Part shown: one piece after another, positions 1 through 64,000 of the stretch
Layout: every line of letters begins with the position of its first letter
Position numbering within the stretch: position 1 is the first letter of the stretch
Assembly: GCF_014334735.1 (NCBI RefSeq)
Contig: NZ_CP060587.1
Coordinates: 868,001 to 932,000 of the forward strand
DNA length: 64,000 nucleotides
Source of the DNA: Aeromicrobium senzhongii
GTDB lineage: Bacteria; Actinomycetota; Actinomycetes; Propionibacteriales; Nocardioidaceae
Reading direction: 5' to 3'
Notes under the pieces: generated by a model
What the model was told of the DNA's origin: nothing
Seen by the model: only the letters and a program-made list of their open reading frames with translations
Databases searched by the model: none
Made by a program: the position numbers and the translations under genes

Positions 1-1
1 A

Positions 2-556
2 CTCCTGATGGGTGCCGTCCTGGTCCTGACGTCGGCCGTCGCAGGTGGCTGGCTCGTCGCGACCGCGCGCGACTCGACGGACTACTGGCTGGTGCGCGCC
101 GAGGTGAAGGCCGGCGAGCCGGTCCGGGCCGACCAGCTGGCGCCGGTGTCGGGACGCGTGGAGTCGGCCGGATCCGGCACCCTGCTGCCGACCGAGTACG
201 GGGTGCCGCGAGGCGTCTGGGCGCGTGATGTCGGGGCGGGGACGCTGATGACGCGCGACGCGGTGCACCGCGGGGTCGAGCCGGGCCGCCAGCTCGCGAT
301 GGCTCTGACGGCGGGGTCGGCCCCGCCCGACCTCGAGACCGGGGACCGGGTCGACGTGTGGGCAGGTCCGGGCGAGACCGGCGACGGTGCCGCGTCGACG
401 CGCCGGGTCCTGTCCGACGTCGCGGTCGTCTCCGTGTCGGCGTCGGACGGGACGGGATCGCGCACCCTCGTCGTCGACACCGATCGCCGTGGTCCCGACG
501 CCGAGGTCGTCGAGGCGGTCGCCCGCGGCCGGCTGAGCGTGGTGCGTGTCCCGTGA
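2..556 (+). CDS. SAF-domain pilus assembly protein, CpaB-like (5' end probably outside window)
   Basis: The frame is open to the left edge, and the first ATG (position 8) falls just before the hydrophobic segment, so the true start probably lies outside the window. What is visible is one N-terminal membrane segment (about the first 18 residues) followed by an SAF-like region with the pattern 'V.AGEPVRADQL', then a second half typical of RcpC/CpaB proteins. CpaB proteins are periplasmic or envelope parts of the Flp/Tad pilus apparatus. The stop overlaps the GTG of the next gene (GTGA, 553-556), a CpaE-like ATPase, which supports the assignment. The rest of a tad locus would be expected to the left. 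Confidence 0.7.
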   Translation, partial: LLMGAVLVLTSAVAGGWLVATARDSTDYWLVRAEVKAGEPVRADQLAPVSGRVESAGSGTLLPTEYGVPRGVWARDVGAGTLMTRDAVHRGVEPGRQLAMALTAGSAPPDLETGDRVDVWAGPGETGDGAASTRRVLSDVAVVSVSASDGTGSRTLVVDTDRRGPDAEVVEAVARGRLSVVRVP

Positions 557-1662
557 CCGAACCCGTGCGGGTGGCCGTCGCCGCCTGCGGAGCCCACTGG
601 GAGGCCGCCGCGCTCGACGAGGTCGAGCACGACCCGCGCCTGGTCCTCGTGCGCCGGTGCGTCGACGTGGCCGATCTGCTCGCGACGGCCGGCACGCACC
701 GGATCGACGTCGCCCTGCTGGCCGTCGACAGTCCGGGCCTGGACGCCGCCGTGGTGGACCGCCTCGCCGAGTCCGGCGTGCGGGTCGCCTCGGTCGGGGC
801 CGACGGCACGGACCTGGGCATCGAGCACACGGCGCGACTGGGCGAGTTGGCGGCGATGGGCGCCGTGCCGGTGCAGTCGCGCGAGGCCGAGGGCGAGCCC
901 GGCCGGCTGGTCGCGGTCTGGGGCGCGACCGGCGCTCCGGGTCGCAGCACGCTGGCGGTCTCGCTCGCGGCCGCGGCCGCGGCGAGCGGCCATCACACGG
1001 CCCTGGTCGATGCGGACGTGTACGGCGGCTCTCTCAGCCAGCTGCTGGGCGTCCTCGACGAGGTCAGCGGGATCATGGCGGCCTGCCGCGACGTCAACCG
1101 TGGCCGGCCCGAGGCCGCCACGTCCCACCTGCTGAGCGTGGGCCCGCACTGGGACCTGCTGACCGGTCTGCCCCGCTCCGACATGTGGCACCACCTGCGA
1201 CCCGAGGCCCTCGAACGCGTGCTGCGTGCGCTCTGCCGCGACCACGAGCTCGTCGTGGTCGACTGCGGCTTCGGGGTGGAGGCCGGGTTCGGCCAGCAGC
1301 CGTCCCGCGACCAGGTGACCCGGCGCGTCCTCGACCTGGCCGACGAGGTGATGGTGGTCGGCCGGGTCGACCCGATCGGCCTGGCCCGGCTCGTGCGCGC
1401 CCTCGACGACGCCGAGCCGTGGACGCGGCCGCCCCGGCTCGTGCTCAACGGATTCCGCGGTGCGCTGGGCTGGACCGAGCGCGAGGTCGCGCAGACGGTC
1501 CGTGAGCTGACGGGCCAGACGCCGTGGGCGTTCCTGCCCCAGGACGGCCCGGGCCACGACCTGGCGCTCATGACCGGCCGCCCCCTCCGCGAGGTGTCTC
1601 CGGGCTCGGGATACGTGTCCCGGGTCGAGCGGCTGGCCGCGGATCTGGTGGCCGTCCGGTGA
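553..1662 (+). CDS. CpaE/MinD-like ATPase of a Tad pilus locus, atypical P-loop
   Basis: A 369-residue protein with an N-terminal receiver-like region (about 1-115) and a ParA/MinD-type NTPase domain (about 120-365). The deviant Walker A reads GATGAPGRST (about residue 124), where Arg replaces the usual Lys and the signature 'KGG' Lys is absent. Switch-region motifs follow as LVDADVYGG and VVVDCGFG. CpaE proteins localise or energise pilus assembly at the membrane. The GTG start at 553 overlaps the upstream CpaB-like stop, so the pair is translationally coupled. The GxxGAPGR form recurs in actinobacterial CpaE-like proteins as I know them, so it is probably a lineage feature rather than decay. 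Confidence 0.78.
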   Translation: MTEPVRVAVAACGAHWEAAALDEVEHDPRLVLVRRCVDVADLLATAGTHRIDVALLAVDSPGLDAAVVDRLAESGVRVASVGADGTDLGIEHTARLGELAAMGAVPVQSREAEGEPGRLVAVWGATGAPGRSTLAVSLAAAAAASGHHTALVDADVYGGSLSQLLGVLDEVSGIMAACRDVNRGRPEAATSHLLSVGPHWDLLTGLPRSDMWHHLRPEALERVLRALCRDHELVVVDCGFGVEAGFGQQPSRDQVTRRVLDLADEVMVVGRVDPIGLARLVRALDDAEPWTRPPRLVLNGFRGALGWTEREVAQTVRELTGQTPWAFLPQDGPGHDLALMTGRPLREVSPGSGYVSRVERLAADLVAVR

Positions 1663-1747
1663 CCGTTTCGATACCGTTCCCGAGCCCTTCGCGGGTGGTA
1701 AGTTGCTGGGCTACGCGAGCACCGAGGCGAGGACATCAGGAGACGGC

Positions 1748-3154
1748 ATGCAACGACTGAGCCCGCTCGATGCGATGTTCCTGCACCAGGACCATCCCGA
1801 GGCGCCGCGCCAGGTCGCCTCCCTGGCGATCATCACGCCCGGTGAGCGTCCCCTCGACTACGACCGGCTCATCCAGGTCATCAACGAGCGCATCGACCTG
1901 GTCCCGCGCTACCGCCAGGTGCCGCGCCGCGTGCCCGGCGGGATCGGGATGCCGGTGTGGGTGGACGACGAGCACTTCGACCTGTCCCTGCACGTGCGGC
2001 GCTCGGCGTTGCCGCGACCCGGAGGACGCGACGCCCTGCACGAGCTCGTGGGCCGACTCATCGCCCGACGGCTCGACCACGAGCGTCCGTTGTGGGAGCT
2101 CTACCTGATCGAGGGCCTCCAGGGCGGCGAGCTGGCCCTGCTGTTCAAGTCGCACCAGGCGCTCGTCGACGGCTCCCACACCGTCGACCTGGCCCAGGTG
2201 CTGCTCGAGGAGACCCAGCGCGATCGCACGATCCCGCACGAGGAGTGGACCCCGCGGTCCGCGCCCGGCGCGATCGAGCTGGTCGCCGGCTCCGTGCGGT
2301 CCCAGCTCAACCGCCCGTCCGAGGTGCTGTGGAGCGGCGAGTACCAGTGGTCCCGGCTCACGTCGAAGCTGCCGGTGCTGGGCCCGGACTCGGCCACCCA
2401 CGGGCCGCTCGTCTCGTCGCTGTCGCGGCACCGCCGGTTCACGACCGTCAGCGCGCCGCTGAGCGACTTCCGGCGCGTGCGCGACGAGCACGGCGGCACG
2501 GTCAACGACGTGATCCTGGCGGCGATCGCCGGCGGCCTGCGGGGCTGGATGCTCACCCGGGCCGAGCCGGTCACCGCCAAGACCGGATTCCGCGCGATGG
2601 TGCCGATGTCGGTCACCCGCGACGGGCCGGCCGGTGACGGGCTCCCGACCTCGCTGGGCCCGCGCGTGCGCGGACTCATGCTCACGCTCCCGGTGGGGGA
2701 GTCCAACGCGGTCGTGCGCCTGCACCAGGTGTCCTACGCGCTGAAGGGCCACCGCGAGATGGGGTCGGCCGTGGCCGCGAACAAGATGGCCAGCCTCCCG
2801 GGCTTCGCCACCTCCACCTTCCACGCCGTGGGCGCCCGCGTCGCCGCCGACGAGTCGCACCGCCCGTACCACCTGGTGATCACCAACGTCCCCGGTCCGC
2901 AGGACCCCGTGTACATGGCCGGACAGCAGCTCCAGGAGATCTATCCCGCGATCCCGTTGACGGGCCACCGCACGATCTCGGTGGGCGTGACGTCCTACGA
3001 CGGCCACGTCTACTTCGGGGTGGTCACCGATCGCGAGGCGGTGCCGGACGCCGACGTCCTGGGGCAGTGCATCCTGGAGGCGTTGGAAGAGCTGACCGAG
3101 ACGATCGGTCCCCGTCGAACCCGCGCCCCGCGCGGAAGGAAGAGGCCCACATGA
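1748..3154 (+). CDS. Wax ester synthase / diacylglycerol O-acyltransferase family protein
   Basis: A 468-residue WS/DGAT protein (N-terminal domain beginning RLSPLDAMFL, C-terminal domain with ITNVPGP near residue 380). This family makes triacylglycerol or wax esters from acyl-CoA. The active-site motif, normally HHxxxDG, reads SHQALVDG (S135-G142). The second, catalytic His136 and the Asp-Gly are kept, but the first His is Ser. The ATG at 1748 is chosen because AGGAG sits about six bases upstream; a start at 1703 would place that site inside the gene. The stop overlaps the next ATG (ATGA, 3151-3154). Substrate is not predictable. Confidence 0.88.
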   Translation: MQRLSPLDAMFLHQDHPEAPRQVASLAIITPGERPLDYDRLIQVINERIDLVPRYRQVPRRVPGGIGMPVWVDDEHFDLSLHVRRSALPRPGGRDALHELVGRLIARRLDHERPLWELYLIEGLQGGELALLFKSHQALVDGSHTVDLAQVLLEETQRDRTIPHEEWTPRSAPGAIELVAGSVRSQLNRPSEVLWSGEYQWSRLTSKLPVLGPDSATHGPLVSSLSRHRRFTTVSAPLSDFRRVRDEHGGTVNDVILAAIAGGLRGWMLTRAEPVTAKTGFRAMVPMSVTRDGPAGDGLPTSLGPRVRGLMLTLPVGESNAVVRLHQVSYALKGHREMGSAVAANKMASLPGFATSTFHAVGARVAADESHRPYHLVITNVPGPQDPVYMAGQQLQEIYPAIPLTGHRTISVGVTSYDGHVYFGVVTDREAVPDADVLGQCILEALEELTETIGPRRTRAPRGRKRPT

Positions 3155-3453
3155 GCGACGTCCGGGTCTACGGTGCGGCGGACGTGCAGGCACTGCGCGC
3201 GCTGGCCGACGACCAGCCCGTCACCCTCGACTACGTCATCGCCGCCTCGGCGGACGAGGAGGACGAGTACGACGCGCTGATGACGGCAGCCGAGGACGGT
3301 CCCGTCGTGGTGTGTGCGCTCGTCGAGGCCGACGGCGCGCCGGTGCGCCTCGAGGACCTCCAGTCCCTGCACGTCGATGCCGACGGCAGTGGCGACCTGG
3401 CCTGGTACGCGCCGCAGGAGCTCGACGACGTCATCGAGCTCCTGGGCGCGTGA
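3151..3453 (+). CDS. Small acidic conserved hypothetical protein
   Basis: A 100-residue protein rich in Asp/Glu with no signal peptide or membrane segment. It begins MSDVRVYG and carries an EEDEYDAL stretch near residue 36. It loosely resembles short actinobacterial DUF6912-type proteins, but I cannot confirm this. The ATG overlaps the stop of the acyltransferase gene (ATGA), so it is probably co-expressed. It converges with the DUF2505 gene, with only three bases between them. No function is assigned. Confidence 0.75.
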   Translation: MSDVRVYGAADVQALRALADDQPVTLDYVIAASADEEDEYDALMTAAEDGPVVVCALVEADGAPVRLEDLQSLHVDADGSGDLAWYAPQELDDVIELLGA

Positions 3454-3456
3454 GGC

Positions 3457-3939
3457 TCAGAGGCGGGTCGCGCCGAACTCGACCTCGTCCTTGAGCGACG
3501 CCGAGATCGCCTTGGCGACCTCCGGCTCGATCCGGCGGCCGATCAGGGGGATCGAGACCTTCACGTCGCCGTCGACCGACATCGTGGTGGTGGCGCCGTG
3601 GGCCGCGATCGTGGAGGTTCCCTGCATACGCGCGGGCTGACCGTGGATGTCGACCGACACCTCGGCGGTGCGCGACCCCGCCGCGTCGGCCGGGCCCCAC
3701 TTCTCGACCTGGGTGACCGTCACGGCGTCGCCGGTGAGCTTCTTGATGAAGTCGGGCATGTCCGACTCCATGGTGCGGACGATCGTGACGGTCGTGGTGT
3801 CACCCTGCGGCTCGACGGTCACGGTGTAGTCGCGCGCTCCCTGGCGCTCGCAGGACTGCTCGCGGAAGGTCTGGTCGCTGATCAGGGCGAAGACCTGCTC
3901 GGGGTCGGCCGGGTACTCGAACCGCTCGGTGAACTTCAC
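3457..3939 (-). CDS. DUF2505 (SRPBCC-like) protein
   Basis: A 160-residue protein starting MKFTERFEYPADPEQVFAL, typical of DUF2505, an actinobacterial family with the START/SRPBCC helix-grip fold (about residues 1-155). No catalytic residues are known for this family; lipid or hydrophobic ligand binding is inferred from the fold. The ATG overlaps the stop of the upstream PspA gene by four bases (3936-3939), so the two are translationally coupled. This points to an envelope-related role. Confidence 0.85.
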   Translation of the reverse strand: MKFTERFEYPADPEQVFALISDQTFREQSCERQGARDYTVTVEPQGDTTTVTIVRTMESDMPDFIKKLTGDAVTVTQVEKWGPADAAGSRTAEVSVDIHGQPARMQGTSTIAAHGATTTMSVDGDVKVSIPLIGRRIEPEVAKAISASLKDEVEFGATRL

Positions 3940-4682
3940 GCGTCGTCCTCACTGGTGGTGGAACCGGCGCCGAGCCCCTTGAGCTCAGCCAGCCGGGCTT
4001 CGATCTCGAGCTGGCCGGCGTCGGCCTCCAGCTCGGCGAACTGGGAGTCCAGGCTCGTCGAGGCGAGCTCCTGCTGCCCCTGGACCTGGGCCTCGATGCG
4101 GCGGACCCGCTCCTCGTAGCGGCTGAGCTCGCTCGTGGGATCGAGGATGTCGAGGGACTTGATGGCACCGGTGACCTGGGCCTGGGCCTCGGCCGTGCGG
4201 TGGCGCGCCACGAGCTGGTCGCGCTTGGCGTTCAGCTCGGTCAGCTTGCCGCGCATGGCGACCAGCCCGGTCTTGAGCTGCTCGACGACCTCACCCTGCT
4301 GGGCGATCATCGGAGCGGCGGCGCGGGCCTCGTTCTCGGCGGAGATCTGCTTGCCCAACGCGACCTTGGCGAGCTGGTCGAAGCGGTCGGCCTCGCCCGC
4401 GTGTCCGCTGGCGCGCAGCTGGTCGGCCTTGTTGGAGGCGGCGATCGCCTTGGCGCCCCACTCCTTCGCGGCGGCGACGTCCTCGGCGTGGTCGGCCTCG
4501 GCCAGCCGCAGGTTGCCGATCGTCTGGGCCACGGCCTTCTCGGCCTCGGCGATGGAGTTGGTGTAGTCGCGGACCATCTGGTCGAGCATCTTCTGCGGAT
4601 CCTCAGCCTTGTCCAGGAGGGCGTTGATGTTCGCCTTCGTCAGCTGGGAGATGCGCCCGAGGATGGACTGTTTCTGTGCCAT
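3936..4682 (-). CDS. PspA/IM30 family envelope-stress protein
   Basis: A 248-residue, almost entirely alpha-helical coiled-coil protein. It starts MAQKQSILGRISQLTKANINAL and carries the PspA/IM30 features of an N-terminal amphipathic helix, the phrase 'DPQKMLDQMVRDY', and long Ala/Glu/Gln heptads. Family members coat and protect the inner membrane under stress. ATG 4682 is preferred over an upstream in-frame start at 4718 because family proteins begin here and a CATGAT hexamer lies six bases upstream (leaderless type). It is the first gene of a two-gene unit with the DUF2505 gene and is divergent from a secreted CHAP protein across a palindrome-rich gap. Confidence 0.9.
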   Translation of the reverse strand: MAQKQSILGRISQLTKANINALLDKAEDPQKMLDQMVRDYTNSIAEAEKAVAQTIGNLRLAEADHAEDVAAAKEWGAKAIAASNKADQLRASGHAGEADRFDQLAKVALGKQISAENEARAAAPMIAQQGEVVEQLKTGLVAMRGKLTELNAKRDQLVARHRTAEAQAQVTGAIKSLDILDPTSELSRYEERVRRIEAQVQGQQELASTSLDSQFAELEADAGQLEIEARLAELKGLGAGSTTSEDDA

Positions 4683-4732
4683 GCGTCGATCATGGTGCAC
4701 CGTCCAAACCAGCCGCAACCTCGAGGCCCCGG

Positions 4733-4750
4733 AATGACACGGGTGTCATT
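4733..4750. promoter_or_regulatory. 18-bp perfect palindrome between pspA-like and CHAP genes
   Basis: AATGACAC-GG-GTGTCATT, arms of eight bases with no mismatch. It lies about 50 bases upstream of the PspA-like start and 70 bases upstream of the CHAP gene, in AT-richer sequence than its surroundings. It is a plausible transcription-factor operator; the factor is unknown. Confidence 0.55.
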
Positions 4751-4760
4751 AACACGACCA

Positions 4761-4784
4761 AACCTTAAAGGTCGGCTTTAGGTT
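4761..4784. promoter_or_regulatory. Second inverted repeat abutting the CHAP-gene -35
   Basis: AACCTTAAAG - GTCGG - CTTTAGGTT: nine paired bases with one extra T in the left arm. The right arm overlaps the first two bases of the proposed -35 (TTCACA, 4783-4788) of the CHAP gene. It could be a second operator or a cruciform. Confidence 0.45.
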
Positions 4785-4811
4785 CACATCGGCGTGTCGG
4801 TGCCATAGGCT
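4783..4811 (+). promoter_or_regulatory. Promoter of the CHAP-domain gene
   Basis: TTCACA (4783-4788), 17-base spacer, TAGGCT (4806-4811), then seven bases to ATG 4819. No Shine-Dalgarno sequence fits between, so the transcript is probably leaderless. Confidence 0.55.
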
Positions 4812-4818
4812 GTCGATC

Positions 4819-6570
4819 ATGCGTCGACTGGGACTCGTGGGACTGGTGTGCCTTTTCGTGATGGCCGGACTCACCGCCACGGCGTCCTCGGCGCAGGCGT
4901 TCGCGCTCATCTGCAGTGCCAAGACGAAGGCCCAGGTCGCCGCGTGCGACACGTCGGGCTACGCGGAGGTCATGCACCAGATGCACTGGCGGATGTACGC
5001 CGGGCACAACTGCACGAACTACGCCGCGTACCGGATGAAGCGCAACGGGGTTCCCGAGCCGAAGATCCTCATGGGCAACGCGCGCGACTGGCACACGAAC
5101 GCCAAGAAGCTCGGATACGTCGTCGACAACCGACCCGCCGTCGGTGCGATCGCGCAGTGGTCGAAGGCCGCCAGCCACGTCGCCTACGTCGAGGAGGTCG
5201 GCCCGAAGCACCTGATCCTGTCCGAGGACAGCTACACCTCGAAGGTCTACCGCCGGTACAAGGTGTCCACCGGCGACTCCTGGTACCCCGAGCGCTTCAT
5301 CCACTTCAAGGACCTGGGCGCGCCGGCCGCGCCGGTGCCGACGCCGTCACCCGCCCCCGCGCCCACCCCGGCCCCGGCAGCGCCGGTGAAGCCGAGCGTC
5401 GCCGTGTCGGGTCCGGCGAAGGTCAGCACCCGGGTCGCTCCCAAGATCACCGTCAAGGTGTCCGCGGCCCGGGCCGCTCCGGTGGGCAAGGTGCGCATCC
5501 GTCGCGGTGGGGTCACCGTCAAGACCATCAACCTGACCGCGGCGTCGAAGGGTACCGCCACCGTCGCGATCCCGAGGATGAAGCGCGGCAAGCAGTGGAT
5601 CTCGGCGGTCTACGCGGGCAACGCCCAGGTGGGCAAGGGCACGAGCCGCACCATCAAGGTCGTCGTGACCAAGCCGCCCAAGGTCGTCTCGGCGAAGACG
5701 AGCATCGCCCTGCCGAAGGCGCCCCACCTGGCGGGGACGCGGCCCGTGGCCACGGTCACCGTGAAGCCCACGGACGGGCGGGTCGTGACGAACAAGGTCT
5801 CGGTCTACGTCGACGGCAAGCGGATCGCCGCCCCCGCCCTGACCAAGGCCAAGCGCGGCAAGGTCTCGGTCCGCCTGCCCGCGCTGACGGCGGGCAAGCA
5901 CACGATCCGGGCCACGTACTGGGGCTCCAAGACGGTGCGCCGGTCCCACGCCAAGGCCCAGGCCTTCCACGTGGTCGAGCCCACCACCGTCCAGGGGACG
6001 CTCGACCGGACCTCGGTCGGCCCGGCCGAGTCCGCGCACGTGACGGCCACCGTGGCGACGGCACGGAAGGTGGCACCCACCTCCGGTGAGGTCTGGGTGC
6101 TCGCCGACGGGGCGAAGGTCGCCGCCGCGACGCTGGGCCCGGCGGCTCGCGGGTCGGTGCGGATCGCCCTGCCCGCGCTCGACCCGGGCACCCGCCGGAT
6201 CGCGGTGCAGTACCGCGGTGCGACGTTCCAGACCGCGTCACTGAGCGCCGAGGTGCCCCTCGTGGTCCGCGACCGGTCGGTCACGACGACCGCCCTGTCG
6301 GCGACCTCGGTGAAGGCGACCGCCTCCGCGAAGGTGACCGTGACGGTCCAGTCGGGCCGGGGCGCCGCGGTGACGGCGGGGACGATCACCGTCAAGGCCG
6401 GGGCCAAGACGATCGCCACGGCGAACCTGACGGTGGCATCGAAGGGCAAGGTCGTCGTGACGCTGCCCAGGCTCGCGGCCGGCAAGCACGCGATCACGGC
6501 GTCGTTCTCGGGGACCGGCCTGGTCGATCCGTCGGCGGCCGCCGCGCGCACCCTGACCGTCACGAAGTAG
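4819..6570 (+). CDS. Secreted CHAP-domain protein with Ig-like repeats
   Basis: A 583-residue protein with a signal peptide (about 1-29, MRRLGLVGLVCLFVMAG then ASSAQAFA). A CHAP amidase/peptidase domain follows (about 55-165) with candidate catalytic Cys65 (HNCTNYAAY) and His120 (SHVAYVEE). A Pro/Ala linker (about 170-190) leads to four roughly 95-residue beta-rich repeats that look like bacterial Ig-like domain 3, with recurring motifs such as 'SKGTATVAIP', 'KRGKVSVRLP', 'ARGSVRIALP' and 'SKGKVVVTLP'. It probably cleaves peptidoglycan or acts at the cell surface. It is divergent from the PspA-like gene. Confidence 0.88.
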   Translation: MRRLGLVGLVCLFVMAGLTATASSAQAFALICSAKTKAQVAACDTSGYAEVMHQMHWRMYAGHNCTNYAAYRMKRNGVPEPKILMGNARDWHTNAKKLGYVVDNRPAVGAIAQWSKAASHVAYVEEVGPKHLILSEDSYTSKVYRRYKVSTGDSWYPERFIHFKDLGAPAAPVPTPSPAPAPTPAPAAPVKPSVAVSGPAKVSTRVAPKITVKVSAARAAPVGKVRIRRGGVTVKTINLTAASKGTATVAIPRMKRGKQWISAVYAGNAQVGKGTSRTIKVVVTKPPKVVSAKTSIALPKAPHLAGTRPVATVTVKPTDGRVVTNKVSVYVDGKRIAAPALTKAKRGKVSVRLPALTAGKHTIRATYWGSKTVRRSHAKAQAFHVVEPTTVQGTLDRTSVGPAESAHVTATVATARKVAPTSGEVWVLADGAKVAAATLGPAARGSVRIALPALDPGTRRIAVQYRGATFQTASLSAEVPLVVRDRSVTTTALSATSVKATASAKVTVTVQSGRGAAVTAGTITVKAGAKTIATANLTVASKGKVVVTLPRLAAGKHAITASFSGTGLVDPSAAAARTLTVTK

Positions 6571-6598
6571 AGCGGTCGGGCGGCCCTGACGGGCCACG

Positions 6599-6604
6599 TA
6601 CGCT
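6599..6604 (+). promoter_or_regulatory. -10 element of the radical SAM gene (leaderless type)
   Basis: TACGCT followed by six bases and ATG 6611. No ribosome-binding site is present. Confidence 0.45.
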
Positions 6605-6610
6605 GGTGTC

Positions 6611-8542
6611 ATGCCTGTCGACTCCGTCTATCCCCGACTCGAGCCGCTGCTCTCGGGGGTCTCCAAGCCGATCCAGTACATCGGCGGTGAGCTGAACTCC
6701 ACCGTCAAGGACTGGGACGAGGCCGACGTCCGTTGGGCGCTGATGTACCCCGACGCCTACGAGGTCGGCCTGCCCAACCAGGGTGTCCAGATCCTCTACG
6801 AGGTCCTCAACGAGCGTGAGGGGATCCTCGCCGAGCGCACGTACGCCGTCATGCCCGACATGGAGGCGGTCATGCGCGAGCACCGCATCCCGCAGTTCAC
6901 CGTCGACGCGCACCGGCCCGTGGCGGAGTTCGACCTCTTCGGGATCAGCTTCTCGACCGAGCTGGGCTACACGAACCTGCTGACGGCGCTCGACCTCGCG
7001 GTCATCCCGCTGCTGGCGGTCAACCGCGACGACACGCACCCGATCGTCATCGCCGGCGGTCACAGCGCCTTCAACCCCGAGCCGATCGCCGACTTCGTCG
7101 ACGCCGCCGTCATGGGCGACGGCGAGGAGGTCGTGCTGGCGATCAGCGAGGTCGTGCGCGAGTGGAAGGCCGAGGGTCGTCCCGGCGGTCGCGACGAGGT
7201 GCTGGCGCGCCTGGCGGCGTCCGGCGGCGTCTACGTGCCGAAGTTCTACGACGTCACGTACCGGCCCGACGGGCAGATCGCGGCCATCACGCCGAACCGC
7301 CCGGGCGTGCCCGCACGGATCGCCAAGCACACCCTGATGGACCTCGACAGCTGGCCGTACCCGAAGAAGCCCCTCGTGCCGCTGGCCGAGACGGTCCACG
7401 AGCGGTTCAGCGTCGAGATCTTCCGCGGGTGCACCCGCGGCTGCCGGTTCTGCCAGGCCGGCATGATCACCCGCCCGGTGCGCGAGCGCTCCATCCAGAC
7501 GATCGGGCAGATGGTCGACAACGGCCTGAAGCAGTCCGGCTTCGAGGAGGTCGGCCTGCTGAGCCTGTCCAGCGCCGACCACTCCGAGATCGGCGAGGTC
7601 GCCAAGCAGCTCGGCGACCGGTACGAGGGCACCAACACGTCGCTCTCGCTGCCGTCGACCCGCGTCGACGCCTTCAACATCACGCTGGCCAACGAGTTCA
7701 GCCGCAACGGGCGACGCTCGGGCCTGACCTTCGCCCCCGAGGGCGGCAGTGACCGGATGCGCAAGGTCATCAACAAGATGGTCAGCGAGGACGACCTGAT
7801 CCGCACCGTCGCAGCGGCGTTCTCGCACGGCTGGCGTCAGGTGAAGCTCTACTTCATGTGTGGTCTGCCCACCGAGACCGACGAGGACGTCCTGCAGATC
7901 GGCGAGCTGGCCAAGCGCGTCATCGACACGGGCCGTGAGGTCTCGGGTCGTCGCGACATCCGCTGCACCGTCTCGATCGGCGGCTTCGTCCCGAAGCCGC
8001 ACACGCCCTTCCAGTGGGCGTCCCAGCTCGATCACGAGACGACCGACGACCGGCTGCGCAAGCTGCGGGCCTCGGTCCAGTCCGACAAGCGCTACGGCAA
8101 GGCCATCGGCTTCCGCTACCACGACGGCAAGCCCGGAACCATCGAAGGACTGCTGTCACGCGGTGACCGTCGCGTGGGCGGCGTCATCGAGGCCGTGTGG
8201 CGCGACGGCGGCCGGTTCGACGGCTGGAGCGAGCACTTCAGCTACGACCGGTGGGCCGAGAAGTCGGCCGAGGTGCTGTCGCCGCTGGGCGTCGACCTCG
8301 ACTGGTACACGACCCGCGAGCGCGACCACGACGAGGTCCTGCCGTGGGACCACATGGACTCGGGCCTGGACCGCGAGTGGCTCTGGGAGGACTGGCAGGA
8401 CGCGATCGACCCCGACGGCGCCGCCGAGGTCGAGGACTGCCGCTGGACCCCCTGCTACGACTGCGGCGTGTGCCCGGAGTTGAACCTCGACATCGAGATC
8501 GGCCCCACGGGCAAGAAGCTGCTGCCCCTCTCGGTGGTCTGA
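6611..8542 (+). CDS. B12-binding-type radical SAM protein, TIGR03960 family
   Basis: A 643-residue protein. The N-terminal region (about 1-250) contains the YPDAYEVGLPNQGVQ stretch of this family. The radical SAM core (about 255-500) has the CxxxCxxC cluster Cys274-Cys278-Cys281 (CTRGCRFC) and a conserved 'LYFMCGLPTETDEDV' strand. A Cys-rich tail follows (CRWTPCYDCGVC, about 617). In many actinobacteria and clostridia this protein is encoded beside DUF2344 and RNase E/G, as here, where DUF2344 is two genes downstream. The reaction is not established; a role in RNA or translation-factor modification is often inferred from the neighbourhood. Confidence 0.9.
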   Translation: MPVDSVYPRLEPLLSGVSKPIQYIGGELNSTVKDWDEADVRWALMYPDAYEVGLPNQGVQILYEVLNEREGILAERTYAVMPDMEAVMREHRIPQFTVDAHRPVAEFDLFGISFSTELGYTNLLTALDLAVIPLLAVNRDDTHPIVIAGGHSAFNPEPIADFVDAAVMGDGEEVVLAISEVVREWKAEGRPGGRDEVLARLAASGGVYVPKFYDVTYRPDGQIAAITPNRPGVPARIAKHTLMDLDSWPYPKKPLVPLAETVHERFSVEIFRGCTRGCRFCQAGMITRPVRERSIQTIGQMVDNGLKQSGFEEVGLLSLSSADHSEIGEVAKQLGDRYEGTNTSLSLPSTRVDAFNITLANEFSRNGRRSGLTFAPEGGSDRMRKVINKMVSEDDLIRTVAAAFSHGWRQVKLYFMCGLPTETDEDVLQIGELAKRVIDTGREVSGRRDIRCTVSIGGFVPKPHTPFQWASQLDHETTDDRLRKLRASVQSDKRYGKAIGFRYHDGKPGTIEGLLSRGDRRVGGVIEAVWRDGGRFDGWSEHFSYDRWAEKSAEVLSPLGVDLDWYTTRERDHDEVLPWDHMDSGLDREWLWEDWQDAIDPDGAAEVEDCRWTPCYDCGVCPELNLDIEIGPTGKKLLPLSVV

Positions 8543-8543
8543 G

Positions 8544-8942
8544 ATGGGTGCGCATTCCCCGCGTCAGTCGCTCGTGGTCGCGCTGGCCACGGGCGTCGTG
8601 TCCGTCGTCCCGATCGGGCGCGCCCCGCGCCGGGTCCGGGCCGCGGTGGTCGCCGGCACCGGCCTGGTCGCAGGCGGCGCCATGTTCACGGCCCTGAACC
8701 GTCCCCATGTCGTCGGCTTCGAGCAGCAGCCGACCCCTGCGCGACCGGCGGCCGCCATCGGAGCAGTCGTCGGCGCCGCGGCGGCCGGGGCGATGGCCGT
8801 GGGCGTGGTCCTCGATCGCGAGGCCGAGCAGTTCCTGGTGCGCCGTGGAGTCCGGCGTCCGCGTCTGGTCCTCGGGGTGGCCGGCGCGGCGCTGTCCTAC
8901 GTGTTCGACGCTCTCGAGCGGCGCTTCGACACGGCCGACTGA
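8544..8942 (+). CDS. Small hypothetical membrane protein
   Basis: A 132-residue, Ala/Gly/Val-rich protein with two or three hydrophobic segments (about 10-25, 35-55 and 70-90) and a basic cluster (PRRVRAAV). It begins one base after the radical SAM stop, so it is probably in the same transcript. The C-terminal 50 residues (ending ERRFDTAD) look soluble. No family is recognised. Confidence 0.65.
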   Translation: MGAHSPRQSLVVALATGVVSVVPIGRAPRRVRAAVVAGTGLVAGGAMFTALNRPHVVGFEQQPTPARPAAAIGAVVGAAAAGAMAVGVVLDREAEQFLVRRGVRRPRLVLGVAGAALSYVFDALERRFDTAD

Positions 8943-8955
8943 CGAGGCCTCCGCG

Positions 8956-9771
8956 TCAGCGCGGCGTACCGAAGTTCTGCACCCAGTAGCTGCCGTACTT
9001 GTCGTTGCTGGCCGCGTAGCCGACACCGAGCTCGGTGAACCCTCCGGCCATGATGTTCCGGCAGTGTCCGGGGCTCGCGACCCAGCCCTGGACGACCGCC
9101 TCGGGGGAGGGGTAGCCCGCCGCGATGTTCTCGCCGATCCGCGACCAGTTGTAGCCCTGGGCGTCGACGCGATCGCGCAGGCTCGAGCCGTTGCGCCCCG
9201 TGTGGCTGAAGTAGCCGTGCGCCGCCATGTCCGCGCCGTGCGCCTGGGCCGACCGGGTCAGGCGCTCGTTCAGGCGCAGCGGCCCGCGAGCGGGGAACGA
9301 CTCCTCACCGCACTCGCGTGCCTGCGCGCGGGCCGCGTTCACGAGGGCCAGGACCCGCTGGGACCGGGCGTCCGGCGTCCATGCCGTGCGGGTGGCAACC
9401 TTCTTGACCGGGCTGTTGACGGCGCGGAGCCGGCCCTTCGCCGTGACGCGGACGCGCAGCTTCACGGTGGCACCGGCCTTCGTGGTGGCGCGGTGGCGCA
9501 GCACGACTCGGCCGTGGCGGTTGGTGCGCTTGCGGTCGACCTTCACCCAGCGTCCGTTGACGCGGCGCTGCAGCGTCACCACGCGGCCCTTCGACGCCTT
9601 GCCCTTCGTCGTGACCTTGACGGCGTACTTCACCGTGGCGCCGGGCTTGACCGTCTGGCTCTTCGACGTGAACCCCCGGACCTTCGTGGCCGTCGTGCCG
9701 GCGGCGCCGGCAGGTGCACCTCCCAGGAGGAGGGCACAGGCGGTCAACAGGAGGACGAAGGTGTGACGCAT
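8956..9771 (-). CDS. Secreted CAP-superfamily (SCP/PR-1, YkwD-like) protein
   Basis: A 271-residue protein with a signal peptide (MRHTFVLLLTACALLLGG then APAGAAG). A basic beta-rich domain occupies about 30-130 (RRVNGRWVKVDRKRT). A C-terminal CAP domain covers about 140-270, with HGADMAAHGYFSH, GENIAAGY and SPGHCRNIM, the conserved His/Glu cavity motifs. Bacterial CAP proteins are extracellular and mostly of unknown activity. The N-terminal half resembles the Ig/SH3-like modules used by the CHAP protein at 4819. ATG 9771 is chosen because the signal peptide starts there; the much longer open frame upstream is antisense to the DUF2344 gene. Confidence 0.85.
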   Translation of the reverse strand: MRHTFVLLLTACALLLGGAPAGAAGTTATKVRGFTSKSQTVKPGATVKYAVKVTTKGKASKGRVVTLQRRVNGRWVKVDRKRTNRHGRVVLRHRATTKAGATVKLRVRVTAKGRLRAVNSPVKKVATRTAWTPDARSQRVLALVNAARAQARECGEESFPARGPLRLNERLTRSAQAHGADMAAHGYFSHTGRNGSSLRDRVDAQGYNWSRIGENIAAGYPSPEAVVQGWVASPGHCRNIMAGGFTELGVGYAASNDKYGSYWVQNFGTPR

Positions 9772-9825
9772 GTGACACACGGTAACGGTGGGGACAGGCT
9801 CGCGGAACCCCTTCGGACGTCGCCG

Positions 9826-9831
9826 TAGGCT
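9826..9831 (+). promoter_or_regulatory. -10 element of the DUF2344 gene (leaderless type)
   Basis: TAGGCT followed by six bases and GTG 9838. No Shine-Dalgarno sequence is present. Confidence 0.45.
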
Positions 9832-9837
9832 GGTTCC

Positions 9838-10614
9838 GTGAGCAACGACGGCGGAACGACCCTGCAGGGCACTCCCAATCCGGAAGCCCCGAACCCGCAG
9901 CTGCCGATCGTGCAGAAGCTGCGCATCCGGTACGCCAAGCGCGGCCGCATGCGGTTCACCAGCCACCGCGACTTCGCGCGGGCCTTCGAGCGGGCCATCC
10001 GCCGCGCGGCGCTGCCCATCGCGCACTCGTCGGGCTACTCGCCCCATCCGAAGATCTCGTACGCGGGCGCCTCGCCCACGGGCGCGGCCAGCGAGGCGGA
10101 ATACCTCGAGATCGGTCTGATCCGTGCGATGGAGCCGGCCGAGGTCCAGGCGGCCCTCGACGAGGCGCTGCCGACCGGCCTGGACATCATCGACGTCGTC
10201 GTGTCCCCGGGCGGTCCCCTGGCCGATCTGCTGCAGGGCAGCCGGTGGTTCATCGAGCTGCCCGAGGTGTCCGCCGAGGCCGCCGCGGCGGCCGTCGAGA
10301 CGTTCCTGGCGCGGGACGAGGTCCTCGTCGAGCGCATGATGAAAAAGGGTCTGCGCACGTTCGACTGCCGGGACGCCGTCATCCGACTTCGCGTCGATGA
10401 ACGCTCCGGCACGGACGGATGTGCGATACTGGACGTGGTCGTACGCCATGACATCCCGTCGGTGCGACCGGACGACGTGATCACCGGACTGCGCACCCTG
10501 TGCGGCCTGCCGATCGAGAAGGCGCCTCTGGCGACCCGCTCGGACCAAGGGCCGCTGGATGTTCAGAACGGTACGGTCGGCGATCCGCTCGCCACCGGCC
10601 GCGACGCACCGTGA
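9838..10614 (+). CDS. TIGR03936 / DUF2344 radical-SAM-associated protein
   Basis: A 258-residue protein. After a 25-residue Asn/Pro-rich lead it has the DUF2344 core: QKLRIRYAKRGRMRFTSHRD, the HSSGYSPHPKISYA stretch, and 'GPLADLLQGSRW'. The family is nearly always encoded with the TIGR03960 radical SAM protein (6611) and an RNase E/G gene (10749), so the three probably act in one process. The biochemical role is unknown. The start is GTG 9838, placed by the -10 element just upstream. Confidence 0.88.
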   Translation: MSNDGGTTLQGTPNPEAPNPQLPIVQKLRIRYAKRGRMRFTSHRDFARAFERAIRRAALPIAHSSGYSPHPKISYAGASPTGAASEAEYLEIGLIRAMEPAEVQAALDEALPTGLDIIDVVVSPGGPLADLLQGSRWFIELPEVSAEAAAAAVETFLARDEVLVERMMKKGLRTFDCRDAVIRLRVDERSGTDGCAILDVVVRHDIPSVRPDDVITGLRTLCGLPIEKAPLATRSDQGPLDVQNGTVGDPLATGRDAP

Positions 10615-10748
10615 GGTGCTGACCGCGGCAGGTAGAGGGGTCGCCGTGTGACAGGCCTAAGCGCCGTCCTGCAGACAGACTTGAGGTCCTGCGGGACCGT
10701 TGACCAGCCCGGTGGGTGGCTGCGCCGCTGCCGGGCGAAGGAGAGCAC

Positions 10749-13034
10749 ATGCTCGATCCGAACGACGCGACCGACGCGCCCGACACCACTGGGCCTGACA
10801 CCACCGAGACCACCGAGGCCCCGACGCGCACCCGCCGTCGCGCGGCCGGGCGGCCCGCCGGCCCGCCGGCCGCGGTGTTCGCACCCCCGGTCGAGGAGGC
10901 TCCCGAGCCGCCTGTGACCGACGAGGAGGAGCCGGACGAGGACGAGGCGCCGGAGACGGCCCCGACCACCCCGACGGCCCGCAAGCTGCCGCCCGTCGGC
11001 GCGATGTTCCAACCGCCGCCGGCCGAGCTGGCTCCGCCGCGCGAGAAGAAGCGCGTCGAGCCCCAGGACGACGACTCCGACGCCGCCACGAGCGACCTCG
11101 ACGCCTCCGACGACGAGGACGGGTCCGGTGACGACGAGGGCAGCGAGGGCGGACGCCGCCGTCGCCGCCGTGGTGGTCGCCGCCGTCGCAAGAGCGACCA
11201 GGACGGTGGCGCCGAGGGCTCGGACGACTCCGATGCCGACACCGCCGAGGCCGAGGCCAAGGACGGCGACGCAGGGGACGAGGAGCAGTCCTCGTCCGGA
11301 TCCACCCGTCGCCGCCGGCGCCGTGCGCGGGCCGGCGAGGGAGCCGACGGCGCGCCCGACGACCCCGAGAACACGGTCGTCAAGGTCCGCGAGGGCCGCA
11401 CCGCCTCGGACGAGATCACCGGGGTCACCGGCTCGACCCGCCTCGAGGCCAAGAAGCAGCGCCGCCGAGAGGGTCGCGAGGCCGGTCGTCGCCGCGCCCC
11501 GATCGTCAGCGAGGCCGAGTTCCTGGCCCGCCGCGAGGCCGTCGACCGCGAGATGGTCGTGCGCCAGCGTGACGACTACACGCAGATCGCCGTGCTCGAG
11601 GACGGCGTCTTGGTCGAGCACTACGTCGCCCGCGAGTCGCAGACCTCGCTGATCGGCAACGTCTACCTGGGCAAGGTCCAGAACGTGCTGCCCAGCATGG
11701 AGGCCGCCTTCGTCGACATCGGCGCCGGTCGCAACGCGGTGATCTACGCCGGCGAGGTCGACTGGTCGAACATCCAGAACGGCAAGCAGCGCAAGATCGA
11801 GGACGCGCTGCAGCCCGGCCAGACCGTCCTGGTCCAGGTGTCCAAGGACCCCATCGGCCAGAAGGGCGCACGGCTCACGAGCCAGATCAGCCTGCCCGGC
11901 CGGTTCCTGGTCTACGTGCCCGGCGGCGGCAGCAACGGCATCAGCCGCAAGCTCCCCGAGAACGAGCGCGCCCGGCTGAAGGGTCTGCTCAAGGAGGCGC
12001 TGCCCGAGAGTGCCGGCGTCATCGTGCGCACGGCCGCCGAGGGCGCCACCGAGGACCAGCTGCAGCGCGACATCACCGCGCTGACGGCCCGCTGGGAGGA
12101 CATCGAGAGCAAGGCGGCGGCCGGCAAGGCGCCCCAGTTGCTGTACTCCGAGCCGGACCTGATGATCAAGGTCATCCGTGACCTGTTCAACGAGGACTTC
12201 GCGACGCTGACCATCCAGGGCGACGAGGCCTGGGACATGGTCGCGGGCTACATCGCCCACGTCGCCCCCGATCTGGAGGAGCGGGTCAAGCGCTGGGAGG
12301 GCGAGAACGACATCTTCGCCGAGCGGCGCCTGGACGAGCAGATCCACAAGGCGCTGGACCGCAAGGTCCACCTGCCCTCGGGTGGCTCGCTGGTCATCGA
12401 CCGCACCGAGGCGATGGTCGTCGTCGACGTCAATACGGGCCGGTTCACCGGCTCGGGTGGCAACCTCGAGGAGACCGTCACCAAGAACAACCTCGAGGCA
12501 GCCGAGGAGATCGTGCGTCAGCTGCGGCTGCGCGATCTCGGCGGCATCATCGTCATCGACTTCATCGACATGGTGCTCGAGAGCAACCGCGACCTGGTGA
12601 TGCGTCGCCTGGTCGAGTGCCTCGGTCGCGACCGCACCCGCCACCAGGTCGCCGAGGTCACCTCGCTGGGTCTGGTGCAGATGACGCGCAAGCGCATCGG
12701 CACGGGCCTGCTGGAGTCCTTCAGCCACGAGTGCGAGCACTGCCACGGCCGTGGCGTCGTCATCGAGGACGCGCCGGTCGAGCCGAAGAAGGACGACGGC
12801 CAGCGCCGCGGACGCCGAGGCGGTCGTTCCGGCCGCAGTGGTGGCGGCAACGGTGGCGGGAGCAGCAACGGCAACGGTGGGGGACGCCCGCCGCGTCAGG
12901 ACCGGAACGACGAGTCCGGCGACGATGCCGTGAAGACCGAAGAACCCCGAAACGACGAGTCGTCGCAGGCTCCTTCGCAGGAGCCGGCGGCGGTTGAGGC
13001 ACCCGTTTTGACCGACGATGGTGCGCCCGAGTAG
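10749..13034 (+). CDS. rne: Ribonuclease E/G family endoribonuclease
   Basis: A 761-residue protein. The N-terminal ~250 residues are acidic and Arg-rich tracts, likely disordered, as in actinobacterial RNase E. An S1 domain follows (about 295-395, SLIGNVYLGKVQNVLPSMEA). The catalytic region has Asp in VVDVNTGRF (about 558) and IVIDFIDM (about 600), then a Zn-link-like CEHCHGRG (about 661) and a basic Gly/Asn-rich tail. It would initiate mRNA decay and rRNA processing. ATG 10749 has AAGGAG five bases upstream. The 134-base region before it holds a small hairpin (10685-10698, GGTCC-TGCG-GGACC) and no recognisable gene; RNase E leaders are autoregulatory in some bacteria, but that is only analogy here. 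Confidence 0.92.
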   Translation: MLDPNDATDAPDTTGPDTTETTEAPTRTRRRAAGRPAGPPAAVFAPPVEEAPEPPVTDEEEPDEDEAPETAPTTPTARKLPPVGAMFQPPPAELAPPREKKRVEPQDDDSDAATSDLDASDDEDGSGDDEGSEGGRRRRRRGGRRRRKSDQDGGAEGSDDSDADTAEAEAKDGDAGDEEQSSSGSTRRRRRRARAGEGADGAPDDPENTVVKVREGRTASDEITGVTGSTRLEAKKQRRREGREAGRRRAPIVSEAEFLARREAVDREMVVRQRDDYTQIAVLEDGVLVEHYVARESQTSLIGNVYLGKVQNVLPSMEAAFVDIGAGRNAVIYAGEVDWSNIQNGKQRKIEDALQPGQTVLVQVSKDPIGQKGARLTSQISLPGRFLVYVPGGGSNGISRKLPENERARLKGLLKEALPESAGVIVRTAAEGATEDQLQRDITALTARWEDIESKAAAGKAPQLLYSEPDLMIKVIRDLFNEDFATLTIQGDEAWDMVAGYIAHVAPDLEERVKRWEGENDIFAERRLDEQIHKALDRKVHLPSGGSLVIDRTEAMVVVDVNTGRFTGSGGNLEETVTKNNLEAAEEIVRQLRLRDLGGIIVIDFIDMVLESNRDLVMRRLVECLGRDRTRHQVAEVTSLGLVQMTRKRIGTGLLESFSHECEHCHGRGVVIEDAPVEPKKDDGQRRGRRGGRSGRSGGGNGGGSSNGNGGGRPPRQDRNDESGDDAVKTEEPRNDESSQAPSQEPAAVEAPVLTDDGAPE

Positions 13035-13037
13035 AAT
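13009..13037 (+). promoter_or_regulatory. Promoter for rplU-rpmA inside the 3' end of rne
   Basis: TTGACC (13009-13014), exactly 17 bases, then TAGAAT (13032-13037), which overlaps the rne stop codon. The predicted start, around 13044, would put the following hairpin at the very 5' end of the rplU message. Confidence 0.6.
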
Positions 13038-13041
13038 CGAC

Positions 13042-13074
13042 AGTCGGTGCGCATTGCGCACCTCCCGACTTTTT
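13042..13074 (+). promoter_or_regulatory. Hairpin with T-tract in the rplU leader
   Basis: GGTGCGC - ATT - GCGCACC is a perfect seven-base stem, extended by AGTC/GACT across a TCCC bulge and followed by five T. It is either the terminator of rne or, given the promoter immediately upstream, an attenuator or L21-binding leader. Confidence 0.6.
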
Positions 13075-13095
13075 CAGGACGAAGTGAGGAATCCC

Positions 13096-13404
13096 GTGGT
13101 GTACGCAATCGTGCGCAATGGCGGCGGCCAGGCCAAGGTCGCGGTCGGCGACGTCATCTCGATCGACCAGGTCAAGGCGGCCGAGGGCGACACCGTCCAG
13201 CTCGCCGCGGTCATGGTGGTCGACGGTGACCAGGTGACGGCCGGTGCCGACGCCTCCAAGGCCAAGATCGACGCAGAGGTGATCGGTGGGCTCAAGGGCC
13301 CGAAGATCATCATCCAGAAGTACAAGAACAAGACCGGTTACAAGAAGCGCCAGGGTCACCGTCAGAAGTACACCCAGGTCAAGATCACCGGCATCTCCAA
13401 GTAA
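13096..13404 (+). CDS. rplU: 50S ribosomal protein L21
   Basis: 102 residues, starting (V)VYAIVRNGGGQAKVAVGD and ending KITGISK, with the bL21 signature KYKNKTGYKKRQGHRQ near the C-terminus. GTG 13096 is chosen because GTGAGGA lies five bases upstream; GTG 13099 is also possible. It is a structural component of the large subunit, followed after 12 bases by rpmA. Confidence 0.96.
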   Translation: MVYAIVRNGGGQAKVAVGDVISIDQVKAAEGDTVQLAAVMVVDGDQVTAGADASKAKIDAEVIGGLKGPKIIIQKYKNKTGYKKRQGHRQKYTQVKITGISK

Positions 13405-13416
13405 GGGACTGACGAC

Positions 13417-13671
13417 ATGGCACACAAGAAGGGCGCAGCCTCCACCAAGAACGGTCGCGACTCCAACGCCCAACGCCTCGGCGTCAAGCGTTTCGGCGGC
13501 CAGTTGGTCAACGCGGGCGAGATCATCGTTCGTCAGCGTGGCACCCACTTCCACCCCGGCTCCAACGTCGGCCGTGGCGGCGACGACACGCTGTTCGCCC
13601 TCGCTCCCGGCGCGGTCGAGTTCGGTTCGAAGCGCGGCCGTCGCGTCGTGAACATCGTTCCGGAGCAGTGA
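13417..13671 (+). CDS. rpmA: 50S ribosomal protein L27
   Basis: 84 residues, starting [20 protein letters not shown] with the bL27 signature [11 protein letters not shown]. The N-terminal tail, which reaches the peptidyl-transferase centre, is uncut: there is no Firmicute-type cleavage extension. It is followed by a strong intrinsic terminator before obg. Confidence 0.97.
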
Positions 13672-13693
13672 CGCGCAGATCTTCCTGAGGAGG

Positions 13694-13729
13694 GGCGGTC
13701 CGCTGATGCGGGCTGCCCTTTCTCTTTTC
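13694..13729 (+). terminator. Intrinsic terminator after rpmA
   Basis: An 11-bp stem (13694-13704 with 13709-13719, two G-U pairs), loop TGAT, then TTTCTCTTTT. It separates the ribosomal-protein pair from obg, so obg needs its own promoter or read-through. Confidence 0.8.
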
Positions 13730-13752
13730 CCCCACCACGTTCAGGAGAACCC

Positions 13753-15333
13753 ATGGCGATCCCCAGCTTCGTTGACCAGGTGACCCTGCACGTCTCCGGG
13801 GGCAACGGCGGCAACGGCGTCGCGTCCGTCCACCGCGAGAAGTTCAAGCCTCTCGGCGGACCCGACGGCGGCAACGGCGGGCATGGCGGCGACGTCATCC
13901 TCGTCGTGGCCCCCGACGTCACGACGCTCATCGACTACCACCACGAGCCCCACCGCAAGGCCACCAGCGGTGCGCCCGGTGCCGGCTCGAACCGCAGCGG
14001 CTCCAACGGCGAGGACCTCGTCCTGCGCGTCCCCGACGGCACCGTCGTGCGCGACGCCAACGGCGAGGTGCTGGCGGACCTGGTCGGCGCCGGCACCGAA
14101 CTGGTCATCGCGGCCGGCGGCCGTGGCGGCCTCGGCAACGCCGCGCTCGCGTCCAGCAAGCGCAAGGCCCCCGGGTTCGCGCTCAAGGGTGAGCCGGGCG
14201 AGGAGCGCACGGTCACGCTCGAGCTCAAGGTCGTCGCGGACATCGGTCTGATCGGCTTTCCGTCGGCGGGCAAGTCCAGCCTCATCGCCTCGCTGTCGCG
14301 GGCCCGCCCCAAGATCGCGGACTACCCGTTCACGACCCTGGTGCCCAACCTGGGCGTCGTCACGGCCGGCGACACCACGTTCACCGTCGCCGACGTCCCC
14401 GGCCTGATCGAGGGCGCGAGCGAGGGTCGCGGTCTGGGCCACGACTTCCTGCGCCACGTCGAGCGTTGCGCCGCCCTCGTGCACGTCATCGACTGCGCCA
14501 CGGTCGAGCCGGGCCGTGACCCGCTGTCGGACCTGGACGTCATCGAAAACGAGCTCGCCCGCTACGGCGAGTACGCCGGTGTCGACTTCAGCGACCGGCC
14601 CCGCCTGGTCGCCCTGAACAAGACCGACGTCCCCGACGCCGCCCAGATCGCCGAGTTCGTCACCGACGAGCTGCGTCAGCGCGGCTTGCGCGTCTTCGAG
14701 GTCTCCGCGGCCAGCCATGCCGGCCTGCGCGAGCTGTCGTTCGCCATGGCCGAGATCGTCGCCGCCCGTCGCGCCGCCGAGCCGCACCGCGAGGCCACGC
14801 GCATCGTGTTGCGCCCGCCGGCCCCGTCCGGTGTCGGCCGCGAGTTCGAGGTCCGTCAGATCGAGGGCCGCTGGCACGTCATCGGCGAGAAGCCCGCCCG
14901 CTGGGTCCGCCAGACCGACTTCAGCAACGACGAGGCCGTGGGCTTCCTCGCCGACCGGCTCAACCGGATCGGCGTCGAGGATCACCTCCTCAAGCTGGGC
15001 GCCAAGGCCGGCGACGACGTCGTCATCGGTGCCGCCAGCGAGGCAGACCTGGGTCGCGACGAGGTCGTGTTCGACTTCGATCCCACCATCACGGCCGGCG
15101 CCGAGGTGCTGGGCCGTCGTGGCGAGGACCTGCGCATCGACCAGAGCACCCGTCGCACGAACCAGGAGCGGCGCGAGCTGCTCGCGGCACGTCGTGCCTG
15201 GGAGCTCGAAGCGGTCGCCGCCCGGGCCGAGGGCCGCGAGCCCGAGCCGTTCGACCCCCGCACGGTCCTTCCGGACTGGGAGATCGGTGAGGAGTACCCC
15301 GGCGACGACGAGCTCGACGAGGACGATCGGTGA
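13753..15333 (+). CDS. obgE: Obg-family GTPase (CgtA)
   Basis: 526 residues in three parts. The Gly-rich Obg fold (1-158) begins [18 protein letters not shown]. The GTPase domain has G1 GFPSAGKSS (about 165-173), DVPGLIEGA and NKTD. A C-terminal OCT domain (about 350-430) and an acidic tail follow. It acts in 50S assembly and stress control. AGGAG lies about six bases before the ATG. The stop overlaps the GTG of proB (GTGA, 15330-15333). Confidence 0.96.
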
Positions 15334-16415
15334 GGGTCGTCCTCAAGGTCGGTTCGTCCTCGCTGACGACGCCTGACGGACATCTGGACCCCGACCGCAT
15401 CGGCACCGTCGTCGATGCCGTCGTCGCGGTGCGCGCCCGCGGTGACGAGGTCGTGCTGGTCTCCTCCGGAGCCATCGCCGCCGGACTCGGCCCGCTCGCA
15501 CTGCCGAACCGCCCGCGCGACCTGCCCACGCAGCAGGCCGCCGCGGCGGTCGGCCAGCGCGCCCTCATCGCGCACTACTCCGAGGCCTTCGCGGCCGCCG
15601 GCCTGATCGTCGGACAGGTGCTGCTGACCGTCGAGGACGTCACCCGCCGCAGTCACTACCGCAACGCGCGCCAGACCTTCGCCAAGCTGCTCGAGCTGGG
15701 CGTCGTCCCGGTCGTCAACGAGAACGACACCGTGGCCACGTCCGAGATCCGCTTCGGCGACAACGACCGGCTGGCGGCGCTCGTGGCCCATCTCGTGCAC
15801 GCCGACGAGCTGATCCTGCTGTCGGACGTCGACGGCCTCTACACCGCTCACCCCGACCTGCCCGGCTCGCGTCCCATCGCCACCGTGTCCTCCGACGCGG
15901 ACCTCGAGGGGATCGATGTCGCCCGCGTCGGATCGGCCGTCGGCACCGGTGGCATGGTCACCAAGATCGAGGCCGCGCGGATCGCGACGGCCGCCGGCAT
16001 CCCCGTCCGGCTCACGTCCGCTGCTCGCGCCATCGAGGCCGTCGAGGGTCAGCCGGTCGGCACCCGGTTCAACCCCACCGGCAAGCGCCGCGCCACACGT
16101 CTGCTGTGGCTCGCCCACGCGAGCGAGACCCGGGGCCGGCTGCTGCTGGACGACGGCGCCCGCCGCGCCCTCGTCGAGCGCGGCGCCTCGCTGCTGGCGG
16201 CCGGCATCGTCGCCGTCGAGGGCGAGTTCTCCGCCGCGGACCCCGTCGACGTGATCGGTCCGGACGGCGCCCTCGTCGCCCGCGGGATCGTCAACTACGA
16301 CAGCCAGGAGCTGCCCGAGATGCTCGGTCGCTCCACCTCGGAGCTGGCCGCCACGATGGGCGCCGACCACGACCGCGCGGTCATCCACCGCGACGATCTG
16401 GTCCTCATGTCCTGA
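15330..16415 (+). CDS. proB: Glutamate 5-kinase
   Basis: 361 residues. The amino-acid-kinase domain (about 1-250) has [27 protein letters not shown] and [14 protein letters not shown]-terminal PUA domain follows (about 270-355). It phosphorylates glutamate in the first step of proline synthesis. It is coupled to obg by a GTGA overlap. The partner gene proA is 4.2 kb downstream, separated by two unrelated genes. Confidence 0.95.
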
Positions 16416-16430
16416 CGCTGTCGCATCAGC

Positions 16431-16453
16431 AGGCCTTGCACGGCCTCTCTCTC
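16431..16453 (+). terminator. Weak hairpin after proB
   Basis: AGGCC - TTGCAC - GGCCT followed by CTCTCTC. A five-base stem with no true T-run; a possible weak terminator. Confidence 0.25.
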
Positions 16454-16484
16454 GGTGACACGGTCAAGTCACGGAGGTCGGTCG

Positions 16485-19400
16485 ATGCCCGCACCCAGCA
16501 CCGCCCAGGTGGTCATGGAGCTGCGCGTGCACGGCGTGCGCGGGACCCCGACCGCGTCGATGCTCGGCGTCGACCAGAGCCGCGTCGTCCAGGTGGCGGG
16601 GGACCGGCTCACCGGCTTCTACCGGATCGCCGACGGCGCCGACCCGCCGCTGCGGACGCTGCCGCCCGGCATGGCCCTCGAGGCGTACTCCTGGGGCGAG
16701 CTGACGTCGGGCGTCCGCGGCATGTGGGGGTGGGTGACCCGCGTGCTCTGGCTGGGGCTGCTGCCGTTCGCGCTGGTGAACCTCGCGTTCTGGGCGCGGA
16801 CACAGGTCGGTGAGAACAACGGCCAGGCCCGCTGGGGGCTGCGCGCCGTGCGCGTGAGCGGTCTGATCCTGACCGCGATCGCGGTGCTGACGGCGTGCTT
16901 CATCGCGATCGACCTGATCGCCTGGCAGTGCTTCCGGGCGAACTCCGTCGCGTGTCCGGTGCTGCCGGGGTGGTTGGACGGACTCGCCTCCCTGACCGCG
17001 GGACGGCGGATCGCCGTGACCTCGCTGGTGCCCGTGGCCATGGTCCTGGGCCTCGTGGCCCTCACGCGCCAGAGCGTCACCCGGTACGAGGCGACCCCGG
17101 ACGCGCCGGCCCAGGCGACACGGGACCAGGAGCACGACCGATGCGCCGACAACGTCCTGGGCCACCCGAGGATGTGGCAGGGCGAGCACCGGACGCGCCA
17201 GCTGCTCTACCTCCACGTCGCGCTGGCGCTCGCGACCATCGTGCTGTTCTCCGGCGTGCACCTGATCGCGCGGGAGGCGACCGGACCCGTGTGGGCGACC
17301 ACGCTCGCGGCGGCCGCCGTGGCACTGCTCGTGGTGGCCCGCGCGCTCTCTGTCGATGAGGACGACCCGGAGTTCCGCGACACGTGGAAGGTCTCCGTCG
17401 CCGGCACCGTGCACGAGTTCCCCCGTCGGCCGATGGACTGGATGACGGGGCCGGGAGAGATGCTGCGCCGGATGCCGTTGCGGCCCGTGGCGCTGGCGGC
17501 CGCGGTGGTCGTCGCCGCGCACCTGGCGCTGCTGTGGACCACGGACGTCACCAGGGAGGACGGGGACTGGTACGGCGCGAACCTGTGGTTCATCGGCCTG
17601 TTCGTCGCGCTGACGATCGTGCACGTCATCGTCTTCGTCGGCGGCCGGGCCCGACTGCGCGGCACCTTCCTCGTCGTCCTGCTCCTGCTGGCCCTGGTGG
17701 TCGGGGGCCGTGAGCTCCCGACCCTCGTGCTGGCGGGCCTCACCGCGCTGGTCTGGCTGGCGTTGATGATCTGGCACCACCGTCAGGCCGCGAAGCCCGA
17801 GCAGGCCGCGTTCGCGTGGGGCGGCGCGGGCGCCTCGGTGATGCTGGGCGGGGCCACGATGGTCGCGCTGTTGTTCACGTCGGCCGCGGCCGTCGCGGCG
17901 GCCGACTACCTGAACGACGGCTCGCAGTCGGTGGCCGACCTGACGACCCGCCGCAACGAGAACGCGCCGCTGTCGGCAGCGGGGGAGACCGACCCCCTGA
18001 CCCTGGCCGGCGACGTCGTCCTCGAGGGGGCGCGGATCGTGCGGACGAACACGACCGTCGCGGTCACCCACGGCACGGTGCGCACGGACGCGCTGACCCG
18101 ACGCAGTCGCGTGGATCCCGACTCCTCCTACTCGATGGCGTCGTCACGGGTGCAGCACGCGACCCTGGCCCTGCCCGAGGGCGTCACGACCGTGCGGCTC
18201 GTGTCCGCGTGCTTCGGCACGAACTCCGCGAAGCGCAGCGCCGTCTGCACCGGTGAGTCGACGGGCTTCCGCACGGCCGGGGTGCTCATCGTGAGGCCGA
18301 CGTGCGAGGTGGACGGGACGGTGCGGCGATGCCTCACGGTCGACGCCGCCGGTGGGCGGGTGGCGCTCGAGGTGACGGACCCGCCGCAGACGCCACTGGT
18401 CGTGCCGCAGATCCTCGTGTGGACCCCGTTGATGCAGCTGGCGGTCATCGTCTCGGGCGCCGTCGTCACGGGATTGCTGGTGTGGCGATTCCGCCGCCGC
18501 GCCGCGCCGCTGATCCGGGCGCGGGTGGACGATGACGACCCGGTCGTCCCCGAGCAGGACCGGGCGGCGGTGAAGAACGCTCGCGTGACGGCGGCGCTGG
18601 CACACCGGGGCGAGCGGCTCCTCGACGGGATCGGCGCCGTCGCCTCGCTGCTGGCCGTGACCACGCTCGCCCTGTCCTCCGCCGGCCGCCCGCCGTGGGA
18701 CTGGTGGGAGCCGGCGCGGCCGCTCGCGACGCTCTCGCTGTACGTGGCCCTCGGCCTGAGCGTCGCGCTGATGATGCTCGGCGCCCGCATCCGCCGTTCA
18801 CCCACCGCGCGACGGAACGTGGGCGTCCTGTGGGACATCACGACGTTCTGGCCGCGGGCTGCTCATCCGTTCGCGCCGCCCTGTTACGCGGAGCGGGTGG
18901 TCCCCGAGATCACCACCCGGGTGCGCTGGGCGATGGGGGAGGAGGGCCAGGACCCGGGCCGCGTCGTGGTGCTGTCCGGCCACAGCCAGGGCTCGTTGAT
19001 CTGCGTCGCGGTGGCGAGCCGCCTGAACGGACGGGCGACGCAGTTGCGACTGCTGACGTACGGGAGCCAGATCCGGGCGCTCTACGGGCGGGTCTTCCCG
19101 GCCGCCGCCGGACCCGACGCACTGGGCTACGTCCCCACCACCGGGCCCGCGCGCATGGGCGAGGCGTGGCCCGACGTCCCGAACACACCGCCCGACGACT
19201 CACCGGCGATGGCGGTGGGGCTCCGCGAGCGACTGCAGGACCCGGCGCACTGGGTGAACCTGTTCCGCCGGTCCGACCCGCTCGGGTACCGCGTGTACTC
19301 CGACCGGGACCACGTGGTCCTCGACCGGCCCACGCTCGAGGTGCGGCGCGCCGGCTCGGGCGATCCGGGCTCGATGGTGATGACGCACGGGGGCTACCAG

Positions 19401-19502
19401 CACACACCCGAGTACCGCGAGGCCATCGCGGAGTGGACGGGCGAGACGGTGCAGGTGCCCTCGACGGACCCCGCGAGCACCGAGCCGCTGCCGCCGGCGT
19501 GA
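16485..19502 (+). CDS. Large integral membrane protein with a split serine-hydrolase signature
   Basis: 1005 residues. The N-terminus (ELRVHGVRGTP, residues 12-22) resembles the first strand and oxyanion loop of alpha/beta hydrolases. About eight or nine membrane segments and an extracytoplasmic beta-rich domain (about 510-640) follow. The C-terminus has the nucleophile elbow GHSQGS (Ser834), with candidate Asp931 (RRSDPLGY) and His968 (MTHGGYQH). I infer a membrane-embedded lipase- or esterase-like enzyme whose fold is interrupted by the membrane domain. ATG 16485 has GGAGG seven bases upstream; an earlier start at 16455 lacks one. No substrate is predictable. It lies between proB and a FUSC gene of opposite strand. 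Confidence 0.75.
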   Translation: MPAPSTAQVVMELRVHGVRGTPTASMLGVDQSRVVQVAGDRLTGFYRIADGADPPLRTLPPGMALEAYSWGELTSGVRGMWGWVTRVLWLGLLPFALVNLAFWARTQVGENNGQARWGLRAVRVSGLILTAIAVLTACFIAIDLIAWQCFRANSVACPVLPGWLDGLASLTAGRRIAVTSLVPVAMVLGLVALTRQSVTRYEATPDAPAQATRDQEHDRCADNVLGHPRMWQGEHRTRQLLYLHVALALATIVLFSGVHLIAREATGPVWATTLAAAAVALLVVARALSVDEDDPEFRDTWKVSVAGTVHEFPRRPMDWMTGPGEMLRRMPLRPVALAAAVVVAAHLALLWTTDVTREDGDWYGANLWFIGLFVALTIVHVIVFVGGRARLRGTFLVVLLLLALVVGGRELPTLVLAGLTALVWLALMIWHHRQAAKPEQAAFAWGGAGASVMLGGATMVALLFTSAAAVAAADYLNDGSQSVADLTTRRNENAPLSAAGETDPLTLAGDVVLEGARIVRTNTTVAVTHGTVRTDALTRRSRVDPDSSYSMASSRVQHATLALPEGVTTVRLVSACFGTNSAKRSAVCTGESTGFRTAGVLIVRPTCEVDGTVRRCLTVDAAGGRVALEVTDPPQTPLVVPQILVWTPLMQLAVIVSGAVVTGLLVWRFRRRAAPLIRARVDDDDPVVPEQDRAAVKNARVTAALAHRGERLLDGIGAVASLLAVTTLALSSAGRPPWDWWEPARPLATLSLYVALGLSVALMMLGARIRRSPTARRNVGVLWDITTFWPRAAHPFAPPCYAERVVPEITTRVRWAMGEEGQDPGRVVVLSGHSQGSLICVAVASRLNGRATQLRLLTYGSQIRALYGRVFPAAAGPDALGYVPTTGPARMGEAWPDVPNTPPDDSPAMAVGLRERLQDPAHWVNLFRRSDPLGYRVYSDRDHVVLDRPTLEVRRAGSGDPGSMVMTHGGYQHTPEYREAIAEWTGETVQVPSTDPASTEPLPPA

Positions 19503-19503
19503 C

Positions 19504-20547
19504 CTACCGCCGCCGGGGCAGCGCGCGATCCCAGGCCACGACGACCGCCAGGCCCACCACGACGCCGAGGATGGTGTCGGACAGCCGGTCCTGCAGCAAC
19601 GACGTCACGGGCGCGGTCGAGCCCAGGTGCACCATCAGCAGCGCGAGCGGGGTGACGACCATCAGCGCGACCGCGTAGTTGCGGCCGATGAGCAGCTCGG
19701 CGCCGACCTGCAGGACGATCACGAGCAGGATCGTGGCGAGCGTGCCCAGGTCGAGGGCCAGCAGACCCGCGGCGACGACGACGCCCAGGAAGGTGCCGAC
19801 GGCACGATGCACGCCGCGCAGGACCTGGTGTCGGGTGCTCGGCCCGGCGATGGCGGCGGCCGCCGCGACCGACGCCCAGTAGGCGTGCCCGAGCCCGAAG
19901 ACGGTGGCGACGATCGCCGCCAGGGCGACGGCGAGCGTGACGCGGGTGATCTCGGGCGCCGTGCGCGGCGACCGCAGCGCGGCGTGCAGGGGCGCGTCCC
20001 AGTGCTGGCGGGGGCGGTGACGTGCCGGCGTCAGGGCGCCCATGGCCCCGACGACAAGAGCGAAGAGCGCTGTCGCCACGGCGACCGCGAGGTGAAGGGC
20101 GACGTCCCGGCTTGAAACAGGCGCCCCCGCGGTCGCGCCGACGGCGAAGACGGGGAAGAGGACGCCGGGCGGGTGCCAGGCCCAGACCAGCGAGGCCAGG
20201 GCGGCGACGGCCGCGATCCCGGCGAGGCCGACGACGACGAGCCACTCACCGGCTCCGGCGGCGGAGAGCACCGTCCCGGTCGCCACCGCGACGACGAGGA
20301 CGACGGCCGCGGTGCTCTGCATCAGGGCGCGGGGCCGGTGGGAGTTCGCCCGGCCGTACAGAGCCGTGAACGCACCGAAGGTGGCCGGCAGCGCCAGATC
20401 GAGGCGACCGATCGCCCACAGCAGGAGCAGCGGCATGCCCATGCTGACGCCGGCGCGCAGTGCGACCCAGTGCGCGTCCCCGTGCGGACCGAACGCCGTC
20501 AGTGACTCCCACGCGCGATGCAGGGCGGTGGAGTCGGAGGAGGGCAC
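19504..20547 (-). CDS. FUSC-family membrane protein
   Basis: 347 residues with about ten hydrophobic segments in two sets separated by a charged loop (TPARHRPRQHWDAP, about 165-180), the layout of FUSC / aromatic-acid-exporter-like proteins. The second half has GPSTRHQVLRGVHRAVGTFLG, typical of the family. It probably exports organic acids or contributes to envelope homeostasis. GTG 20547 (VPSSDSTALHR) is preferred to upstream starts that would run through the proA promoter. It is divergent from proA and converges on the membrane hydrolase gene. Confidence 0.78.
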   Translation of the reverse strand: MPSSDSTALHRAWESLTAFGPHGDAHWVALRAGVSMGMPLLLLWAIGRLDLALPATFGAFTALYGRANSHRPRALMQSTAAVVLVVAVATGTVLSAAGAGEWLVVVGLAGIAAVAALASLVWAWHPPGVLFPVFAVGATAGAPVSSRDVALHLAVAVATALFALVVGAMGALTPARHRPRQHWDAPLHAALRSPRTAPEITRVTLAVALAAIVATVFGLGHAYWASVAAAAAIAGPSTRHQVLRGVHRAVGTFLGVVVAAGLLALDLGTLATILLVIVLQVGAELLIGRNYAVALMVVTPLALLMVHLGSTAPVTSLLQDRLSDTILGVVVGLAVVVAWDRALPRRR

Positions 20548-20570
20548 GCCTCGATGGTAGAACTCGGAAC

Positions 20571-20576
20571 TAGACT
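20571..20576 (+). promoter_or_regulatory. -10 element of proA (leaderless type)
   Basis: TAGACT followed by six bases and ATG 20583. No Shine-Dalgarno sequence is present. Confidence 0.45.
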
Positions 20577-20582
20577 CGCCGC

Positions 20583-21827
20583 ATGGGTACCGAGGTTCGT
20601 GAAGCCGCACTGCGCGCGCGGGACGCCGCGCGGGTGCTGGCGCTCGCCACGCGCAAGGAGAAGGACGCCGCGTTGACGGCGATGGCCGAGGCACTGGTGG
20701 CCGGCACCGACCGCATCGTGGCCGCCAACGCCGAGGACGTCGCCGAGGCGCGAGCCGAGGGCACGCCCGAGAACGTCATCGACCGGCTGGCGCTCGACGT
20801 CGACCGGGTCGCGGCCTTCGCGCAGGGCGTCCGCGACATCGCGGCCCTGCCCGATCCGATCGGCGAGGTGGTGCGCGGGTCGACCCTGCCGAACGGCCTG
20901 CAGTTGCAGCAGATCCGCGTCCCGATGGGCGTCATCGGGATGATCTACGAGGGCCGTCCCAACGTCACGGCCGACGCCGCCGCGATCTGTCTCAAGGCCG
21001 GCAGCGCCTCGCTGCTGCGCGGCTCGCGCTCGGCCCGGCGCTCCAACGCGGTCATCGCCCGGATCATGCGCGACGCCGTCGCCTCGGCAGGCCTGCCCGC
21101 CGACGCGATCCAGGCGATCAGCGCCGAGGACCGCAGCACCTCCACCGACCTGATGACCGCCCGGGGCCTGGTCGATCTGGTCATCCCGCGCGGGGGAGCG
21201 GGTCTGATCCGCACGGTCGTCGAGCAGTCCACCGTCCCGGTGATCGAGACCGGCACGGGCAACGTCCACGTGTACGTCGACGCCGATGCCGACCTGGACA
21301 TGGCGCTGGACATCGTCATCAACTCCAAGACCCACCGCACGAGCGTGTGCAATGCGGCCGAATCGCTGCTGGTCCACCGTGACGTCGCCGACGAGTTCCT
21401 GCCGCGGGTCGTCAAGGAGCTGCAGGGACGCGACGTGGTGATCCACGGTGACGCCGCGTTCCAGGCGTTCGACGGGGTCGACGCGGCCACGGACGACGAC
21501 TACGCCACCGAGTACCTGGCGTCGGAGATCTCGGCGAAGGTCGTGGACTCCCTCGACGAGGCGGTCGACCACGTCCGCCGGTTCAGCTCGGGGCACACCG
21601 AGGCGATCGTGACCCGTTCGCTGGAGGCGGCCCGCCGCTTCACGATGGGGGTCGACTCGGCCGCGGTGATGGTGAACGCGTCCACACGGTTCACCGACGG
21701 CGGCGAGTTCGGCTTCGGGGCCGAGATCGGCATCTCGACCCAGAAGCTGCACGCTCGCGGTCCGATGGGCCTGACCGAGATGACCACGACCACCTACGTG
21801 GTGACGGGTGCCGGTCAGACGCGCTGA
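20583..21827 (+). CDS. proA: Glutamate-5-semialdehyde dehydrogenase (gamma-glutamyl phosphate reductase)
   Basis: 414 residues of the aldehyde dehydrogenase superfamily. It contains the NADP-binding region with '[16 protein letters not shown]', the active-site Cys in [13 protein letters not shown] (about residue 256), and the C-terminal [10 protein letters not shown]. It reduces glutamyl phosphate in proline synthesis. It has its own promoter and is not joined to proB. The downstream 49-residue membrane gene, nadD, rsfS and a phosphatase follow on the same strand. Confidence 0.95.
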
Positions 21828-21835
21828 GACGCTGG

Positions 21836-21841
21836 TAGATT
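21836..21841 (+). promoter_or_regulatory. -10 element of the 49-residue membrane peptide gene
   Basis: TAGATT followed by six bases and ATG 21848, nine bases after the proA stop. This implies an independent start for the small gene and possibly for nadD. Confidence 0.45.
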
Positions 21842-21847
21842 GTGGCC

Positions 21848-21997
21848 ATGCTCGATCTGATCCTGGCCGCTGAAGAAGCGGCTGAACACGGTGAGGCCGC
21901 GGTGAACCCGTTCGTCTTCGGCGCCATCGCCCTCGCTGTCCTGATGGCGCTCCTCCTCATCACCGTCGTCTTCGGGTTGGGTCGCGAGCACACCTGA
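21848..21997 (+). CDS. Short single-pass membrane protein
   Basis: A 49-residue open frame, [20 protein letters not shown] followed by one long hydrophobic helix (about 21-43, [20 protein letters not shown]) and the tail GREHT. It lies between proA and nadD, two bases before the nadD ATG, and has its own -10 element. Short membrane proteins at this spot are, to my knowledge, common in related actinobacteria; function is unknown. Codon use (strong third-position G/C) supports translation. Confidence 0.7.
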
Positions 21998-21999
21998 GC

Positions 22000-22629
22000 A
22001 TGAGCGATCGTCGCCGCCGCATCGGCGTGATGGGCGGCACGTTCGACCCCATCCACCACGGACACCTCGTCGCCGCCAGCGAGGTGCAGTCGTGGTTCGA
22101 CCTCGACGAGGTCGTCTTCGTCCCCACGGGCCAGCCCTGGCAGAAGTCCGACCGCGAGGTCTCCCCGCCGGAGGACCGCTATCTGATGACGGTCATCGCC
22201 ACGGCGGCGAACCCACGGTTCAACGTCAGCCGGGTCGACATCAACCGTGAGGGGCCGACCTTCACGATCGACACCCTGCGCGACCTGTCCGCTGCGTACC
22301 CCGACGCCGACCTGTACTTCATCACCGGCGCGGACGCCATGGCGGCGATCCTCACCTGGCGCGACCACCGCGAGCTCTTCGAGCTGGCGCACTTCGTCGG
22401 CTGTACGCGACCGGGTCACGAGATGAACGAGTCGACGCTCGAGGGCCTGCCCCGCGAGCGCGTCACCCTCGTCGAGATCCCGGCGCTGGCGATCAGCTCC
22501 ACCGACTGCCGTGCGCGGGTCCACAGCGGCGAGCCGGTCTGGTACCTCGTGCCCGACGGCGTCGTCCAGTACATCGGCAAGCACGGCCTCTACCAACCTG
22601 AAGAACGAACGACGAAGGACGCCTCATGA
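22000..22629 (+). CDS. nadD: Nicotinate-nucleotide adenylyltransferase
   Basis: 209 residues with the nucleotidyltransferase signature [15 protein letters not shown] (about 9-23) and the C-terminal ISSTDCRAR motif (normally ISSTxIR). It makes nicotinic acid adenine dinucleotide in NAD synthesis. The stop overlaps the ATG of rsfS (ATGA, 22626-22629). Confidence 0.95.
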
Positions 22630-22985
22630 CCGCCACCGATCGCGCGATCGAACTGACTCGTGCCGCAGCACATGCCGCCGCCGACAAGCAGGCGGACGAC
22701 CTCATCGCCTTCGACGTCTCCGACCAGCTCGCCATCACCGATGTCTTCCTGCTCGCCTCGGCGTCGAACCCGCCGCAGATGAACGCGGTCAAGGACGCCA
22801 TCGAGAAGAAGCTCCTCGAGCTGGGTGCCAAGACGATCCGCCGCGAGGGCCAGCGCGAGTCGCGCTGGATCCTCATGGACTACGGCGACATCGTCGTGCA
22901 CATCCAGCACACCGAGGAGCGCGCCTTCTACGCCCTCGAGCGGTTGTGGAACGACTGCCCGGCGATCGACCTGCAGCTCTCGTGA
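22626..22985 (+). CDS. rsfS: Ribosomal silencing factor RsfS
   Basis: 119 residues of the RsfS/Iojap family, with [19 protein letters not shown], '[16 protein letters not shown]' and a C-terminal ALERLW. It binds L14 and blocks subunit joining in starvation. It overlaps nadD at its start and the phosphatase GTG at its end (GTGA, 22982-22985), giving a three-gene coupled unit. Confidence 0.95.
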
Positions 22986-23650
22986 AGCCCGGCAGCACGA
23001 TGGGTCGCCGCGTCATCTTGTGGCGGCACGGCCGCACCGAGTGGAACGTCGCCGGCCGCGTGCAGGGCCAGACCGACATCGCGCTCGACGAGGTCGGCCG
23101 CCAGCAGGCCGTCGAGGCCGCGGCGCGGCTGGCGTCGCTGGCGCCCGCGCGCATCGTCAGCTCGGACCTGTCGCGTGCTGCCGACACCGCAGGGGCGCTG
23201 AGCGAGCGCACGGGCGTGCCGGTCGAGCTCGACCCGCGACTGCGCGAGCTCGCCTTCGGGGCGCGCGAGGGGCTCACCTGGCGCGAGTCCTGGGAGCGCT
23301 TCCCGACCCAGATGCAGGCGTGGGCCGACGGTGACGAGACCCAGATCGAGGGTGCCGAGACGCACGCCCAGGCCGGGGCCCGCCTCGCCGCCGCGCTGCG
23401 CGAGTACCTCGACGAGCTTCCGCTGGGCGAGACGCTCGTCGTCGTCGCCCACGGCGCCGTCCTGCGCACGGGCATCCTGGAGTTCCTCGGCATCCCCGAG
23501 TCCTCGTGGCGTCAGTTCGGCGGCCTGTCGAACTGCCACTGGTCGGTGCTGGAGGAGGCGCGGTACCAGGACTGGTCGCAGTGGCGCCTGTCCGAATGGA
23601 ACACCGGATCGCTCCCGGAGCCGGTCATGTCGGACGACGAGACCGAATAG
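22982..23650 (+). CDS. Histidine phosphatase (phosphoglycerate-mutase-like)
   Basis: 222 residues with the RHG motif (Arg15-His16-Gly17 in LWRHGRTEWN), SSDLSRAADTA, the acid region LRELAFGAREG, and the second catalytic His in VVVAHGAVLR. Substrate is unknown; in actinobacteria this position is often annotated as phosphoglycerate mutase or glucosyl-3-phosphoglycerate phosphatase. GTG 22982 overlaps rsfS; ATG 23000 is an alternative start. Confidence 0.88.
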   Translation: MKPGSTMGRRVILWRHGRTEWNVAGRVQGQTDIALDEVGRQQAVEAAARLASLAPARIVSSDLSRAADTAGALSERTGVPVELDPRLRELAFGAREGLTWRESWERFPTQMQAWADGDETQIEGAETHAQAGARLAAALREYLDELPLGETLVVVAHGAVLRTGILEFLGIPESSWRQFGGLSNCHWSVLEEARYQDWSQWRLSEWNTGSLPEPVMSDDETE

Positions 23651-23653
23651 GGG

Positions 23654-23671
23654 GACCCCGGTTTGGGGGTC
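23654..23671 (+). terminator. Hairpin after the histidine phosphatase
   Basis: GACCCC - GGTTTG - GGGGTC, six paired bases four bases after the stop. There is no T-tract, so Rho-independent termination is uncertain. Confidence 0.35.
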
Positions 23672-23686
23672 TCGAGGGGGAGCAGT

Positions 23687-23692
23687 TAGTAT
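23687..23692 (+). promoter_or_regulatory. Probable -10 element of tRNA-Ala
   Basis: TAGTAT, 16 bases before the mature tRNA 5' end, in an AT-richer stretch. The -35 is not convincing. Confidence 0.4.
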
Positions 23693-23708
23693 TGCTGAGG
23701 TTGTTAGC

Positions 23709-23781
23709 GGGGCATTGGCGCAGTTGGTAGCGCGCTTCCATGGCATGGAAGAGGTCAGGAGTTCGAATCTCCTATGCTCCA
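23709..23781 (+). tRNA. tRNA-Ala, anticodon GGC
   Basis: A 73-base cloverleaf. Acceptor stem GGGGCAT/ATGCTCC has one G-U pair, D arm GCGC-AGTTGGTA-GCGC, anticodon arm CTTCC-ATGGCAT-GGAAG with GGC in the loop, T arm AGGAG-TTCGAAT-CTCCT, and discriminator A. The 3' CCA is not encoded in full (genome reads CCG), so it must be added after transcription. No integrase or repeated 3' end was found nearby. Confidence 0.96.
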
Positions 23782-23787
23782 CCGAAC

Positions 23788-23821
23788 AGAGGTCGATCCA
23801 GAGAATGGATCGGCCTCTTCT
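23788..23821 (+). terminator. Terminator after tRNA-Ala
   Basis: An 11-base stem (23789-23799 with 23807-23817, one G-U pair), seven-base loop AAGAGAAT-like, followed by TTCTC. It lies seven bases beyond the tRNA. Confidence 0.65.
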
Positions 23822-23850
23822 CATGTGCGGGCGTGGGCCAGACTGGGGTC

Positions 23851-24792
23851 ATGGCGCGCTATGTGACGTACTCCCGGACCGGCGGACCCGAGGTCCTCGA
23901 GCTGCACGAGGGGCCCGACCCCACGCCCGGTGACGGGAAGGTGGTCGTCGAGATCCGCGCGGCCGGGGTGAACCCGATCGACCTGAAGCTGCGAGCCGGC
24001 ATCCGGCCGTCACCGCCCTTCACCGAGCCGCGTCGCGTGGGCTTCGACGGCGGTGGTGTCATCGTGGCGGTGGGTGCCGGCGTGGACGGCGTCGGCGTCG
24101 GCGACGAGGTCGTCATCCAGAACACCCAGGGCACGTACGCCACGCACGTCGTGGCCGACCCCGGCCACCTCACGGCCAAGCCCGAGGGCGTCGACTTCGA
24201 GACGGCGGCCGCGCTGGGTGTCCCCGTCTCGACCGCGTACCAGGCCCTGCGCTCGCTCGAGGTCGAGAACGGCGACCGGCTGCTGCTGCACGGCGGCTCC
24301 GGCAGCGTCGGTCAGGCGGTGGTCCAGCTCGCGGTGGCCCGCGGTGCCCACGTCGTGGCGACGGCGGGGGAGCGCAACCACGACCGCCTGCGCGAGCTGG
24401 GCGCGACGCCGGTGACTTACGGCGAAGGACTGCTGGAGCGACTGCGTGAGGCGTCCCCGGAGGGCTACACGGTCTCGCTGGACTGTGCGGGCACGCAGGA
24501 GGCGCTGGAGACGAGTCTGGAGCTCGTGGACCGCGCCCGGATCGGCACGATCGTGCAGGGCGCCCAGTACCACGACCTGGGCCTGCAGGCGTGGTCCGGC
24601 GGGTCGCCCGAGCCCCTCACGCCGCAGCAGCAGGCCTGGCGCGAGGAGGCCGTCCCCGCGGTCCTGCCGCTCATCGCCTCGGGCGCGTTCCAGGTCGAGA
24701 TCGGGCGCGTCCTGCCCCTCGACCAGGCCGTCGAGGCGCACCGGCTCAGCGAGGCCGGCGACGTGCGCGGCAAGATCGTGCTCGTGCCCTGA
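23851..24792 (+). CDS. Quinone-oxidoreductase-like medium-chain dehydrogenase
   Basis: 313 residues of the zinc-independent MDR family. The N-terminal catalytic domain (AGVNPIDLKLRAG, about 40) lacks zinc ligands. The Rossmann segment is GGSGSVGQAVVQLAVARG (about 150-166). It would reduce quinones or enones with NADPH. ATG 23851 is preceded by CAGACT and six bases, another start without a ribosome-binding site. The open frame continues back into the tRNA, so it could be misannotated longer. A TetR gene follows after 22 bases. Confidence 0.86.
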   Translation: MARYVTYSRTGGPEVLELHEGPDPTPGDGKVVVEIRAAGVNPIDLKLRAGIRPSPPFTEPRRVGFDGGGVIVAVGAGVDGVGVGDEVVIQNTQGTYATHVVADPGHLTAKPEGVDFETAAALGVPVSTAYQALRSLEVENGDRLLLHGGSGSVGQAVVQLAVARGAHVVATAGERNHDRLRELGATPVTYGEGLLERLREASPEGYTVSLDCAGTQEALETSLELVDRARIGTIVQGAQYHDLGLQAWSGGSPEPLTPQQQAWREEAVPAVLPLIASGAFQVEIGRVLPLDQAVEAHRLSEAGDVRGKIVLVP

Positions 24793-24802
24793 GAGCGCGC
24801 GT

Positions 24803-24808
24803 CATAAT
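24803..24808 (+). promoter_or_regulatory. -10 element of the TetR gene (leaderless type)
   Basis: CATAAT, one base from the consensus TATAAT, then six bases to ATG 24815. Confidence 0.5.
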
Positions 24809-24814
24809 GGGCTG

Positions 24815-25387
24815 ATGCCCAAGATCTCCGCGCCGACCGTCGGCGCGCACCGCGAGGCACAACGTGCTGCGCTGGTGCGCGCCGCGACGGAGCTGCTGAG
24901 GGAGTCGGGTCTGGCCGGCGTGAGTCCGCGAACCGTCACCGAACGCGCGGGGATGGCGCGGTCGAGCTTCTACGACTACTTCCCATCGAAGGACGACCTG
25001 GTCGTCGCCGTGGCGATCGTGGCGTTCGACCGGTGGAACCAGGAGATCGACGCCGCTCTCGCCGATGTCGAACCCGGCCTGCCCCGACTCCGGGCGCTGG
25101 TCGACGCGACGATGCGCATGACCGCCGACGGGGAGCACGGCCTGGCCGGGGCCCTGCGCCAGGCCGAGCTGTCGCCCACGCAGTTCGAGAACCTCATGGC
25201 CCTGCACGAGGTCCTGATGCGGCCCGTGGCCGCGGTGATGGCCGAGGTCGGGATGCCTGATCGGTTCCTGCCGCTCGTCCAGAGCGCCCTCGGCTCGGGC
25301 GTGAGCCTGGTCCAGCGCGGTGGTGACCCCGTGCAGGCCGCGGATGACGTCTTCACCCTCCTCACGGCCGGTGTGCCCCGCGCCTGA
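24815..25387 (+). CDS. TetR/AcrR-family regulator
   Basis: 190 residues. The N-terminal HTH (about 15-60) has the TetR pattern LLRESGLAGVSPRTVTERAG...SSFYDYFPSKDDL. The ligand-binding helices (about 70-185) are not diagnostic. It precedes an ABC transporter, and a 21-base near-perfect dyad lies between the two genes, so it probably represses the transporter. No similar dyad is seen at its own promoter, so autoregulation is not obvious. Confidence 0.88.
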   Translation: MPKISAPTVGAHREAQRAALVRAATELLRESGLAGVSPRTVTERAGMARSSFYDYFPSKDDLVVAVAIVAFDRWNQEIDAALADVEPGLPRLRALVDATMRMTADGEHGLAGALRQAELSPTQFENLMALHEVLMRPVAAVMAEVGMPDRFLPLVQSALGSGVSLVQRGGDPVQAADDVFTLLTAGVPRA

Positions 25388-25419
25388 GCCCCTTGGCCCG
25401 GGGTGGCAGACTGGGATTG

Positions 25420-25440
25420 TTGCCGACAGGGTGTCGGTAA
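25420..25440. promoter_or_regulatory. Probable TetR operator upstream of the ABC transporter
   Basis: TTGCCGACA - GGG - TGTCGGTAA: nine-base arms with one mismatch. It overlaps a possible promoter (TTGCCG 25420-25425, 17 bases, TGATAC 25443-25448), a position suited to repression. A second short repeat, GGTA-ACCTGA-TACC, lies at 25436-25449. Confidence 0.6.
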
Positions 25441-25461
25441 CCTGATACCCGAGGGACACGC

Positions 25462-26604
25462 ATGTTTCTAGCCTTGCGCGAGCTGCGGTTCGCACGCGGC
25501 CGCTTCGCCCTGATGGGCACGGTGATCGCGTTGATCTCCGTGCTGGTCGTGTTGCTGTCCGGACTGTCGTCCGGACTGGTCAACGACGGCGTTTCCGGCC
25601 TGAAGTCCATGCCTGTCACCGCCTTCGCCTTCGACGAGGGCACGATGAAGGACAACGCCTTCAGCCGCTCGGTCCTCGAGGAGGACCAGCTGCAGCCCTG
25701 GCGCGACGCCGAGGGCGTCGAGGCCGCCGAGCCCATGGGCGTGAGCATCGTCAACAGCACGACGAGCGAGGGCCAGCAGGTCGACCTGACGCTCTTCGGC
25801 GTCGAGACCGACGGCTTCCTGGCTCCGGAGACCTCACAGGGCGATGGCCTGGGGCCGGTCAACGGCATCGTCGTCTCCGAGACCCTGAAGGACGACGGCG
25901 TCGAGATCGGCACCGTCATGACCCTGGACCGGATCGACGTCGAGCTGACGGTCGTCGGCTTCACCGAGGGGCAGGCGACCTTCGGTCACGTCGACGTGGC
26001 GTACCTGCCGCTCGCGACGTGGCAGCTGATCGCCTCGAACACCGCGCAGGCGGGTGTGCCCACCGAGGCCACCGTCGCCGCCTCCGACCACAGCCTGTTC
26101 AGCGCCGTCGCCGTGCAGGCGAAGGACGACGCAGACGTGGACCTCGCCGCCGCCGACAAGGCCGCCGGCACCACGAGCATGACCCTCACCGAGTCGTTCA
26201 ACGCCTCGCCGGGCTACGAGGCCGAGACGATGACCCTGAGCATGATCCAGGTCTTCCTCTACGTGATCTGCGCGCTCGTCGTGGGCGCCTTCTTCACGGT
26301 GTGGACGATCCAGCGGGCCGGCGACCTGGCCGTGCTGCGCGCCATGGGCGCCTCCAGCCGCTACCTGCTCCGCGACAGCATCGCGCAGGCCACCCTCGTG
26401 CTGCTGGTCTTCACCGGCATCGGTGTGGCCGCCGGAGTCGCGTTGGGTGCTGCGATGCCCGCCGCGATGCCGTTCGAACTCGAGGCCGGCCCGATCGCGG
26501 TCGCCTCGCTCCTGACCATCGTGCTGGGTTTGCTGGGCGCCGCCGTCTCGGTGCTGCGCATCACCCGGATCGATCCCCTCGCCGCGCTGGGAGGCCGCCG
26601 ATGA
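25462..26604 (+). CDS. ABC transporter permease, FtsX/MacB type
   Basis: 380 residues with one N-terminal membrane helix (about 17-40, MGTVIALISVLVVLLSG), a roughly 220-residue extracytoplasmic domain, and three C-terminal helices (about 265-290, 310-335 and 350-370). This is the FtsX-domain permease topology. Such permeases export or extract lipids, peptides or drugs. The stop overlaps the ATG of the ATPase gene (ATGA, 26601-26604). It is probably controlled by the TetR protein upstream. Confidence 0.88.
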   Translation: MFLALRELRFARGRFALMGTVIALISVLVVLLSGLSSGLVNDGVSGLKSMPVTAFAFDEGTMKDNAFSRSVLEEDQLQPWRDAEGVEAAEPMGVSIVNSTTSEGQQVDLTLFGVETDGFLAPETSQGDGLGPVNGIVVSETLKDDGVEIGTVMTLDRIDVELTVVGFTEGQATFGHVDVAYLPLATWQLIASNTAQAGVPTEATVAASDHSLFSAVAVQAKDDADVDLAAADKAAGTTSMTLTESFNASPGYEAETMTLSMIQVFLYVICALVVGAFFTVWTIQRAGDLAVLRAMGASSRYLLRDSIAQATLVLLVFTGIGVAAGVALGAAMPAAMPFELEAGPIAVASLLTIVLGLLGAAVSVLRITRIDPLAALGGRR

Positions 26605-27326
26605 ACACCGACACCACACCCGCCCTCGAGATCGTCGACGCGACGCTCGAACTGGGCGACGGCGACACCAAGGTCCGCGCACTGGACCACGTGTCGCTGA
26701 CGGTCCAGCCCGGCGAGTTCGTCGCCATCGTGGGCCCCTCGGGCTCGGGCAAGTCCTCGCTGCTGGCCGTGGCCGGCGCGCTGTCGAACCCCGACTCCGG
26801 CTCCGTCAAGGTCCACGGCACCGATCTGAGCACCCTGTCGAGGGGCGCTGCCGCCAAGTTTCGGCTGGAGAACATCGGCTTCGTCTTCCAGTCCGGCAAC
26901 CTGCTGCCCTCGCTGACGGCGGCGGACCAGCTGCGACTGGCCGGCCGTCTGGCCGGGAACCGCAAGGTCGACCCGCAGCCGGTCCTCGACTCCGTGGGCA
27001 TGGCCCATCGTGCGAAGAACCGGCCGGGCAACCTCTCCGGTGGCGAGCGCCAGCGCGTGGGCATCGCCCGGGCCCTGGTGAACGACCCGACGCTGCTGCT
27101 GGTCGACGAGCCCACTGCGGCCCTGGACCGGCGCCGCAGTCACGAGGTCGTGCAGCTGCTGGCCGACCGCGCGCGGGACGGGAACGTCGCCGTCGTCATG
27201 GTGACGCACGACCACGACGTCCTCGAGCACTGCGACCGGGTGCTGGAAATGGTCGACGGACGCCTGGAGGCGCTGGCCGGCTGGGCGCGTGCTGCCCGCA
27301 CGCTGGACACCGCGTCGCCGCAGTGA
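26601..27326 (+). CDS. ABC transporter ATP-binding protein (LolD/MacB type)
   Basis: 241 residues with Walker A GPSGSGKSS (about 45-53), Q-loop FQSGN, signature LSGGERQRVGIARAL, Walker B LLLVDEPTAALD (about 160-171) and switch His in VTHDHDV. It pairs with the FtsX-type permease directly upstream. The C-terminal ~25 residues extend beyond the usual domain. Confidence 0.93.
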   Translation: MNTDTTPALEIVDATLELGDGDTKVRALDHVSLTVQPGEFVAIVGPSGSGKSSLLAVAGALSNPDSGSVKVHGTDLSTLSRGAAAKFRLENIGFVFQSGNLLPSLTAADQLRLAGRLAGNRKVDPQPVLDSVGMAHRAKNRPGNLSGGERQRVGIARALVNDPTLLLVDEPTAALDRRRSHEVVQLLADRARDGNVAVVMVTHDHDVLEHCDRVLEMVDGRLEALAGWARAARTLDTASPQ

Positions 27327-27335
27327 CCGCGGGGC

Positions 27336-27905
27336 TCAGGACAGACTGAGCCGCATCAGGACGCGAGGGAAGCCGCTGAGCACCGAGTCGGTGTCAGCGG
27401 CTTTCTCGAACCCGGCGCGCTCGAACATCACGCGGGTTCCGACGTACGCCATCGTCAGGTCGACCTTCGCGCCCTGGTTGTCCACCGGGTAGGCCTCGAC
27501 CGCCGGGGCGCCCTGGGCGCGCGCGTACTCGACCGCCCCGGCGATCAGGCGCCCCGTGATGCCCTGCTTGCGATGGCCAGGCCGCACCCGCACGCACCAC
27601 AGGCTCCAGACGTCGAGGTCGTCGACGTGGGGGATCTTGCGGCTCGTGGCGAAGGACGTGTCGGCCCGGGGATGGATCGCCGCCCACCCCACGACCTCGT
27701 CGCCGTCGTAGGCCAGGACGCCGGGCGGGCCCTGGGCCAGCAGCTCGCGGACGTACTCGCCGCGCGCTTCGCGGCGCAGCTCGCGGTTCAGCGGGCCGGG
27801 CACGCGATAGCTGAGGCACCAGCAGGACTCCGCGTCGGGCCGCTTGGGTCCCACCAGCGTGCGGACGTCCTCGAACTCGGTGGCTGGGCGCACGTCGATG
27901 GTCAT
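27336..27905 (-). CDS. GNAT-family N-acetyltransferase
   Basis: 189 residues with a single GNAT domain. The acetyl-CoA pyrophosphate-binding loop is VRPGHRKQGITGRLI (about 112-126), and ARAQGAPAVEAYPVD follows. Substrate is unknown. AGGAG lies about eight bases before the ATG. It follows the DUF222-HNH gene on the same strand after 16 bases and ends nine bases from the convergent ABC operon. Confidence 0.87.
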   Translation of the reverse strand: MTIDVRPATEFEDVRTLVGPKRPDAESCWCLSYRVPGPLNRELRREARGEYVRELLAQGPPGVLAYDGDEVVGWAAIHPRADTSFATSRKIPHVDDLDVWSLWCVRVRPGHRKQGITGRLIAGAVEYARAQGAPAVEAYPVDNQGAKVDLTMAYVGTRVMFERAGFEKAADTDSVLSGFPRVLMRLSLS

Positions 27906-27921
27906 GAGAGGGCTCCTGGGC

Positions 27922-29106
27922 TCAGGCGGGAACGGGACGATAGATCACGGGTGCGCCGACGACGTACGAGTCGACGAGTCGGATCGGCGGTGCGAGGCTG
28001 CGCCGGTCGAGGTGGTCGTGGGACTTCATGTTGTGGTGCTTCCTGCACAGGGACCGCAGGTTGTCGGCCGAGGTGGTGCCACCGCGATCGTAGGCCAACT
28101 CGTGGTCGAGGTCGGTGTCGCGGATGTCGGCCTGGCAACCGGCGACCCGGCAGGTGCCGTCGCGCCATCGCAACGCCTCGCGCAACGACTCGCTGGGCTG
28201 ATAGCCGAGCTTCGTGGCGTCCATGACGTTGCCGAGCGGATCGAGCACGAGCCGGCGGAACAGCGTGTGCTCGCCGGCGGCCAGCTCACGCGCCCAGGCG
28301 GCGGGAACGGGCTCGCGGTCGCCACGGGTGAAGGCCGCGCCGGAGGTCAGCCCGATCAGGTCGGTGGAGTCGATCGTGATCGCGATCTCGGCGCGGATGT
28401 CGGTGTGGGTGCCCTCGCTGCAGGTCAGCCAGTGCGCGACGAGGTCGGCCTGCTTCTGCTCGCGGGTGCGGCGGTCGCGCTCGCCCGTGTCGGGATCGGT
28501 CCGGGGGAGCGCCTTGGCTGCAGCCCGCAGGCGGTTGCCGACCGCGACGGCCACGCCCGTGGGCAGCAGGGCGCTGAGCCACGACGTGCCGTCGTCGTTG
28601 TGCGAGATCTCGACGTGGCGCCGCTCGGTGGCTCGGGCGGCCTCGTCCTCGAAGGCCTCGGGCTCGAGCCGGGCCCGCAGCCGCTTCAGCCACGCGCGCA
28701 ACTCGCCCGGGGTGTGCTCGGCACCGTACGCGGCAGCGTTCTGGTCGACGGCCTCGAGCGCCTCGGGCGTGCGCAGCCTGGCGACCACGTCAGCGATGAG
28801 ACCGATCCGGCGCGCATCGAGGACTCCGTCGCGGAACGCGTTCCAGACGGTCGGAGCGCGATCACGGACCTCCTCGCCCTGGACGATGATCCGCCAGACC
28901 GCGTTCTCAGGGAGCCGCAGCTGCTGGGCGATCTCCAGGGTGACGGCGCGCCGGGCGAGTTCCTTGCTGATCGGGGCATCGTCGGTGGCGTCGATCCGCC
29001 GAATCTCGCGTTCGCGGTGGCTGATCACCAGGTTCCACTCGGTGAACTCGGCCTGGGCCCGCCCGCGCCGGACTGCGGCGAAGGCGTCAGCAGGGGTCGA
29101 GGTCAT
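27922..29106 (-). CDS. DUF222 / HNH endonuclease-domain protein (13E12-repeat-like)
   Basis: 394 residues. The DUF222 region covers about 1-280, and the C-terminal HNH motif (about 315-365) contains CRVAGCQADIRDTDLDHE then LCRKHHNMKSH. Such proteins are multicopy in many actinobacteria, resembling the mycobacterial REP13E12 family. They are sometimes treated as mobile, but no repeats or transposition ends are visible here. ATG 29106 is preferred to the TTG at 29136. Confidence 0.88.
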   Translation of the reverse strand: MTSTPADAFAAVRRGRAQAEFTEWNLVISHREREIRRIDATDDAPISKELARRAVTLEIAQQLRLPENAVWRIIVQGEEVRDRAPTVWNAFRDGVLDARRIGLIADVVARLRTPEALEAVDQNAAAYGAEHTPGELRAWLKRLRARLEPEAFEDEAARATERRHVEISHNDDGTSWLSALLPTGVAVAVGNRLRAAAKALPRTDPDTGERDRRTREQKQADLVAHWLTCSEGTHTDIRAEIAITIDSTDLIGLTSGAAFTRGDREPVPAAWARELAAGEHTLFRRLVLDPLGNVMDATKLGYQPSESLREALRWRDGTCRVAGCQADIRDTDLDHELAYDRGGTTSADNLRSLCRKHHNMKSHDHLDRRSLAPPIRLVDSYVVGAPVIYRPVPA

Positions 29107-29161
29107 GACCTCAGTATAGAACAGGCGTTCGAACAATCGTCGAATTACACTCGGTTTCCCA

Positions 29162-30370
29162 CTAGGTGAGACGGCTCTCCTTTCGCCGTGGGGCCAGCAC
29201 GATCGCTGCGACGACCGGCAGGGTCAGCAGGCCCGCGACGCCCGTCAGCGTGCCGAAGTTCGACATCGCCACCACGAGCCCGGCCAGCAGTCCGCCTGCC
29301 GCGCCGGCGAGGTTCATCGACAGGTCGCTGAAGCCCTGCACGAGCGGCCGCACCGAGGGGTCGACGCTGCGGGTCAGCAGCGCGGCGCCGGCGATGACGG
29401 ACATCGACCAGCCGATGCCGAGCAGAACCAGGCCGACGGTGATCTGGATGTTGGAGTGGCCCGCGGTGCCGGCGACGACACAGGCCAGGACGAGCACGAC
29501 CTGGCCTCCCACGATGGTGGGCTCGGCGCCCCACCGGTCGGTGGTCCAGCCGAAGAGGGGCGAGAGGGCGAACATGCCGGCGATGTGCAGGCTGATCGTG
29601 AAGCCGATGACCGAGAGCTCGGTGCCGTGGCCGGACATGTGGACCGGCGTCAGGGCCATGACGGACACCATGATCGCGTGGGAGAGTGCCACGGCGGTGA
29701 TCGCGACGGCGGTGGCGCCTCGGACGTGGGGGAGCGCGGCGGCGATCCGCGGCGGTGCGGGCGCGGAGGCGGCGCGTCGTTCGAGCGGGTCGGGGCGCAA
29801 CAGCAGCCAGGTCAGGACTCCCGCGACGGCGAAGGCCAACCCCGAGAACACCTGGGGCCCGGCCAGCTCGGGGATGCCCAGCGTGCGCGCCACGACGGCA
29901 CCGGGGCCGGTGAGGTTGGGACCGGCGACCGATCCGATCGTCGTGGCCCAGACGACGAGCGCGATCGAGCGGCCCACCTCGGCGGGCTCGGCACGGTCGG
30001 CCGCGGCAAACCGCGACTGGAGATTGGCGGCGGTGCTGGCGCCGAACAGCAAGAACCCCAGCAACAGCAACGGAAGGAACTCCCACGCGGCGCCGCCGAC
30101 GACCGCCGTGGCACCGAGCGAACCACCCCACCAGCCCGCGGTGAGTGCCGGGCGGCGGCCACGGTGCACGGCGAAGTTCGACAGCGGAACGGTGAACAGG
30201 GCGGCGCCGAGCGTCGTGGCGACGACGGCCATCCCCGCCCAGCCGGCCGACCCCGTGACGTCCTCGATCAGCAAGGCTCCGACCGCGAGTCCCGCACCGT
30301 TGCCGATGCCGCCGACGACCTGGACCAGCGCCAGCGTGCCGACGGTCCGACGCTGGGCGGGCCAGCCCAT
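29162..30370 (-). CDS. Major facilitator superfamily transporter
   Basis: 402 residues with twelve predicted membrane helices and a central cytoplasmic loop rich in Arg/Pro (DPLERRAASAPAPPR, about 195-210). The loop after helix 2 (NFAVHRGRRPALTAG) fits the MFS A-motif region. It is probably a drug or metabolite exporter. The start lies one base from the stop of the M13 peptidase gene upstream, so the two form one unit. Confidence 0.87.
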   Translation of the reverse strand: MGWPAQRRTVGTLALVQVVGGIGNGAGLAVGALLIEDVTGSAGWAGMAVVATTLGAALFTVPLSNFAVHRGRRPALTAGWWGGSLGATAVVGGAAWEFLPLLLLGFLLFGASTAANLQSRFAAADRAEPAEVGRSIALVVWATTIGSVAGPNLTGPGAVVARTLGIPELAGPQVFSGLAFAVAGVLTWLLLRPDPLERRAASAPAPPRIAAALPHVRGATAVAITAVALSHAIMVSVMALTPVHMSGHGTELSVIGFTISLHIAGMFALSPLFGWTTDRWGAEPTIVGGQVVLVLACVVAGTAGHSNIQITVGLVLLGIGWSMSVIAGAALLTRSVDPSVRPLVQGFSDLSMNLAGAAGGLLAGLVVAMSNFGTLTGVAGLLTLPVVAAIVLAPRRKESRLT

Positions 30371-30371
30371 G

Positions 30372-32324
30372 TCAGGCCCAGATGGTGACGCGCTCGGCCG
30401 GATCGAGCCAGAGCTCGTCGTCCGGAGTCACGTCGAACGCCTCGTAGAAGGCCTCGATGTTGCGCACCACCTGGTTGCAGCGGAACTCCGGCGGCGAGTG
30501 CGGATCGACCGTGAGGCGCCGCAGCGTCTCGGCCGGCCGGGACTTGCCCTGCCAGGCGCGCGCCCAGGCCAGGAAGAAGCGCTGGTCAGGAGTGAACCCG
30601 TCGATGGACTCGGTCGGCTTGCCCTCCTGGGCGAGCTTGAACGCCAGGTACGCGATGCCGAGCCCGCCGAGGTCGCCGATGTTCTCGCCGATCGTGAGCG
30701 CTCCGTTGACCTTCTGCCCGTCGGCGTTCGCGGGGCTCAGATCGTCGTACTGGGCGATGATCTTGGCCGCGAGCGCGTCGAAGGCGGCGCGGTCGTCGTC
30801 GGTCCACCAGTTGCTCAGGGCGCCGGTGCCGTCGTACTGCGAGCCCTGGTCGTCGAAGCCGTGGCCGATCTCGTGGCCGATGACCGAGCCGATCGCGCCG
30901 TAGTTCACGGCGTCGTCGGCCCGCGCGTCGAAGAACGGCGGCTGCAAGATCGCGGCGGGGAAGACGATCTCGTTCATCGTCGGGTTGTAGTACGCGTTGA
31001 CCGTCTGTGGCGTCATGTACCACTCGTCGCGGTCGATCGGCTTGCCGATCTTGGCCAGCTCACGGTCCATCGCGACCGACTGGGCGCGGCGGGCGTTGCC
31101 CACGAGGTCGCCCGGGTCGGTCTCGAGCGCGGAGTAGTCCTTGAAGCTCTCGGGGTGACCGATCTTCGGCGTGAAGGCGTCGAGCTTGTCCAGGGCGCGC
31201 TGCTTGGTCTCGTCGCTCATCCAGGGCAGCTTGCGGATGCTGATCCGGTAGGCCTCGAGCAGGTTCGCGATGAGCTCCTCCATGCGCGACTTGGCCTCGG
31301 CGGGGTACTCGGTGCGGACGTAGATCTTGCCGACGGCCTCGCCCATCGAGCCCTCGACGAAGCCGATGCCGCGCTTCCAGCGCGGTCGCAGCTCGTCGGT
31401 GCCCTGCAGGGTCTTGCCGTAGAACTCGAAGTTGGCGGCGACGAAGTCGTCGGAGAGGAAGGGTGCGGCGGCGTGCACGAGCTGCCAGCGCAGCCAGTCG
31501 AGCCAGGCCGGGAGCAGGTCGTCGGTCAGCAGCGTCTGCACGCCCTCGAGGTAGGAGGGCTGGGAGACGACGGCCTCGGCCAGCACCTCGTGGGCGATGC
31601 CGGCCTCGTCGGCCCAGGCGCGCCAGTCGAAGGAGGGGGTGAGCGCGTCGAGCTGGTCGAGCGTCATCAGGTTGTAGGTCTTCTGGGCGTCGCGGCAGGC
31701 GACCCGGTCCCAGTGGTGCGAGGCGATCCGCGTCTCGATGTCGAGGGCGCGGTCGGCGCGCTGGTCGGCCTCGTCGAAGCCGGCCAGGCTGAGCATGGTG
31801 GCGATGTGCGCGCGGTACGCCTCGCGGATCTCGGCGAACTGGTCCTCGCGGTAGTAGGACTCGTCCGGCAGGCCGATGCCGGCCTGGACGACGTGCGTGA
31901 CGTACCGATCGGGACGACCCCGGTCGGGGGCGATGTAGAGGCCGGCGATGCTGTTCACGCCGGAGCGCTCGAGCGCCCCGATCGTGCGGACCAGAGCGGG
32001 GACCGAGGTGACCGCGTCGATCTTGGCGAGGTCGTCGGCCAGGGGAGCGGCGCCGAGCTGCTCGATGCGGTCGGTGTCCATGAAGCTGGTGAAGAGGTCG
32101 CCGATCTTGCGCTCTTCGTCGTCCTGGGGATCGGCGGCGCAGCGCTCGACGATCGTGCGGACCAGTTCCTCGGCCTCGTCGACCAGATCGATGAAGCCAC
32201 CGGCCGTCGCGCGATCGGGTTTGATGGGCGCCTCGCGCAGCCACGGTCCGTTCACGTAGCGGAACAGGTCGTCCTGGACGCGGATCGAAGGGTCGAAGGT
32301 CGAGGGATCGAGGCCGTTGCTCAC
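30372..32324 (-). CDS. M13-family zinc metallopeptidase (PepO/neprilysin-like)
   Basis: 650 residues, the usual size for bacterial M13. The zinc motif HEIGH (VIGHEIGHGFDDQGS, about 490) and the third-ligand motif ENIGDLGG (about 550) are present, as is NAYYNPTMNEIVFPA, which lines the active site. It degrades short peptides. No signal peptide is seen, so it may be cytoplasmic. GTG 32324 has the -10 TAGCCT (complement of 32331-32336) six bases upstream. It is divergent from the siderophore-interacting protein. Confidence 0.93.
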   Translation of the reverse strand: MSNGLDPSTFDPSIRVQDDLFRYVNGPWLREAPIKPDRATAGGFIDLVDEAEELVRTIVERCAADPQDDEERKIGDLFTSFMDTDRIEQLGAAPLADDLAKIDAVTSVPALVRTIGALERSGVNSIAGLYIAPDRGRPDRYVTHVVQAGIGLPDESYYREDQFAEIREAYRAHIATMLSLAGFDEADQRADRALDIETRIASHHWDRVACRDAQKTYNLMTLDQLDALTPSFDWRAWADEAGIAHEVLAEAVVSQPSYLEGVQTLLTDDLLPAWLDWLRWQLVHAAAPFLSDDFVAANFEFYGKTLQGTDELRPRWKRGIGFVEGSMGEAVGKIYVRTEYPAEAKSRMEELIANLLEAYRISIRKLPWMSDETKQRALDKLDAFTPKIGHPESFKDYSALETDPGDLVGNARRAQSVAMDRELAKIGKPIDRDEWYMTPQTVNAYYNPTMNEIVFPAAILQPPFFDARADDAVNYGAIGSVIGHEIGHGFDDQGSQYDGTGALSNWWTDDDRAAFDALAAKIIAQYDDLSPANADGQKVNGALTIGENIGDLGGLGIAYLAFKLAQEGKPTESIDGFTPDQRFFLAWARAWQGKSRPAETLRRLTVDPHSPPEFRCNQVVRNIEAFYEAFDVTPDDELWLDPAERVTIWA

Positions 32325-32342
32325 GCGGTTAGGCTACACAGC
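32325..32342. promoter_or_regulatory. 18-base divergent gap with a shared symmetric -10 element
   Basis: TAGGCTA at 32330-32336 reads TAGGCT rightward, seven bases before GTG 32343, and TAGCCT leftward, six bases before GTG 32324. Both genes thus appear to use overlapping -10 hexamers and leaderless starts. Confidence 0.55.
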
Positions 32343-33113
32343 GTGGCGAATCGTATCGAGGTGGAAATGACCGTCCTCCGGACGGAGGAACTGGCCCCTC
32401 GGATGCGGCGGGTGGTTCTGGGTGGACCGGCGTTCGACGAATACCTCGCCAGCCACCTGCCCGCGACGGACACGTACGTCAAGCTCGTCTTCCCCTCGCA
32501 GGACGGCGACGTGCTGCGCACCTACACGGTCAGGTGGGTGGATCCGCAGGCGCGCGAGCTGGCCATCGACTTCGTCACCCACGGCACCGAGGGTCTCGCC
32601 GGCCCGTGGGCCGCCGCGGCCCGGCCCGGCGACACGCTGCGCTTCCGCGGCCCCGGGGGCGCCTACCGCCCCGATCCGACGGCCGACCACCACCTGTTCG
32701 TCGGCGACGAGTCGGCGCTACCGGCGATCGGCGCGTCCGTGGCGGCGTTGGAGTCCGGCGCTGCGGCCACCGCCTTCATCGAGGTCGACGGACCCGAGCA
32801 CGAGATCGACCTGCCGACCTCCGGCGACCTGACCCTCGTCTGGCTGCACCGGGACGGGGACGCGCCGGGTTCGACGAGGCTGCTCGACGACGCGGTGCGG
32901 GCCTGGCCGTGGCCGCAGGGCCGCGTGCAGGCGTTCGTGCACGGTGAGTCGGCGCTGCTGAAGACGGTGCGGCCGTACCTCATGGACGGCCGTGTCGACC
33001 GCAAGGACATCTCCGTCTCGGCCTACTGGCGCTGTGGTGAGACCGAGGAGGGCTTCCGGGCCTGGAAGAAGCAACAGCAGGACGCGGTCATCCGACCGGC
33101 CGCGCCCCGGTAA
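32343..33113 (+). CDS. Siderophore-interacting FAD-dependent ferric reductase-like protein
   Basis: 256 residues of the SIP/ViuB family. The FAD-binding beta-barrel (about 1-110) has RTYTVRWVD and GPGGAY. The NAD(P)-like C-terminal domain begins LFVGDESALPAIGA, and AYWRCGETEEGFRAWK is near the end. It would release iron from ferric siderophores. GTG 32343 is set by the -10 element. A very long open frame extends upstream to 29166 but runs antisense to two real genes. Confidence 0.9.
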   Translation: MANRIEVEMTVLRTEELAPRMRRVVLGGPAFDEYLASHLPATDTYVKLVFPSQDGDVLRTYTVRWVDPQARELAIDFVTHGTEGLAGPWAAAARPGDTLRFRGPGGAYRPDPTADHHLFVGDESALPAIGASVAALESGAAATAFIEVDGPEHEIDLPTSGDLTLVWLHRDGDAPGSTRLLDDAVRAWPWPQGRVQAFVHGESALLKTVRPYLMDGRVDRKDISVSAYWRCGETEEGFRAWKKQQQDAVIRPAAPR

Positions 33114-33122
33114 CCTCGTCGG

Positions 33123-34544
33123 GTGACCGAAATGCGCAACGTCGCCGTGATCCTCGCTGGTGGGACCGGGACCCGGGTGGGCCTGTCGATTCCCAAGCAG
33201 CTGATCAAGATCGCGGGCAAGACGATCCTCGAGCACACGATCGCGGTCTTCCAGGCCGCCGACGCGATCGACGAGATCATCATCCTCATGACGCCGGGTC
33301 ACCTGGACCCGGTCAACGCGATCGTGCGCGACGGCAAGTACCCGAAGGTCACGCAGGTGCTCGAGGGCGGCGCGACCCGCAACGAGACCACGAGCCTGGC
33401 GCTGAAGGCGCTGGGTGAGGACGAGTGCAACGTCCTGTTCCACGACGCGGTGCGCCCGCTGGTGTCGCAGAAGATCATCGAGGACGTCGTCGAGGCGCTG
33501 GGCACCTACGAGGCCGTCGACACGGCGATCCCGTCGGCGGACACGGTCGTGTCGGTCCACCCCGAGCGCGAGGGCGATCTCGACACGATCTCGGACGTGC
33601 TGCGCCGCGACCTGTTGCGCCGCGGCCAGACGCCCCAGGCCTTCCGCGCGTCGATCATCCGCGACGCCTACGACAAGGCGTGGCAGGACCCCGACTTCAC
33701 CGCCACCGACGACTGCACCGTCGTCCTGCGGTACCGGCCCGACGTGCCGATCGCCGTCGTGCAGGGCCACGAGCGGAACATGAAGGTCACCGAGCCGATC
33801 GACGTCTACATCGCCGACAAGCTGTTCCAGCTGGCGTCCGCCGAGGAGCCCGAGGCGCTCGACGACGAGCAGTACCGCGCCGCCCTCGAGGACAAGACGA
33901 TGGTGGTCTTCGGCGGCTCCTACGGGATCGGCGGCGACATCGCGAAGCTGGCCGAGTCGTACGGCGCGAACGTGCACGCGTTCTCGCGCTCATCCACCGG
34001 CACGCACGTCGACCGCCGCGAGGACGTGGCCGAGGCCGCGCGCGAGGTCGTCGCGAAGGCCGGGAAGGTCGACTTCGTGGTCAACACCGCCGGCGTCCTG
34101 CCGATCGGGGACCTCGCAGACACGTCGGAGGAGACGATCTGGTCGGCCACCGAGATCAACTACCTCGCCCCGATCTTCATCGCGCAGGAGTTCCGGCCGC
34201 TGCTGGCCGAGACGAACGGCTCGCTGCTGCTGTTCACGTCGTCGTCCTACACGCGCGGCCGCAAGGGCTACTCGCTGTACTCGTCGGCGAAGGCCGCGAC
34301 GGTCAACCTGACGCAGGCGCTGGCCGACGAGTGGGCCGGCGAGGTGCGCGTCAACTGCGTGAACCCCGAGCGGACCGGCACGCCGATGCGCACGAAGGCG
34401 TTCGGCGACGAGCCCGAGGGCACGCTGCTGTCGTCCGAGGAGGTCGCGCGCCGGTCCCTCGACGTGCTCGTCGCCGACATGACCGGACACGTCATCGACA
34501 TCCGCCGCGAGGCCGGCCCGGCCGCCATCGGCGGGGGTCACTGA
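33123..34544 (+). CDS. IspD-like cytidylyltransferase fused to a short-chain dehydrogenase (CDP-ribitol-synthase-like)
   Basis: 473 residues in two domains. The cytidylyltransferase (about 1-230) has LAGGTGTRVGLSIPKQ and the HDAVRPLVS motif. The SDR (about 255-470) has GGSYGIGGDIAKLA and the YSLYSSAKAA (YxxxK) active site. This order matches bifunctional enzymes such as Haemophilus Bcs1, which reduce ribulose 5-phosphate and make CDP-ribitol for teichoic acid or capsule. TAACCT (33112-33117) lies five to six bases before the GTG. No polymerase or other wall gene is nearby. The final seven bases overlap the convergent pseudouridine synthase gene. Confidence 0.88.
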   Translation: MTEMRNVAVILAGGTGTRVGLSIPKQLIKIAGKTILEHTIAVFQAADAIDEIIILMTPGHLDPVNAIVRDGKYPKVTQVLEGGATRNETTSLALKALGEDECNVLFHDAVRPLVSQKIIEDVVEALGTYEAVDTAIPSADTVVSVHPEREGDLDTISDVLRRDLLRRGQTPQAFRASIIRDAYDKAWQDPDFTATDDCTVVLRYRPDVPIAVVQGHERNMKVTEPIDVYIADKLFQLASAEEPEALDDEQYRAALEDKTMVVFGGSYGIGGDIAKLAESYGANVHAFSRSSTGTHVDRREDVAEAAREVVAKAGKVDFVVNTAGVLPIGDLADTSEETIWSATEINYLAPIFIAQEFRPLLAETNGSLLLFTSSSYTRGRKGYSLYSSAKAATVNLTQALADEWAGEVRVNCVNPERTGTPMRTKAFGDEPEGTLLSSEEVARRSLDVLVADMTGHVIDIRREAGPAAIGGGH

Positions 34545-35452
34545 CCCAGAGGGAAGCTCCGGCCGCTGACGAAGCTGCGGTCGGAGCCGTCCACCGGATC
34601 GGTGAAGGCGAGCTCGCTCGCGAGGAGCTGGAGCGGCCGTGAGAAGTCGTCGACCGAGACGTCGGTGACCGTCGGGTAGAGCGGATCGCCCACGATCGGG
34701 CTGCCGAGCCCGGCCAGGTGCATCCGCAGCTGGTGCGTGCGACCGGTCCGGGGATGCAGCCGGTAGACGGCCAGGTCCTCGAGGCGCGACTCCATCTCGA
34801 TCAAGGTCTCGGCGTTCACGGGCGCACCGGGCACGACCTCGGCCCGAGGCGCGCCGCGGTCCTTGCGCAGATGGTTGCGCACGACGACCGGTGACTCGAG
34901 GGATTCCTGCCACGGCGCGAGGGCGCGGTAGGTCTTGCGGACCTGCCGCTGCTCGAAGAGGGACTGGTAGGGCCCGCGCCAGCGACGCTCGGTGGCCAGC
35001 AGCAGGACCCCGGAGGTCACCCGATCGAGCCGGTGCAGGGGAGTGAGCTCGGGCAGGTCGAGCTCGGTGCGCAGCCGCACGACGACGCTCTGCAGGACGT
35101 GCCGGCCACGCGGGATCGTCGAGAGGAACGGCGGCTTGTCGACGACGATGATCCGCTCATCGCGGTGCAGGATCCGGATCTGGCCGGGGACCTCGACCTC
35201 GTCGCGCAGGTCGCGGTGGAACCACACGAAGGTGTGCGGGGTGTAGGGGTCGTCGGCTCGTACGGGCGTCAGGTCGTCGTAGACGAAGCGCTCGTCGGCG
35301 ATCATCGCGTGCACGTCGGCGTGGGCCGCGACCTCGTGCTCCAGCCAGGCGGTCATCGTGGGCCACGGCGATCCCTGCGGATCCCGGTCCGGCGTCCGCA
35401 GCCACGCCGACTGCAGGCCGTGTCGCGGCGGCAGCGGGGAACGTGGGGGCAC
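34538..35452 (-). CDS. RluA-family pseudouridine synthase
   Basis: 304 residues with the catalytic motif LHRLDRVTSGVLLLA (catalytic Asp about 142), 'ILHRDERIIVVDKPPFLS' and the C-terminal HPRTGRTHQLRMHLAGLG. It isomerises uridine in rRNA or tRNA. The N-terminal ~90 residues are longer than the core and could be an S4-like or lineage-specific extension. GTG 35452 is preceded, on the minus strand, by TAGAAT (35459-35464) and six bases. Confidence 0.9.
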   Translation of the reverse strand: MPPRSPLPPRHGLQSAWLRTPDRDPQGSPWPTMTAWLEHEVAAHADVHAMIADERFVYDDLTPVRADDPYTPHTFVWFHRDLRDEVEVPGQIRILHRDERIIVVDKPPFLSTIPRGRHVLQSVVVRLRTELDLPELTPLHRLDRVTSGVLLLATERRWRGPYQSLFEQRQVRKTYRALAPWQESLESPVVVRNHLRKDRGAPRAEVVPGAPVNAETLIEMESRLEDLAVYRLHPRTGRTHQLRMHLAGLGSPIVGDPLYPTVTDVSVDDFSRPLQLLASELAFTDPVDGSDRSFVSGRSFPLGQ

Positions 35453-35458
35453 TGCCTG

Positions 35459-35464
35459 ATTCTA
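35459..35464 (-). promoter_or_regulatory. -10 element of the pseudouridine synthase gene (leaderless type)
   Basis: TAGAAT on the minus strand, six bases before GTG 35452. Confidence 0.45.
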
Positions 35465-35516
35465 GGCGTGACACCCCGGCGGTCACCGATTCCCTGAGGA
35501 CAGCGCCGCCAGCTCG

Positions 35517-35528
35517 CGGTTTGAACCG
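35517..35528. promoter_or_regulatory. Short inverted repeat in the gap before the GAF-ANTAR gene
   Basis: CGGTT-TG-AACCG, about 110 bases upstream of the GAF-ANTAR start. This 185-base gap (35453-35637), the longest in the window, contains no other gene or repeat that I can support. Confidence 0.35.
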
Positions 35529-35637
35529 ACGACGCCTAGGACCAACGGTGGCTGCAGCGCAGTAGTTGTCCCTACCCCTGTGTACCCGGCTGCCTCGCTC
35601 CGAATCACCCCGCCCCCGATCGTGGAAGAATCGCAGC

Positions 35638-36333
35638 ATGGTGAGTGACTTCTCCGGCGACCAGTACAACGTCATCGCCCGGTCCCTCAGCGCGGCGCTC
35701 GGGGCGACCGCGACGATCGAGGAGGCCACCGCGACGGCGCTGGCGATCGTCACCAACTGCGATCACGCGGGGATCGCGGTCGTGTCGAAGGGTCGCAAGA
35801 TCGAGACGGTGGCGCCGACGGACAAGACGGTGATCCGCGCCGATCAGCTGCAGTACGACGTCAACGACGGCCCGTGCCTGCAGAGCATTCGTGAGCAGGA
35901 GACGGTCTACTCCGACGACCTGCGCGTCGACACGCGGTGGCCCCGGTGGGCTGCTGAGGCGACGACCGAGCTCGGTATCCGCAGCATTCTCTCGCTCCAG
36001 CTCTTCGTCGGACCCGACTCGATGGGCTCGTTGAACCTGTACTCCCAGAGCCCTCAGGCGTTCGGGACCGTCGACCGGGTGTCCGCCCTCGCGCTGGCAT
36101 CGCACATCGCCGTGGCGATGACTGCGGCGAAGGACAAGGACAACTTCGAGTCCGCGCTGACGCACCGCACCGTGATCGGTCAGGCCGAGGGGATGCTGAT
36201 GCAGGCCCTGCAGATCACGCCCGCCCAGGCGTTCGCCGCGCTCGTGCGGGTGTCCCAGAGCAAGAACATCAAACTGCACGTGGTGGCCAGCGACATCGTC
36301 AGTCGCGGTATCCGGGCCGAGTTGTTCGACTGA
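35638..36333 (+). CDS. GAF- and ANTAR-domain regulator
   Basis: 231 residues. The GAF sensor domain covers about 15-160 (NDGPCLQSIREQETVYSDDL is typical). The ANTAR domain (about 165-225) has LTHRTVIGQAEGMLMQ and FAALVRVSQ, the three-helix RNA-binding module. ANTAR proteins bind paired hexaloop stem-loops in nascent RNA and prevent termination. No cognate histidine kinase is nearby. ATG 35638 is chosen; an upstream in-frame start at 35566 would add a basic stretch not seen in the family. Confidence 0.9.
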   Translation: MVSDFSGDQYNVIARSLSAALGATATIEEATATALAIVTNCDHAGIAVVSKGRKIETVAPTDKTVIRADQLQYDVNDGPCLQSIREQETVYSDDLRVDTRWPRWAAEATTELGIRSILSLQLFVGPDSMGSLNLYSQSPQAFGTVDRVSALALASHIAVAMTAAKDKDNFESALTHRTVIGQAEGMLMQALQITPAQAFAALVRVSQSKNIKLHVVASDIVSRGIRAELFD

Positions 36334-36352
36334 GGAACGCGTGGCACCCCGG

Positions 36353-36358
36353 TACGGT
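36353..36358 (+). promoter_or_regulatory. -10 element of the SRPBCC gene (leaderless type)
   Basis: TACGGT followed by seven bases and ATG 36366. Confidence 0.4.
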
Positions 36359-36365
36359 GACCGCC

Positions 36366-36839
36366 ATGCCTCAGGTCACAGCGGAAGTGTGGGTCCCGGT
36401 CGAGCCCGACGTGGCGTTCGCCGTCTCGCAGACCACGGGTGAGGTCCGGATGCGGTGGGACCCGTTCATCCGTGAGCAGCACCTGATCGACGCCGACGTG
36501 CCGGCGAAGGGCGTCCGGACACACACCCGGGCTCGGGTCGGGCCGCGGATGGTGTCGGAGTACGTCTCCTACCGGCCGCCGACGTCCGTGGGCATGACGA
36601 TGGTGACCGGGCCGTGGTTCTTCGCGTCGTTCGGCGGCGGTTGGCGCTTCGTCCCCGCGGAGAAGGACGGTCGCGCCGGCACTCGCGCGGTCTGGAAGTA
36701 CACGTACTCCGTGCGCCCGTCGTGGCTGAAGTTCATCGCCGAGCCGATCGGACAGTGGCTGCTGGGCCGCGAGATCCGGGCGCGAATCGCCGCGTGGGCG
36801 CGCGCCTGCGAGGACCCTGTCGTCCTCGACTCGCTCTGA
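36366..36839 (+). CDS. SRPBCC-fold protein
   Basis: 157 residues, starting MPQVTAEVWVPVEPDVAFAV, the strand-helix opening of polyketide-cyclase/START-like proteins, with a basic amphipathic C-terminal helix (AEPIGQWLLGREIRARIAAW). It probably binds a hydrophobic ligand. It follows the GAF-ANTAR gene after 32 bases but appears to have its own start. Confidence 0.8.
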   Translation: MPQVTAEVWVPVEPDVAFAVSQTTGEVRMRWDPFIREQHLIDADVPAKGVRTHTRARVGPRMVSEYVSYRPPTSVGMTMVTGPWFFASFGGGWRFVPAEKDGRAGTRAVWKYTYSVRPSWLKFIAEPIGQWLLGREIRARIAAWARACEDPVVLDSL

Positions 36840-36918
36840 GCGCGTGGATCCTCAGTCGCCGAGATCTGGACCCTCCACCTCCCACCGCAGGGCCTGTCGG
36901 ATCGCTCCGGGCCGGGCG

Positions 36919-36924
36919 TACGCT
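36919..36924 (+). promoter_or_regulatory. -10 element of the PIG-L gene (leaderless type)
   Basis: TACGCT followed by six bases and ATG 36931. Confidence 0.45.
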
Positions 36925-36930
36925 CCGAGA

Positions 36931-37689
36931 ATGAGTGCCGATGAGCTGTTGCCGCCGTTCCCGGCCGACGCGTTCGAGCGTGTCCTGTGCGTCGTGGCCC
37001 ACCCCGACGACGTCGAGTACGGCACGTCGGCCGCGGTGGCGCGCTGGACCTCCGACGGCATCGAGGTCGGCTACCTACTGCTGACCCGCGGCGAAGCCGG
37101 GATGGACGCCCTGTCGCCGGACGAGGCGGCACCGCTGCGCCGGCGTGAGCAGCTGGCGGCGGCGGAGGTCGTGGGCGTCTCGTCGGTCGAGTTCCTGGAA
37201 TACCCCGACGGGGTGCTGGAGTACTCGCTGGGAATGCGTCGCGACATCGCCGTGGCCATCCGCCGGTTCCGGCCGGACGCCGTGGTGGTCGGGTCGTGGG
37301 AGATGGAGTTCGCCGGGGGCATGCTGAACCACGCCGATCACCGCGTGGCGGGTCTCGCCACGGTCGACTCACTGCGCGATGCAGGGAACCGATGGGTCTT
37401 CCCCGAGCTGGTGGCCGAGGGCCTCGAGCCCTGCTCGCCCCGGTGGCTGTTGGTGGCCGGGGACGAGGCGCCCACGCACGGCGTCGACGTGACAGGCGCG
37501 CCGCTGGAGCGGGGGATCGCCTCGCTCGAGGCGCACGAGCAGTACCTGGCGGGACTGCCGTGGCATCCGCCGCCGCGTGCGCTGATCCCGCGCTTCACCG
37601 CCGAGGAGGGACGACGCATGGGCGTGGAGCATGCCCAGCTCTTCCGCGCCTTCGACTTCCAGGCCCCGATGGGAGCGAGCACCGAATGA
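36931..37689 (+). CDS. PIG-L family deacetylase
   Basis: 252 residues with the zinc motif AHPDDVEYG (His24, Asp26, Asp27) and the second ligand in LNHADHRVAG. The family includes MshB and Mca of mycothiol metabolism and other N-acetylglucosaminide deacetylases; the exact substrate cannot be set. ATG 36931 follows a TACGCT element. The stop overlaps the ATG of the kinase gene (ATGA, 37686-37689), suggesting linked sugar metabolism. Confidence 0.87.
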   Translation: MSADELLPPFPADAFERVLCVVAHPDDVEYGTSAAVARWTSDGIEVGYLLLTRGEAGMDALSPDEAAPLRRREQLAAAEVVGVSSVEFLEYPDGVLEYSLGMRRDIAVAIRRFRPDAVVVGSWEMEFAGGMLNHADHRVAGLATVDSLRDAGNRWVFPELVAEGLEPCSPRWLLVAGDEAPTHGVDVTGAPLERGIASLEAHEQYLAGLPWHPPPRALIPRFTAEEGRRMGVEHAQLFRAFDFQAPMGASTE

Positions 37690-38582
37690 GCCCACGCGCA
37701 CTCGTCGTCGGCGAGGCGCTGGTGGACGTGACCCGCACGCCGGACGGCGCCGTCGCCGAGCACCCCGGCGGCTCACCCCTGAACGTCGCCGTGACCATGG
37801 GGCGACAGGGCATCGACACCACGTTGGCCGCCCAGGTGGGCGACGACCACTTCGGTGCGCTCATCCGTGACCACCTCGATCGCAGCGGCGTGACGCTCCT
37901 GGACGTCGGGCCATCGGGGTCGACGGCCTCGGCGACCGCCATGATCGACGCCGGCGGGGCGGCCACGTACGAGTTCGACCTCCACTGGGAGCCTGATCAC
38001 CTGCCCGATCCGGCCGACTTCGACCTCGTCCACGTCGGCTCGATCGGCGCGTGGATGGAGCCCGGGGCGAACGCGGTCGCCGACCTGGTGCGCCGGGCGC
38101 ACGCGCAGGGCCAGGCAGTCGGCTTCGATCCCAACATCCGTCCCACGCTGGGCCCGCCGGTCCCGGTGTTGCGCCAGCGCGTCTTCGACCTCGCGGCGAG
38201 CAGCCGCTTCGTGAAGCTCAGCGACGAGGACGCGTCGGTCCTCGCGGACGGCTCCGGCGACCCGGAGTCGGTGCTCGGGAGCTTGGCCACTGCGGGCCCC
38301 GCGCTCGCCGCGATGACCCGAGGTGACGACTCGGTCGTGCTCTGCTCGGGAGATCACGAGGTGGAGGTGCCGGTGCCGACGGTCTCGGTCGCCGACACCA
38401 TCGGGGCGGGGGACACCTGGATGGGAACCCTGCTGGCCGAGTTGGTGCGGCAGGGCTGGGTGGACCGCACCGAGTTCAGTGCCGACGAATTGCGTGAGCT
38501 GGGGGAGGCGGCTGTCCGGGCCTCCGCCATCACGGTCTCGCGGCCCGGCGCCGACCCGCCGTGGCGCCGCGAGTTGCTCTGA
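37686..38582 (+). CDS. PfkB-family carbohydrate kinase (fructokinase-like)
   Basis: 298 residues with the first PfkB signature (GGSPLNVAVTMGRQG, about 28-42) and the second, DTIGAGDTWMGTLLAE (about 238-253), which carries the catalytic Asp. It phosphorylates a sugar or nucleoside; fructose is the nearest guess. It is translationally coupled to the PIG-L gene. Confidence 0.9.
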   Translation: MSPRALVVGEALVDVTRTPDGAVAEHPGGSPLNVAVTMGRQGIDTTLAAQVGDDHFGALIRDHLDRSGVTLLDVGPSGSTASATAMIDAGGAATYEFDLHWEPDHLPDPADFDLVHVGSIGAWMEPGANAVADLVRRAHAQGQAVGFDPNIRPTLGPPVPVLRQRVFDLAASSRFVKLSDEDASVLADGSGDPESVLGSLATAGPALAAMTRGDDSVVLCSGDHEVEVPVPTVSVADTIGAGDTWMGTLLAELVRQGWVDRTEFSADELRELGEAAVRASAITVSRPGADPPWRRELL

Positions 38583-38649
38583 GGCTGAACCGCTGTACAC
38601 GGATGCCGCGAGCGGATCGTCGGGCGATGTCCCCTTCGGACTGGTCGGT

Positions 38650-38676
38650 GTGCTGGGGATCAGGCAGCCCGAGCAC
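38650..38676. terminator. Possible bidirectional terminator
   Basis: GTGCTGGGG and CCCGAGCAC, nine-base arms with one mismatch and a nine-base loop, between two convergent genes. There is no T-tract on either strand. Confidence 0.3.
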
Positions 38677-38683
38677 CCGTGGG

Positions 38684-38896
38684 TCAGCGACGGCCCTTCA
38701 CGAAGTACGCCAGCGGTCCGACCGGTTGGACGAAGGCCCCGACCGCCCAGGCGAGCTTCGGCCCGCGGACGCGCTCCGCCGGGCGCCGCGAGAGGTCCCA
38801 CAGGACGGCTGTGGTCATGACCGCCTCGGCCGCTCCGGCCAGCCAGATCGCGCGTCGCTGTCCGGTCGTGAGATCCGACCACTTCGTCTTCGACAT
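38684..38896 (-). CDS. Small two-helix membrane protein, PLDc_N-like
   Basis: 70 residues, MSKTKWSDLTTGQRRAIW, then two hydrophobic helices (about 18-35 and 47-62) and the ending AYFVKGRR. The tail 'P.GPLAYFVKGRR' resembles the phospholipase-D-nuclease N-terminal membrane motif (PLDc_N). ATG 38896 is used rather than a 49-codon upstream extension because the minus-strand element TAGCAT lies seven bases before it. Confidence 0.72.
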   Translation of the reverse strand: MSKTKWSDLTTGQRRAIWLAGAAEAVMTTAVLWDLSRRPAERVRGPKLAWAVGAFVQPVGPLAYFVKGRR

Positions 38897-38903
38897 GTGC
38901 CCG

Positions 38904-38909
38904 ATGCTA
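38904..38909 (-). promoter_or_regulatory. -10 element of the PLDc_N-like gene (leaderless type)
   Basis: TAGCAT on the minus strand, seven bases before ATG 38896. Confidence 0.4.
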
Positions 38910-39020
38910 ATCCGGCCCCACTGTTGAAAGTTGGCAAATGGTTGAACGTCGACCTGGGCGCGGTGGTCGTGGCGTGGCACGATGACCGGCACGTCCGTCA
39001 GCGGTCGAGAGGAGCGTGTC

Positions 39021-39389
39021 GTGCGGAAGCGCCGGTGGGCCATGGTGGCGATCCTCGTAGTCTCGACGTGCGGGTGCTCTGGTGCCAGCGAGGAGCCCGA
39101 GCGCGGTGGGGAGACCCAGTCGGCGGCGCGGACGGTCGCCTATCTGTCCGACGCCGAGCAGGACGCTCTGGTCCGGCAGGTGCAGCCGATCGTTCCCGGG
39201 CTCGTCATCGCATCGGACCGGGTCGCCGAGGCCATGCGGTCGACGTGCATCGCCATTCTCGACAAGGTTCCCCATGTCGAGCTCATGGCGGGGAACCACC
39301 TCGTGGCGGGTCTGCAGACCGATCTGAACGAGGCTCAGATCGTCGAGCTGATACGCCTGGCCACCGCGCAGGAGTGGTGCCGGCGCTGA
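39021..39389 (+). CDS. Putative secreted or lipid-anchored protein, unknown
   Basis: 122 residues with a signal-like N-terminus (VRKRRWAMVAILVVSTCGCS). Cys residues at about 16 and 18 could act as a lipobox, though the -1 position is not ideal. The rest is alpha-helical with two further Cys. GTG 39021 has AGAGGAG six bases upstream, so it is preferred to ATG 38982. No family is recognised. Confidence 0.65.
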   Translation: MRKRRWAMVAILVVSTCGCSGASEEPERGGETQSAARTVAYLSDAEQDALVRQVQPIVPGLVIASDRVAEAMRSTCIAILDKVPHVELMAGNHLVAGLQTDLNEAQIVELIRLATAQEWCRR

Positions 39390-39422
39390 CGAGCGATCGA
39401 CCGCACGGCCGGGGGCGGTGGG

Positions 39423-39713
39423 TCAGTCGAAGAGCTCGCCCAGCCAGTGGCTCTTCTTCTTGCCCCGGTAACCTCCACGGTCGTCGTACCGGCGGTCGCG
39501 ATCGTCGTAGGAGGGCCGCGACGCGTACCGGTCGTCGCGCGGCGGGGCGGGCGTGGGAGCGGCGGTGCGAGATGCCTCGACCTCGGCGCGCTCGAGGATC
39601 TTGTCCAGCTCGCCACGGTCGAGCCACACGCCTCGGCACTCGGGGCAGTAGTCGATCTCGACGCCGGCGCGCTCACTCATGACCAAGGTCGTCGAATCGT
39701 TGGGGCACTTCAT
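39423..39713 (-). CDS. TFIIB-type zinc-ribbon protein
   Basis: 96 residues with the zf-TFIIB motif MKCPNDSTTLVM...YCPECRGVWLDRGEL (Cys3 and the CPEC pair are visible; in place of a fourth Cys an Asn/Asp pair follows Cys3) and a low-complexity Arg/Asp/Tyr tail (about 60-85). Such small proteins probably bind zinc or nucleic acid. Function is unknown. Confidence 0.82.
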   Translation of the reverse strand: MKCPNDSTTLVMSERAGVEIDYCPECRGVWLDRGELDKILERAEVEASRTAAPTPAPPRDDRYASRPSYDDRDRRYDDRGGYRGKKKSHWLGELFD

Positions 39714-39772
39714 GGGTCCTCCTCGGCTGGACAGATTGCGCCCAGCGTAGGACCCCGGTCCGAGCTCGTGCC

Positions 39773-39778
39773 TAGCAT
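39773..39778 (+). promoter_or_regulatory. -10 element of the lipoprotein gene (leaderless type)
   Basis: TAGCAT followed by six bases and GTG 39785. This favours 39785 over the GTG at 39779. Confidence 0.4.
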
Positions 39779-39784
39779 GTGCAC

Positions 39785-40696
39785 GTGCGCGTGCGATCCA
39801 TTCTCGGGGTTCTGGCTGTCACGGCGATGCTCACCGCTTGCGGAGCAGGCGGCGAACCGGCGGCCGACCGTCCGACATCATCTGGTCCGACAACACCGAC
39901 TCCGACGGCGTCAACTCCCGCGAGGTTCGAGCCGGCGGAGGCCGATCGCGCCACCGCCGCGGCGGCGGAGGCCCAGCTCAACGCGGCGCTCGACCGGCTG
40001 ATGGATCGCCCGTTCACCTTCGCGGGCATGGCACCGATCGGCCTCGGCACCGTGAGCACGCAAGGTCAGGTCGACGCCGCCCGCAAGGACTCCGCCACCT
40101 CGGTCGTGGTGCCGACGACCGGGCAGGCGTCGGCGGCCACCCTTCCTCCTGCCGAGATCAACCTGGAGTCGCGATTCATCGCCGGCCGTGGCTACGTCGG
40201 CGTCCCGAACGTGCCCGGGCAGGGATGTTGGTTCGATGCGGCCAGCCTCCCCGGCGCCGAGGTCGGTGAGCAGTCGTGGATCCCGTACGCGCTGGCCGCG
40301 CTCGGGACCGCGTCCGCGCAGGGTTTCGCGGGGGAGAAGCGGGACGTCGTCGTGGTCGAGTCCGATGCCACCAACCTCACGGGCGTCATCCTGGCCAAGG
40401 CGGCACGGACCTTGTACGTCGAGGACAGGGTCCCCGTCACCGCGGAGGTGACCCTCGAGGAGGGTCGGATCACCGGGCTGTCCTATGAGCTCCGGGACGC
40501 GGTGGAGGCACTCCTCGATGCCGGCGCGTCGCTGCCGGACGACCTGGACCGAGCGGCCCTGCTCGACACGGCCACGGGGAAGGTGGACGTGAGGTTCGCG
40601 CCGGGCGTGTCCGCCCCGGTCAAGGCGCCGAAGAAGTCGGAGCTGGTCGACATGAGCAAACCCGACGCCGCCTCGGAGACCTGCCGCGCCGGCTGA
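39785..40696 (+). CDS. Putative lipoprotein, unknown
   Basis: 303 residues (from GTG 39785) with a lipoprotein signal: basic start, hydrophobic stretch, and lipobox LTAC at about 17-20. A Thr/Ser/Pro linker of about 25 residues follows. The soluble domain carries 'DVVVVESDATNLTGVILAKA' and a C-terminal 'DVRFAPGVSAPVKAPKKSEL'. The layout recalls LppX/LprG-type lipoproteins, but this is only a resemblance. An alternative start is 39779. Confidence 0.75.
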   Translation: MRVRSILGVLAVTAMLTACGAGGEPAADRPTSSGPTTPTPTASTPARFEPAEADRATAAAAEAQLNAALDRLMDRPFTFAGMAPIGLGTVSTQGQVDAARKDSATSVVVPTTGQASAATLPPAEINLESRFIAGRGYVGVPNVPGQGCWFDAASLPGAEVGEQSWIPYALAALGTASAQGFAGEKRDVVVVESDATNLTGVILAKAARTLYVEDRVPVTAEVTLEEGRITGLSYELRDAVEALLDAGASLPDDLDRAALLDTATGKVDVRFAPGVSAPVKAPKKSELVDMSKPDAASETCRAG

Positions 40697-40752
40697 CCGA
40701 GGGCACCGCGCCATCGATTGCCCGGCGCAGCCATTGCTGGCAGCCTGCGGGG

Positions 40753-41154
40753 ATGACCTCCTTCGTCTCGCACACCACGGTCGACTGCACCGACGCCTAC
40801 GAGCTCTCGCAGTGGTGGAAGCAACTGCTCGGCTACGTCGACATCGAGGACGACCCGAACGAGCCGGGCGACGAGGAGTGCGCGATCCGTGACCCGGACT
40901 CCGGTCACGAGATCCTGTTCATCGAGGTGCCCGAGTCGAAGACCGTGAAGAACCGGGTCCACTTCGACCTGCGACCGCGCTCGGGTGATCGCGACGCCGA
41001 GATCGAGCGCGTGCTGGGGCTGGGTGCGCGCGAGGTCGAGGACCATCGGGGGATCCACGGACCCGGGACGGGGTGGCTGGTGCTGGCCGATCCGGAGGGC
41101 AACGAGTTCTGCATCCTGCGCTCGCAGGCCGAGGTGGCGGCCGCCGCCGACTGA
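40753..41154 (+). CDS. VOC-superfamily (glyoxalase-like) protein
   Basis: 133 residues. It begins MTSFVSHTTVDCTDAYELSQ, with the paired beta-alpha-beta-beta-beta repeats of the vicinal-oxygen-chelate fold. KNRVHFDLRP and the closing LADPEGNEFCIL are typical of actinobacterial 'glyoxalase-like domain' proteins. The substrate and any metal are unknown. Confidence 0.87.
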   Translation: MTSFVSHTTVDCTDAYELSQWWKQLLGYVDIEDDPNEPGDEECAIRDPDSGHEILFIEVPESKTVKNRVHFDLRPRSGDRDAEIERVLGLGAREVEDHRGIHGPGTGWLVLADPEGNEFCILRSQAEVAAAAD

Positions 41155-41211
41155 GCCTGATTCCAGCAGTTTTCGAGGGTCGAGGGGTGTTCCGGCGGCG
41201 CCCGGCAGGCT

Positions 41212-41217
41212 TACCGT
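41212..41217 (+). promoter_or_regulatory. -10 element of the DUF2277 gene (leaderless type)
   Basis: TACCGT followed by six bases and ATG 41224. Confidence 0.4.
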
Positions 41218-41223
41218 CGGAGC

Positions 41224-41520
41224 ATGTGCCGAAACATCCGCGTGCTCCACAACTTCGAGCCGGCGACCACCGATGACGAGGTCCGCGAGGCCGCCCTGCA
41301 GTTCGTCCGGAAGGTGAGCGGCTCGACGCGCCCGTCGCAGGCGAACGCCGAGGCCTTCGACCGCGCGGTCGACGAGATCGCGCATGCGACCCGCCACCTC
41401 CTCGACGACCTCGTGACGAAGGCGCCGCCGAAGACCCGTGAGAACGAGGCTTTGAAGGGGCGCGAGCGGCACGAGAAGCGGATGGAGCGCGAGGTCCGCA
41501 ACCGGACCGCCTCCGCCTGA
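41224..41520 (+). CDS. DUF2277 family protein
   Basis: 98 residues starting MCRNIRVLHNFEPATTDDEV, the family hallmark, with AALQFVRKVSG and a helical, charged C-terminus. DUF2277 is widespread in actinobacteria and has no known function. Confidence 0.88.
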   Translation: MCRNIRVLHNFEPATTDDEVREAALQFVRKVSGSTRPSQANAEAFDRAVDEIAHATRHLLDDLVTKAPPKTRENEALKGRERHEKRMEREVRNRTASA

Positions 41521-41588
41521 CTCCTTCCGTCTCCCGCTTGCCGACCACGCGAACGGGCGGACGATGGAGGAGAAGGAGTTGATCCGCC

Positions 41589-43067
41589 ATGACGGTCACG
41601 CCCGAAGGTCCGCGCGCGCCGGAGGAGACGGTGACTGCTCCGCCGGCTGCCTCCTCCTACTACCCGGTCCACGTCGAGGGTGACCTCGATCCGCGCCTCA
41701 GCCGCGGACTGTGGATCGTCAAGTGGATCCTGCTGATCCCGCACTACATCGTCCTGGCGTTCCTGTGGATGGCCTTCTGGATCACGACGGTCCTGGCGTT
41801 CTTCGCGATCCTCATCACCGGACGCTTCCCGCGGTCGTTGTTCGACTTCAACGTCGGCGTCCTGCGCTGGTCGTGGCGCGTGGCCTTCTACGGCTTCCAC
41901 GCCCTCGGCACCGACCGCTATCCGCCGTTCACCCTGGCCGAGCGGCCCGACTATCCCGCCCGGCTCTGGGTCGACTACCCCGAGCGACTGTCGCGGGGGC
42001 TCGTGCTGGTGAAGTGGTGGCTGCTGGCGATCCCGCACTTCGTCGTCGTGGCCCTCCTCCAGGGCACGTGGGGCGGCACCACCCTCGGCGGCGATCGGTA
42101 TCCGCTCATCGGCCTGGGCCTGATCGGCCTCCTGGTCCTGGTCGCGGCGTTCGTGCTGCTGTTCAAGGGGCACTACCCCCGGCGACTGTTCGACCTCGTC
42201 GTGGGCTTGGATCGCTGGCTCTACCGCGTCGCCGGATATGTGTGCCTCATGACCGACCGCTATCCGCCCTTCGCGCTGGACCAGGGGGGACGGGAGCCGG
42301 CTCCCACGAACGACCCGACGCCCACCGGCGAGCCCGTGCCGGTGCACACGCGCGCCCGCTGGTCGGCGGGCCGGGCGATTCCGCTCGTCGTGGGCTCCGT
42401 GCTGGTGATGACCTCTCTCGTCATCGCCTCGGTCGCCTTGGTGATCACGGTGTTCGACGTGGCCGCGGAGGACGAGGACGGGTTCTGGATGACCCAGCAC
42501 GAACCGCTGCGGAGCAACTCCTTCGCGATCGCCTCGGAGAGCCTGCGGCTGCACCTGGACGGCGAGGCCGCGCAACTGCCGGAGGCGATCACCGGAGACG
42601 TCCGGCTCAACGCCGACAGCGTCACCGGCCGCCCGATCTTCGTCGGCATCGGGCCCTCCGCCGACGTCGATCGTTACCTCGCCGGCGTCGGCCACGACAC
42701 GCTGGTGGGGTTGGACGACCAGGACGATGAGGCGAAGTACCGCGTCACGACCGGCGGCCCGCCGCAGAGGTCACCTCTGGGCGAGCGGTTCTGGGACGTG
42801 CAGGACGCGGGTGTCCAAGACGTGCAGATCACCTGGGCTCCGAAGGACGGTGACTGGACCGTCGTCGTGATGAACGCGGACGGCGCACCGGTGGTCGACA
42901 CCCGCATCGCCGCCGGCGCCGAGTTCCCGATCGTGGCGGCCTCGGCCGTCGCCCTGTGGGTCACCGCCGGGCTCGCCCTGCTGCTCGGCATAGTGTTGAT
43001 CGCGGTGTCCATCTGGATCGTGGCCCGAGACCTCGGACGCCAGCCTGACGAGAGGAGCACGACATGA
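41589..43067 (+). CDS. Membrane protein with tandem DUF4389 domains
   Basis: 492 residues. Two DUF4389 units stand in tandem (about 20-120 and 120-240). Each has the pattern 'RLSRGL..VKW.LL.IPH', two membrane helices, 'P R.LFD' and a 'TDRYPPF' ending. After a linker and one helix (about 260-285) comes an extracytoplasmic domain (about 290-450) and a final helix (about 455-480). Function is unknown. The stop overlaps the flavodoxin ATG (ATGA, 43064-43067). Confidence 0.85.
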   Translation: MTVTPEGPRAPEETVTAPPAASSYYPVHVEGDLDPRLSRGLWIVKWILLIPHYIVLAFLWMAFWITTVLAFFAILITGRFPRSLFDFNVGVLRWSWRVAFYGFHALGTDRYPPFTLAERPDYPARLWVDYPERLSRGLVLVKWWLLAIPHFVVVALLQGTWGGTTLGGDRYPLIGLGLIGLLVLVAAFVLLFKGHYPRRLFDLVVGLDRWLYRVAGYVCLMTDRYPPFALDQGGREPAPTNDPTPTGEPVPVHTRARWSAGRAIPLVVGSVLVMTSLVIASVALVITVFDVAAEDEDGFWMTQHEPLRSNSFAIASESLRLHLDGEAAQLPEAITGDVRLNADSVTGRPIFVGIGPSADVDRYLAGVGHDTLVGLDDQDDEAKYRVTTGGPPQRSPLGERFWDVQDAGVQDVQITWAPKDGDWTVVVMNADGAPVVDTRIAAGAEFPIVAASAVALWVTAGLALLLGIVLIAVSIWIVARDLGRQPDERSTT

Positions 43068-43579
43068 GCGCACTGGTGATCTACGAGTCCTGGTGGGGCA
43101 ACACCCGCGCCATCGCCGAGGCGGTGGCCGAGGGCATCGGGCCCGACGTGCCGGTCGTCGACGTCATCGACGCGCCCGAGCCCCTGCCGCCGGAGCTGGA
43201 ACTGCTGGTGCTCGGCGGCCCGACCCATGCCTTCTCGATGAGCCGCGAGGCGACGCGCAAGGACGCGGTCGAGCAGGGTGCGCCCCCGGGCCACGTCACC
43301 CGGGGGATCCGCGAGTGGCTCGACGACCAGGAGGGGCGTGACGACCTCGACGTGGCCACGTTCGACACCCGCATCGCCAAGATGCGCAAGCTGCCCGGGT
43401 CCGCGGCGAAGGCGGCCGCCCGGTCGGTCAAGAGGCACCACCTGGGGCGGCTGATCGACGAGGAGAGCTTCTTCGTCGACGCCGTGGAGGGGCCGCTCCT
43501 CGACGGCGAGGTCGACCGGGCTCGCGACTGGGGCGCCTCCATCCTGAGCCGGCACGGAGGACTGTCGCCGGGGGTGTGA
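43064..43579 (+). CDS. Flavodoxin-family protein
   Basis: 171 residues with the FMN phosphate loop ALVIYESWWGNTRAIAEAVAEGI (about residues 3-25, T/S pattern ESWWGNT) and LVLGGPTHAFSMS. The C-terminal half is longer than plain flavodoxin. It is translationally coupled to the DUF4389 membrane protein, so it may supply electrons to it or be regulated with it. Confidence 0.88.
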   Translation: MSALVIYESWWGNTRAIAEAVAEGIGPDVPVVDVIDAPEPLPPELELLVLGGPTHAFSMSREATRKDAVEQGAPPGHVTRGIREWLDDQEGRDDLDVATFDTRIAKMRKLPGSAAKAAARSVKRHHLGRLIDEESFFVDAVEGPLLDGEVDRARDWGASILSRHGGLSPGV

Positions 43580-43635
43580 CGAAGCGCATCCCTCCTGGGT
43601 GGAACGCCTGGGGCTGTTGGGACGTTCTTGCTGGT

Positions 43636-44232
43636 GTGAGCGATCTGTTGAAACTGACCCCCGAAGCCCAGGACCTGCTGTTCCGTCAGGCCCGCACCGC
43701 CAACACCTTCACCGACGAGCCGGTGAGTGACGAGCAGGTCGAGGCGATCCAGGACCTCGTCAAGTACGGCCCCACGGCGATGAACTGCCAGCCGCTGCGT
43801 GTCATCCTCGTTCGCAGCGACGACGCGCGCGCCCGGTTGCTCAAACACATGTCCGAGGGCAACCGTGAGAAGACCGCCACCGCTCCGCTCGTGGCCGTCC
43901 TGGCCGCCGACACGAACTTCAACGAGAACCTGCCCCAGGTCTTCCCTCACGCCGAGGGGGCGAAGGACTGGTTCCCGGACCCCGAGGCCCGGGAGGCCAT
44001 GGCGCGCCTCAACGCCGGCCTGCAGATCGGCTACTTCCTGATGGGCGTGCGCGCCGCGGGACTGGCCGCCGGCCCGATGACCGGCTTCGACGCCGCCGGC
44101 ATCGACGAGGACCTGCTGGCCGGCACCGGCTTCACGTCGATGGTCGTCGTCAACATCGGCCACCCCGGCGAGAACGCCTGGTTCGACCGCCTGCCGCGCC
44201 TCGAGCACGAGCAGGTCGTCACCACCCTCTGA
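43636..44232 (+). CDS. Nitroreductase-family protein, RutE-like (malonic semialdehyde reductase)
   Basis: 198 residues. It matches the RutE-like nitroreductases: SDLLKLTPEAQDLLFRQART at the start, 'YGPTAMNCQPLRV' and 'LNAGLQIGYFLMGVRA'. It is an FMN-dependent reductase; in E. coli the homologue reduces malonic semialdehyde in pyrimidine breakdown. No other rut genes are nearby, so the substrate is open. GTG 43636 is chosen from family alignment memory; the open frame extends to 43576. Confidence 0.84.
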   Translation: MSDLLKLTPEAQDLLFRQARTANTFTDEPVSDEQVEAIQDLVKYGPTAMNCQPLRVILVRSDDARARLLKHMSEGNREKTATAPLVAVLAADTNFNENLPQVFPHAEGAKDWFPDPEAREAMARLNAGLQIGYFLMGVRAAGLAAGPMTGFDAAGIDEDLLAGTGFTSMVVVNIGHPGENAWFDRLPRLEHEQVVTTL

Positions 44233-44241
44233 GTCCCGGAC

Positions 44242-45297
44242 TCAGGACAGCGGGGGAGCATCCACCGCGTCAGGACCGTGCCCGCGCCGGGTGACCTCGG
44301 CGCGGGCGCGGTCGATGCCGCCGTGCTCGAGCGCGGCGACGTCGGACTCGCCCTCCCAGACGACGACACCGCGACGCCGGACCGTGACGCGCATGTGGGC
44401 ACCGAGGTGCTCGATCGCGCCGGGCACGTTGCGTCGTTCGAACGGCAGCGGCACGGGGAGGACGTGAGCGTGGGCGAGACTGCCCGACCCCTCGACGTCG
44501 ATGCTCCACTGGGCGCTGCGCCCGTGCAGTGACCAGCGCTCGTCCGTCACGTCGGCGTGCACCGGCGAGACGACCGGATCGCCGAGCCGGACGAGTCGCC
44601 CGCCGGGTAGCAGGACGACGAGCGCGGTCACGGTCGTGCGCAGCGGCCCCGCCGTGACCTCGCCACCCGCGAACGCGACGCACACCGCCGGGTCCCCGAA
44701 GCCCTGCGCCTGGCCCCACCACCACGAGTCGGGGAAGCCGCCCTTGCCCCAGTTCTTCTCGGCGTAGACCGACCATCCGTCCAGCTCCCAGATGTCGTTC
44801 CCGACGGTGACCTCACCGCGCGCCGAGCCGCCCAGGAGCCACGGGTGCCAGTACTGGTTCAGACCCGGGACGGATTGGAAGACGCTGGAGCCACCGACGC
44901 TGCGGCGGGGCCACGGCACGGGGTCGTGGATCGCCACGTCGACGCGGGCATCGGGGCCCAGATCGACGTGCAGGCGGTCCGAGGAGCCGCGGAACGCCGT
45001 CCCGGAGACGACGCCCAGCCGGCCCTCGTCGGCGTGACCCTCGGGGTGCACCGTCGTGCGCAGGAAACCGCTCGGGTGTGCCGCGAGCCCTAGCGTCGAC
45101 CACGTCCCGTCGGCCGCCCGGTTCACGCCGTCCAGCGCGATGACCACGCGACCGGTCGCCGGATCGGTGAACCGCCAGAAGTAACCCTCCATCGCGACGC
45201 CGTGCGCGGGCAGGGGGTCGCCGAAGGGACGATCGGCGCCGCTCGCCCGGTACGCGCGACGCAGTGAGGTCAGGGTGTCTCGGGCCAGCGGGATCAT
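44242..45297 (-). CDS. Tocopherol-cyclase-like protein
   Basis: 351 residues, rich in Trp and beta strands. The N-terminal half has EGYFWRFTDPATGRVVIAL, the central part VFQSVPGLNQYWHPWLLGG, and then 'YAEKNWGKGGFPDSWWWGQA', the hallmark of the tocopherol cyclase-like family. Plant members cyclise methyl-phytyl-quinols; bacterial ones are uncharacterised. ATG 45297 has CACAGT six bases upstream; longer upstream frames are antisense to the next gene. Confidence 0.85.
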   Translation of the reverse strand: MIPLARDTLTSLRRAYRASGADRPFGDPLPAHGVAMEGYFWRFTDPATGRVVIALDGVNRAADGTWSTLGLAAHPSGFLRTTVHPEGHADEGRLGVVSGTAFRGSSDRLHVDLGPDARVDVAIHDPVPWPRRSVGGSSVFQSVPGLNQYWHPWLLGGSARGEVTVGNDIWELDGWSVYAEKNWGKGGFPDSWWWGQAQGFGDPAVCVAFAGGEVTAGPLRTTVTALVVLLPGGRLVRLGDPVVSPVHADVTDERWSLHGRSAQWSIDVEGSGSLAHAHVLPVPLPFERRNVPGAIEHLGAHMRVTVRRRGVVVWEGESDVAALEHGGIDRARAEVTRRGHGPDAVDAPPLS

Positions 45298-45383
45298 GTC
45301 AGCACTGTGGCAGCCCGTCGCCGGGGGCGCATCGTGGCGCCGGTTCGACACGGGTGGTCCTCGCGCTCTCGCTCCTGCTCCTC

Positions 45384-45389
45384 TAGGCT
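45384..45389 (+). promoter_or_regulatory. -10 element upstream of the 258-residue membrane protein
   Basis: TAGGCT, 32 bases before ATG 45422. Unlike its neighbours, this gene has a leader and a Shine-Dalgarno sequence (AGAGGA). Confidence 0.4.
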
Positions 45390-45421
45390 CCGGGGAATCC
45401 AGTGCGACCAGAGGACGATCG

Positions 45422-46198
45422 ATGAGCGCACTGCGCCGAGCCCGACAGCTGCAGCCCGGCTCCGTCGTGCGCTGGGACAGGCTTGAGCGCGACGCGTTCT
45501 CGGCACACCCCGAGGTGCTCGCCGGGCCGAAGGCTGGCAGCTCGGGCCCGCCCAAGCCCCGGGAGTGGCTGTTGCTCGCCCCACTGGGACTCCTCGCCGC
45601 GGTGGTGGCCGGCGCCCCCATCTGGGGATACGTGGCGATCGCCGCTGACGGCAGCCGGTTCGCCACCGCAGCACCCGACTCGGACCCCTCGGTGACGATC
45701 GCCGTGGCGGGATCCTTCTATGCCTGTGCCCTCGTCGTGGTGCTGTCACACATCGTCATCTGGCTCCGGAACGGACGCCCGAAGGCGCGCATGGACCTGG
45801 GATACGTGGGGATCACCGCGGTGCTCGGTGCGATGACGACGCTGTCGGTGTGGCGCCGAGGCACCGCGGGCGGGGTCGAGACGTGGGACCGGTGGATCAT
45901 CCCCGTCGTCCTCGCCACCGTGGTGAGCGGTGTCCACGCACTCGTCCTGCTCGTGATCAGGCTCCGGCACCAGGCGTCCAGCGCCCTGTCCCTCGAGGCC
46001 AGTGACGACCTCGACGCGCGCACCGCCCGGGCGGCCGAGCTCGACGACGCCGAACAGGCGACGATCCGAGCAGATCTCGACGCCGCGATCGCGGACCTCG
46101 AGCAGCGCGGGATCATCACCGCCGCCGTCGCCGAACGGGCTCGAGGGGTGGACCTCGGCGCCCTGGCGCTGACGATGAGGACCAGGATCAGGGTCTGA
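45422..46198 (+). CDS. Hypothetical four-helix membrane protein
   Basis: 258 residues with four hydrophobic helices (about 52-70, 93-115, 125-140 and 158-178) and a soluble C-terminal tail rich in Asp/Ala (about 185-250, LDARTARAAELDDAEQATIR), probably cytoplasmic and helical. No family is recognised. Its last eleven bases overlap the convergent SRPBCC gene. Confidence 0.7.
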   Translation: MSALRRARQLQPGSVVRWDRLERDAFSAHPEVLAGPKAGSSGPPKPREWLLLAPLGLLAAVVAGAPIWGYVAIAADGSRFATAAPDSDPSVTIAVAGSFYACALVVVLSHIVIWLRNGRPKARMDLGYVGITAVLGAMTTLSVWRRGTAGGVETWDRWIIPVVLATVVSGVHALVLLVIRLRHQASSALSLEASDDLDARTARAAELDDAEQATIRADLDAAIADLEQRGIITAAVAERARGVDLGALALTMRTRIRV

Positions 46199-46676
46199 GG
46201 CGACCCGCTCCCGCCGCCGCGGCGAAGTGCGCTCGCAACCGCCTCTGACGGTGGGCGAAGAAGGCGCCGATCACGCGTGCCAGCACCGATTCGAGCCCGG
46301 GCACCGGCAGCCGGGCCTCGAACGTGACCCGGTCCTGCACACGGGCGCCGCCCGGGACGGGAGTCAGCGTTCGTTCGTGCTCCCACCGACGCATGCTCAG
46401 CATCGTGGACCGCTCCAGGAACCGCCGGCCCGATTCCACCTCGACGACCGTCAGGTGGTCGAAGTCGAAGGGGATCACGCCGAAGAGCCGAAGCCAGGCG
46501 CGGCCCACGGGCCGACCCAGGGGGATCGTCTCGATCGTCGCGCCGGCGGCACCTCGCGGCATGGTCATCGTCATCCAGGGGCGCATCTCGTGGTTGATGC
46601 CGGCGGGCTGGACGACGCGCTCCCACACCGCTGCGGCACCGGCCGGGACGTCCACCTCGTGCTCCACGGTCTGCAC
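46188..46676 (-). CDS. SRPBCC-fold polyketide-cyclase-like protein
   Basis: 162 residues, starting (V)QTVEHEVDVPAGAAAVWERV, then WMTMTMP and RRWEHERTLTPVPGG. This is typical of the SRPBCC family that binds hydrophobic ligands. GTG 46676 is chosen from the fold's first strand; no strong ribosome-binding site is visible. It is divergent from the alpha/beta hydrolase gene. Confidence 0.75.
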   Translation of the reverse strand: MQTVEHEVDVPAGAAAVWERVVQPAGINHEMRPWMTMTMPRGAAGATIETIPLGRPVGRAWLRLFGVIPFDFDHLTVVEVESGRRFLERSTMLSMRRWEHERTLTPVPGGARVQDRVTFEARLPVPGLESVLARVIGAFFAHRQRRLRAHFAAAAGAGRLRP

Positions 46677-46751
46677 GGTGAGGCCTCCACGCCGTCGGGA
46701 TCGATGTGCTGGTCGGATCCTCGCATGCGTCGTCCGGTGCGAACATGAGGG

Positions 46752-47579
46752 ATGACCAGGCCGACCCCTCGCGTGCTCGCGCGGAGCCTGCTGGTCTTGG
46801 TGCTGGTCGTCGGAACGGGGGTCGCCGTGCTCTGGGCGTTGCAACGTCAGCTGATCTACTTCCCGGACGCGTCACCCGTGCCCGCGGCGGCCGACGCCGT
46901 GGCGGGTGGGCGTGACGTCACGCTGAGCACCGAGGACGGGCTCGAGCTGGCTGCCTGGTTCGTGCCGCCCGTCGGTGGGGACACGGAGATGGCCGTGCTC
47001 TTCGCGCCCGGCAACGGCGGCAACCGCGCCGGCCGGGCCGAGCTGGCCCAGGAGCTGAGCCGGCGCGGACTGGCCGTCCTGCTGATGGACTACCGCGGGT
47101 ACGGCGGCAATCCCGGCACGCCGGGGGAGGAGGGCCTGGCCGCCGACGCCGACGCGGCGGTGGAGGCGCTCCGGGACCTGGGCTACCCGCCGGCGCGGAC
47201 GATCTTCTTCGGCGAGTCCCTCGGCACCGGTGTCGTCGCCGCCCTGCAGGCCCGGACCACGCCGGCGGGCGTGGTGCTCCGCTCGCCGTTCACCGAGCTC
47301 GCCGACGTCGGCGCCCACCACTACCCGTGGCTGCCCGTGCGGTGGCTGTTGCGGGACCGCTTCCCGGTCGTCGAGCACCTCGCCGCGAGCGACGTCCCGG
47401 TCACCGTGATCCACGGCGATCGCGACTCCGTCGTGCCGACGAGCCTCAGCGTGCGGGTGGCCGACGAGACCCGCGTGCTGGCGGAACGACTCGTGCTGAC
47501 CGGCGACCACAACGATCCCGTGATGTTCGGACCCGAGGTCGCGGACGCGGTCCTGCGCCTGGCCGAGCGCGTGGGGTGA
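46752..47579 (+). CDS. Membrane-anchored alpha/beta hydrolase (Bem46/ABHD13-like)
   Basis: 275 residues with an N-terminal membrane anchor (about 8-28). The oxyanion region is FAPGNGGNRAGR, the nucleophile elbow GESLGTG (about 155-161), and the catalytic Asp and His lie in HGDRDSVVP and TGDHNDP. RQLIYFPD after the anchor is a hallmark of the Bem46 group. Substrate is unknown. Confidence 0.88.
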   Translation: MTRPTPRVLARSLLVLVLVVGTGVAVLWALQRQLIYFPDASPVPAAADAVAGGRDVTLSTEDGLELAAWFVPPVGGDTEMAVLFAPGNGGNRAGRAELAQELSRRGLAVLLMDYRGYGGNPGTPGEEGLAADADAAVEALRDLGYPPARTIFFGESLGTGVVAALQARTTPAGVVLRSPFTELADVGAHHYPWLPVRWLLRDRFPVVEHLAASDVPVTVIHGDRDSVVPTSLSVRVADETRVLAERLVLTGDHNDPVMFGPEVADAVLRLAERVG

Positions 47580-47583
47580 GGGC

Positions 47584-47823
47584 TCAGCCCATCTTGTCGA
47601 CCCAGTGGGTCAGCCGGCCGTCCTCGCCGACCTCGTGGAACGCCGGGGGACCGGGCACCGGGTCCTCGCGCAACGCCGCGATGACCTCGTCGGGTCCGTG
47701 CAGACGCTCCTCGACCGCGGTCACCCAGACGACGTCGGGGGAGAGGGACGCGGCGAGGCGGTCCCAGTCCCGCCGCTCGATGAGGCTCAGGATGTTCCCG
47801 ACCGCGGGGACGAACTCAGCCAT
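47584..47823 (-). CDS. Small NTF2/SnoaL-like protein
   Basis: 79 residues, MAEFVPAVGNILSLIERRDWDRLAASLSPDVVW, the N-terminal helices and first strand of the NTF2-like fold, then GRLTHWVDKMG. It is shorter than usual (about 110-130), so it could be a minimal or partial domain. ATG 47823 has AGGAG about seven bases upstream. Confidence 0.7.
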   Translation of the reverse strand: MAEFVPAVGNILSLIERRDWDRLAASLSPDVVWVTAVEERLHGPDEVIAALREDPVPGPPAFHEVGEDGRLTHWVDKMG

Positions 47824-47922
47824 CACGCACTCCTGCTCGGTCGTGGAGGTGGGCCGGGCGGACCGCCGACTGCACGAACGGTCGCAGAGGGTGGGTCGTC
47901 GCGGCAACCGGTCTGGCGCGAC

Positions 47923-48372
47923 TTAGGCCGTGAGCAGTCCGATGCCCAGCGTGGCCAGGCTGACGGCGAGCAGCAGCGCGCCGAGCAGCACGAGCGCGAT
48001 CCAGCGGTTCGGCTCGGTGCGGCCTCGGCCCATGGATGCGAAGAAGAACCCGCCCGGCATCAGCAGCGCCGAGACGGCGACCCCGCTGCGGGCCAGCCAG
48101 GCCCACCCGCCGGTCAGGTCGGTCGCATCGACGAAGGGCTGGCACACGAGAGCCAGGATGAGGAGCACCCCGGCGTGGGCGTGCCCGGCGCGGGCGAACT
48201 TCTCCTGGAACGGCGTGACCGACTCGCGGCCGCTGACGATGCGCAGGAGGTAGAGACCGCCGGTTTCGACGGTGACGAGCGCCAGGAGCAGGATCCCGGC
48301 CAGGTCGCGGGACTCGGAGGACAGGAACGGCTCCATGTCGATCACCAGTTTCAGATAGTTGTGCTCTCCCAT
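47923..48372 (-). CDS. Hypothetical membrane protein divergent from a MerR gene
   Basis: 149 residues with four hydrophobic helices (about 24-46, 65-85, 92-112 and 125-147). A second ATG at 48336 is an equally plausible start, because a minus-strand promoter (TTGACA 48399-48404, 18 bases, TCCAAT 48375-48380) would begin transcription at or after 48372. It is divergent from a MerR regulator, which may control it. Confidence 0.7.
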   Translation of the reverse strand: MGEHNYLKLVIDMEPFLSSESRDLAGILLLALVTVETGGLYLLRIVSGRESVTPFQEKFARAGHAHAGVLLILALVCQPFVDATDLTGGWAWLARSGVAVSALLMPGGFFFASMGRGRTEPNRWIALVLLGALLLAVSLATLGIGLLTA

Positions 48373-48375
48373 TTA

Positions 48376-48407
48376 TTGGAGACCTTGGCTATCCCATCTG
48401 TCAAGAT
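48376..48407 (+). promoter_or_regulatory. Long-spacer promoter of the MerR gene with a dyad
   Basis: TTGGAG (48376-48381), 20-base spacer, CAAGAT (48402-48407), six bases to ATG 48414. MerR-type regulators act on such over-long spacers. CATCT-GTCA-AGATG (48395-48408) and CTTG...CAAG (48384-48405) form short dyads here; the minus-strand promoter overlaps it. Confidence 0.45.
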
Positions 48408-48413
48408 GTCGGT

Positions 48414-49022
48414 ATGCGTCTTGCCGAACTCTCGTCGCGCAGCGGCCTGCCCACCGCCACGATCAAGTACTACCTGCGGTCCGGACTCGTCCCGCCGGGA
48501 GAGACCGAGGGCAGCACCTGGGCCCGCTACGACGACACGCACCTGCGCCGTCTGCGCCTGGTCCGCGCGCTGACCGAGGTCGCCGGTCTGTCGCTCGACG
48601 AGGTCCGCGTGGTGGTCGCGGCGCTGGACGCCGCGGGCTCGGAGCACGACGCCCGGGGTGCGGCGCAGTGGCCGCTCTCCGCACCCGGTCCGGACGAGCC
48701 GACCCCGGAGGCGCTCGACCAGGTCCATGCGCTCATCGCTCGGCACGGCTGGAACATCGAACCCGACAGCCCGCACCGCCGGGTCCTCGCCGCCGCGCTG
48801 GACACCGTGGGCGAGCTCGGCATGCCGGCGACGGACGAGATCCTGGACGCCTATGCCGAGGCCGTCGACATCGTGGCGGCCGTCGACGTCCCGTCGGTGA
48901 TGGCCGAGACCGACCCGATCGTCGCCGCCGAGAAGCTGGTCGTCGGAACGCTCTTGTACGAGCCCGTCCTGACGACGCTGCGCCGGATGGCACACGAGGC
49001 GGTGTCGGCAGAGCCGTCGTGA
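48414..49022 (+). CDS. MerR-family regulator
   Basis: 202 residues with an N-terminal winged HTH (about 1-70: MRLAELSSRSGLPTATIKYY, then LRLVRALTEVAGLSLDEVR). The C-terminal 120 residues are helical and lack the metal-binding Cys of MerR/CueR types, so an organic ligand is more likely. Probable targets are its own promoter and the divergent membrane protein gene. Confidence 0.88.
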   Translation: MRLAELSSRSGLPTATIKYYLRSGLVPPGETEGSTWARYDDTHLRRLRLVRALTEVAGLSLDEVRVVVAALDAAGSEHDARGAAQWPLSAPGPDEPTPEALDQVHALIARHGWNIEPDSPHRRVLAAALDTVGELGMPATDEILDAYAEAVDIVAAVDVPSVMAETDPIVAAEKLVVGTLLYEPVLTTLRRMAHEAVSAEPS

Positions 49023-49023
49023 C

Positions 49024-49650
49024 TCAGGTCAGACGCGCGGCCAGCACGGGGACGCCCGCGCCGTCGAGGTCGTCGAGCGCGACCGTGCGCCCCGAGAGCG
49101 CAAGAAGCACCGACAGCGCCGGACCGCTCACGACGGGACCGTCGCCCAACTCGAGCTCGGCGTCGGTGGCGGCGACACTGACGGCCGACAGATGGTCCTT
49201 GGCCCCACCGAGGGATCCCGGCGTGCGCACCTGCGAGCCGATGGCGCGCAGCACCGCCTCCTGCGGGTAGACGTGCTCGATGCCCAGCGGCCGGCGGATG
49301 TCCTCGCCGTGGACGACCTCCTCGACGAGCCGGCTGTCCAGCGGCGCCGGCGGTGTCGCGGTGTTGTCGGCGGCGGCACGAAGCCTGTCGAGGGTCTCGG
49401 TCGGCGTCCGGCCCCGGCGCCGCTGGACGCCGCGCTCGTTGAGACGGTGGAAGTCGAACCGGGCACGGACCAGGGCCACGGCGAATCCCCGGCGCGTCGT
49501 GAGCGCGCTGTCGACGAGGTGCGCGGCCACGTCGTGGACGGTCCACCCCGGGCAGAGCGAGGGCGTGTCCCACGCCGCGGGCGACACCTGCTCCAGATCG
49601 GCGATCAGGGCTCGGCGCTGCTCGTGGACCAGCGGCCACACGTCGGTCAT
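49024..49650 (-). CDS. Maleylpyruvate isomerase / DinB-like mycothiol-dependent family protein
   Basis: 208 residues. The N-terminal region has LCPGWTVHDVAAHLVDSALTT, the signature of TIGR03083-type proteins with a DinB-like four-helix bundle and a conserved metal-binding His (about 48 and 52). HGEDIRRPLG follows (His and Asp/Glu). Related enzymes use mycothiol. ATG 49650 has AGGAG six bases upstream, so the start at 49680 is not used. Confidence 0.85.
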   Translation of the reverse strand: MTDVWPLVHEQRRALIADLEQVSPAAWDTPSLCPGWTVHDVAAHLVDSALTTRRGFAVALVRARFDFHRLNERGVQRRRGRTPTETLDRLRAAADNTATPPAPLDSRLVEEVVHGEDIRRPLGIEHVYPQEAVLRAIGSQVRTPGSLGGAKDHLSAVSVAATDAELELGDGPVVSGPALSVLLALSGRTVALDDLDGAGVPVLAARLT

Positions 49651-49769
49651 CTGCACTCCTGCGTCTCGGGGGAGGAACATGCCTCACGCTAGACGTCGCC
49701 GGGGACGCCTGCGCACGACCAGGTCGCGGGAGTCCCGCAGGGTGCCACGCGGGTGCCAGAGTGGGAGCC

Positions 49770-50426
49770 ATGGCCGACGGTTCCCCTGCGCCCCTCGAGC
49801 TCGCTTACCCCTTCGACGGTCGCTGGCAGGCGCGCAACAGCCCGGCGCGACGCGTGCCGAGCCACGGCACCCACCTCATGGGCACGACCTACGCGATCGA
49901 CTTCGTCGCCGTGGACGAGCAGGGCCGGTCGGCGCCATGGTCGTGGCGGGCGGCGGTGGCCACCGAACCGCCCGAGGCGTTCGTGGGGTTCGGCGCGCCG
50001 ATCCTGGCGCCCTGTCCGGGCCGGGTGGTGGTGGCCCACGACGGCGAGCCCGACCACGAGGCGCGGCGATCCGCACCGTTCCTGCTGGGCTACGCGCTCA
50101 CGCAGGCGCGGCGCGTGCGGGCCGGTGCGGCGTCCATCGCGGGCAACCACGTGGTGATCGCGACGGGGGAGGGTGGCCCGTTCGTCCTGCTCGCCCACCT
50201 GCGGCGCGGTTCGGTGCGGGTCGCCGTCGGTGACGAGGTGGCCGAGGGCCACGTCGTGGGCGCCTGCGGCAACTCGGGCAACAGCACCGAGCCGCACGTG
50301 CACCTCCAGGTGACCGACAGCCTCGCGTGGGACACCGCACGGGGCCTCCCGCTGAGATTCCGCGGCCCGGACGGCCCCACCCTCCCGGCCGAGTCCGAGA
50401 TCGTCCGGGTCCGCGCGGGAGCGTGA
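49770..50426 (+). CDS. M23-family peptidase-like protein
   Basis: 218 residues. The zinc-site pattern shows GTHLMGTTYAIDFVA (His30, Asp37 region) and the closing HVHLQVTD. The loop with ILAPCPGRVV and GNHVVIATGEGG is typical of the LysM/M23 beta-sheet. There is no signal peptide, so it may act inside the cell or use non-classical export. It probably cleaves peptidoglycan cross-bridges or is a divergent homologue. CAGAGT lies seven bases before ATG. Confidence 0.78.
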   Translation: MADGSPAPLELAYPFDGRWQARNSPARRVPSHGTHLMGTTYAIDFVAVDEQGRSAPWSWRAAVATEPPEAFVGFGAPILAPCPGRVVVAHDGEPDHEARRSAPFLLGYALTQARRVRAGAASIAGNHVVIATGEGGPFVLLAHLRRGSVRVAVGDEVAEGHVVGACGNSGNSTEPHVHLQVTDSLAWDTARGLPLRFRGPDGPTLPAESEIVRVRAGA

Positions 50427-50443
50427 CCCGGGGCGTGGCCCGG

Positions 50444-50680
50444 TCAGTCCTCGGGGAGCCCGGCGAACGACTTCTTCATGTCGTTGTACCAACCGAGCGA
50501 CTTCTTGGGGTGGCGCCAACGGCCCTTCATCGCGTCGCGCGCCTCCTGATGGGTCGCGTCGCCGGCCTTCTCGGCGTCCTTGAGGTGCTGGTCCTGGGCG
50601 GCGATGACGTCGTCGGCGGTCTCGCCGCGGTGCGCGAGCTCGCAGGGGCCGCCGAGCTGGCGACAGGTCATGGTCTTCAT
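50444..50680 (-). CDS. DUF1059 family protein
   Basis: 78 residues, MKTMTCRQLGGPCELAHRGE, with the DUF1059 Cys pair (Cys6, Cys13), then TADDVIAAQDQHLKD and a basic tail (HPKKSLGWYNDMKK). Small, soluble and of unknown function. It lies downstream of an ECF sigma gene on the same strand. Confidence 0.83.
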   Translation of the reverse strand: MKTMTCRQLGGPCELAHRGETADDVIAAQDQHLKDAEKAGDATHQEARDAMKGRWRHPKKSLGWYNDMKKSFAGLPED

Positions 50681-50748
50681 GGCTTCTCCTCTTTCCGGTG
50701 CCGTGCTGTGTCCTGATGACGATCGGGGTGGGTGAAGTGTGACCGGCC

Positions 50749-51585
50749 TCAGCCGCGCGGGTCCGCTCCGTCGCGGCGGACGACGTGGGCGAGCACGTCG
50801 GGCTCGGCGCGGAACGTGATCGCCGTGACCTGCCCGTCCTCGACGGTGAAGTCGAAGACGACCCTGGCCTGGCCGAGGTGGAACCAGGCCGTGGCGGGCC
50901 GGTCCTCGACGAACACCGGGAGGGCGGCGTGGGCGCTGCCGTTGAAGAAGGTCGCCACCTCGTCGCGGCCCTCGATGTGCTCCGGAGTGCCCACGAGGAT
51001 GGCCGCGCGGTCGGCGGTCACGGTGGCGTCCGGCGCCAGCAGCTGCAGCAGCCGCTCGAACTCCCCGTTCTTCGCCGCGGCCATGAACGCGTCGACCACC
51101 TCCCAGTCGGCCAGGCGGTCCTCGGGGGAGGGCTGGCGGACCTTCGCCCGGGCGCGGGACGCCAGCTTGCGCGCGGCCGCGGGGGTCGTGTCCAGCAGCT
51201 CCGCGATCGTCGTGAACTCGTAGCCGAACGAGTCGTGCAGCACGAACGCCACGCGCTCGCCGGGACTGAGCCGATCCAGGACGACACTCAGCGCGGCCCC
51301 GACGGTGTCGGCCAGGGTCACGTCGTCCGCGGGGTCGCCGACGGTCTCACCGGGATCGAGGTCGTCGACCGGCACCGGGGTGCGCGACCGCAGCCGGTCC
51401 AGGCACAGCCGCGTCGTGACGGTCGTCAGCCAGCCGGGCAGGTTCTCGATCTCGGCATCGGTCCCGTGCCAGCGCAGCCACGCCTGCTGCACGATGTCCT
51501 GGGCCTCGCTCGCGTCGCCGAGCATCCGGCTCGCGATCCTCACCAGACGCGGCCGCTCGGCCTCGAACCATTCGTCCTGCTGCAT
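50749..51585 (-). CDS. ECF-type sigma factor with SnoaL-like C-terminal domain (SigJ-like)
   Basis: 278 residues. Sigma-70 region 2 (about 1-75: EAERPRLVRIASRMLGD, QDIVQQAWLRW) and region 4 (about 105-160, LSPGERVAFVLHD then ELLDTTPAAARKLASRARA) are followed by a SnoaL/NTF2-like domain (about 175-275). ECF41/SigJ-type factors carry such a domain, which controls activity instead of a separate anti-sigma factor. No anti-sigma gene is adjacent. Confidence 0.9.
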   Translation of the reverse strand: MQQDEWFEAERPRLVRIASRMLGDASEAQDIVQQAWLRWHGTDAEIENLPGWLTTVTTRLCLDRLRSRTPVPVDDLDPGETVGDPADDVTLADTVGAALSVVLDRLSPGERVAFVLHDSFGYEFTTIAELLDTTPAAARKLASRARAKVRQPSPEDRLADWEVVDAFMAAAKNGEFERLLQLLAPDATVTADRAAILVGTPEHIEGRDEVATFFNGSAHAALPVFVEDRPATAWFHLGQARVVFDFTVEDGQVTAITFRAEPDVLAHVVRRDGADPRG

Positions 51586-51725
51586 GGTCCTCACCCTTCC
51601 ACGTCCCTTGGTCCTCCCTCTGACGATCGGGACGGCCCTGGTGTGACCGGACGCCGCCGTCGCGGTGAACTTTCGCAAGGCCCCGCACGGGAGCACAGTG
51701 GAACCAGGGGGAGGGGGAGAAGGTC

Positions 51726-52946
51726 ATGACGAATCTTCTTCGCTGGGCTGTGGTGGCGATCCTCGTGCTGCACGGGTTCGTTCATCTGCTGGCTGCGGCC
51801 CAGCGGTTCGGGTGGGTCGACGACCCCATGCTCGCGCGGTCCCCGGGCCTCGGCGTCCTGTGGCTGGCCGCGGCGATCCTGTTGCTGGCGGCCGCCCTGC
51901 TCGCCGCCCTCGGCGCCCCCACCTGGTGGTGGCTGCTGGCGATTGTCGCCGCCGTGACGTCCGAGGCGGCGATCATGACGTCCTGGAGCGTCTCGAAGTC
52001 GGGCACCCTGGTGAACGTCCTGCTGATCTTCGTCGCGGTGTACTCGCTGCTGCTGCGCGGGCCGCCCAGCTTCCGGGCCCAGTGGCGGCGGCGGTCCAAG
52101 GAGGCGCTCGCCTCGGTGGCGCCCGATCCGAGGCCCTTGACCGAGGACGAGCTGGCCGGGCTGCCCGAGCCGCTGGCGGCGTACATCCGCCGCTCGCTGC
52201 GGCACGGGGAGCCGCGGGAGGCGACCCTCCACGCCCGGTTCCACGGCCGGATCCGCAGCGACCCGGACGGCGAGTGGATGCCGTTCCGGGGCCGGCAGGT
52301 GAACACGTTCGGCGACCACCCGACACGCACGTTCCTCATGATCGCGTCCCGCTCGGGCGTGCCCGTCACGGTCCTGCACTGCTTCGCGGACGGGCGGGCC
52401 ACGATGCGGGCCAAGGTGCTGTCCCTGGTCACGGTGACCGACGCGGCCGGGCCGGAGATGGACCGCGCGGAGACGGTCACCGTCTTCAACGACCTCGTGG
52501 TCCTCGCGCCGGGCGCCATCGTCGACGCTCCCATCACGTGGACCTCCGTCGGCAAGCGGCAGGTCCGCGGTGTGTTCACCCTGGGAACCCAGAGCGTGTC
52601 GGCCGTCCTGACGTTCGACGAGCGCGACGACCTCGTCGACTTCGTCTCGGACGACCGGTCGCGGGCCTCGGCCGACGGCCGCTCCTTCACCCCGCAGACC
52701 TGGTCCACCCCGTTGCGCACCCACCGGGACGTGGAGGGCCTGCGGGTGCTGACCCGGGGAGCCGCGCGCTGGCTGGGGCCGGACGGATGGTTCACCTACA
52801 TCGAGCTCGAGTACGACGAGATCACCTACAACGTGCACGAGGTGGAGACCGGCGCCGCCGCCGGTCCCGCGCTCCAAGGGCTGACGCCGGAGCGCGTCAG
52901 TCGGTCCGGGGAGACCGCGCACCGACGGCCGCGACGAGCAAGGTGA
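51726..52946 (+). CDS. DUF6544-family membrane protein
   Basis: 406 residues with three N-terminal hydrophobic helices (about 8-28, 40-60 and 65-105) and a large soluble domain with LHARFHGRIRSDPDGEWMPF, FADGRATMRAKVLSL and TFDERDDLVDFVSDDR, typical of the DUF6544 group. The function is unknown. GGGGAG lies six to ten bases before ATG 51726. The last 50 bases overlap the convergent DUF1275 gene. Confidence 0.78.
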   Translation: MTNLLRWAVVAILVLHGFVHLLAAAQRFGWVDDPMLARSPGLGVLWLAAAILLLAAALLAALGAPTWWWLLAIVAAVTSEAAIMTSWSVSKSGTLVNVLLIFVAVYSLLLRGPPSFRAQWRRRSKEALASVAPDPRPLTEDELAGLPEPLAAYIRRSLRHGEPREATLHARFHGRIRSDPDGEWMPFRGRQVNTFGDHPTRTFLMIASRSGVPVTVLHCFADGRATMRAKVLSLVTVTDAAGPEMDRAETVTVFNDLVVLAPGAIVDAPITWTSVGKRQVRGVFTLGTQSVSAVLTFDERDDLVDFVSDDRSRASADGRSFTPQTWSTPLRTHRDVEGLRVLTRGAARWLGPDGWFTYIELEYDEITYNVHEVETGAAAGPALQGLTPERVSRSGETAHRRPRRAR

Positions 52947-53586
52947 TGAGCGCCGCGGCCAGGAGTCCGGCGCCCAGATGCCACGTCAGCAGGGCTGCCC
53001 CGGTTCCGGCGCCGGCCAGGATGAGCAGCACGGCCGCGGACCGGCGACCGCTGTCGGCACCCGTGCCGCCGCCCAGCACCGAGTCGGCCGCCAGTCCCGT
53101 CAGCGTCGAGGTGATCACGACGGTGGTCACGTCCTTGACCCCGATCAGGCGTGCCGTGGCGGCCTGCACCCCCATCGCGGTGCCGAGCAGGGTGCTGAGC
53201 GTCAACGCCACGGGCCGGGTGGGCTCGGGGTCGAGGAAGATCGCCACCGACAGTCCCATGATCACCACGCCGACCAGCACCAACAGCACGGTGGTGCGCC
53301 TTGACCAGCCCTTGGCTGCGCCCTTGAGCACGCGCCCACCGAATGCCGCGCCGACGAGGAAGCCGATCAGCGCGAGCGCTGGGCCGAGCACCGGCAGGTC
53401 CTCGGCGCCCGCGAGGCCCATGCCCAGGATGACCACGTTGCCGGTCATGTTCCCGGTGAACACCCGATCGAGTCCGAGGTATCCGACGGCGTCGATCATG
53501 CCGGTCGAGAACGTCAGCGCCAGCATGAGGATGAGGTGCTGGCGCTCGGCGGGCAGGCGTCGGATCACCTCTCGATCATGGTCCAC
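52897..53586 (-). CDS. DUF1275 (YoaK-like) membrane protein
   Basis: 229 residues with six predicted membrane helices. 'FSTGMIDAVGYLGLDRVFTGNMTGNVV' (about 28-54) is the family hallmark. YoaK-type proteins are small integral membrane proteins of unknown transport role. It is divergent from the acetamidase gene that heads the purine cluster, with 64 bases between. Confidence 0.88.
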   Translation of the reverse strand: MDHDREVIRRLPAERQHLILMLALTFSTGMIDAVGYLGLDRVFTGNMTGNVVILGMGLAGAEDLPVLGPALALIGFLVGAAFGGRVLKGAAKGWSRRTTVLLVLVGVVIMGLSVAIFLDPEPTRPVALTLSTLLGTAMGVQAATARLIGVKDVTTVVITSTLTGLAADSVLGGGTGADSGRRSAAVLLILAGAGTGAALLTWHLGAGLLAAALITLLVAAVGARSPRTD

Positions 53587-53623
53587 ATCGGCGACCGGAG
53601 TGTCATCGACGCGTCACGGCGGC

Positions 53624-53644
53624 GTTACACGACCTGCCTACGCT
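53624..53644 (+). promoter_or_regulatory. Promoter and shared box before the acetamidase gene
   Basis: GTTACAC (53624-53630), eight bases, TACGCT (53639-53644), six bases to ATG 53651. The same box and spacing, GTAACAC - eight bases - TAGCGT, occurs before uraD (56240-56260). Confidence 0.5.
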
Positions 53645-53650
53645 CGCGGG

Positions 53651-54703
53651 ATGACCGTCCTGCACACCGGCGTCGGCCTGACGGGCAGGACGACCTACCT
53701 GCCCGCCTCCCTCGACCATGTCCTGTGGGGTCGGCTGCCGTGCGCGGCCGACCGGCCGGTGCTGACCGTCGATCCGGGTGACACGGTCGTGTTCGACACG
53801 ATCAGCCACGAGGGGATCCTCGAGGACCAGGGCCGGGACCCTCGCGCGTTCTTCGAGCGGCACGGCGTGGACGTGCTCGACGACGCCGTGGCGCTGGCCC
53901 GCGCCGACGTCCCGCGGACCTTCGGGGTGGACGGCCCGCACGTCGTGACCGGACCGGTGGCCGTCCGCGGCGCCCGGGTGGGCGACCTGCTGGCGATGAC
54001 CGTCGTCGGCGCGGTGCCCCGCGTGCCGTACGGGGTCGTCTCGAACCGTCACGGACGGGGGGCGCTGCCGGGGGAGTACCCCGCCACGGGCGACGTGATG
54101 AGCGTGTTCGCCCGCGCCGAGGACGGGTACGGGCACATCGCCTACGGGCCGGACGACGCCCGCACCGTGCGGTTCCCGCTGGCGCCGTTCCTGGGGATCA
54201 TGGGGGTGGCGGTCGCCGGGGACGCGCGGCCGCACAGCGTCCCGCCGGGGCCGCACGGGGGCAACATCGACATCAACCTGCTGACCGCGGGATCGACGCT
54301 CTACCTGCCGGTCCAGGTCGACGGCGCACTCGCGTACGTGGGCGATCCCCACTTCGCGCAGGGCGACGGAGAAGTGGCGTTGACGGCGATGGAGGCCTCG
54401 CTGCGGGCCACGATCCGGTTCGACGTCGTCGCTCGCGAGGACGCGCTGCGCGAGTTCGGGGAGGTGGCTGGCCCGCTGGCCCGGACCAGCGAGTTCCTCG
54501 TGCCCACCGGCATGGACCCCGATCTCGACGTCGCGGTGCAGAACTGCGTGCGGGCCGCGATCGGCCTGCTGGTTGCGCGGTACGGGATGGATCCGGCGCA
54601 CGCCTACGCGTACCTGAGCGCCGCGACGGACTTCAACATCAGCCAGGTGGTGGATCTCGTGAAAGGCGTGCACGCACGGATCCGGCTGGAGGACTTCCGA
54701 TGA
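53651..54703 (+). CDS. Acetamidase/formamidase family protein
   Basis: 350 residues of the FmdA/AmdA family. Motifs are 'GPHGGNIDINLLTAGSTLYL' and 'GDPHFAQGDGEV', which supply the metal-binding residues. It hydrolyses short amides such as formamide or acetamide. It heads a same-strand cluster of purine-catabolic genes; the stop overlaps the amidase ATG (ATGA, 54700-54703). The long upstream open frame from 51665 is antisense or shadow coding, so ATG 53651 is used. Confidence 0.88.
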   Translation: MTVLHTGVGLTGRTTYLPASLDHVLWGRLPCAADRPVLTVDPGDTVVFDTISHEGILEDQGRDPRAFFERHGVDVLDDAVALARADVPRTFGVDGPHVVTGPVAVRGARVGDLLAMTVVGAVPRVPYGVVSNRHGRGALPGEYPATGDVMSVFARAEDGYGHIAYGPDDARTVRFPLAPFLGIMGVAVAGDARPHSVPPGPHGGNIDINLLTAGSTLYLPVQVDGALAYVGDPHFAQGDGEVALTAMEASLRATIRFDVVAREDALREFGEVAGPLARTSEFLVPTGMDPDLDVAVQNCVRAAIGLLVARYGMDPAHAYAYLSAATDFNISQVVDLVKGVHARIRLEDFR

Positions 54704-56220
54704 CCCACGTACTCGGCGATCCCGCGCCGGACGGGTTGCTCGACGCCTTCTGGGCCTATGAGCGCGCCCTGATGTCCGACGACCTCGCGATGCTCGACCG
54801 GCTCTTCGCGCAGGGACACGACACCCTGCGCGGCGACGCGGCCGGGCTGCTCGTCGGTCACGACCAGATCAGCCGGTTCCGCGGCGGACGCGGCGGCGCA
54901 CCGGCCCGCTCGGTGCTGCAGGTGCACGTCCGGTCGCTGAGTCCTGCGCATGCGCTCGTCGTCGCGATCACCGAACTGGAACGCGGGGGCCGCGGTCAGC
55001 AGACCCAGGTCTGGCGACGCGGCGTCGACGGGTGGCGGGTCATGGCCGCCCACGTGGCCGTGCCCGCCCCGGCATTCGACTCGCGCGTCTGGCGCGTCGT
55101 CGGCGACCCGCTGGCGCGGCCCACGGGCTCGGGGCCGCTCGACGGCGAGACCGTCGCCGTCAAGGACCTCTTCGCCGTCGCGGGACACCCGGTCGGCGCG
55201 GGGAACCCGGCGTGGCTGGACCAGGCCCGGGTCGAGCCGTCGGACGCGTGGGCGGTGCGCATGCTGACCGGAGGAGGCGCCGCGGTGCGCGGCATCGCGC
55301 GCACCGACGAGTTCGCCTACAGCCTGGCCGGCACCAACGCGCACCACGGCACGCCGCCCAACCCGCGCGCACCGGGGCGGATCGGCGGAGGATCGAGCTC
55401 CGGCTCGGCGAGCGCGGTCTCGCTGGGGCACGCGACGATCGGCCTGGGCACGGACACCGGTGGCTCGATCCGCGTGCCGGCGGCCTATCAGGGGCTGTAC
55501 GGGCTGCGGACGACCCACGGGGCCGTCCCGACGGCAGGGGCCATGGCGCTGGCGCCCGCCTTCGACGCGGTCGGCTGGCTCACGCGGGACGCGGAGCTGC
55601 TCGCACGGGTCGGTGGAGTGCTGCTGCCCGACACGGCTCCGCGGCCGGTGCGCGAGGTCGTCGCCGTCCCCGAGCTCTGGGCCCTGGCCGAGCCGGACGT
55701 GGCCGACGCCGTCGCGGCGTTCGCCGAGGGCGAGTCGGCCCGGCAGGAGTCGTGGGACCTGACCGATCTGGAGTCCTGGCGCGAGGCGTTCCGCGTGCAC
55801 CAGGCGGCGCAGGCGTGGGCCACGCACGGGTCGTGGCTGCGGAACCGGCTCGACGTGCTGGGACCCGACGTGCGGAGTCGGTTCGAGGCCGCCGCGCAGG
55901 TCACTCCCGACGAGGCGTCCGCCGCCGCCACCGGGGTGGCCGAGGCGCGACAGGCGATCCGCGACCTGGTCGGCGACCGGGTCGTCGTCCTACCCTCGGC
56001 GTCCTCGGTCGCCCCGGTCCTGGGCTCGGATCCGGGCCGGGTGCGCGATGCGACGATGCGCCTGACCTGCCTGGCAGGACTCGGGGGCCTTCCCGCGATC
56101 AGCATCCCGACCACCACGCAGGAAGGGCTGCCGTGCGGGGTGAGCCTGATCGCCGCGCCGGGCCGCGACCGCGACCTGCTGGCGTTCGCCGTCGATCACG
56201 CACAACGTTTACGCCCCTGA
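54700..56220 (+). CDS. Amidase-signature enzyme with N-terminal AtzH-like domain
   Basis: 506 residues. Residues 1-125 form an AtzH/SnoaL-like domain (LDAFWAYERALMSDDLAML then VWRRGVDGWRVMAAHV). Residues about 130-500 are an amidase-signature domain with the full Ser-cisSer-Lys triad: Lys155 (VAVKDLF), cis-Ser232 and nucleophile Ser256 (GTDTGGSIRVPA). In Pseudomonas, AtzH is a separate subunit of the 1-carboxybiuret/allophanate pathway; here it is fused. In this purine cluster, likely substrates are small acyl-ureas or amides such as allophanate, oxalurate or oxamate; this is inference. It is translationally coupled to the acetamidase gene. Confidence 0.85.
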   Translation: MTHVLGDPAPDGLLDAFWAYERALMSDDLAMLDRLFAQGHDTLRGDAAGLLVGHDQISRFRGGRGGAPARSVLQVHVRSLSPAHALVVAITELERGGRGQQTQVWRRGVDGWRVMAAHVAVPAPAFDSRVWRVVGDPLARPTGSGPLDGETVAVKDLFAVAGHPVGAGNPAWLDQARVEPSDAWAVRMLTGGGAAVRGIARTDEFAYSLAGTNAHHGTPPNPRAPGRIGGGSSSGSASAVSLGHATIGLGTDTGGSIRVPAAYQGLYGLRTTHGAVPTAGAMALAPAFDAVGWLTRDAELLARVGGVLLPDTAPRPVREVVAVPELWALAEPDVADAVAAFAEGESARQESWDLTDLESWREAFRVHQAAQAWATHGSWLRNRLDVLGPDVRSRFEAAAQVTPDEASAAATGVAEARQAIRDLVGDRVVVLPSASSVAPVLGSDPGRVRDATMRLTCLAGLGGLPAISIPTTTQEGLPCGVSLIAAPGRDRDLLAFAVDHAQRLRP

Positions 56221-56230
56221 AACGATCGTT
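56221..56230. promoter_or_regulatory. Ten-base palindrome upstream of uraD
   Basis: AACGATCGTT, perfect, starting directly after the amidase stop and overlapping the proposed -35 of uraD by two bases. A candidate half or core of a regulator site. Confidence 0.45.
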
Positions 56231-56260
56231 GCAGCTCGCGTAACACCGCCCACCTAGCGT
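56229..56260 (+). promoter_or_regulatory. Promoter of uraD and downstream purine genes
   Basis: TTGCAG (56229-56234), then GTAACAC (56240-56246) and TAGCGT (56255-56260), eight bases before ATG 56269. Spacing between -35 and TAGCGT is 20 bases, or 18 to CCTAGC. It shares the GTWACAC box and spacing with the acetamidase promoter. Confidence 0.5.
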
Positions 56261-56268
56261 CAGGGCGC

Positions 56269-56760
56269 ATGGACCTCACCCGCTTCGACGAGGCCGACCC
56301 GGCCGCCGCCTCAGCGCTCGTTCGCGCGTGCGCCGCCGTCGAGTCGTGGGTCGACGCCGTCGTCGCGGGCCGACCGTACGGAAGCCTCGACGCCTTGCTC
56401 GACCGGGCGGACGCGCTGAGCGCCCGGTGGGGCGCGGCCGAGGTGGAGGAGGCCCTGGCGGACCACCCCCGCATCGGCGAGCGCCACCCCGGCTCGGGTG
56501 CCGGCGCCGGCCTGTCGCAGCAGGAGCAGTCGGGCGTCGACCGCTCGACGGACACGGTGGCGCGACTGGCCGAGGGCAATCGACGCTACGAGGACCGCTT
56601 CGGCCGCATCTTCCTGGTCCGGGCCGCCGGCCGTGACGCCGAGGAGATCCTCGAGCAGCTCGAGCGCCGGCTGGGCAACGACCCCGACACCGAGCTGGCG
56701 GTCACCGCCGGTCAGCTCCGCGAGATCGCCGCGCTGCGGCTGAAGGGATCGTTCTCATGA
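56269..56760 (+). CDS. uraD: 2-oxo-4-hydroxy-4-carboxy-5-ureidoimidazoline (OHCU) decarboxylase
   Basis: 163 residues with the OHCU decarboxylase motif DHPRIGERH (catalytic His about 64, Glu about 68) and NRRYEDRFGRIFLVRAAGR. It catalyses the last step from urate to S-allantoin. The stop overlaps the HIU hydrolase ATG (ATGA, 56757-56760), placing the three urate-to-allantoin enzymes in one coupled unit. Confidence 0.93.
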   Translation: MDLTRFDEADPAAASALVRACAAVESWVDAVVAGRPYGSLDALLDRADALSARWGAAEVEEALADHPRIGERHPGSGAGAGLSQQEQSGVDRSTDTVARLAEGNRRYEDRFGRIFLVRAAGRDAEEILEQLERRLGNDPDTELAVTAGQLREIAALRLKGSFS

Positions 56761-57062
56761 CCACCCTGTCCACCCACGTCCTGGACTCCGCCCGCGGCCG
56801 GCCCGCCGCCGCGATCACGGTCACGCTCGACGGCGCCCGGACCCTCGAGACGGACGCCGACGGCCGGATCGCCTTCGACGGCGATCTCGCCGCGGGAGCC
56901 CACACGCTCGAGTACGCCACGGGGGACTGGTTCGCCGGTCAGTACCGCGACACGTTCTTCCCGTCGGTCCAGCTGACGTTCGAGGTCGAGCCCGATCGTC
57001 CCCACCTGCACGTGGCCCTGCTGCTCGGCCCGTTCTCCTACACCGCCTACCGAGGGAGCTGA
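56757..57062 (+). CDS. uraH: 5-Hydroxyisourate hydrolase (transthyretin-like)
   Basis: 101 residues, slightly shorter than usual (about 110). It keeps the catalytic N-terminal motif STHVLDSARG (His7), the central TDADGRI, the HLHVALLLGPFSY strand and the C-terminal YRGS tetrapeptide that marks true HIU hydrolases. It converts 5-hydroxyisourate to OHCU. It is coupled to uraD, and the uricase ATG follows two bases after its stop. Confidence 0.94.
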   Translation: MTTLSTHVLDSARGRPAAAITVTLDGARTLETDADGRIAFDGDLAAGAHTLEYATGDWFAGQYRDTFFPSVQLTFEVEPDRPHLHVALLLGPFSYTAYRGS

Positions 57063-57064
57063 GC

Positions 57065-57970
57065 ATGGCGCACGGCGACATCGTCCTGGGACCCAACCAG
57101 TACGGCAAGGCGGAGGTCCGGCTGGTCCGGGTCACGCGCGACACCGACGTCCACCGCGTCGAGGACCTCAACGTCACGACCCAGCTGCGCGGCGACTTCG
57201 CCGACTGCCACACGGCGGGCGACAACAGTCACGTCGTGGCCACCGACACCCAGAAGAACACGGTCTACGCCTTCGCCCGCGAGCACGGGATCGGCTCGCC
57301 CGAGCAGTTCCTGACGACGCTGGGCCGGCACTTCGTCGACGGCTTCGAGCAGGTGACCGGCGGCCGCTGGGAGTCCCAGCTGTACGCCTGGGACCGGATC
57401 GCGGTCGACGGTCGGCCCCACGACCACGCCTTCCTGCGTGAGGGACGCGAGGTCCGCACGACGCTCGTGCAGACGGACGGCGCCGACACGTGGGTGCTCG
57501 CCGGGTTCGCCGACTGCACGGTCATGAAGACGACGGGCTCGGAGTTCCACGGCTTCCCACGCGACCGGTACACGACCCTGGCCGAGACCGACGACCGGAT
57601 CCTGGCCACCTCGGTGACGGCGTGGTGGCGGTACACCTCGGCCGACCTCGGTGACTGGAACGAGCGTTACGCGGCGATCCGCGACGCCATGCTCGAGACC
57701 TTCGCGGGACTGCACTCGCTGGCCCTGCAGCAGACCATCTTCGCGATGGGTCGTGCGGTGCTCGAGCAGTTCCCGGAGGTCGCCGAGGTCAAGCTCTCGT
57801 GCCCCAACAAGCACCACTTCCTCGTCGACCTGGCGCCGTTCGGCCTGGACAACCCGAACGAGGTGTTCTTCGCCGCCGACCGCCCCTACGGACTGATCGA
57901 GGCGACCGTCCAGCGCGAGGGCGCCCCGGAGGCGCCCCGGGCCTGGGCCACCGTGGCGGGGTTCTGCTGA
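57065..57970 (+). CDS. pucL: Uricase (factor-independent urate hydroxylase)
   Basis: 301 residues, the usual length. The catalytic dyad is Lys15 (YGKAEVRLVRV) and Thr60-Asp61 (ATDTQKNTVY); the His of NKHHF (about 250) and FADCTVMKTTGSEFHGF (substrate site) are present. It oxidises urate to 5-hydroxyisourate with oxygen and no cofactor. Unlike B. subtilis PucL, there is no fused OHCU decarboxylase domain; that enzyme is the separate uraD upstream. Confidence 0.95.
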   Translation: MAHGDIVLGPNQYGKAEVRLVRVTRDTDVHRVEDLNVTTQLRGDFADCHTAGDNSHVVATDTQKNTVYAFAREHGIGSPEQFLTTLGRHFVDGFEQVTGGRWESQLYAWDRIAVDGRPHDHAFLREGREVRTTLVQTDGADTWVLAGFADCTVMKTTGSEFHGFPRDRYTTLAETDDRILATSVTAWWRYTSADLGDWNERYAAIRDAMLETFAGLHSLALQQTIFAMGRAVLEQFPEVAEVKLSCPNKHHFLVDLAPFGLDNPNEVFFAADRPYGLIEATVQREGAPEAPRAWATVAGFC

Positions 57971-57972
57971 GC

Positions 57973-59322
57973 ATGCGGCTCGATGCCATCCGTGGCCGCC
58001 AGGTGCTGGTCGACGGTGAGTTCCGGGCGGCGACGCTGCTGCTGCGCGACGGCCGGATCGCGGCGGTCCAGCCGTTCGGCGAGGTGGTCGACGGGGCCGT
58101 GCTGGACGCTCCGGACGGCACGTTCGTCCTGCCCGGCGTCGTCGACACGCACGTCCACGTCAACGAGCCGGGTCGCACCGAGTGGGAGGGGTTCCGGTCC
58201 GCCACCGAGGCGGCCGCCCGGGGTGGTGTGACGACGCTCGTCGACATGCCGTTGAACGCGATCCCGCCCACCACGACGGTCGAGAGCCTCGAGCTCAAGC
58301 GCGGGGCGGCGCAGGGGCAGTCGATCGTGGACGTCGGCTTCTGGGGCGGTGCGGTGCCCGGCAACGTGGCCGACCTCGAGCCGATGTGGGAGGCGGGCGT
58401 CTTCGGCTTCAAGTGCTTCCTGTCGCCGTCCGGTGTCGAGGAGTTCCCGCCGCTGGACCGCGACGAGTTCCTGGCCGCGCTGCGCGAGGTCGCCCGGTTC
58501 GACGGGCTGATGATCGTGCACGCGGAGGACGCCGCGATCCTCGCGCAGACGCCAGCCCTCTCCAGCCGGTCCTACCGCGACTTCGTGGCCTCGCGCCCGG
58601 ACGCCTCCGAGGTCGCGGCGATCCGGCAGGTGATCGACGGCGCGCGCGAGACCGGGGCGCGGGTGCACGTGCTGCACCTGTCGAGCGCCCGGGCGCTCGA
58701 TGTCATCGCCGACGCCAGGGCCGAAGGGCTGCGGCTCACGGTCGAGACCTGCCCGCACTACCTGTGCTTCAGCGCCGAGGAGATCCCGGACGCGGCCCCG
58801 GAGTTCGCGTGCTGCCCGCCGATCCGCGACAGCGGGAACCGCGACGCACTGTGGCAGGCGCTGGACGAGGGCCTGATCGACTGCGTCGTCAGCGACCACT
58901 CACCCTCGACGGCGGCCGAGAAGAGCCGCGGCGACGGCGACCTGCAGCAGGCGTGGGGTGGCGTCTCGGGGTTGCAGGTCGGGTTCGGCGCGGTCGCCCA
59001 CGAGGCGGCGCGGCGTGGCATCGGCCCGGACCGGGTCAGCCGGTGGATGTCGCGGAACACCGCCGACCTGGTGGGCCTCGACCGCAAGGGTCGTCTGGAG
59101 GTGGGCGCCGATGCCGACGTGGCGATCCACGACCCGGCCGCGACCTGGCACGTCGACGCCGAGCGACTGGCGCACCGCAACCCCATCTCGGCCTATGACG
59201 GGATGCGCCTGGACGGCCGGGTCACCAGCACCGTCCTGCGCGGCCGCCTCGTCGCGGGGCACGACCTCGATCCCACGTTCGGGCGCCTGGTGTCCCGACC
59301 CGACCTCGGAGACGACCGATGA
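57973..59322 (+). CDS. allB: Allantoinase
   Basis: 449 residues of the cyclic amidohydrolase family. Metal-binding HxH is His60/His62 (VDTHVHVNEPGRTEWEGF), the carboxylated Lys is Lys147 (GFKCFLSP), and further ligands are in VHAEDA, VLHLSSA and SDHSPS. The segments PGRTEWEGFRSATEAAARGG and CFLSPSGV fit AllB rather than dihydropyrimidinase. It opens allantoin to allantoate. ATG 57973 follows the uricase stop by two bases. Confidence 0.94.
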   Translation: MRLDAIRGRQVLVDGEFRAATLLLRDGRIAAVQPFGEVVDGAVLDAPDGTFVLPGVVDTHVHVNEPGRTEWEGFRSATEAAARGGVTTLVDMPLNAIPPTTTVESLELKRGAAQGQSIVDVGFWGGAVPGNVADLEPMWEAGVFGFKCFLSPSGVEEFPPLDRDEFLAALREVARFDGLMIVHAEDAAILAQTPALSSRSYRDFVASRPDASEVAAIRQVIDGARETGARVHVLHLSSARALDVIADARAEGLRLTVETCPHYLCFSAEEIPDAAPEFACCPPIRDSGNRDALWQALDEGLIDCVVSDHSPSTAAEKSRGDGDLQQAWGGVSGLQVGFGAVAHEAARRGIGPDRVSRWMSRNTADLVGLDRKGRLEVGADADVAIHDPAATWHVDAERLAHRNPISAYDGMRLDGRVTSTVLRGRLVAGHDLDPTFGRLVSRPDLGDDR

Positions 59323-60533
59323 CCAGCCTGCCCGTGAATCCGCCGCCGCGACTGCTGATGGGGCCTGGCCCGATCACGGCGGACCCACGCGTGCTGCGCG
59401 CGATGTCGGCCCAGCTGGTCGGCCAGTACGACCCCGCGATGACGGCGTACATGAACGAGACGATGGAGCTCTACCGGCGGGTCTACCGCACCCAGAACAA
59501 GCAGACCTTCCTCGTCGACGGCACGTCGCGCGCCGGCATCGAGGCCGCGCTGGTCTCCCTGCTCGAGCCCGGTGACCGAGTGCTCGTTCCGGTGTTCGGG
59601 CGGTTCGGTCACCTGCTGGCGGAGATCGGCCGGCGCTGCGGTGCCGAGGTCCACACGATCGAGACGCCCTGGGGCACGGTGTTCACGCCCGAGCTGATCG
59701 AGGAGGCCGTGGCGGCGGTGCGCCCGAAGGTGGTGGCCGTGGTCCACGGCGACACCGCCACCACGATGTGCCAGCCGCTCGACGACCTGGGCGAGATCTG
59801 CCGGCGCCACGACGCCCTGCTGTACTGCGATGCCACGGCGACCCTGGGGGGCAATCGGTTCGAGGTCGACGCGTGGGGGGTCGACGTCGCGACGGCGGGG
59901 TTGCAGAAGTGCCTCGGCGGGCCGGCGGGCAGCGCGCCGATCACGATCGGCGAGCGTGCCGTCCGGGTCATCGAGGGACGGCGTCACGTCGAGGCCGGGA
60001 TCGCGGAGCCCGAGGACGTCGGGCACGGTGTGCCGATCGCCTCGAACTACCTCGATCTCGCCCAGATCATGGACTACTGGGGCCCGCGCCGGCTGAACCA
60101 CCACACCGAGGCGACCACGATGCTCTACGGGGCTCGCGAGTGCGCACGGCTGCTGGTCGACGAGGGTCTCGACGTGGCGGTGGAGCGGCACCGCCTGCAC
60201 GGTGCCGCCATGCTGGCCGGCGTCCGGGGACTGGGCCTGGAGGTGTTCGGCGACGTCGCGCACAAGATGCACAACGTCGTCGCGGTGCACATCCCCGAGG
60301 GAGTCGACGGCGACGGCGCCCGCGCGGCGTTGCTGCAGGACTTCGGGATCGAGATCGGGACCTCGTTCGGACCGCTCCACGGCAAGGTCTGGCGGATCGG
60401 CACCATGGGCCACAACGCCCGCAAGGACGCCGTGCTGGTCACCCTGGCCGCGCTCGAGCAGGTGCTGCGGGCGGCGGGGGTCCCGGTGACGGCCGGTGGC
60501 GGCGTCGGTGCGGCGCAGGAGGTCTACGCATGA
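59319..60533 (+). CDS. pucG: (S)-Ureidoglycine-glyoxylate aminotransferase (PucG-like)
   Basis: 404 residues of the class-V aminotransferase family, with PLP Lys197 (GLQKCLGGPAGSAP), 'VVHGDTATTMCQPLDD' and 'RLLMGPGPITADPRVLRAM' at the start. Close relatives are PucG-like transaminases that move the amino group of (S)-ureidoglycine to glyoxylate, giving oxalurate and glycine. The position between allantoinase and allantoate amidohydrolase supports this over alanine-glyoxylate aminotransferase. Coupled to both neighbours by ATGA overlaps. Confidence 0.88.
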   Translation: MTSLPVNPPPRLLMGPGPITADPRVLRAMSAQLVGQYDPAMTAYMNETMELYRRVYRTQNKQTFLVDGTSRAGIEAALVSLLEPGDRVLVPVFGRFGHLLAEIGRRCGAEVHTIETPWGTVFTPELIEEAVAAVRPKVVAVVHGDTATTMCQPLDDLGEICRRHDALLYCDATATLGGNRFEVDAWGVDVATAGLQKCLGGPAGSAPITIGERAVRVIEGRRHVEAGIAEPEDVGHGVPIASNYLDLAQIMDYWGPRRLNHHTEATTMLYGARECARLLVDEGLDVAVERHRLHGAAMLAGVRGLGLEVFGDVAHKMHNVVAVHIPEGVDGDGARAALLQDFGIEIGTSFGPLHGKVWRIGTMGHNARKDAVLVTLAALEQVLRAAGVPVTAGGGVGAAQEVYA

Positions 60534-61762
60534 CGACCGCCGCCGAGGTCCTGGCCCGTTGTGCCGAGCTGGACCAGCACTCCGCACATCCCACGCACCT
60601 CGAGCGCGTGCACCTGACGCCCGAGCACGCGGCGGCCAACGCGCTCGTGGCCGGGTGGATGACCCGGGCCGGGCTGACCACGTGGCAGGACGCGGCCGGG
60701 AACCAGTACGGCCGGCGCGAGGGCCGTGCGCCGGGGTTGCCCGCGCTGCTGCTGGGCTCGCATCTCGACACGGTGCCGGACGCGGGCTCCTACGACGGGA
60801 TGCTCGGGGTGGTTCTGGCCGTCGCCGTGGCCGAGCGACTGGGCGATCGGGTCGGGGACCTGCCCTTCGCGCTCGAGGTGGTCGGGTTCGGCGACGAGGA
60901 GGGAGCCCGGTTCGGCAAGGCCCTGCTGGGCAGCTGCGCCGTGGCGGGCACGTGGGATCCCGCCTGGTGGCGGCTGCGGGACGCGGACGGCACCACCCTG
61001 CGGCGGGCCTTCGCCGACTTCGGGCTCGACCCCGATCGCGTCGGCGAGGCGGCCCGTCGCCCCGAGGAGCTGGTCGGCTACCTCGAGGCGCACATCGAGC
61101 AGGGCCCGTACCTGGAGGAGGCGGACGCCTCGCTGGGCTACGTCACCGCGATCGCGGGCGCGCGGCGATTCGTGATCAGCGTCCTGGGCCAGGCCCGGCA
61201 CGCCGGCGGCACGCCCTACGAGCGACGCAAGGACGCCCTGGTGGGTGCCGCCGAGTGCATCACCGCGGTCGAGCGGCTGGTGCGTCCCTCGGGGTGCATC
61301 GCGACCGTGGGCCGGATCGAGGCGCACCCCGGGGCGGTCAACGTCATCGCGGGCCGCGCCGACTTCACCCTGGACCTGCGGGCCGCGACCGACGAGGACC
61401 GCGACGCGATGTGGAAGCGACTGGAGGTCGAGCTGCAGGGGATCTGCGACGCGCGCGGTCTCGGACTGACGGTCGTCGAGACCCATCGCGCCCCCGCGAT
61501 GCCCTGTGCGCCGTGGTTGACCGACGCCATCGTCGAGGGCATCGCCGCGGCGGCCGACCCCGACCCGATGGGGCTGTGGAGCCGGGCCGGCCACGACGCC
61601 ATGGCGATCGGCGCGGTCACGGACGTGGCGATGCTCTTCGTCCGCTGCCACGACGGGATCAGCCACCACCCGGACGAGGACGTGCGCGAGATCGACGTCG
61701 CGCGGGCCCTCGACGCCCTGGAGCGGGCCGTGCTCGCGGTGGCCGAGCGGGTGGAGGGATGA
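60530..61762 (+). CDS. allC: Allantoate amidohydrolase
   Basis: 410 residues of the M20 peptidase-like family. Metal ligands lie in LGSHLDTVPDAGSYDGMLG and GDEEGARFG, with the lid 'YLEAHIEQGPYLEE' and the second metal site in SRAGHDAMA and ISHHPDED. Hydrolysis yields (S)-ureidoglycine, carbon dioxide and ammonia, the substrate of the adjacent PucG. Family cousins (N-carbamoyl-amino-acid hydrolases) are possible but less likely in this context. Confidence 0.9.
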   Translation: MTTAAEVLARCAELDQHSAHPTHLERVHLTPEHAAANALVAGWMTRAGLTTWQDAAGNQYGRREGRAPGLPALLLGSHLDTVPDAGSYDGMLGVVLAVAVAERLGDRVGDLPFALEVVGFGDEEGARFGKALLGSCAVAGTWDPAWWRLRDADGTTLRRAFADFGLDPDRVGEAARRPEELVGYLEAHIEQGPYLEEADASLGYVTAIAGARRFVISVLGQARHAGGTPYERRKDALVGAAECITAVERLVRPSGCIATVGRIEAHPGAVNVIAGRADFTLDLRAATDEDRDAMWKRLEVELQGICDARGLGLTVVETHRAPAMPCAPWLTDAIVEGIAAAADPDPMGLWSRAGHDAMAIGAVTDVAMLFVRCHDGISHHPDEDVREIDVARALDALERAVLAVAERVEG

Positions 61763-62601
61763 TGACCGACACGTCGGACGTGCGCCCCATCGAGTCGCGG
61801 ATCGCGGAGCGCTACCCGACGCTCTCGCCCCAGGAGCGCCGGGCGGCCGATGCCCTGCTGGACCACCTGGACGACCTGGCGATCTATCGCGCGGCCGAGC
61901 TGGCCGAGCTGGCCGGCGTCTCCAAGGCGACGATGAGCCGGCTCTTCCGCCGGCTCGACTACGACGACTTCACGCAGGTGCGCGAGCAGCTGCGCACGAT
62001 GCGCAGCTCGGGCGTGCCGGTCACGGTCGACGGTGCTCCCTCGGTCGAGCACCACGTCAGGGCCGAGACCGAGCACCTGCAACGGGTGCTGCACACGGCC
62101 GAGCCGGCCATCGAGCGCGCGGCGGAGCTGCTGGCGGCCAGCGCGTCGGTCACCGTCGTCGGGCTGCGCAACAGCTACCCGGTCGCGCTCCACCTGGCCC
62201 AGCAACTGGGCCAGGCACGCGCGCGCGTGCGTGTCTCGCCGGCGCCGGGTCAGTCGCTGTCCGACGATCTCGTGGGTCTCGGGCCGGAACACGCCGCCGT
62301 GGTGGTCGCGTTCCGGCGGCGGCCCCCGCAGGTGCCCGGGCTGCTGCGGCTGCTGCGCGAGGAGGGCACACCGGTCGTGCTGCTCGGCGACCCGTCCGGG
62401 CGACGGCTGGCGCGCCACGGCGACGTCTGGATCGAGTGCGGGGCGTCGACCCAGACCGCGTTCGACAGCTACGCGGCGGCGATGAGCGTCGTGGCGGCCC
62501 TGTCGGCGCGCGTGCTGGACCGGGTGGGCCCCGATGCCACGGCACGGGCGGCGGCGATCGACGCGTCCTACCGCCTCGTCGGCGAGATCGAGGCCGGGTG
62601 A
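61762..62601 (+). CDS. MurR/RpiR-family transcriptional regulator
   Basis: 279 residues. The N-terminal HTH_6 domain (about 1-85) has LSPQERRAADALLDHLDDL and AELAGVSKATMSRLFRRLDY. The SIS domain (about 115-255) begins SVTVVGLRNSYPVALHLA. In this position it probably senses a purine intermediate or sugar-like ligand and controls the cluster, perhaps through the GTWACAC box. ATG 61762 (GGAGG four bases upstream) or the ATG 61759 that overlaps the allC stop could be used. Confidence 0.88.
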   Translation: MTDTSDVRPIESRIAERYPTLSPQERRAADALLDHLDDLAIYRAAELAELAGVSKATMSRLFRRLDYDDFTQVREQLRTMRSSGVPVTVDGAPSVEHHVRAETEHLQRVLHTAEPAIERAAELLAASASVTVVGLRNSYPVALHLAQQLGQARARVRVSPAPGQSLSDDLVGLGPEHAAVVVAFRRRPPQVPGLLRLLREEGTPVVLLGDPSGRRLARHGDVWIECGASTQTAFDSYAAAMSVVAALSARVLDRVGPDATARAAAIDASYRLVGEIEAG

Positions 62602-62605
62602 CCTG

Positions 62606-63382
62606 ATGGACCTGCACACCGTCGAGACGTTCCGGGCGGCCGGGACCGACCTGCGCCTGGCTCCGGGCGAGACGTGGGTGGCCGGCGGCACCTGGCTGTT
62701 CTCCGAGCCGCAGCCCGGTGTGCGCGGCCTGGTCGACCTGACGGCTCTGGGCTGGCCGGCATGGGAGGAGCAACCCACCGGGGTGTCGATCGCGGCCACC
62801 TGCACCGTCGCCGAGCTGGTCGAGCGCGCGGAGACGTCCGACCTGCCGGCGTGGGCGGTCGCGCGCCCGTGCGCCGAGTCGCTCGTGATGTCGACCAAGA
62901 TCTGGGGCGCGGCGACGGTGGGCGGAAATGTCTGCCTCGCGCTGCCGGCCGGTGCGATGACGTCGCTGCTGGCGGGACTGGGTGCCACGGCGGTCGTGCT
63001 CGGGACGGCGGGGGAGCGCCGCGAACCGGTGGCCGACCTGGTGCGCGGGGTGCGGCGGACCTCCCTGGCCCCCGGCGAGGTGGTGCGGTCCTTCGAGATC
63101 GACCGCGAGGTGCTCGCCCGTCCGGCCGCCTTCCGGCGCTTCGCGCTCACCGACATGGGCCGGTCCGGCGGTGTCGTCATCGGCCGGTCCGTGGGCGACC
63201 GCGTCCTCGTGACGATCACCGGCGCGACCCGGCGCCCGTGGGTCCTCGACGTCGATCGCGGTTCCGTCGACGAGGTCCTGGGCCTGGTCGGCCGGTGGTA
63301 CGACGACCCCCACGGTGCCCCGGACTGGCGCCGGGCCCAGACCCGCCGGTGCGTGCACGAGATCCTCGAGGAGCTGTCATGA
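62606..63382 (+). CDS. Xanthine dehydrogenase FAD-binding subunit (CoxM/XdhB-like)
   Basis: 258 residues with '[13 protein letters not shown]' near the start and [30 protein letters not shown], the FAD-binding pattern of the molybdopterin dehydrogenase FAD domain, followed by the CO_deh_flav_C-like region ([13 protein letters not shown]). It passes electrons from the Fe-S clusters to FAD. Its stop overlaps the ATG of the Fe-S/molybdenum subunit (ATGA, 63379-63382). Confidence 0.88.
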
Positions 63383-64000
63383 CCCGCATCAACGGGACCC
63401 CCGTCGACACGTCGCCCCGGCCGGGCCAGTGCCTGCGCACGTTCCTGCGCGAGCACGGGGGAACCGAGGTCAAGAAGGGCTGCGACGCCGGGGACTGCGG
63501 CGCCTGCACGGTGCTGTTGGACGGGAAGGCCGTGCACTCGTGCGTGACGCCGGCCGTGCGAGCCGTGGGTCACGAGGTCACCACGGTCGCGGGCCTCGGT
63601 GCGCCGGATGCGCTGCACGACGTCCAGCGCCGGTTCGTCGACGCGGCCGGGTTCCAGTGCGGGTTCTGCACCGCCGGCATGGTCGTCACGGCCGCGGCCC
63701 TCGACGAGGGTCTGGAGGACCGCGAGCCCCGGTGCCGGGCGATGAAGGGCAATCTGTGCCGTTGCACGGGATACCGCGCGATCCACGATGCCCTCGTGGG
63801 GAACGTCAACGTGCAGACCCCGCAGGACGGGCAGGCCTTCGGCACGTCGACGCGGTCGCCCGCGGCGGAGCGGATCGTCAGCGGACAGGAGCCGTACACG
63901 CTCGACCTCCCGGCCCCCGAGGGCCTGTTGCACGTGGCGGTGCTGGGCAGTCCGCACGCCCACGCCCGCATCGTGAGCATCGACGCGCGCCGCGCGGCCG
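63379..64000 (+). CDS. Xanthine dehydrogenase [2Fe-2S]-molybdopterin fusion subunit (truncated by window end)
   Basis: The 207 codons visible run off the right edge. Residues 1-80 are a ferredoxin-like [2Fe-2S] domain with Cys35, Cys40, Cys43 and Cys55. The all-helical [2Fe-2S] domain follows (QCGFC about 94-98, CRC about 129-131). From about 165, '[12 protein letters not shown]' starts the molybdenum-cofactor large subunit. The FAD domain is a separate gene upstream, so this protein joins the small and large subunits. Role: hypoxanthine or xanthine oxidation to urate, entry to the pathway. Confidence 0.88.

Follow-up and report, generated by a model that had tools for sequence, protein, structure and literature searches.

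A widespread, unnamed family of actinobacterial membrane proteins whose serine hydrolase fold is probably split by the membrane domain

The window analyzed here is a stretch of 64,000 nucleotides from the genome of Aeromicrobium senzhongii (contig NZ_CP060587.1, positions 868,001 to 932,000). On its forward strand, as are all protein features described below, lies a gene of 1005 codons that has relatives in many genomes (16485–19502, an open frame including the stop codon), with the sequence GGAGG (16473–16477) seven bases 5′ of the ATG at 16485. The flanking genes at 15330–16415 and 20583–21827 are presumably proB and proA, and the order of a proB-like gene, the family gene and a proA-like gene is found in all four Aeromicrobium-type loci (the window, L001, L399 and L400). 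Directly after the family gene, a membrane-protein gene that we take to be FUSC-like occupies the opposite strand (19504–20694), and its listed start overlaps that of proA. A comparison of 22 loci, in one of which (L396) the ORF filter left the family gene out, revealed no operon partner in the form of a neighbour common across families.

The protein belongs to a real and widespread family that is present in many Actinomycetota and carries no name. Its nearest named relative, a protein of Aeromicrobium flavum (L001), shares approximately 66% identity with it over the full length. A single-protein query detected relatives in 78 of 296 genomes from the class; relatives were also found in 22 of 296 genomes of the phylum, in 63/160, 6/22, 152/249, 15/150, 3/3 and 6/30 genomes of chosen families or orders, and in 125/298 and 170/397 genomes of two overlapping order samples, with some weak partial matches included in these counts. 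The distribution within the genus itself is patchy: three of 25 genomes carry a full-length member (that of A. senzhongii included), five carry a divergent partial match and 17 have no match. Many genomes of one genus (g69) hold two to four family matches, while most other genera hold one. A short member of 604 residues (P0002), annotated as hypothetical, is encoded on a Streptomyces plasmid. The phages that were searched gave no family match, and none of the 42 stretches of viral contigs that fit the pattern was a relative.

Scans against Pfam and NCBIfam gave the window protein no match above cut-off. Twenty members scanned singly gave only weak, lipase-like matches, including Lipase_3 (PF01764) in 13 members (best E 0.0032), Cutinase (PF01083) in 11 (best E 0.00079) and a Tle3 model in two (best E 0.041); the window protein itself matches neither Lipase_3 nor Cutinase. 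Likewise, a PDB sequence search returned likeness to cutinase and lipases in the elbow region only (best E 0.054). The original prediction had recognized no described family for this layout, and our profile scans and a literature search agree with it, the latter having found no account of such a split.

That prediction had also placed an HGVRGTP motif at residues 16–22, a nucleophile elbow, GHSQGS, at residue 834, and candidate catalytic residues at Asp931 and His968, all of which the translation bears out, with GHSQGS at residues 832–837. We aligned 317 sequences, comprising 300 full and 16 partial relatives together with the window protein. Ser834 (codon 18984–18986), on whose conservation the prediction had been made to depend in advance, is kept in 314 of the 317, Asp931 (19275–19277) in 315/316 and His968 (19386–19388) in 308/310, so that a conserved elbow serine is followed by a conserved aspartate and then a conserved histidine, in the order of α/β hydrolases. 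This substantiates the predicted C-terminal serine hydrolase triad. Conservation across the family also rules out that the motifs arose by chance. Near the N-terminus, His16 of the HG motif (16530–16532) is retained in 296/302 members, Gly17 in 302/302, Glu12 in 300/302 and Trp70 in 309/309; in the elbow, His833 is retained in 305/317. Other conserved positions include Pro94 (309/312), Asn99 (312/313), Asp143 (300/315) and Pro790 (317/317). Two histidines are invariant and thus better kept than the catalytic serine, namely His244 (17214–17216; 314/314) at the inner end of a membrane helix, and His794 (18864–18866; 317/317) in an HPFAPP stretch that precedes helix B.

Residues 776–985 (18810–19439) were assigned with hhalign to helix B, β5 and the elbow, β6, and the strands that carry the aspartate and the histidine. 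Among the weak C-terminal matches, we used L059, L139–L143 and L237 as contiguous hydrolases for comparison, and left aside L236 (a fragment), L238 and L239 (GDSAG type), L144 and L145. In L059 and L139–L143, an LHGVG strand lies approximately 140–170 residues before a GHSLG or AHSLG elbow, which is followed by a GSPLA strand and by WWxNxWNxxDPVA; L237 has VTIHGIG and AHSQGT. Columns 776–985 of the family align with the six sequences L059 and L139–L143 at a probability of 97.6 (E 3.6e-12), with the elbow, TxGSP and WxNxxxxxDP all in register, and L059 passes the cut-off of Abhydrolase_6 (PF12697; 31.4 vs 26.3 bits). This alignment and this match identify the C-terminal part, by sequence homology, as half of an α/β hydrolase, beginning where helix B would stand. 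The window protein itself stays below every Pfam cut-off. The PF12697 match of L059 begins at its HGVG strand, and the C-terminal half alone therefore lacks the strands and the loop that the N-terminus resembles. These soluble relatives (L059, L139–L143 and L403, the last with HGR in place of HGVG) share with the family the HGVG, GHSLG and TxGSPL motifs and the W-N-D strand. They differ from it in being a single domain, in which no membrane part separates the first motif from the elbow.

In the window family, the first-half motif (a strand followed by HGVxG) stands at the N-terminus, some 800 residues ahead of the C-terminal half. Residues 11–22 (ELRVHGVRGTP; 16515–16550) would form a strand and an oxyanion-type loop, which we read as β3 from the conservation of Glu12, His16 and Gly17 and from the order of motifs in the contiguous relatives. 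Residues 64–76 (ALEAYSWGELTSG; 16674–16712), which contain Trp70, are read as β4 and a turn, and match the WADLSSG of a Cupriavidus relative. Two profile comparisons count against a joint fold. Joining the N-terminal profile to the C-terminal one gave an E of 8.1e-12 against the contiguous hydrolases, and the C-terminal profile alone scored better. On three targets, 14, 5 and 17 of 100 shuffles did as well as the N-terminal profile by itself, whose best placement on L237 was elsewhere than the HG motif.

The Cupriavidus relative (P0003, WP_220631949.1), a distant one from another phylum, is a betaproteobacterial protein of 751 residues, annotated as hypothetical, from a plasmid of Cupriavidus pinatubonensis. 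Its motifs follow one another as in the window family, with membrane helices among them: VAVIAVHGVG, ELRWADLSSG, about ten or eleven membrane segments, and VVVAHSQGT. Its C-terminal part scores 49.8 bits against the family profile. The family N-terminal profile is placed best on WADLSSG, which is thereby aligned with YSWGELTSG in the window protein, and two of 200 column shuffles scored as high. Written as a strict regular expression, this motif is found in 188 of the 317 members, the whole motif being looser than Trp70. P0003 differs from the window family in its longer N-terminal part, with approximately 110 residues between HGVG and WADLSSG, in the helix after WADLSSG, which is not membrane-spanning by the scale that we used, and in its membrane helices, which are not clearly alignable. 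Next to the P0003 gene, on L404 (20-1243), lie a small hypothetical gene and a gene whose product includes a domain for peptidoglycan binding (PF01471, 57.8 bits).

Between the two conserved ends, the original prediction had described several membrane helices and a beta-rich domain, and both can be located. The window member has 13 hydrophobic segments between residues 81 and 770, of which the first is helix 81–101 (16725–16787), with the near-invariant Pro94 and Asn99, and 12 lie in the membrane domain proper (residues 124–770; 16854–18794), where most members have 10. The two extra helices are accompanied by a beta-rich stretch at about residues 478–640 (17916–18404), which we place outside and in which Cys576, Cys588, Cys607 and Cys616 are conserved in the A. 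flavum relative. Its occupancy in a family alignment of 223 sequences is below 0.35 and mostly at or below 0.1, and the domain is therefore special to Aeromicrobium-type members. We discarded the idea that it takes part in the active site, since most of the family does without it.

We examined topology with a simple hydrophobicity scale, accepting segments up to 3.0, in the 302 members with a complete N-terminus (15 of the 317 were dropped as incomplete). Helix 81–101 was found in 302/302, and the number of further segments is even in 269/302, mostly 10 or 12. In 224 members, the mean number of lysines and arginines was 3.8, 5.2, 3.5, 2.8, 6.2 and 2.9 in the inner loops and 1.9, 1.0, 1.4, 1.6 and 1.2 in the outer loops, and this clean alternation places the half that carries Ser834 on the inside. 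If helix 81–101 spans the membrane, the number of segments is odd and the N-terminus lies outside, opposite Ser834; the 15 residues ahead of this helix are indeed poor in lysine and arginine (1.06), as in outer loops. We doubt that it spans, because Pro94 and Asn99 are near-invariant in mid-helix, because its counterpart in P0003, with a window score of 5.7, does not look like a spanning helix by that limit, and because the homology requires both halves together. We propose instead that helix 81–101 is re-entrant, which would bring the N-terminus inside. For the claim that both termini form one cytoplasmic hydrolase, the inner location of the C-terminal half and the equivalence of the HG motif to the first motif of the contiguous relatives are thus in its favour, while the naive segment count opposes termini on the same side and so, by the refuting condition set in the original prediction, goes against the claim. 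A split layout is likely, with the N-terminus outside by the naive count and inside if the helix is re-entrant as proposed.

The residues lost from the family bear on whether the two ends work together. Three members (L335, L338 and L341) lack Ser834, with asparagine in two and glutamine in one; they form one clade (support 0.999), and all three have proline in place of His16. Reconstructed by parsimony on a central-region tree of 629 branches, His16 was lost four times and Ser834 once, the latter loss coinciding with one of the former. The chance that a Ser834 loss falls on one of four His16-loss branches among 629 is approximately 0.6%, for what is a single event. The remaining three His16 losses are in L375 (Q835H) and L061 (H833Q, Q835M), where the elbow is altered, and in L330, where it is unaltered. 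The co-loss of His16 and Ser834 is a strong hint, at the level of sequence, that the two may belong to a common active site, as the claim of a single hydrolase would have it. The clade without Ser834 keeps Asp931, His968, His244 and His794, and its members are probably pseudoenzymes.

Covariation and structure prediction were also applied to the two ends. Mean-field direct coupling analysis (DCA) of the N- and C-terminal columns returned the pairs V15-A816, A67-C800, G20-L933 and V18-G969. In a clade-preserving shuffle test, control regions had a similar excess, so that contacts between the N- and C-terminal parts were not singled out, and a full-length covariation model contained 19 such pairs in the top 1348 where 31.7 were expected by column number, that is, no enrichment. 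We do not count the DCA pairs as support because of these two results. AlphaFold2, given the single A. flavum relative as partner sequence, reached a mean pLDDT of 36.7 for the whole protein and 36.3 for residues 776–1005, too low for the models to be used.

A different arrangement has to be weighed at this point, in which the protein consists of two domains that are independent of each other: an N-terminal one of approximately 80 residues on the outside, whose HGVxGT would be a ligand-binding or signalling motif, and a cytoplasmic hydrolase that completes its fold with other strands, the two being joined by a spanning helix 81–101 and the oxyanion likeness being coincidental. The odd number of hydrophobic segments, the low charge ahead of helix 81–101 and the lack of specificity in the covariation would all suit it. 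It is at odds with a C-terminal half that begins at the helix B equivalent of the contiguous relatives, with the joint loss of His16 and Ser834, and with P0003, where HGVG and WADLSSG still precede the membrane helices even though the next helix is non-spanning by the scale used (score 5.7). On balance, we regard this arrangement as unlikely. Still less credible is a protein whose main part is a membrane domain for transport or lipid translocation and whose hydrolase-like module is regulatory, in which His244, Asp143 and His794 would matter more than Ser834: the two invariant histidines exceed Ser834 in conservation (314/314 and 317/317) and persist with Asp931 and His968 in the clade that has lost it, but nearly all members have the complete Ser/Asp/His triad, which a non-catalytic module does not need, and for the membrane domain neither Pfam nor NCBIfam gives a match above cut-off.

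The best reading of these data, and in our judgement a probable one, is a single α/β hydrolase that a membrane domain divides in two at the lid site after β4. Residues of about 10–76 would supply the first part of the fold, with β3 and the HGVRG oxyanion loop followed by β4 ending in YSWGELTSG; a membrane domain of 10–12 helices would be inserted after β4; and residues of about 776–985 would supply the remainder, with helix B, the Ser834 elbow, Asp931 and His968. The two parts would meet at the cytoplasmic face, helix 81–101 dipping into the membrane and returning. The position after β4 is a recognized lid site of α/β hydrolases, and membrane helices in this superfamily are described as neighbouring N- or C-terminal additions, in the portion of the source cited here (PMC11878206).

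Several known systems combine a hydrolase with a membrane part. Abhydrolase_9 with Abhydrolase_9_N (PF10081/PF15420) has a membrane domain fused to an α/β hydrolase, described for lipases, and differs in that this domain is a neighbour and is not inserted into the fold, within the cited part of the account (PMC11878206); the window protein matches neither model, and both are absent among the best 25 of 28 families listed for 20 members. The GPI inositol deacylase PGAP1/Bst1 (PF07819) combines a Ser-Asp-His α/β hydrolase with beta-sandwich domains and a membrane domain of ten helices. It differs in having its lipase domain in one piece and luminal, whereas the fold of the window family would be in two pieces with the serine half inside (PMC10761859, in the part of the text drawn on). 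At E 10 the window protein has no PF07819 match, and one of 20 members matches at E 0.34. The phospholipase effector Tle1 shares an α/β hydrolase with a Ser-Asp-His triad and a membrane-anchoring part, and differs in that this part is amphipathic and C-terminal (residues 451–882), as given in an excerpt of PMC13133936.

Under the split-fold reading, the enzyme is most likely a membrane-embedded serine hydrolase, its activity being predicted, that cleaves a fatty substrate within the membrane. The membrane domain would act as an oversized lid that hands an acyl-containing membrane substrate to Ser834. The substrate would most likely be a membrane lipid or an acyl ester reached from the inner leaflet, much as the lipase and membrane helices of PGAP1 jointly form a lipid cavity (PMC10761859, in the part cited). 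As a more speculative extension, to which we attach rather low confidence, the lid turned membrane domain may bind or move a lipid-linked substrate and close the active site by moving the oxyanion loop of the N-terminus against the half that carries Ser834, such that capture or transport and hydrolysis would be one event.

The split reading predicts that His16 and Ser834 sit in one active site. If it is true, the lid site after β4 would accommodate an entire membrane domain as well as small caps, and the family would offer a test case for the folding of an enzyme core that is split by some 700 residues. It would also mean that many actinobacterial genomes hold a membrane hydrolase that has no name in the annotation libraries consulted and whose fold comes together across a membrane domain.
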